Virus record (IMG/VR): IMGVR_UViG_3300032242_001142
Coordinates: 1-34,365 of that record
Direction: 5' to 3' (one strand)
Source: a virus
DNA length: 34,365 bases
Shown: positions 1 to 34,365 of the stretch, piece after piece
Layout of the letters: each line of letters begins with the position of its first letter
Position numbering within the stretch: position 1 is the stretch's first letter
Program-made: the position numbers and the translations under genes
The notes under the pieces: model-generated
The model's input: the letters and a program-made list of their open reading frames with translations, nothing else
What the model was told of the DNA's origin: nothing
Database searches by the model: none

Positions 1-1
1 C

Positions 2-64
2 GCCAAAATTGCGCCACATCAGATTAACAAAAAAATGTTTGTCATCAACATTGATGAGCCTTGA
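2..64 (+). CDS. 3' end of an unidentified small gene (partial)
   Basis: The reading frame beginning at base 2 is open from the window edge to a TGA at 62-64 and ends with the peptide KKMFVINIDEP. It is too short to identify. A second frame (codons from base 3) is open to a TAA at 87-89, one base before the next ATG. That frame is the one that would join the right-edge gene if the molecule were circular, so which frame is coding is unresolved. Confidence 0.3.
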   Translation, partial: AKIAPHQINKKMFVINIDEP

Positions 65-90
65 ACTTTCACTTTCTAAAATCAAATAAA

Positions 91-348
91 ATGACAATCG
101 AACAAATAAAACAAGCAGCAAAAGTATTGTTTGCTTTAACAGAAATCGAAGGGTTAGAGATGAAGGACGTGGAAAACATGGGTTTTGTTTATCTAAATGA
201 AAATCAAATTTCTTACTCAAAAACTAAAGTTTTGAGAGATGAAGAAAAATTTTGGGATAGCATCAATCACATGGCAATTACTGCCGATGAGATTTTCGAT
301 AAATTAATGATTCATTTGTACGAAGATGAAACCATTGAACAAAATTAA
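91..348 (+). CDS. Small unknown early phage protein (85 aa)
   Basis: I do not recognise this protein. It is acidic and predicted mostly helical, with an N-terminal stretch (MTIEQIKQAAKVLFAL) and an acidic C-terminus (DEIFDKLMIHLYEDETIEQN). The ATG at 91 is preferred over a TTG at 61 because an A-rich leader (AAATCAAATAAAATG) lies just ahead of it, as with most genes here. It begins a run of small tightly packed genes leading to the methyltransferases, so an accessory early function is likely but not shown. Confidence 0.6.
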   Translation: MTIEQIKQAAKVLFALTEIEGLEMKDVENMGFVYLNENQISYSKTKVLRDEEKFWDSINHMAITADEIFDKLMIHLYEDETIEQN

Positions 349-355
349 AACCCCT

Positions 356-544
356 ATGCTCGAAGAAATCAAAAATTACGTTGAGAAATCAAACGAATTA
401 CGGCTGCAATCATCAATACTTTTGCTCTATTACACAAATCCAAAATCAACTGCAAAAGAATTTCACGACCAGCGAAATAAAGTGAAGCAGTTGGTTGAAG
501 AACAATACAAATGCTTTAAACAAATTGAATATTTACTACAATGA
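356..544 (+). CDS. Small unknown helical protein (62 aa)
   Basis: This is a short, mainly helical, charged protein without a recognisable domain. The ATG at 356 lies 7 bases after the previous stop. An ATG at 326 in the same frame would add 10 residues and overlap the upstream gene by 23 bases, so the start is uncertain. Its TGA overlaps the ATG of the next gene (ATGA at 541-544), which indicates translational coupling in the early operon. Confidence 0.55.
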   Translation: MLEEIKNYVEKSNELRLQSSILLLYYTNPKSTAKEFHDQRNKVKQLVEEQYKCFKQIEYLLQ

Positions 545-771
545 CAAACAACGATTTAATCACATTAGTTTTACAAGCTGCAAAGAATGCAGAGGTAGAA
601 ATTTTTGAAGTAGGCGAACTATCAATAAGCTATTTTGGCTTTAAAATCAGATTGATTGGCGAAGTATCAGGTACTTCATTTGGCAGCAAAAAAGACTTTG
701 AAAATTACGAGTTTGTTTATGCAGCAATTTTAAAAGAAAAACAATTATTAATTGAAATAACAACAAAATAA
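541..771 (+). CDS. Small unknown protein (76 aa)
   Basis: Function is unknown. The sequence alternates short beta-prone stretches (VEIFEVGELSISYFGFKIRL) with a lysine-rich C-terminus. It overlaps the preceding gene by 4 bases and ends 6 bases before the methyltransferase at 778, so it is almost certainly co-transcribed with it. Nothing links it specifically to DNA modification. Confidence 0.55.
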   Translation: MTNNDLITLVLQAAKNAEVEIFEVGELSISYFGFKIRLIGEVSGTSFGSKKDFENYEFVYAAILKEKQLLIEITTK

Positions 772-777
772 AAAAAT

Positions 778-1605
778 ATGATTTACAGAGACCATTTTCA
801 AAATTACAAACGCTATACAATTCCAAAAGCACAATTGATTATAGCTGACATTCCTTATAATTTAGGAAATAACGCTTATGCTTCAAATCCTGCTTGGTAT
901 AAAGACGGAGACAATAGCAATGGCGAAAGTGTTTTAGCTGGTAAAAGTTTCTTTGATACTGATGAAGATTTTAGACCTGCCGAGTTTATGCACTTTTGCT
1001 CAACTATGCTAAAATCTGAAAGCAAACCTAAAAAAGTTGAAGGAGAAGCAAGGCAAAAAGGCGATGCACCTTGTATGATTATATTTTGTGCTTTTGACCA
1101 ACAAATGTATTTGATTGAATTAGCTAAAAGATACGGACTGAATAATTATATAAACTTGGTTTTTCGCAAAAACTTTTCTGCTCAAGTGCTAAAAGCAAAT
1201 ATGAAGGTAGTAGGTAATTGCGAATATGGTTTGATTTTATACAGAGATAGACTGCCAAAATTTAGAAATAATGGCAAAATGATTTTTAATTGTATGGACT
1301 GGCCAAGAGATGGAGAAAGCGAAAAAATACACCCAACTCAAAAACCTGTTGAATTATTGAAAAGACTAATTGAAATATTCACAGATGAAGGAGATGTAGT
1401 AATTGACCCTTGTGCTGGTAGTGGTTCTACAATTGTAGCTGCTGAAAGAATGAATAGAAAAGGTTTTGGATTTGAGATTAAGAAAGAGTTCTGGACTAAG
1501 GCAAACCAATGGATTGAAGAAGAAAAACAAGCCAAAAAAGATATTGCAGAATTTGGATTTGATAAGTCTAAAATGGAGAAGTCTAATTTAACGCTGTGGT
1601 CTTAA
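778..1605 (+). CDS. Beta-class DNA methyltransferase (N6-adenine or N4-cytosine)
   Basis: This enzyme should transfer a methyl group from S-adenosylmethionine to the exocyclic amino group of adenine or cytosine in phage DNA, probably to evade host restriction. The catalytic motif IV reads DIPYN (residues 24-28) and lies N-terminal. HPTQKP (from about residue 185) and the SAM-binding motif DPCAGSGST (from about residue 210) follow near the C-terminus. The order IV-X-I defines the beta class. Motif IV has isoleucine where DPPY normally has its first proline. There is no neighbouring restriction enzyme, so it is an orphan. The gene ends just before a long inverted repeat (1609-1745) that separates it from a second methyltransferase. 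The class is clear from the motifs; the target base and recognition site cannot be read from them. Confidence 0.9.
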   Translation: MIYRDHFQNYKRYTIPKAQLIIADIPYNLGNNAYASNPAWYKDGDNSNGESVLAGKSFFDTDEDFRPAEFMHFCSTMLKSESKPKKVEGEARQKGDAPCMIIFCAFDQQMYLIELAKRYGLNNYINLVFRKNFSAQVLKANMKVVGNCEYGLILYRDRLPKFRNNGKMIFNCMDWPRDGESEKIHPTQKPVELLKRLIEIFTDEGDVVIDPCAGSGSTIVAAERMNRKGFGFEIKKEFWTKANQWIEEEKQAKKDIAEFGFDKSKMEKSNLTLWS

Positions 1606-1608
1606 AAT

Positions 1609-1745
1609 GGCTTATAACGATAGGGCTTGCCGCAGGTAGGGAATTTGAAAAACTAAAGAACAAATAACAGATGAAGCAAAATAGAATTACAACAGCCGAA
1701 ATTACGAACGTCAGCCCTACTTGCGGCAAGCCCCTTGTTATGGGC
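1609..1745 (+). repeat. Long imperfect inverted repeat, attC-like cassette boundary
   Basis: The left arm (1609-1641) contains GGGCTTGCCGCAGGTAGGG. The right arm (1715-1745) contains CCCTACTTGCGGCAAGCCC. They pair over about 31 bases with a few mismatches and enclose about 73 bases. The outer ends also pair: GCTTATAAC on the left against GTTATGGGC on the right, like the simple boxes at the outer ends of an integron attC site. The right outer box contains the in-frame ATG at 1740 of the second methyltransferase. An ordinary terminator is unlikely because the loop is long and no T-run follows. The attC reading is inference, because the outer boxes do not fit RYYYAAC/GTTRRRY exactly. Confidence 0.6.
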
Positions 1746-2468
1746 AGTACGGTTTATTTAGGCGATTGTGTCGAACTGATGAAAAAATATAAAGATGGTC
1801 ATTTTGATTTGGCTATTGTCGATGTTCCTTATGGTATTGATGTTGCAAATATGGCTTTTTTGAAAGAGGTAAAAACAACTGTAAAGCAAAAAAACGGCAC
1901 TCGTTTAAATGGCAATACAAATAAGAAAGTACACACTTTTAAAGATTGGGACAAAGAACCACCGCAACAGGAATATTTTGACGAACTAAAAAGAATTTCA
2001 AGGCATCAAATAATATTTGGAATTGAATATGTGAATTGGATTGGAGTAGGTAGTGGTAGAATAAAATGGAACAAAGGTGTTGCTGAAGGTATGAGTTTCA
2101 AAAAATATGAATTGGCTTATTGCTCAATGATTGATTATGAAATGGAATTGCCTTTATTATGGGCTGGAATGTGCCAAGCAAAAAGCCTAAGTGAGTCAAT
2201 GACACAACAAGGGAATAAGAAGCTAAATGAAAAGAGAATACACCCTTGCCACAAGCCTATAATGTTGTATGATAAATTGCTTTTAGAATTTGGATTTAAA
2301 GGAATGAAAGTAATTGATACACATTTAGGAAGTGGAAGCAGTCGAATTTCATCTGATAGATTTGGGGTTTCTGAATTTGTCGGAATTGAAATAGATAATG
2401 AACACTTTAACGACCATCAAAAGAGGTGGTCAATTTATAAAAGTCAGCCGAAATTAGCACTATGGTAG
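1671..2468 (+). CDS. Second beta-class DNA methyltransferase
   Basis: Motif IV is DVPYG (residues 51-55 of the long form). A HPCHKP motif and a SAM-binding DTHLGSGSS motif (around residue 215) follow, giving the beta-class order again. As in the upstream enzyme, the first proline of the canonical DPPY is replaced, here by valine. Two starts are possible. ATG 1671 adds 23 residues encoded across the inverted repeat. ATG 1740 gives MGSTVYLGDCVELMKKY, which resembles how compact methyltransferases of this class usually begin. I list the longer form but regard 1740 as a serious alternative. The two methyltransferases differ in sequence and probably in specificity. No restriction gene is nearby. 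Confidence 0.88.
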   Translation: MKQNRITTAEITNVSPTCGKPLVMGSTVYLGDCVELMKKYKDGHFDLAIVDVPYGIDVANMAFLKEVKTTVKQKNGTRLNGNTNKKVHTFKDWDKEPPQQEYFDELKRISRHQIIFGIEYVNWIGVGSGRIKWNKGVAEGMSFKKYELAYCSMIDYEMELPLLWAGMCQAKSLSESMTQQGNKKLNEKRIHPCHKPIMLYDKLLLEFGFKGMKVIDTHLGSGSSRISSDRFGVSEFVGIEIDNEHFNDHQKRWSIYKSQPKLALW

Positions 2469-2476
2469 TATTACGG

Positions 2477-2509
2477 CTAACTACTGGATTGCTGCAAACA
2501 AGTAGTTAA
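2477..2509 (+). repeat. Hairpin after the second methyltransferase
   Basis: CTAACTACT (2477-2485) can pair with AGTAGTTAA (2501-2509) around a 15-base loop, with one mismatch at the outer end. There is no following T-run, so it is a poor intrinsic terminator. Its place at the downstream end of the methyltransferase makes it a candidate second boundary of a cassette-like insertion, but the repeat is short. Confidence 0.4.
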
Positions 2510-2528
2510 TCACTATAATAAAATCAAT

Positions 2529-2819
2529 GTGTTTGAGAAATTACAAAATATTGCAAGTGAACCGATATTTATTGCCTTTGGCATCAAATATTACCCGTAT
2601 CATTTCTTTGATGCTGACTTTAATTTGTATCAAATATCACATTGCCCAAGACAAAGAACCTTACCAACAAAAAAGTTGGCGAAAGTGAAAATTGGGAGGT
2701 GTAGGGGTTTTAAAATTGATAGCCGATTTGTGAGTTTAAGCAGCTTGCAAGTAAAAATATTTGCAACAACGAAAGTGATTTTACCAATAGAAATGAAGGA
2801 CAATTTTTGTCCATTTTAA
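2529..2819 (+). CDS. Unknown basic protein (96 aa), GTG start
   Basis: I do not recognise this protein. The N-terminus is aromatic-rich (IKYYPYHFFDADFNLYQ) and is followed by a strongly basic central region (PRQRTLPTKKLAKVKIGR), which suggests nucleic-acid contact but does not prove it. The only sensible start is GTG at 2529. An ATG at 2527 in another frame opens a 53-codon alternative that ends near 2690. The composition looks coding, and the frame stays open up to the next gene, so I favour it with moderate confidence. Confidence 0.45.
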   Translation: MFEKLQNIASEPIFIAFGIKYYPYHFFDADFNLYQISHCPRQRTLPTKKLAKVKIGRCRGFKIDSRFVSLSSLQVKIFATTKVILPIEMKDNFCPF

Positions 2820-2836
2820 ATAAAAATAACAGCAAA

Positions 2837-3007
2837 ATGAAAAATCAAATTGAAACATGGCAGCAACGCCACAGAATTTATGAAATGGCTTGGAAACGGA
2901 ATTTAAAAGTCAATGATGATGCAGCTAAATTCTATTGGCAACAAATGATTGTGTGCCTTGATAAATTAGCAGAATATTTTACCCTACCTGAAAATTTATT
3001 CGCATGA
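2837..3007 (+). CDS. Small unknown helical protein (56 aa)
   Basis: This short protein has a tryptophan-rich, helical N-terminal half (KNQIETWQQRHRIYEMAWKR) and no known domain. ATG 2837 follows an A-rich leader; a start at 2807 in the same frame would overlap the preceding gene. Its stop overlaps the ATG of the next gene (ATGA, 3004-3007), so both are probably translated together. Confidence 0.55.
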   Translation: MKNQIETWQQRHRIYEMAWKRNLKVNDDAAKFYWQQMIVCLDKLAEYFTLPENLFA

Positions 3008-3213
3008 AAGACCTAATCGTAATAATCATTTCAGCGTTAGCAGGGATTTCATTGTTCGCATTAATCATGTGTTGTTTGCAGCTAACTATTTGGGCTGCTG
3101 AATATTTACTGCTCATTAATAATAGTACGCATAAATGGGTTCGGCAGTACAATGCTATGAATGGCAAATGGTACTGGGCAAGAGTTGAACGTTCTACCAC
3201 ACAAAGCGTTTGA
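3004..3213 (+). CDS. Small single-pass membrane protein (69 aa)
   Basis: A long hydrophobic stretch (about residues 3-38, beginning LIVIIISALAGISLFALIM) should span the inner membrane, leaving a short basic tail with several Trp and Tyr residues. The function is unknown; possibilities include a superinfection or host-takeover factor. It overlaps the previous gene by 4 bases and is the last gene before a 175-base gap holding a promoter, so it probably closes the first early operon. Confidence 0.6.
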   Translation: MKDLIVIIISALAGISLFALIMCCLQLTIWAAEYLLLINNSTHKWVRQYNAMNGKWYWARVERSTTQSV

Positions 3214-3327
3214 GGGTGTGTGGGTTGTTTTTATAGAGGTTCTGCGATTGATGGGAGTTGGTCGCAGAAACAAAAATAAAAGTTCTTTAAATGTTTTTCA
3301 ACAAAAAAGAAAATAGTTTTAAAATTA

Positions 3328-3359
3328 TTTGGAAATTCTATTTTCGCAACATATCTTTG
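3328..3359 (+). promoter_or_regulatory. Bacteroidetes-type promoter for the recombination operon
   Basis: TTTG (3328-3331) and TATCTTTG (3352-3359) are separated by exactly 20 bases, a full match to the Bacteroidetes consensus TTTG-N19-21-TANNTTTG. The next ATG is at 3389, giving a leader of roughly 25 bases. The upstream flank (A-rich, then AATAGTTT and TTTGGAAATT) is shared with the promoter at 33878. The rest of the gap at 3214-3327 shows no gene or obvious structure. Confidence 0.85.
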
Positions 3360-3388
3360 CAATCAATTCAAAAATAAACAATAACAAC

Positions 3389-3598
3389 ATGAAAATCGAA
3401 ATCAAAAAAACAACAAGACCAAACGGCAGTATTTTTTATGCTGCTTACAAAGAAGATGAAACAACATTCATTGGTGGCACTTGCACATTTGTAACAAGCA
3501 GCACAAATGATGAACAAGCAATTGCAGAGGTCGAAATGGCTGCAAGAAATTATTTAACTAAACCAATCGTTGAAACAGTTAAAACAATCGAAATTTAA
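3389..3598 (+). CDS. Small unknown early protein (69 aa)
   Basis: This is the first gene behind the 3328 promoter. The protein looks like a small beta-sheet unit (MKIEIKKTTRPNGSIFYAAY) followed by a helix with repeated Glu and Ala. I recognise no domain. The ATG at 3389 follows an A-rich leader; an apparent earlier start at 3329 lies inside the promoter and is rejected. Three bases separate it from the Rad52-like gene, so the two are probably co-expressed. Confidence 0.65.
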   Translation: MKIEIKKTTRPNGSIFYAAYKEDETTFIGGTCTFVTSSTNDEQAIAEVEMAARNYLTKPIVETVKTIEI

Positions 3599-3600
3599 TT

Positions 3601-4176
3601 ATGAGCAACCAATTAACAACAAACAAAAGGCAACTACCAGTATTAAATGACCTTTATCAGGATATTGAGTTGGCAGCACGAAACAGCGAATTAAATGTTT
3701 TGCTAAATCAACAACCGAAATTAGATTGGATAAAACAAAACAAATTTGCCAACAATACTAATTACTTGCCAATTGAGAAAGTAGAATATTTACTTACATC
3801 AATTTTCCTTTCATGGAGGCTCGAAATCAAAGAAGTAACTGTAATAGCTAATTCAGTTGTGGTTTGCGTTCGGTTGCACATTCAATCGCCGATAACAGGC
3901 GAATGGGATTGGCAAGATGGTATCGGTGCTGCACCAATCCAAACCAAAAGCGGCGCACCTGCAACAGACTTTTCACAAGTGCAAACATCAGCAGTGCAAA
4001 TGGCAGCACCAGCAGCAGAAAGTTATGCTTTAAAAGATGCTGCTGAAAAGTTGGGTAAACTATTCGGTAAAGATTTAAACCGAAAAGATGTGATAGAAAT
4101 TGCACCGCAAATGCAAAATAAAGCAGACGCATTAAATGACAAACTAAATAAATTAAAGGAGGCATCAAATGGGTAA
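3601..4176 (+). CDS. Rad52-like single-strand annealing protein (putative)
   Basis: This probably binds resected DNA ends and anneals complementary strands during phage recombination. The support is indirect. The middle of the protein has beta-strands typical of annealing proteins (YLLTSIFLSWRLEIKEVTV, about residues 63-81). The C-terminal half has ESYALKDAAEKLGKLFGKDL, the kind of segment seen in Rad52-like phage annealing proteins. The next gene encodes a YqaJ-type exonuclease, the standard partner of such annealing proteins. The two genes overlap by 8 bases. The length (191 aa) suits the family. The exact family (Rad52, RecT or Erf) would need profile comparison. Confidence 0.6.
   Translation: MSNQLTTNKRQLPVLNDLYQDIELAARNSELNVLLNQQPKLDWIKQNKFANNTNYLPIEKVEYLLTSIFLSWRLEIKEVTVIANSVVVCVRLHIQSPITGEWDWQDGIGAAPIQTKSGAPATDFSQVQTSAVQMAAPAAESYALKDAAEKLGKLFGKDLNRKDVIEIAPQMQNKADALNDKLNKLKEASNG
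4155..4162 (+). promoter_or_regulatory. Unusual strong Shine-Dalgarno-like site
   Basis: AAAGGAGG lies 6 bases before the ATG at 4169. Nearly all other genes here have A-rich leaders with no such site, as is usual in Bacteroidetes. It lies within the codons for LKEA of the upstream gene, so it may be coincidence. If real, it would give the exonuclease independent initiation despite overlapping the upstream gene. Confidence 0.4.
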
Positions 4177-4831
4177 TTTATTTGAAGCGCAAGCCGATTG
4201 GCTGCAACAAAGATGCGGCAAAATAACTGCATCTGAAGTTTGGAAATTGATGGAAAAAGGTCGCAATGGTGAATACTTTGGCAAAGGTGCAAAAACATAC
4301 ATCAAACAGAAAGTAGCTGAAATATTGACTTTGGAAATTGTAAACGGTGGCAGGTCGAACATGGTTGCAATGGAATGGGGTTCAGCACATGAATTTGAAG
4401 CGGTACAGCGATTTGAAAAAGAAAAAGGTTTGTCGGTTGATTATTACGGCGGCGCAAATCCGAAGTTTTTTGAACTCGATGAATTTAGCGGCGGCAGTCC
4501 TGATGGATTAACCGAAGATGCAATTATAGAAGTCAAATGCCCTTTCAATAGCGGCGAACATATCAGCCATTTAGAACTGCAAACCGATATGGATTTGCTC
4601 GATTATGCACCTGAATACTACTGGCAAATGCAAATGAATATGTTAGTGTGCAAAAAGTCAAAAGGTTGGTTTATTTCTTTCGATGGAAGGTTTGCAGACG
4701 ATAAACTGCAAATTCACATCATCGAAGTACCTGCCAACGAAGAAAATATTAATAAGCTAAAAGAACGAATTAACGAAGCCGAAAAGCAAATGAACACTAC
4801 AATCGGACTTCTTCGTGGTATTGAAATTTAA
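4169..4831 (+). CDS. YqaJ-like viral exonuclease (PD-(D/E)XK family)
   Basis: This should be a lambda-exonuclease-type enzyme that resects double-strand ends, producing single strands for the annealing protein encoded just upstream. Motifs fit the YqaJ family. They are RCGKITASEV near the N-terminus, MEWGSAHEFEAVQRFE for the conserved GxxxE helix, GGSPDGL with the active-site Asp, IEVKCPF with the E-x-K pair (near residue 120), and YYWQMQMNML with the following Gln. At 220 residues it has the usual family length and appears intact. The gene overlaps its partner and has a strong ribosome-binding-like site ahead of it. Confidence 0.88.
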   Translation: MGNLFEAQADWLQQRCGKITASEVWKLMEKGRNGEYFGKGAKTYIKQKVAEILTLEIVNGGRSNMVAMEWGSAHEFEAVQRFEKEKGLSVDYYGGANPKFFELDEFSGGSPDGLTEDAIIEVKCPFNSGEHISHLELQTDMDLLDYAPEYYWQMQMNMLVCKKSKGWFISFDGRFADDKLQIHIIEVPANEENINKLKERINEAEKQMNTTIGLLRGIEI

Positions 4832-4842
4832 GAACTTAATTT

Positions 4843-5226
4843 ATGCAAACAACAAATCAAAAACTAATAGGCAGCTATTTGCACCAACTATTGAATCATG
4901 CTGCAATGTTGCGGATATACAGCGAATATTTTTCACAAGCCACATCGGATAAGAACATTCGGCATATTACAAAGCAGATGGATAGCAATATTATTGTAGG
5001 CATTGAAAAGTTATGTGCTGCAATTGGTAACAAAGAACTTAAATCGTTTGCAGATAGAAAGATTGTCGAGAGCCAAAGGATGCTCGATTTGATGGAAATA
5101 ATGGAGTTATGCAGCAGGTTGAATGAAGAAAGCATTTCGATAGTTGCAGAAAGTTTAAAAGTACAATTGAAACCAATTTTAGACGAAGAAACCAAAATGA
5201 TGAATAACCATGACCGACCTATTTAA
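4843..5226 (+). CDS. Unknown all-helical protein (127 aa)
   Basis: The entire sequence is predicted helical with regular hydrophobic spacing, perhaps a helical bundle. I see no catalytic motif or membrane segment. It lies 11 bases after the exonuclease and overlaps the following gene by 17 bases, so it belongs to the recombination/early operon. A role as a structural or regulatory accessory is possible but unproven. Confidence 0.65.
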   Translation: MQTTNQKLIGSYLHQLLNHAAMLRIYSEYFSQATSDKNIRHITKQMDSNIIVGIEKLCAAIGNKELKSFADRKIVESQRMLDLMEIMELCSRLNEESISIVAESLKVQLKPILDEETKMMNNHDRPI

Positions 5227-5539
5227 CCAACCCAGCAGCTACTACAACACGAACAACGAAAGCGGCGAAAATTTGGAAAAAAGCAAAGCGAAATCAGAAA
5301 GTCAGGAAGCGGATATTAAAATACTTTTTGAATGTAAATCGCTGCCAAATGGAATTACTGCCGATGAAATTTTGCAGTCGGATTATTTTAAAAATTCGCA
5401 AATTCCTATCACATCAATTCGCAGGGCATTAACCAACCTTTGCGGCGAAAAATGGTTCTGCTTTTTGGTGAAATCCGATACTATGCGAATGGGAAATTAT
5501 GGCAAATTAACTCATGCTTATAAAATCAGAAGCAAGTAA
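5210..5539 (+). CDS. Small winged-helix-like protein (109 aa)
   Basis: The N-terminal 35 residues are polar and probably disordered. The remainder (ADEILQSDYFKNSQIPITSI, then RRALTNL and MGNYGKLTHAYKI) has the pattern of a winged helix-turn-helix: a helix, a recognition-type helix containing SIRRAL, and a beta wing. It may bind DNA and regulate early genes or assist replication. The assignment rests on pattern alone. Its stop overlaps the region where a start-less coding frame begins. Confidence 0.6.
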   Translation: MTDLFNQPSSYYNTNNESGENLEKSKAKSESQEADIKILFECKSLPNGITADEILQSDYFKNSQIPITSIRRALTNLCGEKWFCFLVKSDTMRMGNYGKLTHAYKIRSK

Positions 5540-5541
5540 AA

Positions 5542-5709
5542 ATTATTTCCTGCACCGATAAATCAAATTGGTATGCAACTAAAATAGGGCAAATTTTTGA
5601 TTGTGATAAGCCAACAAAAGAAAGTACAATGGTAAATGTTAAAGTGTTTACTGCTGCAAAAACTTTTGTATGGCGAGTAGTTGAGCGAAAAGATTGCGAA
5701 CTATTATAA
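5542..5709 (+). pseudogene. Coding-like frame without a usable start codon
   Basis: The frame from 5524 to the TAA at 5707-5709 is open and protein-like (SNWYATKIGQIFDCDKP, then VNVKVF and FVWRVVERKDCELL). The Trp-Tyr pair and the closing WRV...DCE segment resemble small phage proteins. No ATG, GTG or TTG occurs before an ATG at 5629, which would leave only 26 residues. Either translation starts at ATT (5542 or 5545) or the gene has lost its start. It directly follows the winged-helix gene in the -1 frame, but I see no slippery site at the junction. Confidence 0.45.
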
Positions 5710-5729
5710 AAAATAAATTCAACAAAACA

Positions 5730-5761
5730 CTTGCAAAATTAAGATTGAGTGCTTATTTTTG
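5730..5761 (+). promoter_or_regulatory. Near-consensus promoter ahead of a structured RNA
   Basis: CTTG (5730-5733), 20 bases, then TATTTTTG (5754-5761) matches the Bacteroidetes promoter except for one base in the upstream box. The next ATG is over 100 bases away (5866). The long leader between is the structured element annotated at 5766-5862, so this promoter probably makes either a small RNA or an attenuated mRNA for the replication genes. Confidence 0.7.
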
Positions 5762-5765
5762 CAGC

Positions 5766-5862
5766 CTATTATAATTCGTATGCGACACGAAATGAAATTA
5801 TCTTATTGCCCTTTTGAACGTAAGCAGGTCGCATCTGCCGAAATTCTTTAGGGCTTTTTTAT
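5766..5862 (+). ncRNA. Candidate small RNA or attenuator with possible pseudoknot
   Basis: The stretch ends in a terminator-like fold: GCCCT (5808-5812) pairs with AGGGC (5850-5854), immediately followed by TTTTTT (5855-5860). Inside it GAA (5816-5818) can pair with TTC (5844-5846), and GCAG (5824-5827) with CTGC (5835-5838). The 7-base loop of that inner hairpin, GTCGCAT (5828-5834), is the exact complement of ATGCGAC at 5780-5786, so a pseudoknot could form. A promoter lies just upstream. It could be a roughly 95-base small RNA or a leader that controls the gene at 5866. It matches no RNA family I can name, and the individual helices are short. Confidence 0.5.
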
Positions 5863-5865
5863 TTT

Positions 5866-6090
5866 ATGCCAGTAGATAAAATTTTTAGGGTTTATACAGA
5901 AAGTTCTGAAACCTATTTAACAGCTTATGTTAATTCATCAAATGAACTTTATATTGGTGCTGGGAATATAGTAGGTACCAATGATACAGGATTGCCAATG
6001 TTTGAAGGTTTTACAATTTTAAGCAAAGAAGATGCAATAGAATTTAGAAAGGAGTTATCTAAATTAATTAAAGAAATGGGCGATGAATAG
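5866..6090 (+). CDS. Small unknown protein (74 aa)
   Basis: The protein starts 5 bases after the T-run of the structured RNA, so its expression may depend on read-through of that element. The sequence looks like a small beta-sheet domain (KIFRVYTESSETYLTAYV) with a C-terminal helix (KEDAIEFRKELSKLIKEM). No domain is recognised. It overlaps the replication-protein gene by 8 bases, placing it at the head of the replication operon. Confidence 0.6.
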   Translation: MPVDKIFRVYTESSETYLTAYVNSSNELYIGAGNIVGTNDTGLPMFEGFTILSKEDAIEFRKELSKLIKEMGDE

Positions 6091-6799
6091 TTACGAATTA
6101 AGCAGAAAGTTTTTTGATTGGAGTTTTGAGAATCCTGAAAAAATTTCACCTACTCATATTGCTATGTACTTTTTTATAATTGAACATTGCAATAGATTAG
6201 GCTGGAAAGAAAAATTCGGGTTGCCAACTACAATGGTGAAAGATGCCATTGGTATAAAAAACTACAAAACATACATAAACGCTTTAAATAATTTAGTTGA
6301 ATGGGGTTTTATAATTATGGTTGAAAAATCAAAAAATCAATATAGTTCAAACATAATTGCTATTGCAAATTTTACCAAAGCACCTGACAAAGCAAATACC
6401 AAAGCATTAGACAAAGCATTTCAAAAGCACAATACAAAGCAAGTCCAAAGCATTGTTAGTATAGATAAACAATTAAACAAAGAACAAGAAACAATAAACA
6501 ATGATTTTATAGATTCTTCTTTAGAAATTTTAAAAACAAATTCAGCAATAGAAAATTGCAAACAGAATTATTTAAACAACAGAATTGCAATTGAGGCATT
6601 GGCAATAAGCACACATCAACCAATTGAAAGAATTGAAAAAAGATTGAATGAATTTTGCACCGAACTAATTTCAAAAGGCAATACAACCTATTTGCAAAAT
6701 GATTTTAACCAGTACTTTGTAAATTGGTTTAAAAAGAAAATTGAGCAATTAAAATCAGACCCAAATGTATTTGTAACACCTAACCACGTACACAGATGA
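6083..6799 (+). CDS. Putative replication initiator/helicase loader with N-terminal winged helix
   Basis: Residues about 20-85 look like a winged helix (HIAMYFFIIEHCNRLGW, then a helix containing NYKTYINALNNLVEWGFI), as in phage replication organisers. The middle is polar and rich in Lys, Asn and Gln. The C-terminal third is helical with an aromatic end (YLQNDFNQYFVNWFKKKI), like the helicase-loading part of DnaD- and DnaT-type proteins. The gene overlaps dnaB by 4 bases (ATGA, 6796-6799), the usual place for a loader or initiator. A transcriptional regulator is the alternative. Confidence 0.6.
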   Translation: MNSYELSRKFFDWSFENPEKISPTHIAMYFFIIEHCNRLGWKEKFGLPTTMVKDAIGIKNYKTYINALNNLVEWGFIIMVEKSKNQYSSNIIAIANFTKAPDKANTKALDKAFQKHNTKQVQSIVSIDKQLNKEQETINNDFIDSSLEILKTNSAIENCKQNYLNNRIAIEALAISTHQPIERIEKRLNEFCTELISKGNTTYLQNDFNQYFVNWFKKKIEQLKSDPNVFVTPNHVHR

Positions 6800-8208
6800 A
6801 AACATCAGCTTTAGAAATATTTACATTTGGGAAAATAGCACCACAGGCAATTGACTTGGAAGAATTAGTTATTGGGGCTGCACTACTTGAAAGCCATGTT
6901 TATTTGGAAGTGAGCGATATTATTTCGGCAAAATGCTTCTACAAAGAACAGCATCAAATTATTTGGGCTGCAATTGCTGAATTGGATAGATTGGTGCAGC
7001 CGATTGATTTAATCACAGTTACCGAAAAATTACGTTCAAATAATCAATTAGAGTTAATCGGCGGCAGTTATGCTTTAACAGAAATTAGCAGTAAAATTTC
7101 ATCAGTTGCCCACGTAAGAAACCATGCAGCAATAGTTTATGAAAAGTATATTGGTAGGCAGATAATTGAAAAAGGGAGTAAAATTGTAACAAGTGCTTAT
7201 GATGCTTCAACCGATTTAATGCAGCTATCTGAAAAATCAGTAGTTGAATTTCAAAGTATTATTTCAGATGTTCCAACGAACAACCTAACAACGGATTCGG
7301 ATTTAATGGATGAAACGCAGATTTTCATTGATAAGGTTTTTAACAAAGAAATTCCTGCTGGTTTAAAAACTGCCATTTATTCAATAGATTTTCAATTAGG
7401 TGGTTTGCGAAATGGTGAATTGATAATTATGGCAGCCAGACCAAGCATGGGTAAGAGTAGCCTTATGGTGCAAATAGCTTTGAATTTACAAGCGCAAAAT
7501 TACCCAACGGCTATATATTCCTATGAAATGAGCAAAGACCAATTAATGCACAAAATATTGGCTAATAAATGCGAAGTAGATAGTGAGTGCATTACTAACG
7601 GAACATTAAACCGAACCGATTATGAAAAAATAAAGGCTTTCAAAAGAAATCCAACACCAATTTATATTTCCGATAAAACGATTAGTATTGATGCATTGTT
7701 TAACCAATGCTTAAAATTGAAAGGTAAAATTAGGTGCTTGTTTGTTGATTATTTACAGCTAATAACTGTCAGTAGCGATGTAATTCGCTCAATGGGTATG
7801 AATAGAGAACAACAGGTGGGCTACATTTCAAAAACATTAAAAAGAATTGCAAAAGAGGTAAATATTCCTGTTATTGCATTGTCGCAATTAAGCAGAACTG
7901 CTGCCACAGAAAGCAGCAAAATACCTGAACTGCACCATTTGAGAGAAAGTGGAAGTATTGAGCAAGATGCTGATGTTGTTTTGTTTCCGCATCGTCCTGA
8001 ATATTATGGGCAAATGACTGACGAAAATGGAGATGATACAACTGGGCTTTGTTTGATTGCTTGCAAGAAAAATAGAAACGGTAAAACCTTTTTAGCAAAA
8101 ACAAAATTTATCAATAAATATTCAATGTTCACCGATTTAGAACAAGACAATTATAAATATCCAATAAACTTAACATCAATTAATAATGAAATTGAAACAC
8201 CTTTTTAA
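6796..8208 (+). CDS. dnaB: Replicative DNA helicase, DnaB family
   Basis: The ring helicase unwinds DNA at the phage replication fork. The N-terminal domain (residues about 20-120, with DLEELVIGAALLE and FYKEQHQIIWAAI) is the primase-interacting region. The RecA-like motor has the Walker A motif ARPSMGKSS near residue 215, Walker B LFVDYLQ near residue 317, and the later SQLSR and RESGSIEQDADVV segments characteristic of DnaB. At 470 residues the protein is full length with no break. It sits with a probable loader upstream and a small unknown gene and a VRR-NUC nuclease downstream, so the phage supplies much of its own replication machinery. Confidence 0.95.
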   Translation: MKTSALEIFTFGKIAPQAIDLEELVIGAALLESHVYLEVSDIISAKCFYKEQHQIIWAAIAELDRLVQPIDLITVTEKLRSNNQLELIGGSYALTEISSKISSVAHVRNHAAIVYEKYIGRQIIEKGSKIVTSAYDASTDLMQLSEKSVVEFQSIISDVPTNNLTTDSDLMDETQIFIDKVFNKEIPAGLKTAIYSIDFQLGGLRNGELIIMAARPSMGKSSLMVQIALNLQAQNYPTAIYSYEMSKDQLMHKILANKCEVDSECITNGTLNRTDYEKIKAFKRNPTPIYISDKTISIDALFNQCLKLKGKIRCLFVDYLQLITVSSDVIRSMGMNREQQVGYISKTLKRIAKEVNIPVIALSQLSRTAATESSKIPELHHLRESGSIEQDADVVLFPHRPEYYGQMTDENGDDTTGLCLIACKKNRNGKTFLAKTKFINKYSMFTDLEQDNYKYPINLTSINNEIETPF

Positions 8209-8460
8209 ATGAACCAAAAACTAACACCACTGGCGCAGTTGATTGAAGAAATTGAATCATTGCGAAACAATAAAACATATATCAACCCAAATAATGTCAT
8301 AAACGATTTTATTGCGCTCTGCTATGCACACATTTCCGAAGAAAAGCAGATAGTAATTCATACATTTGCAAAAGCCTATTTAATTGGCGAAGATGAAATT
8401 AACAGCATGGATGCAGAAAAAGTAGCAATCGCATACTTTAACCAAAACTACAAACAATGA
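8209..8460 (+). CDS. Small unknown helical protein (83 aa)
   Basis: This short helical protein begins immediately after the helicase stop with no gap and overlaps the nuclease gene by 4 bases. It has no recognisable motif. Its position inside the replication operon suggests a replication or recombination accessory, which is inference from context only. Confidence 0.6.
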   Translation: MNQKLTPLAQLIEEIESLRNNKTYINPNNVINDFIALCYAHISEEKQIVIHTFAKAYLIGEDEINSMDAEKVAIAYFNQNYKQ

Positions 8461-8870
8461 GTAAAAAATGGGAACAATCCGATATTGACAAATTGCAGCA
8501 GAAAACCGATGTCAAAAAACGGACACATAGTAAAACTGTTTTAAAACCAATTTCAGCCAATGCGCTAACAAAAGCAGCAATTCACTATTTCAGCGCAAAA
8601 GGTTTTGAATGTTGGCGACAGAACTCCGCTGGTCTGTACGACCCAACGAAAAAAGTATTTCGCAGTAATTCAACAAAAAAAGGCATCAGCGACATTATCG
8701 GATTTCATAAACATACATCACAATTTCTTGCTTGTGAAATAAAAATTGGCAAAGATAAATTACGACCCGAACAAACTGAATTTTTGCGGCAAGTTGAAAA
8801 GGCTGGTGGGGTTGCATTGGTAATTCATTCAGTTGATGACCTCGAAAACTTTTTTAAAACTCAAAAATAA
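8457..8870 (+). CDS. VRR-NUC domain nuclease
   Basis: The C-terminal two thirds match the VRR-NUC branch of PD-(D/E)XK nucleases. Visible features are GISDIIGF with the first acidic residue (Asp79), CEIKIGKDKL with Glu94 and Lys96, and RPEQTEFLRQVEKAGGVA, the conserved helix with Gln followed by GG. Phage members often act on branched DNA or flaps before packaging. The first 45 residues are basic and probably flexible. The position between the replication genes and the terminase supports a role in resolving replicated DNA. Catalysis is expected; the natural substrate is not known. Confidence 0.82.
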   Translation: MSKKWEQSDIDKLQQKTDVKKRTHSKTVLKPISANALTKAAIHYFSAKGFECWRQNSAGLYDPTKKVFRSNSTKKGISDIIGFHKHTSQFLACEIKIGKDKLRPEQTEFLRQVEKAGGVALVIHSVDDLENFFKTQK

Positions 8871-8890
8871 TTTATTAACTTTGTAAAATT

Positions 8891-9088
8891 ATGGCAAATG
8901 AAAACGATACATCAATCGAAATTTCTATTAAGTTTGAATTAATGGAAATGCAAGGCACAAATGAAGGTAAATTTTGGGTGAAAGCAGCAACACCAAAAAA
9001 AATGATTTGGTATGCAGAATTTCCAAATTATAATGAAGCGAAAATAAAATACGATAAACTATTAAACATTTACGGTTATGGCGAATGA
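8891..9088 (+). CDS. Small unknown protein (65 aa)
   Basis: This small protein of mixed sheet and helix has no recognisable domain (SIEISIKFELMEMQGTNEGK, then an aromatic stretch IWYAEFPNYNEAK). It overlaps the small terminase gene by 11 bases. A promoter-like TAACTTTG lies only 7 bases before its ATG, which would give an almost leaderless message. Confidence 0.55.
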   Translation: MANENDTSIEISIKFELMEMQGTNEGKFWVKAATPKKMIWYAEFPNYNEAKIKYDKLLNIYGYGE

Positions 9089-9548
9089 GAAAAAACAACA
9101 TGGCAGACCAAAATTATTTTTACAAGAAATCGCAGATAGCATTTGTGAGCAAATAGCAACAACATCAAAAAGTTTAAGAACAATTTGTAAAGGCGAAGAT
9201 ATGCCTTGTGTCGCTACTGTATTACGTTGGTTGAAAGAAGATACTAACGGATTTTTAGCACAATACACACGTGCAAAAGAAGAACAAGCCGATTTAATGT
9301 GCGAAGAAATGCTGGAAATTGCAGACGATGGCACTAATGATACAATGATAACCGATTTTGGTTTGAAAGAAAATAAAGAATGGACAAATAGAAGCCGATT
9401 ACGTGTAGAAACCCGTAAATGGTTGGCATCAAAGTTGAAGCCAAAAAAGTATGGCGAAAAATTAGATGTAACAAGTGGTAATGAAAAATTGCAGCCAATG
9501 ATTATAAATTGGAATGGCGAAAATAGTACCGACACCAAAACAACGTGA
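9078..9548 (+). CDS. terS: Terminase small subunit
   Basis: This subunit recognises phage DNA and hands it to the large terminase for packaging. It resembles the Sf6-type small terminase. The N-terminus has a GRPKLF start, then a helix-turn-helix built from ADSICEQIATTSKSLRTICK and ATVLRWL. Next comes a helical oligomerisation segment with the typical QADLMCEEMLEIADD. A later R-x-x-x-R-K-W-L-A-S-K-L-K-P-K-K-Y-G stretch is also characteristic. At 156 residues it is full length. It would normally sit directly before the large subunit, but an HNH endonuclease gene has been inserted between them. Confidence 0.88.
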   Translation: MANEKKQHGRPKLFLQEIADSICEQIATTSKSLRTICKGEDMPCVATVLRWLKEDTNGFLAQYTRAKEEQADLMCEEMLEIADDGTNDTMITDFGLKENKEWTNRSRLRVETRKWLASKLKPKKYGEKLDVTSGNEKLQPMIINWNGENSTDTKTT

Positions 9549-9570
9549 GGCATAAAAAAAAGGCAAAAGA

Positions 9571-9602
9571 TTTAAAAAATCAAATGCCTTTATTTATATT
9601 TG
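9571..9602 (+). promoter_or_regulatory. Promoter dedicated to the HNH endonuclease
   Basis: TTTA (9571-9574), 20 bases, then TATATTTG (9595-9602) is one base from consensus. The HNH start is at 9628. The same box pair (TTTA-N20-TATATTTG) occurs at 31680. Having its own promoter fits a free-standing homing endonuclease that moves independently of the packaging operon. Confidence 0.7.
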
Positions 9603-9627
9603 CAGTCTACTAAAACAACAAATAGCG

Positions 9628-9933
9628 ATGCAAATTACAACACAATTTTACCCTTTAAAAGGGTTTGGCGAAAATTATTTTATTTCAAAACAAGGTGAAA
9701 TAAAAACTACAACATGGAAAGGCAGCAAAAAAGAAGCAATATTGAAACCTGCCAAAGATAAAAAAGGTTATTTAAGATTTGGGTTAATTCAAAATGGTAA
9801 ATTAAAAACATTTAAAGCGCATAGATTAGTTGCTGAACAATTCATATCCAACCCATTAAATAAGCCACAAGTAAACCATATCAACGAAATAAAAACCGAT
9901 AATCGGGTTGAAAATTTAGAGTGGGTAACTTAA
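9628..9933 (+). CDS. HNH homing-type endonuclease, truncated by an in-frame stop
   Basis: Residues about 8-55 match the NUMOD4 module ([19 protein letters not shown]). They are followed by an HNH core with [24 protein letters not shown] and NLEWVT. Such free-standing enzymes cut a conserved phage gene lacking the insertion and spread by repair. The frame stops with TAA at 9931-9933 directly after EWVT, where relatives normally continue with a residue such as Gln and then SEN. The same frame then stays open for 65 more codons, so one C-to-T change explains the truncation. The HNH core is retained; the DNA-binding tail is lost. Confidence 0.85.
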
Positions 9934-10131
9934 TCTGAAAATACAATTCATAGCTTTAAAAATAAATTACAAATTTCAAAATCGGGGAATGAATTTCATA
10001 GAACTAAATATTCTGATGAGTTTGTTTTGATGTTAAAAGAGGAATTAAAAAATGGGGCTTCAAAAAGAGCCTTATCGAGAAAATATAAAGTAGATAGAAA
10101 TATCTTTAAAAGAAAAATATTGTGTCAATAA
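9934..10131 (+). pseudogene. Detached C-terminal part of the HNH endonuclease
   Basis: This in-frame continuation begins SENTIHSFKNKLQ, typical of the region after the HNH core. It then has a helix-turn-helix of the resolvase-like type (YSDEFVLMLKEELKNGASKR, then ALSRKYKVDRNIFKRKI) used by these enzymes for DNA binding. It ends at TAA 10129-10131. There is no good internal start, so it is probably untranslated unless the TAA is read through. TAA is the usual stop of clearly intact genes here, so codon reassignment is unlikely. Confidence 0.75.
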
Positions 10132-11521
10132 CACCAACCCAAATTATACCCACCCCCAAGCAACGTGAAGCGTTTAAGATTGCCGAAAGCAATTTTATCA
10201 CGTTGTATGGGGGTGCCTGACTATACGTGGTGGCAAATCTTATTGGGGTTGCTTGGCATTAATAACCTATTGTTTCAAATATCCAAAAAGCAGGTGGCTT
10301 ATTTTACGTGAAAACTTGCCAACGATTAAAAGGAACTTATTGCCAACATTCAATAAGTTTTTAGCAGATGGCTTTCAACAGTATGTAAAATCATACGACC
10401 AACAAACATTAACTTTGACATGGAATAACGGCAGCCAAATTATTATCATGGCTGAAGGTTATGATACCGACAAAGAACTAAATAGGTTTCGTGGGTTGGA
10501 AATTAACGGAGCGTTTATTGATGAAGTAAACGAAATTCAAGAAGAAACATTTAACAAAATAATTGAGCGTAGTGGCAGTTGGTTTCATTCGCCCAATTGC
10601 CCAAGTAAGATATTATTAAGCTGCAATCCAACGCAGGGTTGGGTAAAGCAAAGGTTTTATGAAAAGTGGCAGCAAAATGATTTACCCGAAAAACAGGCTT
10701 ATGTACCTGCAAAGATATTTGACAACCCGCACATACCAGCCGAATATTTAGAAAGTTTAAAACAACTGCCACGATACCAATATGAAGTGTTTGTTGAAGG
10801 CAATTGGGATGTATCATTAAAAACAGGTGGCGAATTTTACAAGTGCTTTGAATTGGATAGGCACGTTGCACCAACACAATACAATCCAATCTTACCACTT
10901 CACATAAGTTGGGATGATAACGTAAACCCATATTTGCCTTTAGGTATATTCCAAATTGAAAACAAAGAACTGCGAATGATTGATGAGATTGCAGGTAAAG
11001 ACCCGAATAATACTGTTGCGAAAGTTTGCGCTGAATTTATCCGCCGTTACCCAGCGCATTCAGCAGGGTTGTTTGTTTATGGTGATGCCACAGCTAAAAA
11101 AGAAGATACAAAAATGGAAAAGGGGTTTAACTTTTTCAGATTAATAACAGACCATTTAAGAAATTATAAACCATCGCTTCGGGTTCTTAATGCCAATCCT
11201 TCAGTTTCAATGCGTGGCAACTTTATCAACACCATTTTAGAAAAGGAATTTGAAGGCATTAAAATAATCATTGGCGAACATTGCAAAATGACGATTAATG
11301 ACCTTATCAATATCAAGGAAGCTGCTGATGGCACGAAGAACAAAGAAATGGAAACCGATGCAAAAACAAAAGTGCGTTATCAGAAATGGGGACATTATAG
11401 CGACCTTCTCGACTACTTAATCTGCTATGCTTTCCAAAACGAATATGCCAACTACCAACGAGGTGGCACATCAACAAACTTTACTTTAGGCAGGAACGTT
11501 GCTAAAAATTCTTACAAATAA
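10122..11521 (+). pseudogene. terL: Terminase large subunit, frameshifted inside the Walker A codons
   Basis: The packaging ATPase/nuclease is present in two frames. The first piece starts at GTG 10122 (MSITPTQIIPTPKQREAFKI), runs to LYGGA and hits TGA at 10218-10220. The rest resumes two codon phases over at 10223 with IRGGKSYWG and continues intact to 11521. Removing 5 bases (for example TGACT, 10218-10222) restores GGAIRGGKS, a proper P-loop. Downstream are Walker B (GAFIDEVNE), motif III (LLSCNPTQG) and the nuclease acidic residues (ISWDDN, YGDATAKKEDT, HYSDLLDY). The longest single open frame begins at TTG 10253 and lacks the P-loop. A frameshift by slippage would still leave a 2-residue insertion in the loop. 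This is a real inactivating mutation or an assembly error. Confidence 0.85.
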
Positions 11522-11574
11522 TTTTGTTGCTGCAAATAGGTAGTAACATTGGGCTATTATTGTAATGTTGCAAA

Positions 11575-12513
11575 ATGTATTTGCGCCTTTACGATTACCA
11601 ACCTTTAATCAATGCCGATAACTTACAGCAAGTTATTTCGGCAAATGATTCATTGCGTATTTTAGCTGAAAAAGCAGCGCAAGAAGAAGCCTATTCACAG
11701 TTGAACACCAAGTTTGATTTAACTCGTGAATTGACTGATACTAACTTATTCAGTTATTCAAAGATTTACACAGGCGGTGACAGAGTAGAGTTGAATTATC
11801 CTGCTTATGATGCAACGCAAACTTATCAATTTCATACAAGTTATTGCACGTACAACAAGCAATGTTACATTTGCTCAACACCGATAACAACGCCCGAAGC
11901 ATTCAATCCTGCGCATTGGACTTTGTTAGGCAACCAATACGACTTGTTTTTTGTTACCTATCCTTATCCGTACTTTGATGCTTATCATGTGTACGCAAAG
12001 GGTGATTATGTTTTTTACAAAGGCAAAACGTATCAATGCCAAATAGCAACGATGCTGCCAACACAACAAGACCAATTGAATTGGATTGAAACAAATAATT
12101 CAACAACTCCGAATGTGTTTCCTGATAATTCAACAAACGGCGTTAAATATTGGGGTGTAGGTAGTGTATTTAGCATTACAGGGATATTGCCAACAGATGC
12201 AACTAAATGGACTGCTGGCGATAATCGTTCACAATCGTTAGTTGAAGCAATGGTAAATATTACATTGTATCGCTTGCACTCACGTATTGCACCACGTAAC
12301 ATTCCTGAATTGCGAATTACAAATTACAAAGGGCAGCAAGAAGATAGAGTGATTGATATTAAAGGCATTTTGCGATATCCTATTTATTCTGCTTTGGGTT
12401 GGTTACAGTCGTGCATCTATGGTGATATTGACCCGAAACTACCTTTGTTGCAGCCAACAGCAGGCACTCGTACTTTGTGGGGTTCAACAACAAAAGCAAT
12501 AAATACTTATTGA
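11575..12513 (+). CDS. Mu gp36-like (DUF1320) head/connector protein with carbohydrate-binding-like inserts
   Basis: The ends of this protein match the DUF1320 head-connector family: an N-terminal helical part (EEAYSQLNTKFDLTREL) and a C-terminal part (EAMVNITLYRLHSRIAPRNI, then PELR). Between them, about residues 77-175, lie two units of the pattern aromatic-x-TYxxxxYCxYNxxCY and YAKGDYVFYKGKTYQC. These resemble the chitin-binding CBM5/12 fold and are not part of the normal family, which is about half this length. A role in joining head and tail is known for the family; surface sugar binding by the inserts is inference. Its stop overlaps the next small gene. Confidence 0.65.
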   Translation: MYLRLYDYQPLINADNLQQVISANDSLRILAEKAAQEEAYSQLNTKFDLTRELTDTNLFSYSKIYTGGDRVELNYPAYDATQTYQFHTSYCTYNKQCYICSTPITTPEAFNPAHWTLLGNQYDLFFVTYPYPYFDAYHVYAKGDYVFYKGKTYQCQIATMLPTQQDQLNWIETNNSTTPNVFPDNSTNGVKYWGVGSVFSITGILPTDATKWTAGDNRSQSLVEAMVNITLYRLHSRIAPRNIPELRITNYKGQQEDRVIDIKGILRYPIYSALGWLQSCIYGDIDPKLPLLQPTAGTRTLWGSTTKAINTY

Positions 12514-12632
12514 TGAAAAGAGATGCTATTTACAATTGGCTTTATTTAATTTGTGAAGCAAATAGGATTGATAACGGCGCATTCGATGAATTGGTAATTA
12601 TGAATAAGGTTACCTACATAAACATAAACTAA
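12513..12632 (+). CDS. Very small coupled gene (39 aa)
   Basis: The ATG overlaps the upstream TGA (TGATG, 12511-12515), and the TAA at 12630-12632 is directly followed by the portal ATG at 12633. The product begins MKRDAIYNWLYLICEANRID and ends in Asn. It exactly fills the space between two structural genes with no spare bases, which argues that it is real. The function is unknown; small connector-region proteins are possible. Confidence 0.6.
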   Translation: MKRDAIYNWLYLICEANRIDNGAFDELVIMNKVTYININ

Positions 12633-14030
12633 ATGGCACAGCCAAATTTAAGCATAACAAACCGATTAAAATTAGCAGTTCAATCTGTTAAAAACGTATT
12701 CATACCACAGCAATTAATGCAAACAGGTGGTTTGGATAGCGGTTTGTACACACCTCATTTTGTAACTCCGAACCCAAAGAACATCAGCAGCTACATTGCG
12801 CCAGTACAATTTCAACGCCAGCGTCCTGATATTCAAACGTGGAGGGATGCAGTAAACGAAGCAGAAAACGCATGGTATCCGCATAGGGTTAAAATGCAGA
12901 GATTGTATATTGATACAATTCTAAATGGTCATGTGGCAGCTTGTATGGAAGTAAGACAAAATTTAACTTTATTACGTCAATTCAAACTTTTAAAAAACGG
13001 CGTTGAAATTGAGCAAGAAAAAATAAAAGAATTAGTAGGCTCAAATTGGTTTTATGAATTTGTAAAAAACACACTTGATGCCCAAGCATTTGGCTACTCA
13101 CTTATTCAAATAGGCGATATTGTAAACGGTAAAGTAAATTCAGTTAGCGAAGTTCGCCGTTGGAATATAAGCCCTGACCGCTACAATGTTACTTCATTGG
13201 TATATTCATTGAGTGGGCAACCATTTTTAGAGCCGCCGTTTTCTGAATGGTGTGTTTGGGTAAACACTCCAACCGATATTGCACAAAGTCAAACAGGGTA
13301 CGGCTATCTTTACAAGGTTGCGCCTTATGAAATCATGTTGCGGAACATTTTAGGCTTCAATGGTGATTATATTGAATTGTTTGCAGCACCTTTCCGTTGG
13401 TTGAAGACAACTAAAACAGAAGATGATGAACGACAAGCACAAGCAGCTATGTTGGCTCAAATGGGTTCAACAGGTTGGGGGATTGGTGATTTAAACGATG
13501 AATTAGAATTTATCAACGCCAATGGTTCGGGTTCGGGCTGGCAAGGTTATGAAAACTTTGAAAAGCGTTGTGAGGCGAAAATATCAAAACTTATTTTAGG
13601 TCATGCAGACGCATTAGATAGCACCGCAGGTAAATTAGGCAACGACAACGGCGAAAGCCCAGCACAAAAGGCATTGCAGAACATTCAGATTTGCGATGGT
13701 AAATTTGTGCAAAATATTTTGAACAGTGAGTTGTTTCCAAAGTTAGCAGCAATCGGATTAGAGGATTTTGCAGGCTTGACTTTAGAATACACCAACGATG
13801 ATGAATTAGCAGAACAACGTGAACGTGAAGACAAAGCCAATTTAGAAACTGCTAATATTTTATTGGTATTGAAAAATGCAGGGTTCACAGTTTCGCCTGA
13901 ATATGTAAGCGAGCGCATGGGCATTGATTTAAAGTATTTAGAACAGTCCGTAGTGCCAACGGAAGATAGTAAGCAAGTGAGCAACGAAGTAATGAACAAG
14001 CTGAATGAGTTGTACGGACATAAACATTAA
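12633..14030 (+). CDS. Portal protein, Mu gp29-like (DUF935)
   Basis: The portal forms the ring at one capsid vertex through which DNA passes. The match is to the DUF935 family. Visible features are HVAACMEVRQNLTLLRQFKL in the N-terminal third, an internal DAQAFGYSLIQIG, and the C-terminal block SKLILGHADALDSTAGKLG followed by helices that would line the channel. At 465 residues it is near the usual length and is unbroken. It is followed after 3 bases by a Mu F-like minor head protein, the normal Mu order. Confidence 0.85.
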   Translation: MAQPNLSITNRLKLAVQSVKNVFIPQQLMQTGGLDSGLYTPHFVTPNPKNISSYIAPVQFQRQRPDIQTWRDAVNEAENAWYPHRVKMQRLYIDTILNGHVAACMEVRQNLTLLRQFKLLKNGVEIEQEKIKELVGSNWFYEFVKNTLDAQAFGYSLIQIGDIVNGKVNSVSEVRRWNISPDRYNVTSLVYSLSGQPFLEPPFSEWCVWVNTPTDIAQSQTGYGYLYKVAPYEIMLRNILGFNGDYIELFAAPFRWLKTTKTEDDERQAQAAMLAQMGSTGWGIGDLNDELEFINANGSGSGWQGYENFEKRCEAKISKLILGHADALDSTAGKLGNDNGESPAQKALQNIQICDGKFVQNILNSELFPKLAAIGLEDFAGLTLEYTNDDELAEQREREDKANLETANILLVLKNAGFTVSPEYVSERMGIDLKYLEQSVVPTEDSKQVSNEVMNKLNELYGHKH

Positions 14031-14033
14031 GCA

Positions 14034-14831
14034 ATGGATTTCAAAAAGAAAAAAGGTTATCCTGATGCAGCAGTATTAGCACAGCAAGTTTATAGCGGAA
14101 AGGTTACGCCAAAGAATTTGCCGTTAGATGTTTATGTTTTCAACGGCACACAATTAAAAAGTGCAAGTGAAAAAGCATTAAAAATAAAGTTCTCTGAAAT
14201 TGATTACAAAACGCCAAACTTCAAACGTATTGAGGCTTGTCGTAGCAATATTTGGAAGTTTAGCGCAGCGAAAACATTTCACCAGGTTGTACAAATGAAT
14301 GATGCTTTAATTCAAGAAAATAAAATCATTCCTTTTGCGGACTTCAAAGAAAAGGTTGCAGAAATAAACGATAAGTTCAATGATACATGGTTAGAAACTG
14401 AATACAACACAGCATTTGGGCAATCGCAGATGATTGAACAATGGGCAAGATTTGAAGAACAAGCGGATATTTTACCCTATTTGCAATACATAACAAGTAG
14501 CGGCGAAGCCACCTGCGATATTTGTCAGCCATGCGATAATGTTACATTGCCAGTAGATGATGAGTTTTGGGATGAGAACACACCGCTTCAGCATTTCAAC
14601 TGCGAATGTTTGATTATTCAAGTGCCAAGCGATGAAGCGAAAGTAACGCCACAACGTGAAGCCGATAGAATAAGCGAAGATGTAAATCCTTTGAAGCATG
14701 GTATGTTTATGAGTAATGCAGGGAAGTCAGGTATTATTTTCAACAAAGAAACGCCATATTTCAACGTGCCGAAACAATATGAAACATTTGCAGCACACAA
14801 TTTTAATTTGCCCTTGCCAAAAAAGAATTAA
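14034..14831 (+). CDS. Mu F / SPP1 gp7-like minor head protein
   Basis: This minor capsid protein is needed for head assembly and DNA entry. The family pattern is visible in the middle: FNDTWLETEYNTAFGQSQMI, then a metal-binding-like cluster CDICQPCD, then HFNCECLI near residues 165-200. The Cys and His spacing is typical for Phage_Mu_F members. It lies between the portal and the Mu G-like gene, as expected. At 265 residues it is shorter than Mu F itself but similar to other small members. Confidence 0.82.
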   Translation: MDFKKKKGYPDAAVLAQQVYSGKVTPKNLPLDVYVFNGTQLKSASEKALKIKFSEIDYKTPNFKRIEACRSNIWKFSAAKTFHQVVQMNDALIQENKIIPFADFKEKVAEINDKFNDTWLETEYNTAFGQSQMIEQWARFEEQADILPYLQYITSSGEATCDICQPCDNVTLPVDDEFWDENTPLQHFNCECLIIQVPSDEAKVTPQREADRISEDVNPLKHGMFMSNAGKSGIIFNKETPYFNVPKQYETFAAHNFNLPLPKKN

Positions 14832-14837
14832 CTTTGC

Positions 14838-15284
14838 ATGAGTACAAAAAACAAATTTGAGTTCGATAAGGTATTTGATAAATTGCAGCAAATGAAGCCG
14901 AAGTTGCCGCAAGAAATCGCTGCAATCGCTCAAAGTTCATTTGTAAAGAATTTTAATTCAGAAAGTTTTTTCGGTAAAAAGTGGAAAGAAGTTCAACGTA
15001 GGCAGGAAGGGACAAAAGCCTATAAATATCCAAAAACAAAGAAGTTAAGCCGCCGAGTTAAACCGATATTGGTAGGAACAGGGAAATTGAAACGTGAGGT
15101 AAATAGTAGCATTCGTGAGGCTAATTTTAATAAAATAAGATTAGGTGTTGATTTGCCTTATGCAGCAGCGCAAAATGAAGGAACTGCAAACATTCCACAA
15201 CGTGAGTTTATGGGCAATTCACCAGTTTTGGAAAAGAAAATTAAAGATAAAATAAGAAAATCAATTAGCGAAATTTTTAAATGA
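14838..15284 (+). CDS. Mu G-like virion morphogenesis protein
   Basis: The C-terminal half carries the family signature: ILVGTGKLKREVNSSI, then RLGVDLPYAAAQNEGT, then IPQREFMGNSPVLEKKI. Proteins of this group complete tails or join tail to head. The N-terminal part is basic and helical. At 148 residues the length is right. The stop overlaps the next ATG by 4 bases. A promoter-like TAACTTTG occurs right before its start, but the upstream box is badly spaced. Confidence 0.78.
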   Translation: MSTKNKFEFDKVFDKLQQMKPKLPQEIAAIAQSSFVKNFNSESFFGKKWKEVQRRQEGTKAYKYPKTKKLSRRVKPILVGTGKLKREVNSSIREANFNKIRLGVDLPYAAAQNEGTANIPQREFMGNSPVLEKKIKDKIRKSISEIFK

Positions 15285-15808
15285 CAAAGGATTTTTACAT
15301 AGCGATTAGAAACCACATTTTGAACATAGGCACGTTCAAGACTGTGCAGCTATGGAATAATCAAATGAGAGATTTGGAAGGCAAAGAAAACAATAGTTAT
15401 TCATTTGAGTTGCCAGCTTGTTTTGTTGAATTTATCGCACCAGCACAAGTGCAACAATTAGGCGCAGGGGTGCAGTTATTCGAGCCGTTAATAGTTCGGC
15501 TGCATATTGTACATGAGTTTTTAAACAACATTGATAATACGAACGGAATATTAGAACAAGACTTGGATATACTTACATTGAAGCAGTTTGTGTACAATGC
15601 TATGCAAGTGTTTGAGCCGCAGTATGCCGTTATGTTTGTTCGGGTTGCGGAAACAATCAATTACGACCATAACAACGTGGTTGAATTTGTGCAAGATTAC
15701 CAAACTAATTTGATTGATAATTCGCATAGTGATGCAACATTATCAATACCAAGCCCTGTACCAATTACGTTAGTTCCAACATTTAACAAAGTTAATTCAA
15801 TACCATGA
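15281..15808 (+). CDS. Putative tail terminator or tail completion protein
   Basis: The 175-residue protein has alternating strands and helices (ACFVEFIAPAQVQQLGAGVQ, LFEPLIVRLHIVH, and helix EQDLDILTLKQFVYNAMQVF), a layout found in tail terminator and minor tail proteins that cap the tube. No single motif proves it. Position supports the call: it directly follows the Mu G-like gene and overlaps the baseplate J-like gene by 4 bases. Confidence 0.5.
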   Translation: MTKDFYIAIRNHILNIGTFKTVQLWNNQMRDLEGKENNSYSFELPACFVEFIAPAQVQQLGAGVQLFEPLIVRLHIVHEFLNNIDNTNGILEQDLDILTLKQFVYNAMQVFEPQYAVMFVRVAETINYDHNNVVEFVQDYQTNLIDNSHSDATLSIPSPVPITLVPTFNKVNSIP

Positions 15809-16695
15809 CCCCTCGTTCAATAGCCAGCATACAGCAGCAAATGATTAGCTACGCTCAAACCAATTACGGCACGAGTGTAGGGCAACCATTTTATTATATT
15901 TTCCATGATAGCAACGGCAATGCTATTACACCAAGCCAAGCAAATTTATTTATACTCATTACCTACATCGTTGCAGTTGCACTATCGCTATTTGAGCAAG
16001 TAATGTTTTTATTTCAAAATGAAATCGAGGCAATAGTAGCAACATCAGCAGCAGGAACAGCGCAATGGTTACGTGCGCAATGTTTCGCATTTCAATATTC
16101 AGCAACAACGCCGCAAGTGGTGCAATACAATGTAGGCAGCAACACTATTGCTTATCCAATAGTAAATACTTCGTTGCAGATTATTAAGCAATGTGCAATT
16201 CAAAGCAACATCAACAATGTGGTTTTAATAAAAGTAAATACTGCTTCGGCAGGTGTGTTGAGTTCGCCACAATTAACAGCGTTTCAATCTTACCTTAATC
16301 AAATAGTTTTTGCAGGTATGCAGTACAGCGTAATTTCTGCTTTGCCTGATTATTTAATGGTTGGAGTGCAAGTATATTACAATGGTCAATATACGCCAAC
16401 AATTACTACTGACGTACCCAATGCAATCAACAACTATTTAGCTAATTTGCCTTACAATGGCAACGTTGATTTGACTGCATTGGAAGAAGCCATTTTAACA
16501 GTTCAAGGAGTGAATGATGTGGTATTTACCCAAGTGGAAATCAGAGCCAACGGCGTATCAGTTGGCAATGCAACCAAGTTAGTAAACGCTTCAACTACTT
16601 TAATTCCTTTCATTGCTACTTATGCAGGGACTGCCATAATTGATACAGCAACAGGTCGTGATTTAACTTCAACAGTAGTTTATATTCCACAATAA
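15805..16695 (+). CDS. Baseplate J-like protein
   Basis: The protein looks like the wedge subunit of contractile-tail baseplates. An N-terminal helical region leads into GTAQWLRAQCFAFQYSATTP, the hallmark of this group in Bacteroidetes phages. A beta-rich centre with YLNQIVFAGMQYSVISALPD follows, then a C-terminal domain with LTALEEAILTVQGVNDVVFT, as in gpJ/gp47. At 296 residues it is on the small side. Its position is unusual: it lies among head genes before the protease and capsid, about 13 kb ahead of the other baseplate genes. Confidence 0.7.
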   Translation: MTPRSIASIQQQMISYAQTNYGTSVGQPFYYIFHDSNGNAITPSQANLFILITYIVAVALSLFEQVMFLFQNEIEAIVATSAAGTAQWLRAQCFAFQYSATTPQVVQYNVGSNTIAYPIVNTSLQIIKQCAIQSNINNVVLIKVNTASAGVLSSPQLTAFQSYLNQIVFAGMQYSVISALPDYLMVGVQVYYNGQYTPTITTDVPNAINNYLANLPYNGNVDLTALEEAILTVQGVNDVVFTQVEIRANGVSVGNATKLVNASTTLIPFIATYAGTAIIDTATGRDLTSTVVYIPQ

Positions 16696-16697
16696 GA

Positions 16698-17522
16698 ATG
16701 GATTACAACATAAATTTCAATACAGTTACTAAAAATCTTTTGCCAGTAACCAAACGTAAAACAACATTTCAGGCGTTGTTTGATGTGCTATTTGCGAACA
16801 CAATTCAATCATGGAATTTTATTTGGGCAAACAATTATTTATTAGGTACAGATATTTCTAACGCATGGAATAGCGGCAGCACATATAATGCAAATGATAT
16901 TGTAGTGAGCGCAGATAACCAAGTTTATCAATCATTGGTTGCAGCAAATACAAATCACAACCCAACTACAACTACTGGCTATTGGTGGCTTGTTGAAACA
17001 AACTTTGTAGGAGTTTATGAAAGGATTGCATACAACGCACAAATATTGACTTTTGAATATGCTTTGAATAAATGGTTTCGCACAACATTTAGGCAGCCTA
17101 CGGGTGTGCCTGATATTTACATTGTGAATAACCAAATAACACCAAATTGTTTTGTTTGGGGTGGTTCAAAGCCTTCTATATTTTATTATTACAACTTTCA
17201 ATGCTCGCAGCCGATAATTAACAATATGCAAACGTGGGCAAGTGGTACAACATATGCTGCAAATGATGTTGTTGTTGGCTCTAATGGTTCAGTTTATCAA
17301 AGCATTGCAGGGAGTAATTTAAACCACAATCCAACAAGTACCACAGGTTATTGGACTTTTATTAGAACATCGTACTTAACACAATACAACTACACTATTT
17401 ATATACCTACTGCGGTTTGGACTGCATTAGGCAGCAATGCAACGGATAGAAATAATAAAGTACGTAGCTTTGCAGATAAATACAACGTAATTGGCAATCA
17501 ATATAACATAACAACTTATTAA
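16698..17522 (+). CDS. Structural protein with two carbohydrate-binding-like repeats
   Basis: Two near-identical units stand out: AWNSGSTYNANDIVVSADNQ followed by VYQSLVAANTNHNPTTTTGY (about residues 55-97), and TWASGTTYAANDVVVGSNGS followed by VYQSIAGSNLNHNPTSTTGY (about residues 178-222). Each ends in a Trp-containing stretch. The W-x-x-x-x-x-Y-x-x-x-D-x-V...YQ pattern is that of CBM5/12 chitin-binding-like modules. The rest, including the C-terminal KVRSFADKYNVIGNQYNI, looks like a baseplate or tail protein. It follows the J-like gene after 2 bases. A host-surface sugar-binding role on the virion is likely but inferred. Confidence 0.7.
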   Translation: MDYNINFNTVTKNLLPVTKRKTTFQALFDVLFANTIQSWNFIWANNYLLGTDISNAWNSGSTYNANDIVVSADNQVYQSLVAANTNHNPTTTTGYWWLVETNFVGVYERIAYNAQILTFEYALNKWFRTTFRQPTGVPDIYIVNNQITPNCFVWGGSKPSIFYYYNFQCSQPIINNMQTWASGTTYAANDVVVGSNGSVYQSIAGSNLNHNPTSTTGYWTFIRTSYLTQYNYTIYIPTAVWTALGSNATDRNNKVRSFADKYNVIGNQYNITTY

Positions 17523-17524
17523 AC

Positions 17525-18016
17525 ATGAAACAACCAAATAAATTGCCGCAACCAATAGTTGCATTATTGCAGTCAAGATTAGCAGATGAGTATAGCGCAC
17601 ATTTCTTTTATAATGCGGCTGCTAATTGGGCTAATGATAAAGGCTTTTTAAAAGCTGCTGAATATTTTTTAATCGAAGCAGCAGATGAATTAACCCATGC
17701 AAAAGGGATTGAAGATTATTTGGTGGATTGGAACGTAATTCCTGATATTCGAGTTATTGCTCCTTTATTTGTTGATTTTACCAATATTGGCAATGTAATT
17801 GAAAAAGCCTATGCAATTGAATATAAATTGTTGGAAGATTACGATGCAATAAGCAAAACGATATTTGCAAGTGATTTATGTACTTTTGATTTTCTGCAAA
17901 AGTATAGAGAAATACAAGTAAAAGCGGTTGCGGAATACGCAACAAAATTAAATATTTTAGAAGGGGTTGAATTGACAAAAATCAATTTATTGTTAATCGA
18001 AAAAAAATTATTTTAA
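17525..18016 (+). CDS. Ferritin-like iron-binding protein
   Basis: The 163-residue protein follows the four-helix bundle of bacterial ferritin closely. Helix A has LADEYSAHFFYNAAANW with Glu22; helix B has AADELTHAKGIEDYL with Glu55 and His58 spaced as in the E-x-x-H ligand motif. The third helix supplies Glu99 in YAIEYKLL. The fourth has FLQKYREIQVKAV with Gln131 at the usual Gln site. Five of the expected ferroxidase ligands are therefore present; the usual acidic cluster after the Gln is replaced by Lys-Ala-Val. Ferritin oxidises and stores iron. It sits tightly inside the structural operon (2 bases after the previous gene, none before the next), so it is expressed with virion genes. Whether it enters the particle is unknown. 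Confidence 0.85.
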   Translation: MKQPNKLPQPIVALLQSRLADEYSAHFFYNAAANWANDKGFLKAAEYFLIEAADELTHAKGIEDYLVDWNVIPDIRVIAPLFVDFTNIGNVIEKAYAIEYKLLEDYDAISKTIFASDLCTFDFLQKYREIQVKAVAEYATKLNILEGVELTKINLLLIEKKLF

Positions 18017-18841
18017 ATGAAACAAATAGACGAAAGCGCAATTAATAGTCAAAATGGAATGTTATCACCGAGTGGTGTTTTGCAATTTTTGCAAACCATG
18101 ACAAAAGATAGTGTGCAAAATTTAATTATTGGCTTATCGCAAAACATAAGCAGCACGGCATCAGGTGTATTTGCGTTATCAGGCATAAGCAATTTATCGG
18201 GTACTCCTTCAACGCAATGGTTAAGCAATGAAGGGGTAGCGTATTACAATGGTGAATTGTTTTATGTTCCTGTAAGTAATTTAACTATATTGGTAAACAT
18301 TCCTGTTGTGGTATTAGCAACCAACTTTAATAATGTTGCGCCAAATGCAGACCCAGTATTATTTACTGATGGCACAGCCCGAAATGTGTTGCAAACAAGA
18401 ACTTTGCAAATAGTTGATGGCACAAGCGCAACAGCAGGGTACATTTGCGATGCTTCGGCTTTAAAATTTATTACCAACATTGGAAGTTCGACACAGTATG
18501 TTCAAAATGGGGCAGGTGGTTCAACTACTTCAACAATCAATTTAACAGGCGGATTATTTGCACAAAAAAAATGCTATGCAAAAATAACATCTACCTTTCA
18601 ATTGCACGTAGGTAGCGGCATAACAGAAAATGCACAAATAAAAATTACTAAAAATGGAACTGCTGTTTATACAACAATTGAAACATTGGTAGCAGGGTCA
18701 GGAACATTTTATAGAACCGTAACAATAACATATTTTACAGGCACAACATCAACATTAGACTCATGGGATATTTCTATCACTTCGGTAGGCGGTAATTCGA
18801 TAACTATTGCAGCAGTCAATGCACTGATTGAATCTATTTAA
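18017..18841 (+). CDS. Virion structural protein, probably tail fibre or surface
   Basis: The sequence is rich in Ser, Thr, Asn and Gly with repeated short beta strands (STASGVFALSGISNLSGTPS, and later IKITKNGTAVYTTIETLV), as in phage surface proteins. An N-terminal helical segment (SPSGVLQFLQTMTKDSVQNL) may be the attachment part. The C-terminal 100 residues resemble a beta-sandwich of the receptor-binding type. No specific family is recognised. It starts immediately after the ferritin-like gene and is the last gene before the minus-strand island. Confidence 0.55.
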   Translation: MKQIDESAINSQNGMLSPSGVLQFLQTMTKDSVQNLIIGLSQNISSTASGVFALSGISNLSGTPSTQWLSNEGVAYYNGELFYVPVSNLTILVNIPVVVLATNFNNVAPNADPVLFTDGTARNVLQTRTLQIVDGTSATAGYICDASALKFITNIGSSTQYVQNGAGGSTTSTINLTGGLFAQKKCYAKITSTFQLHVGSGITENAQIKITKNGTAVYTTIETLVAGSGTFYRTVTITYFTGTTSTLDSWDISITSVGGNSITIAAVNALIESI

Positions 18842-18910
18842 CCAGTTTCTTATTTCAACGCTGTTTCTTTTTGCAGGTGGTGGTGGTGGATTTTCGTATT
18901 TCGGTACGCC

Positions 18911-19009
18911 CTAATTTTCGACTTTAAAAAATACATAATAAACTGCTATGCAAGAAGCAATAATGTAAATTGAAAGCAAAACTATTCTAAAAACTTCAAA
19001 TGCGGTCAT
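18911..19009 (-). CDS. Tiny membrane protein of the minus-strand moron (32 aa)
   Basis: Read on the minus strand, ATG at 19009 gives MTAFEVFRIVLLSIYIIASC and continues to a TAG at 18911-18913. Most of the protein is one hydrophobic helix. It lies 9 bases after the minus-strand gene at 19252-19019, so it shares that message. The same frame beyond the TAG reads KYENPPPPPAKRN, a protein-like proline-rich stretch, so a longer form once existed or could be made by read-through. The function is unknown. The flank 18842-18910 otherwise holds nothing I recognise. Confidence 0.5.
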   Translation of the reverse strand: MTAFEVFRIVLLSIYIIASCIAVYYVFFKVEN

Positions 19010-19018
19010 GGTTAAAAT

Positions 19019-19252
19019 TTATTTTTCGTTTTCATCTAAATTATTATAAACTACTTTCAATTTATCAATGATTGCAGTTGGCAAATTATCATAGTATCGT
19101 TCAATTATCTTACCTACTATGTATGACTTGGAAACCGCATCATTAGCAGCCTCTGCAACAATGTATTTAATGTATTTATGCTTCGGGTAAGCACTTACAG
19201 ACCTTTCTTTTTTGTACTTTTTAAAATATTCGGGACTGCGTTTTGAATCCAT
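19019..19252 (-). CDS. Small basic protein of the minus-strand moron (77 aa)
   Basis: This minus-strand gene begins at ATG 19252 (MDSKRSPEYFKKYKKERSVS). A compact segment follows: HKYIKYIVAEAANDAVSKSY, then IVGKIIERYYDNL. The strongly basic N-terminus and short helices suggest a small nucleic-acid-binding protein, perhaps of the ribbon-helix-helix kind, but the sequence does not settle it. A perfect promoter lies upstream (19280-19311). Opposite orientation and an independent promoter in the middle of a late operon mark it as a moron-type gene expressed separately from lytic genes. Confidence 0.7.
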   Translation of the reverse strand: MDSKRSPEYFKKYKKERSVSAYPKHKYIKYIVAEAANDAVSKSYIVGKIIERYYDNLPTAIIDKLKVVYNNLDENEK

Positions 19253-19279
19253 AATTTTATTGTTGCTGCAATGTTGCTG

Positions 19280-19311
19280 CAAATGTATTGATACGTAATT
19301 GTAATTGCAAA
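19280..19311 (-). promoter_or_regulatory. Perfect minus-strand promoter for the moron
   Basis: On the minus strand TTTG (19311-19308), 20 bases and TACATTTG (19287-19280) make an exact consensus promoter. It drives the genes at 19252-18911 with a leader of roughly 20-25 bases. It overlaps the leader of the plus-strand protease gene (ATG 19332), so the two transcripts run divergently from a very short shared region. Confidence 0.85.
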
Positions 19312-19331
19312 CATTTGTAGCGAAATTTTTT

Positions 19332-20501
19332 ATGACACAATATGACTGCCTTTATACGATTGATGTAAACTCTGACGAACCGATAATGCTTATCAACAAG
19401 CACATTGGTTTTGATGCAGATGCAGGTATAGGAATAATGGGGGATTTGTTTCAAAAAGAATTATTGTTCTTGGACACATTGGGCAAAAAGAGGATTCAAA
19501 TTTTCATCAACTCTGTTGGTGGTAGTGTTATGGACGGCATGAATATTTATTCTGCAATTCTTAAAACTACAACGCCAGTAGATACTTACAATGTAGGTAT
19601 TGCGGCATCAACAGCAGGGTGGATTTTTTCAGCAGGAAGAAAACGTTACATGGCTGATTATGCAAAATTGATGATGCACAATCCGTATACAGATAGCTGC
19701 GATGCAAGTAAAAGTTTGAATGAATTTCAAGATAGCATTATCACTATGTTAGAAAAGCGTTGCAAAATGACTTACAATCAAGTTCAGGAATTGATGCAAC
19801 GTGAAACATGGATAGATGCAAAAGAAGCTGAAACGTTAGGTCTATCTGATAAAACAGAAAACAGCGATGAGTTAAACAAAAAGCGCATCAATGCAGCTAA
19901 CAACACAATGGAACTTTGGGCAATTAGTAATTCGATTTTAAATTTAAAAACAAAAAATAAAATGACAAACGTAGCTAAAAAATTGGGTTTACCCGACAAC
20001 GCAACGGAAGCAGATTGCGAAAACGCAATTGATGCTTTGATGGTTAAACTTGCTAAAAAGGCAAAGAACAAAAAGAATGATATGGATGAGCCTGATGGAG
20101 ATGAAGAAGCAATGGATAAGTATAAAGATATGTTAGCAACAATCGCTAATTCGCAAAAAGCAGAATTGAAAGAAGTTGCTGATACTTTGGCTGCATTGAA
20201 AGCAGAAGCAGAAGCATCTAAAAATGAAATTGCAAAAGATAAAGCAACTCATTTGGTAAACCAATATGTTAATCGTTTAGGCGGCAAAGATGCGAAGCCT
20301 GAAACGATTGCTTCATGGGTGGCACAAGCTACTAAAGATTTGGTAGCTACTGAAAACTTGTTAAAAGAATTGCCTTTAAATATTACTGCAACTAAAGTTG
20401 AAAACACTATCGAGTTGCAAAAATTACCTGAAGGCAAATTGCCGACATCAGCTTTGAATTTAATGGCTGAATTGAAAGCTAAAAAAATCAAACAAAACTA
20501 A
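19332..20501 (+). CDS. ClpP-type prohead protease with C-terminal scaffold region
   Basis: The first 175 residues form a ClpP-fold serine protease: INSVGGSVMDGMNIY for the substrate strand, GIAASTAGW with nucleophile Ser93, and LMMHNPY with His115. The third residue is less clear, with Glu157 in QRETW at the usual Asp place. The C-terminal half is charged and helical with a likely coiled coil (KYKDMLATIANSQKAELKEV onward), as in phage protease-scaffold fusions that shape the prohead and are later cleaved. ATG 19332 is chosen over TTG 19305, which lies within the moron promoter. The capsid gene follows after 28 bases, the standard arrangement. Confidence 0.88.
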   Translation: MTQYDCLYTIDVNSDEPIMLINKHIGFDADAGIGIMGDLFQKELLFLDTLGKKRIQIFINSVGGSVMDGMNIYSAILKTTTPVDTYNVGIAASTAGWIFSAGRKRYMADYAKLMMHNPYTDSCDASKSLNEFQDSIITMLEKRCKMTYNQVQELMQRETWIDAKEAETLGLSDKTENSDELNKKRINAANNTMELWAISNSILNLKTKNKMTNVAKKLGLPDNATEADCENAIDALMVKLAKKAKNKKNDMDEPDGDEEAMDKYKDMLATIANSQKAELKEVADTLAALKAEAEASKNEIAKDKATHLVNQYVNRLGGKDAKPETIASWVAQATKDLVATENLLKELPLNITATKVENTIELQKLPEGKLPTSALNLMAELKAKKIKQN

Positions 20502-20529
20502 TTAACCAAAAATTTAAAAACACAATAAC

Positions 20530-21522
20530 ATGGCTTTAAATATTCAAGACACATCATATAGTGGCACGTATGCCAGCTATTTGATTTTGCCAGCAACTTT
20601 CGGAATGGAAACTATCGAAAAGGGTGCTGTATGGGTTGAAGATGGTATCAAAAAATTGCATACCATTGACCGTATGGATTTCACCAACCCATTGCAACCA
20701 AGACAAGCAACACCAACATCAAGCGGAACATTTACGCAAGATGGTCGCACATTAACTCCAAAAGATTTAATGATGTATGTTGAATTTAACCCTCGCGATT
20801 ACGAAGCGAACTTTTTAGCTGAACAATTGAGTAATACGCTTTTAACTCGTGAATTGCCTGCAACTGCTGAAACATACATGATGCGTATTGCATTAGAACG
20901 TGTGATGGAGCAAGTTGAAACTATGTTTTGGATTGGCTCTACAACTTACACCGCAACACCTGGCACATCAGGTAACGGGCAATTAGTTTTCTTCGATGGT
21001 TTCATCAAGAAAATGGTAAACGATTCAAACGTTTATCAAGTTGCATCACCTTCAACATTGACTTCAAGCAATATTCTTGCAGCAATGGATAGTTGTTTGA
21101 ACTTGTTAGCAACGAATAAGAAAACGTTGTTAAGCCGTGCAAAACGTTTTGACCGTTTGAAATTCTTTATGAGTGTGAACACTAACCAAATTTATCAAAC
21201 TGCATTGGTGAATGGTTTAACCTTTAAAGGTGTGAACACAATGGAACGTGGCGACAACAAACCTTACAAAGGTTATGAAGTTGTTACATTAGCTGGTATG
21301 CCTGACAACACTATTATATTCTGCGAAGGATTAATGGACACTTCATCTAACTTATGGGTTGGGATGAATAGCATGGAAGATACAAACTTGCAATTAGCTC
21401 GTGTAAGCAATCCAAGTGAATTGTATTTCTTGAAAGCATTGATGAAATATGATGTAAACTATGGTTGGGGCAATGAGATTGCAATTTACACAACACTAAC
21501 ACCAGCATCATTCAACGTTTAA
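20530..21522 (+). CDS. Major capsid protein (HK97-fold, putative)
   Basis: Position directly after the protease/scaffold and the length of 330 residues point to the major capsid protein. The sequence supports this: a typical N-terminal arm, a segment FWIGSTTYTATPGTSGNGQL before an insertion-like domain, KFFMSVNTNQIYQTALVNGL in the central spine, and a C-terminal strand-rich end with ELYFLKALMKYDVNYGWGNE. No catalytic or membrane motif is present. A terminator-like hairpin follows, which would raise its message level relative to downstream genes. Strong A-rich leader sequence precedes the ATG. Confidence 0.82.
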   Translation: MALNIQDTSYSGTYASYLILPATFGMETIEKGAVWVEDGIKKLHTIDRMDFTNPLQPRQATPTSSGTFTQDGRTLTPKDLMMYVEFNPRDYEANFLAEQLSNTLLTRELPATAETYMMRIALERVMEQVETMFWIGSTTYTATPGTSGNGQLVFFDGFIKKMVNDSNVYQVASPSTLTSSNILAAMDSCLNLLATNKKTLLSRAKRFDRLKFFMSVNTNQIYQTALVNGLTFKGVNTMERGDNKPYKGYEVVTLAGMPDNTIIFCEGLMDTSSNLWVGMNSMEDTNLQLARVSNPSELYFLKALMKYDVNYGWGNEIAIYTTLTPASFNV

Positions 21523-21535
21523 TTTAACCAAAAGA

Positions 21536-21570
21536 AAGGGGCTGTATATTGAATGCAGCCCTTATTTTAA
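21536..21570 (+). terminator. Hairpin terminator after the capsid gene
   Basis: GGGGCTG (21538-21544) pairs with CAGCCCTT (21556-21563) around an 11-base loop, extended by A-T pairs. It is followed by the weak T-rich run ATTTTAAAA. It may act as a partial terminator that limits read-through from the capsid into the tail genes. Confidence 0.65.
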
Positions 21571-21605
21571 AACAAACTAAAAACAAAACAAACAATATTT
21601 TTACA

Positions 21606-22052
21606 ATGAAAAAACTAATTTTCTTTTTATCGTTCCTATTCGCTTTAGCGATTAATTCCAACGCTCAAAATGCAGTCCCTCGTTATGGGATAACGCCAAA
21701 TGCCGACAACACAGGCAGGGTATTAACCTATGCTTATGCGGCTGTAACTGACAAAGCAGGTAAGGATAGTATCACTATTACTGCCAATGCTTTTCAAACA
21801 AACTACATCAATACAGTAACGGATAGCGTTGCATTTATCGCAAATGTTACAAATTGTTATGCAGGCGACCACATCACATTTTGCTTCATCAAAGGTGCTG
21901 GTGCAGGTACAGCATTATGGTTAGGTAGCAATTGGAAATTATCAACTGCTAATTACAGACAAACTTTAACAGCTAACAAACGTGCAACTATTGATTTCAT
22001 TTTTGATGGAACTTATTGGTTGGAATCAGGCAGAGTAACACAAGCAAACTAA
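21606..22052 (+). CDS. Secreted-type structural protein with Sec signal peptide (148 aa)
   Basis: ATG 21606 gives MKKLIFFLSFLFALAINSNA followed by Gln: a basic start, a hydrophobic core and an A-x-A-like cleavage site (SNA before QNA), a classic Sec signal peptide. The mature part is beta-rich and ends with a stretch (IDFIFDGTYWLESGRV) like that of small phage decoration or trimer proteins. An upstream start at 21549 would add residues before the signal and is rejected. Export of a protein encoded between capsid and tail genes is odd; it may act at the cell surface rather than in the particle. Confidence 0.65.
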   Translation: MKKLIFFLSFLFALAINSNAQNAVPRYGITPNADNTGRVLTYAYAAVTDKAGKDSITITANAFQTNYINTVTDSVAFIANVTNCYAGDHITFCFIKGAGAGTALWLGSNWKLSTANYRQTLTANKRATIDFIFDGTYWLESGRVTQAN

Positions 22053-22079
22053 TTTTTACAATCAAATTATTCAAAAATC

Positions 22080-22313
22080 ATGTTAGAAATTCAAGAAGTT
22101 TTAACCGCACAACCTGAACTTGACAAAGTTTATTTCACCGAAGATGGCAACCACCATTTTAATGCTTACAAAAAGACTGATGCCAAAGGAAATGAAATCG
22201 GAACTGATTTATTTGTAAATGGCAAGCCAGTTGTAAAAACTTTAAGCCGTGAAGAAGTATTAGCATGGGTTGCTGAACCTGAAAAACCAGCAAAAAAGCA
22301 AAATGATAAATAA
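22080..22313 (+). CDS. Small unknown protein (77 aa)
   Basis: An acidic N-terminal domain (MLEIQEVLTAQPELDKVYFT, then an HHFNAY segment) is followed by a Lys-rich tail (EPEKPAKKQNDK). No family is recognised. It lies 27 bases after the signal-peptide gene and overlaps the next by 11 bases, inside the run leading to the tail sheath. Confidence 0.6.
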   Translation: MLEIQEVLTAQPELDKVYFTEDGNHHFNAYKKTDAKGNEIGTDLFVNGKPVVKTLSREEVLAWVAEPEKPAKKQNDK

Positions 22314-22554
22314 CAACATCGAGGCTTATAATTTAGCTTCAAATCGTGGATTGATAGGCACAGCCGAAAACATCAAAGTAGATGCTAACGGAAATATTTA
22401 TATTAACTGTGCCGCACCCGAAACTGATGCTGAATTATTCGATGTTATTATCAACGGCGAAATCGCTATTCATCAAGCTGCAATAGAAGCATCGACAACA
22501 ACAGAAGATGAAACTTTAAAACAACAAACTAAAACAAAAAATGGCACTAAATAA
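22303..22554 (+). CDS. Small unknown protein (83 aa)
   Basis: The ATG at 22303 overlaps the upstream stop region. An alternative start at 22270 adds 11 residues of Lys- and Gln-rich sequence and is less likely. The protein has a strand-rich middle (AENIKVDANGNIYINCAAPE) and a Thr- and Lys-rich end. Its last codons overlap the sheath start by 14 bases. The function is unknown; a connector or adaptor role is possible from context. Confidence 0.55.
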   Translation: MINNNIEAYNLASNRGLIGTAENIKVDANGNIYINCAAPETDAELFDVIINGEIAIHQAAIEASTTTEDETLKQQTKTKNGTK

Positions 22555-24079
22555 CGTAGTTATATTACAAGGTCAAGGCGGATTAGGCAGACCAGCAACA
22601 GGTCAGGACTTTATTAGCGGTATGCCATTTTACAGCGATACTTTGCCAAGTGGATTTACCACCACAAACAACATCAAAAACATTTTGAGTTTATCGGCTG
22701 CCGTTGCTTTAGGAATTAACAACACTTACAGCGATGAAACCCAAGCAACAGGAACTTATTTAGTAACCAATGCAGGTGCAGCAGGCGATACAATCGCAAT
22801 CAATGTAGCAGAATGGCGTTCAACAGTTGTATTATGCAACTACACAAGAACATCAGCAGCAACCACAGCAGCATTAGTAGCTACTGATATTGCAGCAGCA
22901 ATAAACGCAGGCACGGCAACACATGGCTATTCAGCAACAGTAGCAACAGCAACAGTTACGATTAAAGCACGTAAAGGAACTGGTATTTTCTTAAATAGCG
23001 GCACTCCAATAACAACTACAATAGTAGGAACGATTGCAGGAACTATCACACAATTTAGCGGCGGTGTTGCATCATTGTTAGCGCAATGGTACTATCACAT
23101 TTCTGAATACTTTAGATTGAACCCAACAGGTAATTTGTATGTTGGTTTCTTCCCTCTATCAGCGTTATCAAGTGGCGGTTATACGTTCACAGAATTAACT
23201 ACATTGCAGAATTTTGCAGGTGGTAAAATTCGCCAAATGGGTTGTTATTTGCCTACTAAATATCCATCATCATTGACTGCTATTCAGTTTTTAACAAACT
23301 CATTAGCTACTGTTAATGCGATTGCAGAAACAAACAAAGCAGCACAACAACCATTCGTTGCGGTGTTAGGAACTAATTTAGTTTCTGTTTCTGACTTCAC
23401 AACTTTACCTGACCTTTCAACCTATACATACGAAGATGTAAGTGCAACAGTTTCACAAGACGGAAACAATGCAGGTTACGATTTATTCAAAGCAACAGGC
23501 ATTTCGGTAACGAATATCGGTTCTGCTTTGGGTACTATTTCAGCTGCAAAAGTAAGCGATGATATTGGTTGGGTTGCTAAATTTCCACAATCAAATGGCG
23601 TTGAATTAAGTGTGCCAGCGTTTACCAATGGTGTTGCTTATTCAGCTTCATTGGCAGGCAGTTTAGCATCTTACAAATATTTGTTACTTCGTACATTTCC
23701 GAACATTACAGGCACATTCTTTAATGATGACCCAGTAGCTAACTTGCCAACAAGCAATTATGCACACATCAGCGATGAAAGAACAGTACAGAAAATTCGC
23801 AGACTGATTTATGCAGCTTATGTGCCATTATTGAATAGTCCTTTAGCTTTAAATGCTGATGGAACTTTGACAAACACAACAGTAAGTTATTTCACTTCGG
23901 TTGGTGATGATGCACTTGCTCAAATGTTAAGAGATGCAGAAATTTCAGCAGAAAAAACAATAATAGACCCGACACAAAACGTTTTAGCAACTTCAAACTT
24001 AAATGTTACAGTAAACTACATTCAGCAAGGTGTTGCAAGACAAATCACAATCACATTACAATCTGTAACAACATTATAA
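22541..24079 (+). CDS. Contractile tail sheath protein (DUF2586-like)
   Basis: This protein would form the contracting sheath around the tail tube. It begins MALNNVVILQGQGGLGRPAT, typical of Bacteroidetes sheath proteins. It has a central strand-rich insertion and the conserved C-terminal block YAHISDERTVQKIRRLIYAA, then a final domain with an inter-subunit strand (NVTVNYIQQGVARQITITLQ). At 512 residues it is full length. The tube gene follows after 4 bases. The sheath plus tube pair establishes a myovirus-type tail. Confidence 0.85.
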   Translation: MALNNVVILQGQGGLGRPATGQDFISGMPFYSDTLPSGFTTTNNIKNILSLSAAVALGINNTYSDETQATGTYLVTNAGAAGDTIAINVAEWRSTVVLCNYTRTSAATTAALVATDIAAAINAGTATHGYSATVATATVTIKARKGTGIFLNSGTPITTTIVGTIAGTITQFSGGVASLLAQWYYHISEYFRLNPTGNLYVGFFPLSALSSGGYTFTELTTLQNFAGGKIRQMGCYLPTKYPSSLTAIQFLTNSLATVNAIAETNKAAQQPFVAVLGTNLVSVSDFTTLPDLSTYTYEDVSATVSQDGNNAGYDLFKATGISVTNIGSALGTISAAKVSDDIGWVAKFPQSNGVELSVPAFTNGVAYSASLAGSLASYKYLLLRTFPNITGTFFNDDPVANLPTSNYAHISDERTVQKIRRLIYAAYVPLLNSPLALNADGTLTNTTVSYFTSVGDDALAQMLRDAEISAEKTIIDPTQNVLATSNLNVTVNYIQQGVARQITITLQSVTTL

Positions 24080-24083
24080 ACCT

Positions 24084-24503
24084 ATGGCAAACGTACTTAT
24101 AAATGGTATAAATTATAGTTGGGCAAGTGTTCGTTTGGTACTTTTCGGAGTGCCAGTAACAGGCGTTACCAAGATTGAATACAAAGCAAAACAAGCGAAG
24201 TCGAATAATTACGGCGTAGGCATCGAGCCTGTAAGTCGTGGTTATGGGAACAAAGAATATGAAGGTTCAATCGAGTTATATTTAGACCAATGGAAAGCAA
24301 TTCAATTAGCTGCACCAAACGGCAACCCGACAAACATTGCACCTTTCTCAATCCAAGTGGTATTTGGCGGCACTCGTACAACGGCTGCAACTGATGTATT
24401 AACTATGGTTGAATTTTTAGAAGACCCTATGACTGCAGCGCAAGGCGACATGAGTTTGAAAGTAACTATTCCTTTAATCATTGGAGGTATCCAACACGCT
24501 TAA
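24084..24503 (+). CDS. Tail tube protein
   Basis: This is a small beta-rich protein: NGINYSWASVRLVLFGVPVT, then GSIELYLDQWKAIQLAAPNG, and FSIQVVFGG with a C-terminal strand. That is the pattern of inner-tube subunits, which polymerise into the tail channel. Length (139 aa) and position between sheath and tail assembly chaperone agree with this. No break is seen. Confidence 0.82.
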   Translation: MANVLINGINYSWASVRLVLFGVPVTGVTKIEYKAKQAKSNNYGVGIEPVSRGYGNKEYEGSIELYLDQWKAIQLAAPNGNPTNIAPFSIQVVFGGTRTTAATDVLTMVEFLEDPMTAAQGDMSLKVTIPLIIGGIQHA

Positions 24504-24512
24504 AAACATTTT

Positions 24513-24860
24513 ATGGCAGAAATATTAACAGTTGAGCAAATCAACGAAAAAGCAGCAGAATTAAGCACTCGTGAAGGTGTGAAAGTAACTCCATTGTGTT
24601 TTACTAATGCAGACGGCAATCAAATTATAGGCTACATTAAAGAGCCAAATCGTGAAGCTAAAATGGTGGCTTTAAATGAAGTGATGAAAATGGACATGGC
24701 TGATGCTGGTAGAACTATTTTAGATAGTTCGTTATTGGCTGCTGATTCAGACCCACGAATATTGAGCGATGATACCATGTATTTATCCGCTTGCACAGCT
24801 TGTTTTAAATTCGTTTCGATTTTACAAAATCAAATGGCAGCGGCTGTAAAAAAAAATTAG
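24513..24860 (+). CDS. Tail assembly chaperone, short form (G-like)
   Basis: The 115-residue acidic helical protein is in the usual place between tube and tape-measure genes and should be the short tail chaperone, as G in lambda. It begins MAEILTVEQINEKAAELSTR and ends VKKN at TAG 24858-24860. Just before its stop is a run of nine adenines (24848-24856), which permits a -1 slip into the next frame to make the longer form. The short product itself is the default. Confidence 0.8.
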   Translation: MAEILTVEQINEKAAELSTREGVKVTPLCFTNADGNQIIGYIKEPNREAKMVALNEVMKMDMADAGRTILDSSLLAADSDPRILSDDTMYLSACTACFKFVSILQNQMAAAVKKN

Positions 24861-25024
24861 AATACTACACCATAACTGATGATAGTTATGAACTAACACA
24901 AATAGCAGCATGGGTAGCATTTTACCACCATGTTGATACAGAAACTTTATCGGAAGATGATTTAATTCGGCGGTGGTGTCAAGTCAAATATTGTTTAATA
25001 AAACTTGGTAAGTTAAAAGCATGA
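24513..25024 (+). CDS. Tail assembly chaperone, -1 frameshift long form (GT-like)
   Basis: The A-run at 24848-24856 supplies A-AAA-AAA in the zero frame. A -1 slip there reads on through KLEYYTITDDSYELTQIAAW and RRWCQVKYCLIKLGKLK to TGA at 25022-25024, adding 56 residues to 114 and giving about 170. The second frame is otherwise start-less and fills the whole space to the tape-measure ATG at 25021, overlapping it by 4 bases. Such fusions are a conserved feature of tail chaperones, where the long form binds the tape measure. The slip is inferred from sequence only. Confidence 0.85.
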
Positions 25025-26616
25025 GTGATACAGTCGAATATATTGTTAAGCTAAAAGATGAGATGAGTGGAACGGTGAACGCCGTTAAGCATTCAACTCA
25101 CGAAATGAATAAAGAAATTGATCATTCGCAATCAATAGTACATGAATTGCGCAATGCTTTTTTTGAATTATTTGGAGCCGAAAAAGTAATTGAGTTTATA
25201 GGAGAAGCATCAAGTGCCTTTGCAGAAAATAGAGAAGCATCAGCACAATTAGCGGCAACTATTGAAAGCACTAATAATGCATTGAGTTTGACAAGTGAAG
25301 CATTAGAACAGCAATCGAAAGCACTTGCCAAAAACTCAATGTATGAAGACGATGCTATTACAAGAACACAAGCACTATTAGGCACATTTACAAAAGTTAA
25401 AGGCGTAATATTTACAGATGCTATTCCTGCAATCCTAAATATGTCAGCAAAACTAAAAACCGATTTGCAAAGTTCGGCATTGCAAGTAGGTAAGGCATTG
25501 AATGACCCTATTGCTGGTATTACAGCACTTAAAAGGGCAGGTGTATCATTTACTGAAAGCCAAAAGAACACAATAAAATCATTGGTTGAAACAGGGCAGG
25601 AAGCCAAAGCGCAACAAATGATTTTAGCTGAATTAAATACAGAATTTGGCGGTTCAGCAGAAGCGGCAAGAAATGCAGCGACTCCATTTGCAAGATTTAA
25701 ACATGATATTCATCCTGTTGTTGAAGAAATTGGAGAATTGGTTGTGAAATTACAAGAAAAGTTAATCCCTATTTTAGAACCTATTTTAGAAGTTGCTGTA
25801 CAATATACATCAGAATTTGTTAAATGGATAAAAGATAACTCTGATGCGCTAAAAACATGGGGGGTTGCAATTGGTGCGGTTGCAACTGCATTATTAATAT
25901 ATAATACTCAACAAAAGTTAGCGATTTGGTATAATGGATTGAGTACAGCAGCAATAATTGTTAATACATTGGCAACGGAAGGATTGGCAGCAGCATGGGT
26001 TGCAGTAGATATAGCAATGGAAGCCAATCCTATATTTATGATTATAACTGCAATAGGTTTAGCAGTTGCGGTTGTTTATCAATTGTATCAACAATTCGAG
26101 GGATTTAGAAAAGTATTAAATGCAACTTGGGAGGCAATTAAAGGTTTTGGGATAGCTATATGGGATTACATGATAGCACCATTTAAAATATTGTATAATT
26201 CTGTAAAAGGTGTTTGGGCTGCAATTCATGGGGAGTTCGCAACTGCAAAGGCTGATTTTGCCGAAGCAGGGAAAGCGATGTTAGCACCTTTTAAAGATGT
26301 TCAGAATGCAATTTTAAATACCAAAAAAGCATACAATAAAAGCTATTCAACAGTAAAATCAGCAGCAGAAGGGGTAAGTGGTAAAGAGGGCAAACAAGGC
26401 ATTGCAGGCGCAACGCCACAGTTAGAAACAGGCGCATCAAATGTAAAAGATACCAAGCCTACAATTATCAATATTACGATGGGTAGTTTAGTAAATACTT
26501 TCACAGTTGGAGTAACGAACTTGCAAGAAGGTTCAGCAAAAGTTCGAGAAGAAATTTTAAAAGCAATGATTTCAGCAGTTAATGATTCACAAGTTCATGC
26601 AATAGGAAATACATAA
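25021..26616 (+). CDS. Tail tape measure protein
   Basis: The 531-residue protein is helical and Ala-rich, with a coiled-coil N-terminal third (EMSGTVNAVKHSTHEMNKEI onward). It has two hydrophobic stretches in the middle (WGVAIGAVATALLIYN near residue 280 and FMIITAIGLAVAVVYQLY near residue 338) that could pass the host membrane during DNA entry. It sets tail length; 531 residues predicts a short tail. It follows the tail chaperone and precedes the baseplate genes, as is standard. Confidence 0.88.
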   Translation: MSDTVEYIVKLKDEMSGTVNAVKHSTHEMNKEIDHSQSIVHELRNAFFELFGAEKVIEFIGEASSAFAENREASAQLAATIESTNNALSLTSEALEQQSKALAKNSMYEDDAITRTQALLGTFTKVKGVIFTDAIPAILNMSAKLKTDLQSSALQVGKALNDPIAGITALKRAGVSFTESQKNTIKSLVETGQEAKAQQMILAELNTEFGGSAEAARNAATPFARFKHDIHPVVEEIGELVVKLQEKLIPILEPILEVAVQYTSEFVKWIKDNSDALKTWGVAIGAVATALLIYNTQQKLAIWYNGLSTAAIIVNTLATEGLAAAWVAVDIAMEANPIFMIITAIGLAVAVVYQLYQQFEGFRKVLNATWEAIKGFGIAIWDYMIAPFKILYNSVKGVWAAIHGEFATAKADFAEAGKAMLAPFKDVQNAILNTKKAYNKSYSTVKSAAEGVSGKEGKQGIAGATPQLETGASNVKDTKPTIINITMGSLVNTFTVGVTNLQEGSAKVREEILKAMISAVNDSQVHAIGNT

Positions 26617-26619
26617 AAA

Positions 26620-27210
26620 ATGACAAACGATAATTTTATAATTCCAAATCCGTTACAAGTACCACAAGGACTTGTTGTAGTTGCTGAATTTCAGGCAGGT
26701 GTAAGGATTGTTACTGCATTATCAAAAGTGCCACAAACCGACAAACCAATAAAAACAAGTGCGTTAGGTACGCCTGTTTATTCTAATTTGGTAATTGCTT
26801 CGGGCAACTATACTGATATTTACGGCAATGTAATTAATTATCCGAAAATCGAAGTTGATACTGTTTTGTTCAATATTAATAGCAGCAGAACAATAATTAA
26901 AACGCCAATTCAGGGACTTGATGGAACTGTTAAAGAATACATTTCCGACGGCGACAATATCATTAACATCAAAGGCATTATTCAAGGTGCAAACGGCGTT
27001 TATCCAATTGGTGAAGTGAACAAACTGATTGCTATTTGCAACGCTAAATGTGCTTTATCCGTTCAAAGTGATTATTTAGAAACAAACAATATCTTCAACA
27101 TAGTTATCGAAAGCTATTCATTGCCGCAAGACATGGGTAGCCAATCGCAACAAGTATTTGAACTAAATTGTTTGAGCGATGTGAACTATTTAATTTTTGA
27201 GAACCAATAA
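26620..27210 (+). CDS. Tail/baseplate protein (DUF6046-like)
   Basis: The central segment is distinctive: a strand, then KTPIQGLDGTVKEYISDGDN, then a strand with IKGIIQG. It resembles the DUF6046 group found directly after tape measures in Bacteroidetes phages. The likely role is an adaptor between tube and hub, by analogy of position with LysM-type baseplate proteins. At 196 residues it is intact. Confidence 0.65.
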   Translation: MTNDNFIIPNPLQVPQGLVVVAEFQAGVRIVTALSKVPQTDKPIKTSALGTPVYSNLVIASGNYTDIYGNVINYPKIEVDTVLFNINSSRTIIKTPIQGLDGTVKEYISDGDNIINIKGIIQGANGVYPIGEVNKLIAICNAKCALSVQSDYLETNNIFNIVIESYSLPQDMGSQSQQVFELNCLSDVNYLIFENQ

Positions 27211-27216
27211 AATGAT

Positions 27217-27224
27217 TACTTTTG
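27217..27224 (+). promoter_or_regulatory. Possible promoter -7 box before the 100-residue tail-region gene
   Basis: TACTTTTG fits TANNTTTG. The best upstream box is TTTT (27194-27197) at 19 bases, a mismatch to TTTG. The next ATG is at 27246. It lies in one of the few gaps of the tail operon. The evidence is weak, and it could be a chance match in AT-rich DNA. Confidence 0.35.
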
Positions 27225-27245
27225 TTGCAATAAAATAATTAAATT

Positions 27246-27548
27246 ATGGCACAGCAAGTAATAATGGAAATGGAAACGTACGAAAGATTACGTGCATCGC
27301 ATGAAGCAATGAAAGGTGGATTGGTTATGGTTCGAGAAAGTACGATTGATTACAATATTTATAATGGCTGCAAAACAACAACAAAATACTTTTGCATAAC
27401 AAATGATGAGTTAGTTACCGCAATGCGTTTGCAGCATAAAGAAGAAATTGAAAGTTTGTTGAAAACAATTCGAGAAAAAAAAGATGAAATTGAAAATTTA
27501 AAAACTGCTTCGGTTTTTAAATTCATAAAAACAAAGTGGTTTCAATAA
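27246..27548 (+). CDS. Unknown protein with C-terminal coiled coil (100 aa)
   Basis: The N-terminal 50 residues are mixed, with a cysteine-containing NGCKTTTKYFCITNDE. Residues about 60-88 form a charged coiled-coil helix (LQHKEEIESLLKTIREKKDE). No family is recognised. It sits between two baseplate-type genes, starting 35 bases after the first and ending 3 bases before the hub, so it may be a baseplate accessory or an inserted small gene. Confidence 0.6.
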   Translation: MAQQVIMEMETYERLRASHEAMKGGLVMVRESTIDYNIYNGCKTTTKYFCITNDELVTAMRLQHKEEIESLLKTIREKKDEIENLKTASVFKFIKTKWFQ

Positions 27549-27551
27549 ATA

Positions 27552-28790
27552 ATGCTACGCCCAATTTGTCAAATAAAAATAACACAACAACCGACTTCGG
27601 ATTTGCCGAATAGAAAAAGTGTGTTTCAATTTTCGTTTGTCAATAATATTGAGGTTTCAAGCAGTTGGAAAAACTTAACTGATACCGCAAAAATAAAGTT
27701 TCCTAAAAATGTTTTTATCAAATTTGCAGATGGAACGAAGCGCAAATTATCGCTAAAAGATACGTCCCAATTTATTAATGGCAGGCAGTCGAATAACGAT
27801 GCGCCTTTTGTTTTACGTGGGGATAAAATCGAAATTCAAGCCAGCTACATTTACATTGACCGAAACGGAAAAGAAATACCACCCGAACCCGATGTTATCT
27901 TTTCGGGCTACATCGTGAAAGTCCTTAACAAAATGCCGATTGAGTTGGACTGCGAAGATAATATGTATCAGTTGAAGCAAATATTTTTAGATAAAATGAG
28001 TTGGGCGGCTGCTGACATTAGCGATGTGATTTCGTACATTTTGAAAGGAACAAATTTCACATTCACCACAGGCGGCGCAACAATGAGTTTAGGTAATTTC
28101 AGAATTGAGAACCAAACACCAGCAGAAGTGTTGGAATATTTACGCAAAACATTTCACGTAGAAAGTTATTTTAGAGATGATGTGCTGCATTGTTCGCCAT
28201 TTGTTTATTACCCTGATACCAACAACAACCCACCGCATTTATTATACTTTCAAAAAACTATTATTAGTGATGAAATGCAATACACACGGGCTGACGATGT
28301 GAAAGTGGGTGTGAAAGCCTATTCAATCAACAAAGCTGAATTGGCAACACAAACGTTTGATGGAAGAATGAAAAACAAAGCTACAAGGTTAGAGGTGTTT
28401 GCTTACAAAGACAATAAAGGCAATGTTCAATTTAAAGACTTAACAGGTGGCATAAAAGCAGGAATTGACGAGGGTAGTTTTGGCAACGTAGTAACTTTGT
28501 TCTATGCTGATGGAAATACTTTGCAAGGTTTAAAAGACTTCGCAAAAGCACGATTGAATAGGCTTTATTACGAGGGCTTTAGAGGAACATTTACAACATT
28601 CGGACTTCCATTTATTAATCATGGCGACCAAATAACTTTTCGAGATAATGTTTTGCCCGAAAGAAATGGGACGTACTTTGTAAAGTCGGTTACCCGAACT
28701 TATGGCATGGGTGGATATCGGCAAAAAGTAGAAATTGATTTGCGGATTGATGGCGTTTTAGACAAAGCAGATTTGCAGAAAGGAATTTAA
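27552..28790 (+). CDS. Baseplate hub protein (gpD / late control D-like)
   Basis: The 412-residue protein has the layout of hub proteins: an N-terminal beta domain (VFQFSFVNNIEVSSSWKNLT), a middle domain with DISDVISYILKGTNFTF and TPAEVLEYLRKTFHVESYFR, and a C-terminal domain with GTYFVKSVTRTYGMGGYRQK. This pattern is typical of phage D-type hubs that connect the tube to the spike. The next gene encodes a spike-like protein, the standard neighbour. Confidence 0.8.
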   Translation: MLRPICQIKITQQPTSDLPNRKSVFQFSFVNNIEVSSSWKNLTDTAKIKFPKNVFIKFADGTKRKLSLKDTSQFINGRQSNNDAPFVLRGDKIEIQASYIYIDRNGKEIPPEPDVIFSGYIVKVLNKMPIELDCEDNMYQLKQIFLDKMSWAAADISDVISYILKGTNFTFTTGGATMSLGNFRIENQTPAEVLEYLRKTFHVESYFRDDVLHCSPFVYYPDTNNNPPHLLYFQKTIISDEMQYTRADDVKVGVKAYSINKAELATQTFDGRMKNKATRLEVFAYKDNKGNVQFKDLTGGIKAGIDEGSFGNVVTLFYADGNTLQGLKDFAKARLNRLYYEGFRGTFTTFGLPFINHGDQITFRDNVLPERNGTYFVKSVTRTYGMGGYRQKVEIDLRIDGVLDKADLQKGI

Positions 28791-28792
28791 AA

Positions 28793-29350
28793 ATGAGTAA
28801 TACAAACGAAAATATAAACCGAGAATTAGGCGTTGCAATTCGCAAGTTAGCAGGCACTCATAATGCCGATAAACTAACGATTGCAGATTGTTTAGTTGAT
28901 AGCGTTGATATTGCTTCACGTACTTGCAGTTGCACTCCATTAAACGATACAAGCATTGCTCAAATTCAAGGTGTAAGATTTCAATCTACTGTTGATGATG
29001 GTGTAATTTTGCAGCCGAAAGTAGGTAGCACAGTTACAGTTTTATTAAGTACAAGAGTTGCGCCTTTGATAATTGGTTATTCTGAAATTGATGAGGTTTA
29101 CATTGTTGCTCCTAAAGTGCAATTTAATCAAGGAAATTTAGTCGGCATGGTGAAAGTGATTGATTTAACTACTAAATTAAATAATTTGGAAAATTTGGTA
29201 AATAATTTTATTTCGTTATACAATTCACACACACACGTTACAGCTTGTCCAGCAGGTGCAGGAACAGCAAGCCCAACACCAAATATTGAAAGTCAAGTTT
29301 TAACACCAACGCAAAGAACTGATATTGAAAACAAAGCAATAACACAATGA
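28793..29350 (+). CDS. Baseplate spike protein (gpV / gp45-like)
   Basis: The 185-residue protein has an OB-like N-terminal domain (LTIADCLVDSVDIASRTCSC, then VGSTVTVLLSTRVAPLIIGY), typical of membrane-piercing spikes. A helical and strand region follows, then a C-terminal segment with SHTHVTACPAGAGTA. The H-x-H pair resembles the metal-binding tip of P2-type spikes, though its location before a long tail differs. The gene overlaps the next by 4 bases. Confidence 0.75.
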   Translation: MSNTNENINRELGVAIRKLAGTHNADKLTIADCLVDSVDIASRTCSCTPLNDTSIAQIQGVRFQSTVDDGVILQPKVGSTVTVLLSTRVAPLIIGYSEIDEVYIVAPKVQFNQGNLVGMVKVIDLTTKLNNLENLVNNFISLYNSHTHVTACPAGAGTASPTPNIESQVLTPTQRTDIENKAITQ

Positions 29351-29667
29351 CAAACTTTTTAGATTTACAGCAGGATTCTTTGAGTGGCGATTTATTAGTT
29401 TCACCATTGGTAAACGACTTTGTTATTGCGGCAAGTGATAACCAACACCAAGCCGATATAATTTCATCTTCTGCTGGCGAATGGAAACAATATCCAAGCA
29501 TGGGAGTTGGTGCAAATAATTATCTGAATAGTAGCGGTCAAACAACATTGCTTTCACAACAGATTATTTTGCAACTACAAGCCGATGGATACACAACAAG
29601 CAAGCCTAACATTTCATTTGATGCTTCAGGTCAATTAATCATAGTGCCAAATGCTTACAGAAATTGA
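29347..29667 (+). CDS. Baseplate wedge protein (gp25/gpW-like, putative)
   Basis: This small protein (106 aa) has a compact pattern: DLLVSPLVNDFVIAASDNQH at the N-terminus, then QADIISSSAGEWKQYPSMGV and helices with ILQLQADGY. It resembles the short wedge proteins of contractile tails that hold the sheath to the baseplate. It lies between spike and another baseplate gene, as expected. Certainty is moderate because the family is short and variable. Confidence 0.6.
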   Translation: MTNFLDLQQDSLSGDLLVSPLVNDFVIAASDNQHQADIISSSAGEWKQYPSMGVGANNYLNSSGQTTLLSQQIILQLQADGYTTSKPNISFDASGQLIIVPNAYRN

Positions 29668-30176
29668 TAAAACTTTTCAACATACCGCCAAATATTGATG
29701 TGCAAGGGCTTTGCAATCTAATCTATAATACGCAAGATGCAATGTATGATTTGTTGCAGCGCAATTCATTTATTACCAGCAGCAGCCAAAGTTTGATTAA
29801 TTATGCAGGGCAACAAGTTAGCTACGATGATAGTTTAGTAGTAAAAAAGCCTGTGCAAATTAATTATACAATTGTTCAACCGACTTCAAATATTGGCAAA
29901 GTAAAAGCATTAGCAGGGCAAAACATTTATGATTTGGTGCTTTCGACTTACGGCACATTGGATTTGCTAAATAAATTTGTTTCCGATAATTCTATTGCAG
30001 AAATAAATATGCAATTTAGCGGTCAAATTTATTCATTCGATACATCACTTGTTCAGCGGCAAGTACGCAATCAATATAATTCAGCTAACAATATTGTTTA
30101 TTCAACAGGATTTGTGCCAACAGGAATAATAGGCGGTGATTTCAATAATGATTTTTCAAACGACTTTTTCAATTAA
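29664..30176 (+). CDS. Baseplate-region protein with LysM-like segment, TTG start
   Basis: The start is TTG at 29664, overlapping the upstream TGA (TTGA). There is no ATG until well inside the protein, so non-ATG initiation is likely. The middle holds AGQNIYDLVLSTYGTLDLLN, which has the spacing of a LysM-type motif as found in tail adaptor proteins. The C-terminal end is Asn- and Phe-rich (DFNNDFSNDFFN). The likely role is in the baseplate before the fibre. Confidence 0.6.
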   Translation: MIKLFNIPPNIDVQGLCNLIYNTQDAMYDLLQRNSFITSSSQSLINYAGQQVSYDDSLVVKKPVQINYTIVQPTSNIGKVKALAGQNIYDLVLSTYGTLDLLNKFVSDNSIAEINMQFSGQIYSFDTSLVQRQVRNQYNSANNIVYSTGFVPTGIIGGDFNNDFSNDFFN

Positions 30177-30182
30177 AAAACT

Positions 30183-31352
30183 ATGCCAACAGTAAAAAAT
30201 ACAGCGCAAACACAATCAGATATTAGCGGCAACATTTACACCAATGGTAATAATTTAGTTACTGCTGCGATGGTGGCAAGTGTTCTGCAAAATATTTCAG
30301 TATCTTACATCAATCGAATAACAGATGCGCCATTATTAGGACTAAAAGCATTTAGCACAACAACAGCTTACGCCGTAGGTGATTGCTGCGTTTATTCGGG
30401 CGTATTATACCAATGTTCAACAGCGCATACAGGCGCATGGAATGCAGGTGATTTTACCGAAGTTATAGGCAGTTCAACTGTTACATTAACAGGTATACAA
30501 ACCTTAACAAACAAAACGCTTACTTCACCGATACTTAATTTTCCGACAATTAACGTAGGCAGCGATGCAACGGGTGATATGTATTACCGCAATGTTTCAA
30601 ACCAATTTGTTAGGCTACCAATTGGAACAACTGGGCAAGTTCTTTCTGTAAATTCGGGAATACCTTATTGGGCAACGGCAGCATCTGCGCCTGTATCATC
30701 TGTATTTGGTCGTACAGGCGCAGTTGTTGGTTCGGCAGCAGATTATAATGGCATTGCAATGACTGGTATTGCTTCATTAAACGGATTGGTTATAACTGCA
30801 AATACAGGTGTAGTAACAACAGGAACATGGAATGGAACAAAAGTAAGTGAAGTGTATGGTGGAACAAACCAATCATCTTATACAACAGGGGATATATTAT
30901 ATGCATCAGGTACTAATACGTTAGCTAAATTAGGGATTGGGGCAGCAGGTCAATTACTTACAGTTACAGGTGGCTTGCCATCATGGGTAACAGCAAGTAG
31001 TGGTGCTGTAATTACTGACATATCTGCATCAGTAACTTTTGTTGGGTGGTCTTCGTTCACGACTAAAAAAGTAATTCAAATTGTAATAGGTAGCTTTGTT
31101 TGCATTCAGTATGAACTAATCGGCACAAGCAATTCAGCCACTACAACAATGACACTACCGAACTCAAATAGCAGTTTGGTGAGAATGTTCAATGCAATTG
31201 GCTATGCACAAGGAAGTGGCGGTGGTCAAACAGGCTTAACGATAATGGCTGCTTCAACAGGGTTAGTAACATTTTATACAGATGCCAATACAACTGCTTA
31301 TCCATCATCAGGTACTAAAATAGCAATCGGACAATTCTTTTACACTAAATAA
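30183..31352 (+). CDS. Tail fibre / receptor-binding protein
   Basis: The 389-residue protein is dominated by Gly, Ser, Thr and Asn with repeated short strands. It includes the fibre motif LTGIQTLTNKTLTSPILNF and later GTTGQVLSVNSGIPYWATAA, which recurs as GAAGQLLTVTGGLPSWVTAS. Near residues 55-95 a carbohydrate-binding-like unit (FSTTTAYAVGDCCVYSGVLY, then QC) is present, like those in the proteins at 11575 and 16698. The C-terminal 110 residues look like a globular receptor-binding tip. It follows the baseplate genes. Confidence 0.75.
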   Translation: MPTVKNTAQTQSDISGNIYTNGNNLVTAAMVASVLQNISVSYINRITDAPLLGLKAFSTTTAYAVGDCCVYSGVLYQCSTAHTGAWNAGDFTEVIGSSTVTLTGIQTLTNKTLTSPILNFPTINVGSDATGDMYYRNVSNQFVRLPIGTTGQVLSVNSGIPYWATAASAPVSSVFGRTGAVVGSAADYNGIAMTGIASLNGLVITANTGVVTTGTWNGTKVSEVYGGTNQSSYTTGDILYASGTNTLAKLGIGAAGQLLTVTGGLPSWVTASSGAVITDISASVTFVGWSSFTTKKVIQIVIGSFVCIQYELIGTSNSATTTMTLPNSNSSLVRMFNAIGYAQGSGGGQTGLTIMAASTGLVTFYTDANTTAYPSSGTKIAIGQFFYTK

Positions 31353-31365
31353 AATATTTAAAATC

Positions 31366-31674
31366 ATGGCATTACAAATCACAAAAACACAAGCTTTTCA
31401 AATTGCAGGAACAGACATAATGGTTGATAGTCTTTATGTAAGATTTCAATTTGATTGCAGTTCTGATGGCAAAAAAATCAATTGCAAAACTGATTTTTAT
31501 TTGAGTAAAGCAAAATATCAGGCAGGGCAACCTGTTCAAGCGTACGCACCTTTCAAATCTCAATTTGAGTTGGGTACAGATTACCAAACTACTGACAAGC
31601 CAAGTTTGGATTTAATCCAAACTTTGCAAATTGCTTATTTGAAAACAGAAGGCATTAATGCAGAAGTTGCATAA
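31366..31674 (+). CDS. Small unknown protein after the tail fibre (102 aa)
   Basis: A compact protein with strands around VDSLYVRFQFDCSSDGKKIN and a C-terminal helix (LDLIQTLQIAYLKTEG). No family is recognised. Its place directly after the fibre suggests a fibre-assembly helper or a small structural protein. The gene is the last before a promoter at 31680. Confidence 0.6.
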   Translation: MALQITKTQAFQIAGTDIMVDSLYVRFQFDCSSDGKKINCKTDFYLSKAKYQAGQPVQAYAPFKSQFELGTDYQTTDKPSLDLIQTLQIAYLKTEGINAEVA

Positions 31675-31679
31675 ATATT

Positions 31680-31711
31680 TTTATGAAAAACAAAATTGAT
31701 AATTATATTTG
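31680..31711 (+). promoter_or_regulatory. Promoter ahead of the lysis cluster
   Basis: TTTA (31680-31683), 20 bases, then TATATTTG (31704-31711) is one base from consensus and has the same boxes as the promoter at 9571. It precedes ATG 31730 by 18 bases. It would let the lysis genes be expressed independently of the tail operon. Confidence 0.75.
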
Positions 31712-31729
31712 TCAAAAATAAATCACAAC

Positions 31730-32128
31730 ATGACAACAACATTTTTAGAGTACTTTGAATTTGTAGCAGCAGCAAGTAATTTTTTACAACAAAATCCCGA
31801 AGAAAGCAAGCTGAAATATGCTTTGGAAAAGGTAGGTAAATTAAATAAAAATTTGCAAGACGAATATTCAGCAGCGGTGGAGGATTGCCGAATTGATTTT
31901 TGCGAAACTGACGAAAAAGGAATTATTTTGAGAGATGACAAAGGTCAGTATAAATTCACAAAAGAAAATTTGAAGAAATTTAATGCAGCCGTGAAAGCAT
32001 TGCAGAATAAGGAAATCGAAGTTAAAACATGGGGTTATGACTTAAGTCAAGATGAATTTACGGATGAAGAAGCGAAAGCAATTTTTGAAAAGTTTTTAAT
32101 CAACGAAGAAAAAATAAAAGTAGTTTAA
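31730..32128 (+). CDS. Acidic helical protein at the start of the lysis cluster (132 aa)
   Basis: The protein starts at ATG 31730 (MTTTFLEYFEFVAAASNFLQ). It is highly charged, mainly helical, and has a helix pair with YALEKVGKLNKNLQDEYSAA and an acidic C-terminal part. No enzyme motif is visible. It is the first gene behind the 31680 promoter and ends one base before the holin-like gene. The role is unknown. An earlier in-frame start at 31709 falls in the promoter and is rejected. Confidence 0.6.
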   Translation: MTTTFLEYFEFVAAASNFLQQNPEESKLKYALEKVGKLNKNLQDEYSAAVEDCRIDFCETDEKGIILRDDKGQYKFTKENLKKFNAAVKALQNKEIEVKTWGYDLSQDEFTDEEAKAIFEKFLINEEKIKVV

Positions 32129-32129
32129 A

Positions 32130-32384
32130 ATGGCAACAACCAATTTATTTAAACCTATGAATCAACACTTCGACTTCACCCAATTACTCCTACTGGGAAC
32201 AGCCATTGGTACATTTTGCTATAACCTTTATCATGGCGTTTCTATCAATATTAATTTAGCAGAAAGCGCAGAAATGGTCGGGGTTGCATTGGTGGTAATT
32301 TTAATAAAATCATTTTTGAGTGGTGCATTTGTTTACATTGGCGGTGAGGTTGCCAAAAAATATTGGAAACGAAAAAATAAATAA
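32130..32384 (+). CDS. Holin-like membrane protein (84 aa)
   Basis: Two hydrophobic stretches (LLLLGTAIGTFCYNLY and VGVALVVILIKSFLSGAFVY) separated by a short polar loop, with a basic tail (KKYWKRKNK), fit a small class II-type holin. It lies just before a second membrane protein, a spanin-like gene and the endolysin, so a role in timing membrane permeabilisation is likely. An internal ATG at 32157 (MNQHFDF) could be an alternative start. Confidence 0.6.
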   Translation: MATTNLFKPMNQHFDFTQLLLLGTAIGTFCYNLYHGVSININLAESAEMVGVALVVILIKSFLSGAFVYIGGEVAKKYWKRKNK

Positions 32385-32386
32385 TT

Positions 32387-32656
32387 ATGAATGATTTTTT
32401 TACTTCGATGCTTTCGGAAGGCGGCAAGATTAGCCACAAACGATTTATAAGTGTTTTAGCAACATTTATTGTGTGCATTATTGCAACAGTAACAGCGATA
32501 AAATACGATAAGTATTCGCTGGATATTATACACTCGTTTTTGATTTTTGTAAGCGTTATGTCAGGCGTTGCAACTGTTGCACAAATAGTTTCATTGGTAA
32601 AAGGAACGCCGATTGTAGAGCCAAAAGATGAACAACCAAAACCACCAACACCATGA
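32387..32656 (+). CDS. Second small membrane protein, holin or antiholin candidate (89 aa)
   Basis: Two hydrophobic helices (RFISVLATFIVCIIATVTAI and IHSFLIFVSVMSGVATVAQI) are followed by a Pro-rich tail (EPKDEQPKPPTP). It lies 2 bases after the first holin-like gene and overlaps the spanin-like gene by 4 bases. Two adjacent small membrane proteins in a lysis cassette often act as holin and regulator. Which is which cannot be told here. Confidence 0.6.
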   Translation: MNDFFTSMLSEGGKISHKRFISVLATFIVCIIATVTAIKYDKYSLDIIHSFLIFVSVMSGVATVAQIVSLVKGTPIVEPKDEQPKPPTP

Positions 32657-33219
32657 GTACAATAAACAAAAAAGAATTATTAGCAGTAATAGCAGTAATG
32701 CTATTGTTATTGATTGCAGGCGCATTATTTAGCGGCTGCATGACACCACAACGAGCCGAAAGGAAACTCGAAAAGTTGTTGTTAAAACAACCAATGGAAG
32801 TAGCTGAATTTACTCGTGATAAATTTCCTTGTATAACAACGCATGAAACAAAAGATACTACATTTTTCAAAACAGATTCAGTGGTTAGCTATGTTGAAGT
32901 GCCTTGCCCTCAAACATTTGCAGCTAATAAATTTTACGAGCCGACGCCACGAGCAAATGTTGTTTACGTGAAAGTGCCTATCAAAAGCGCATCATCAAAA
33001 GAGGTAATTCACGATAAAATATTTGTTGAAGATAGCAGCAAAATATTTATTGCAAATAAATTATTGAGCAAAGCCAACGAAGATTTAAAAGCAATGGAAA
33101 GCAGCCGCAATTTTTGGCGCAAATGGTGTTTGATTTTCGGCGGTGTTTTGCTTTTGATTGTGATAATTTTTGCTGCTAAAATCTTTGCTAAAATTTCTTT
33201 ACCAAAATTACCAATATAA
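32653..33219 (+). CDS. Candidate single-gene spanin (u-spanin)
   Basis: The N-terminus has a hydrophobic core (LLAVIAVMLLLLIAGALF) ending in SGC, with Cys29 at the lipobox, so it should become an outer-membrane lipoprotein. A second hydrophobic segment (about residues 155-180, WCLIFGGVLLLIVIIFAAKI) can anchor the C-terminus in the inner membrane. The roughly 125-residue middle is charged and could span the periplasm. One protein bearing both anchors is the definition of a u-spanin, which disrupts the outer membrane in lysis. The neighbours (holins upstream, endolysin downstream) support it. The lipobox is imperfect at -3. Confidence 0.65.
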   Translation: MSTINKKELLAVIAVMLLLLIAGALFSGCMTPQRAERKLEKLLLKQPMEVAEFTRDKFPCITTHETKDTTFFKTDSVVSYVEVPCPQTFAANKFYEPTPRANVVYVKVPIKSASSKEVIHDKIFVEDSSKIFIANKLLSKANEDLKAMESSRNFWRKWCLIFGGVLLLIVIIFAAKIFAKISLPKLPI

Positions 33220-33220
33220 C

Positions 33221-33736
33221 ATGGCAGATATTAATTTATTAGTACCAAAGATTTTAAAGTGGGAAGGCGGTTATGTAAATAACCCATTCGATAAAGGCGG
33301 TGCAACAAACATGGGGGTAACACTTGCAGCATGGCAGCATTTAGGGCATCCAACAGCAACCGAAGAAGATATTAAAAGTCTTACTCATGATGATTTCAAA
33401 ATCGTACTTCGCCAGTATTGGAATCAATGGCAAGCTGATAGAATCGAAAATCAATCTATTGCTGAAATATTAGTTGATTGGGTTTGGGGTTCGGGCATTT
33501 GGGGGATTAAAATCCCTCAACAAATATTAGGAGTAGTAGCTGATGGGCAAGTGGGTAACAAAACTATCGAGGCTTTGAACGCTGTAAATCCTGCTGAATT
33601 TTACGCTAAAATATTTCAAGCACGTAAAGAATTTTTAGCGCATATTGTTGCACATAATCAAAGCCAATCAATATTCTTAAAAGGTTGGTTAAATAGATTA
33701 AATGATTATCAATTTGAAGAAACCGTATTAACATAG
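33221..33736 (+). CDS. Endolysin, glycoside hydrolase family 108
   Basis: The lysozyme-like N-terminal domain has the family's start, KWEGGYVNNPFDKGGATNMG, with the catalytic Glu15 in WEGG. Downstream, a peptidoglycan-binding helical part has ILVDWVWGSGIWGIKIPQQI and DGQVGNKTIEALN. The enzyme cleaves the glycan strands of peptidoglycan and releases progeny once holins open the inner membrane. ATG 33221 is preferred; a longer frame from 33170 overlaps the upstream gene. At 171 residues it is full length. A strong terminator follows. Confidence 0.9.
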   Translation: MADINLLVPKILKWEGGYVNNPFDKGGATNMGVTLAAWQHLGHPTATEEDIKSLTHDDFKIVLRQYWNQWQADRIENQSIAEILVDWVWGSGIWGIKIPQQILGVVADGQVGNKTIEALNAVNPAEFYAKIFQARKEFLAHIVAHNQSQSIFLKGWLNRLNDYQFEETVLT

Positions 33737-33768
33737 TTCAGTTTTCATGGTGTATTTTTGAGTAAAAG

Positions 33769-33791
33769 AGCCGCAGCAATGCGGCTTTTTT
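33769..33791 (+). terminator. Strong intrinsic terminator closing the late region
   Basis: AGCCGCA and TGCGGCT pair perfectly around a GCAA tetraloop and are followed immediately by TTTTTT. It lies 33 bases after the endolysin stop and would end the lysis or late transcript. The 86 bases to the next promoter hold nothing else I recognise. Confidence 0.92.
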
Positions 33792-33877
33792 ATTGCCTCG
33801 AAAGCCGCTTCATTACTGCATATTTACACTTCATTAACATTTGTTTTGAAGAAAAAAGAAAAATAAAACAAAAATAG

Positions 33878-33910
33878 TTTGGAAATTGAAAATGAATGTA
33901 TGTATATTTG
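33878..33910 (+). promoter_or_regulatory. Consensus promoter of the right-edge operon
   Basis: TTTG (33878-33881), 21 bases, then TATATTTG (33903-33910) is a full match to the Bacteroidetes consensus. ATG 33944 follows. The region just upstream (AAAAAAGAAAA, then AATAGTTT, then GGAAATT) resembles that of the 3328 promoter, suggesting that both belong to the same early regulon. Confidence 0.85.
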
Positions 33911-33943
33911 CAGCAGATATTTAAACAATCAAAAATACACATC

Positions 33944-34198
33944 ATGGCAAACGAAAGATTTTACCCAGCAAAAGAAAGAAAAAACGACTTCATTGTAAAA
34001 GTTGAATATTTGCAAGGCGGTGTTGAAGCACACACAAGAAGAAAATCAGTTTTAAAAGGCGCAAAAATTTTAGGAATGAAAGTTTGGGATATTGAAAACC
34101 CAAACTACAAAACAGAAGAACAATACAATAAGCAAATTTGCAAATGTGCAAGTGATAGATTTAAAATGATAACCGTAAGTGAGTTTGTTTACAAATAA
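33944..34198 (+). CDS. Small unknown early protein (84 aa)
   Basis: First gene behind the 33878 promoter, starting at ATG 33944 (MANERFYPAKERKNDFIVKV). It is a basic, mixed sheet and helix protein with two cysteines near the end (KQICKCASDRF). No family is recognised. An upstream in-frame ATG at 33896 lies inside the promoter and is rejected. The strong promoter suggests high early expression. Confidence 0.65.
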   Translation: MANERFYPAKERKNDFIVKVEYLQGGVEAHTRRKSVLKGAKILGMKVWDIENPNYKTEEQYNKQICKCASDRFKMITVSEFVYK

Positions 34199-34217
34199 TA
34201 AAATAAAAAACAATAAA

Positions 34218-34365
34218 ATGCCAACAAAAAATAAATCAAAAACAAAACGTTCAACTGGCGAAGTGGTAAATGTGCCACAATCAGTTTTGAGCAAAATCGA
34301 AAAATCAGAGAAGCAATATCCGACCAACTCGGCATTTTGCAAAGTATTAGAAATTGATGCGCCAA
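34218..34365 (+). CDS. Unknown basic protein, cut by the window end
   Basis: From ATG 34218 the frame gives MPTKNKSKTKRSTGEVVNVP, continues for 49 residues and is open at the edge. The start is Lys- and Thr-rich and flexible, followed by a helix (QSVLSKIEKSEKQYPTNSAF). No domain is recognised. If the molecule is circular, its frame continues from base 3 of the window to TAA at 87-89. It is 19 bases behind the previous gene and probably shares its promoter. Confidence 0.5.
   Translation, partial: MPTKNKSKTKRSTGEVVNVPQSVLSKIEKSEKQYPTNSAFCKVLEIDAP

Follow-up and report, generated by a model that had tools for sequence, protein, structure and literature searches.

A predicted non-haem ferritin of a phage-only clade encoded among the virion genes of Mu-like and crAss-like phages

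A 163-residue protein encoded among the structural genes of an environmental phage is, to judge from its sequence and its modelled fold, a genuine bacterial-type non-haem ferritin (Ftn), and within the sampled sequences it belongs to a phage-only clade. Its gene, which starts with ATG, occupies positions 17525 to 18016 (+) of the window, the 34,365-nucleotide viral stretch that we analysed (IMG/VR record IMGVR_UViG_3300032242_001142). Relatives of the gene also lie in virion blocks of crAss-like and other Mu-like phages. We consider it rather probable that the product is an active ferritin that serves to detoxify and store iron in the course of infection, likely after late synthesis, and that its gene was acquired as a cassette.

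The assignment draws on Pfam, PDB and fold comparisons. The window protein matched PF00210 (Ferritin) with an E value of 2.8e-16 (60.2 bits, against a curated cut-off of 24.5), its top PDB sequence match was the V. cholerae ferritin 3qz3 (E 8.6e-13), and it matched PHROG 16594, a family of unknown function, over nearly its whole length (E 4.5e-8). In the alignments with FtnA of the E. coli type (9bye, 4xgs), residues E22, E55, H58, E99 and Q131 fell on FtnA E17, E50, H53, E94 and Q127, which we take to be the A/B ferroxidase (di-iron) ligands, and Tyr29 fell on Tyr24, presumably the conserved tyrosine of FtnA. Each of the 64 distinct phage relatives has the same residue at all six positions. 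The mean column entropy of the alignment was 1.35 bits, and none of 100,000 random five-column draws was as conserved as the five ligand columns. The ligand pattern, already proposed in the first-pass annotation, is thus confirmed and is not due to chance. At the positions of FtnA E49, E126, E129 and E130, presumably the acidic residues of the C-site, the window protein carries D54, I130, K133 and A134; the Lys-Ala-Val that the annotation had read after the glutamine is correct and lies in the stretch V132-K133-A134-V135. Since position 134 was Ala or Ser in all 64 distinct relatives, loss of the C-site is a trait of the family and not a peculiarity of the window. The description of the ferroxidase centre as near-complete was therefore an understatement: the A/B di-iron site appears complete, and the auxiliary C-site alone seems to be missing.

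A comparison of the predicted structure with known ferritins had been proposed as a check. An AlphaFold model built from ten natural relatives (mean pLDDT 88.5) predicted helices at residues 9-39, 42-68, 88-114, 118-145 and 152-162, that is, a four-helix bundle with a short fifth (E) helix, and matched 3qz3 with a TM score of 0.86 and with Z 20.7 (158 residues superposed at an rmsd of 2.1). As modelled, the protein shares with FtnA of V. cholerae (3qz3) and E. coli (1eum, 4ztt) the whole-chain fold including the short E helix, the A/B ligands and the conserved Tyr; it differs from them in sequence (22-29% identity), in the lost C-site, in its separate viral clade and in being the product of a virion-block gene. 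Several other assignments were rejected. Membership in the FtnA subgroup was set aside on the residues found in place of the acidic C-site. Bacterioferritins presumably combine a Glu and a His of the second site, both in helix D, with a haem-binding Met; in the window protein the two helix D residues are Q131 and A134, and L56 follows E55. Dps proteins have their ferroxidase site between subunits and are without an E helix, whereas the Ftn ligands are intrasubunit here and a fifth helix is predicted. Finally, a non-ferritin helical phage protein does not agree with the ligands, the E helix and a Z score of about 20.

The dN/dS values ranged from 0.01 to 0.20 in ten close ferritin pairs, and the family is under strong purifying selection. 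We argue for ferroxidase activity because the di-iron site is intact and invariant, and iron handling together with oxidative protection would fit such a catalytic centre best. Late timing, cage assembly, iron oxidation and a protective effect are what we infer from these data, as follows. The ferritin would be made late with the virion proteins, as its position in a structural operon suggests; Fe2+ would be bound at the complete di-iron site and oxidised with O2 or H2O2; the ferric mineral would be stored in the ferritin cage, and free iron, peroxide and Fenton chemistry would be lowered while the phage replicates and packages its DNA. Two observations count against this explanation: the residues that occupy the C-site positions of FtnA and modulate iron turnover there are absent, and a sister phage (contig L213, see below) does without the gene.

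Phage ferritins as ROS-defence genes are already published, such a role having been proposed for freshwater phages in a passage of PMC6802176. The ferritins treated there belong to the same protein superfamily and also come from phages of water samples; they differ in being listed as accessory genes, and that passage describes neither a virion-block position nor a dedicated clade. Phage-encoded iron proteins of the ferritin superfamily are also known from Lactobacillus phages and Gratiaviridae (PMC6669764, PMC8008677); those are 12-mers of the Dps family, encoded near replication genes or at unspecified places, whereas the window protein is predicted to be of the Ftn type. Our literature search, with many subscription papers out of reach, found no description of a dedicated, near-core ferritin family of virion blocks.

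The family was then delimited by similarity. A profile scan of IMG/VR gave 109 relatives, 80 of which were kept, and the same profile gave no confirmed relative among genome contigs. In tblastn searches of the 50,697 phage records of INPHARED, neither the window protein nor its relative L002 found a match, and L071 found chance-level matches only. No isolate or cultured host was found for the family, the contigs being environmental fragments. The best match in 395 Bacteroidota genomes reached 63 bits. Against a family profile, phage members scored at least 219 bits and the best sampled cellular sequence 70 bits. In a tree with 48 cellular ferritins, fetched with a consensus ferritin query that served for that only, the phage proteins formed one clade with a support of 0.785. 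The phage set had been gathered by similarity to the window protein, so that monophyly is partly built in; the size of the gap in score does not stem from this selection and counts for more.

Looking at the surroundings of the gene, we found it, as the annotation had stated, packed between two ORFs of a structural operon, 2 nt behind ORF 16698-17522 and 0 nt before ORF 18017-18841. The operon, from which the window phage is judged to be Mu-like, encodes a Mu-type portal protein (12633-14030, +; PF06074, E 1.5e-49), a Mu-F-like minor head protein (14034-14831, +; the portal/Mu-F junction is 14031-14033), a neck or tail-completion protein (14838-15284, +), a baseplate-J-like protein (15805-16695, +; PHROG tail/baseplate matches) and a DUF2586 protein. 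When 80 loci were recruited by baseplate J, most of them showed this order as well. The upstream neighbour (16698-17522, +) follows baseplate J where gpI would be expected, which suggests its function, and contains two CBM_5_12-like repeats that stay below the Pfam cut-off; to that extent it is carbohydrate-binding-like, as had been noted. The downstream neighbour (18017-18841, +), for which a surface protein had been thought probable, is a short fibre-like or receptor-binding-like protein, in which a helix precedes a beta-rich part and a conserved N-terminus precedes a hypervariable C-terminus. Its family profile matched PDB 6ov6 ('C24 protein', E 7e-11), and its model (pLDDT 71) gave no convincing fold match in PDB. 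Elsewhere in the window, a second CBM_5_12 protein, this one above the Pfam cut-off, is encoded at 30183-31352, close to where the tail genes end, and two adjacent N6/N4 DNA methylase genes occupy 778-1605 and 1671-2468. In many of the Mu-like operons, small antisense ORFs (19019-19282, -, in the window) separate the fibre gene from that of the Clp-type head protease.

Few Mu-like operons contain a ferritin, and those that do have it at one of three slots. In the window and in contig L001 it follows the gene in the gpI position and precedes the fibre gene; in L029, L036, L040/L252, L250 and the truncated L249 it lies between portal and Mu-F; and in L215 the slot is that between Mu-F and neck, where a ferritin of a different lineage keeps the ligand pattern and has its nearest tree neighbours at a distance of about 3. 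The ferritins of the first two slots are different branches of the phage clade and that of L215 represents another lineage, so at least three acquisitions into one operon type are indicated. A search of related phages for the same gene in the same place, also proposed earlier, thus succeeded in L001, whereas the other Mu-like slots differ and the site is empty in L213. This sister contig, whose J is 93% identical to that of the window, is without ferritin and shows a clean junction; therefore the ferritin is accessory in the window phage type, and an obligatory virion part in this phage is contradicted. Compared with L001 in 60-base windows, the ferritin gene was 92-100% identical and its flanks 33-93%; the block of 92-100% identity spans 17432-18031 and is centred on the ferritin gene, with flanks that are much less alike. 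The dS between the two was 0.15 for the ferritin and 0.46-1.39 for its neighbours. The ferritin is a self-contained cassette recently exchanged between the window and L001 lineages.

Such an exchange, the clean presence or absence of the gene among close relatives and a GC content below that of the neighbouring genes are what one would see with a moron, a recently captured host gene that has no role in the lytic cycle and perhaps aids the host cell. This reading is disfavoured because the clade is phage-only: the window ferritin is 43-58% identical to many phage homologues, while the sampled cellular ferritins do not exceed the 70 bits given above, which does not describe a recent host gene. 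Purifying selection and the near-core status of the gene in crAss-like groups also speak against a moron, and we hold this origin to be improbable. In the window and L001, the slot has a baseplate-region gene on one side and a fibre-like gene on the other, which recalls the Ferrojan Horse hypothesis, put forward for histidine sites in tail fibres (PMC11705849); transposed to our case, the ferritin would load or hold iron in the tail or a fibre and aid binding to iron-uptake receptors. The portal/Mu-F and Mu-F/neck slots, which lie among head or neck genes, do not agree with this, nor does the crAss-like ferritin, which sits behind a gp47-like protein. There is also no link to fibre identity, as the fibre differs between the window and L001 (35%) and the ferritin is 97% identical. 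An iron-loaded tail is thus very improbable.

Further accessory genes were seen near Mu-F and named by eye: a collagen-like, fibre-like gene (L243, 3287-4864), a fibre-like gene (L246, 34-1293) and a possible phosphoesterase gene (L215, 902-2122). Slots close to Mu-F may host virion accessory genes.

We then studied the loci of crAss-like podoviruses. Of 80 ferritin loci, 58 have an upstream neighbour that belongs to a single homology cluster, most of whose proteins are very large, and in 44 of 79 the downstream neighbour is from another large-protein cluster; the clusters were made by single linkage of multidomain proteins, and shared domains may join them. Individual neighbours of the ferritin contain ddrB-ParB, DUF7178, ART-PolyVal, LPD23, GNAT or SprT-like domains. 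Several of these are domains of polyvalent proteins, for which packaging and injection have been predicted (PMC5512222). In relatives, too, the ferritin gene is tightly packed and often overlaps its neighbours, in many loci by a start/stop overlap with a giant gene. No PDB sequence matched the giant protein downstream of the ferritin. Single genes of 3,844 to 3,961 codons or more were met in crAss-like environmental phages of 60-70 kb (L506, 6115-18000, -; L091, 1660-13194, +).

The arrangement was clearest in contig G021, where the order is muzzle, Gly-zipper, two smaller genes (one of them for a homing endonuclease), a 489-aa protein, a 1770-aa protein and ferritin. The muzzle domain was recognised as PF25731 (E 9e-70). 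By profile alignment, the best crAss001 counterparts of the muzzle, Gly-zipper and 1770-aa proteins were gp44, gp45 and gp47, each well ahead of the others tested, and the 489-aa protein in the gp46 position gave no crAss001 match. Direct HMMER comparison of the crAss-like neighbours with crAss001 found nothing, and profile alignment alone gave these matches. The muzzle match was weak in G001 and G007 (2-6% probability), and other crAss-like contigs resemble the G021 arrangement with less firm matches. Membership in a muzzle-gp45-gp47 block was found in G021 only, and the window phage, being Mu-like, has no such block. Mass spectrometry identified gp45, gp46 and gp47 of crAss001 as virion cargo (PMC10172136); the cargo block of that phage (gp44 muzzle, gp45, gp46, gp47) contains no ferritin, whereas relatives of the window ferritin stand directly behind gp47-like proteins. 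As a separate observation, contig L504, recruited by distant portal similarity to G021, encodes another ferritin, of a second, FtnA-like lineage (4449-4982, +), 5 nt behind a portal-like gene.

To avoid selection by ferritin, contigs for the frequency survey were recruited by their portal protein. In the G001 group, 13 of the 16 contigs of at least 38 kb carry the ferritin, and the three others end before the site, about 21-27 kb past the portal; all 13 contigs that cover the site thus have it. In the G007 group it is present in six of seven site-covering contigs, the exception being G444 (L506), where the giant gene is followed directly by the next gene. The ferritin is near-core in both crAss-like groups, yet it can be lost.

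These data raise a tentative alternative, in which the ferritin is packed in cargo space of the capsid or tail and either delivered to the next host with the DNA or used to protect packaged DNA; for crAss-like phages this would add a further cargo protein to those of the gp45-gp47 block. Its place behind homologues of gp44, gp45 and gp47 in G021, the presence of the crAss001 counterparts in the virion, giant neighbours with polyvalent-protein domains, start/stop overlap with a giant gene and near-core status in two groups all argue for it. On the other side, no packaging signal is evident, and a ferritin 24-mer, a cage of about 12 nm, would be too large to pass a tail without disassembly. One family branch sits among small, apparently non-structural genes, and the variable slot in Mu-like phages speaks against a single binding partner. 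That particles carry an iron-oxidising enzyme, which crAss-like phages would eject with other cargo into the host, is accordingly a possibility that we think does not reach an even chance by some way.

Detoxification and storage of iron by a ferritin made during infection remains our preferred explanation. Late synthesis is argued because the ferritin is found among virion genes in several unrelated settings; a late-operon location is in itself a weak indicator of timing, because the late operon makes up most of the genome, and the Mu-like slots alone are unconvincing. Near-core status in crAss-like phages and repeated acquisition in Mu-like phages imply that infection of these hosts is limited by iron or by the oxidative damage that iron drives. 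The adjacency to cargo genes makes it testable whether phage particles contain an iron-storage protein. If they do, this would matter for the iron that phages account for in water, where mainly histidine sites in tail fibres have been considered so far, and with ejection into the host iron handling would start ahead of any phage gene expression. Three BFVD entries of uncultured phages annotated as 'prohead protease' (A0A6J7WIS1, A0A6J7XDU5 and A0A6J7WPK9) also gave ferritin-like fold matches, with rmsd above 8, and are possibly fusions of ferritin domains to head proteins.
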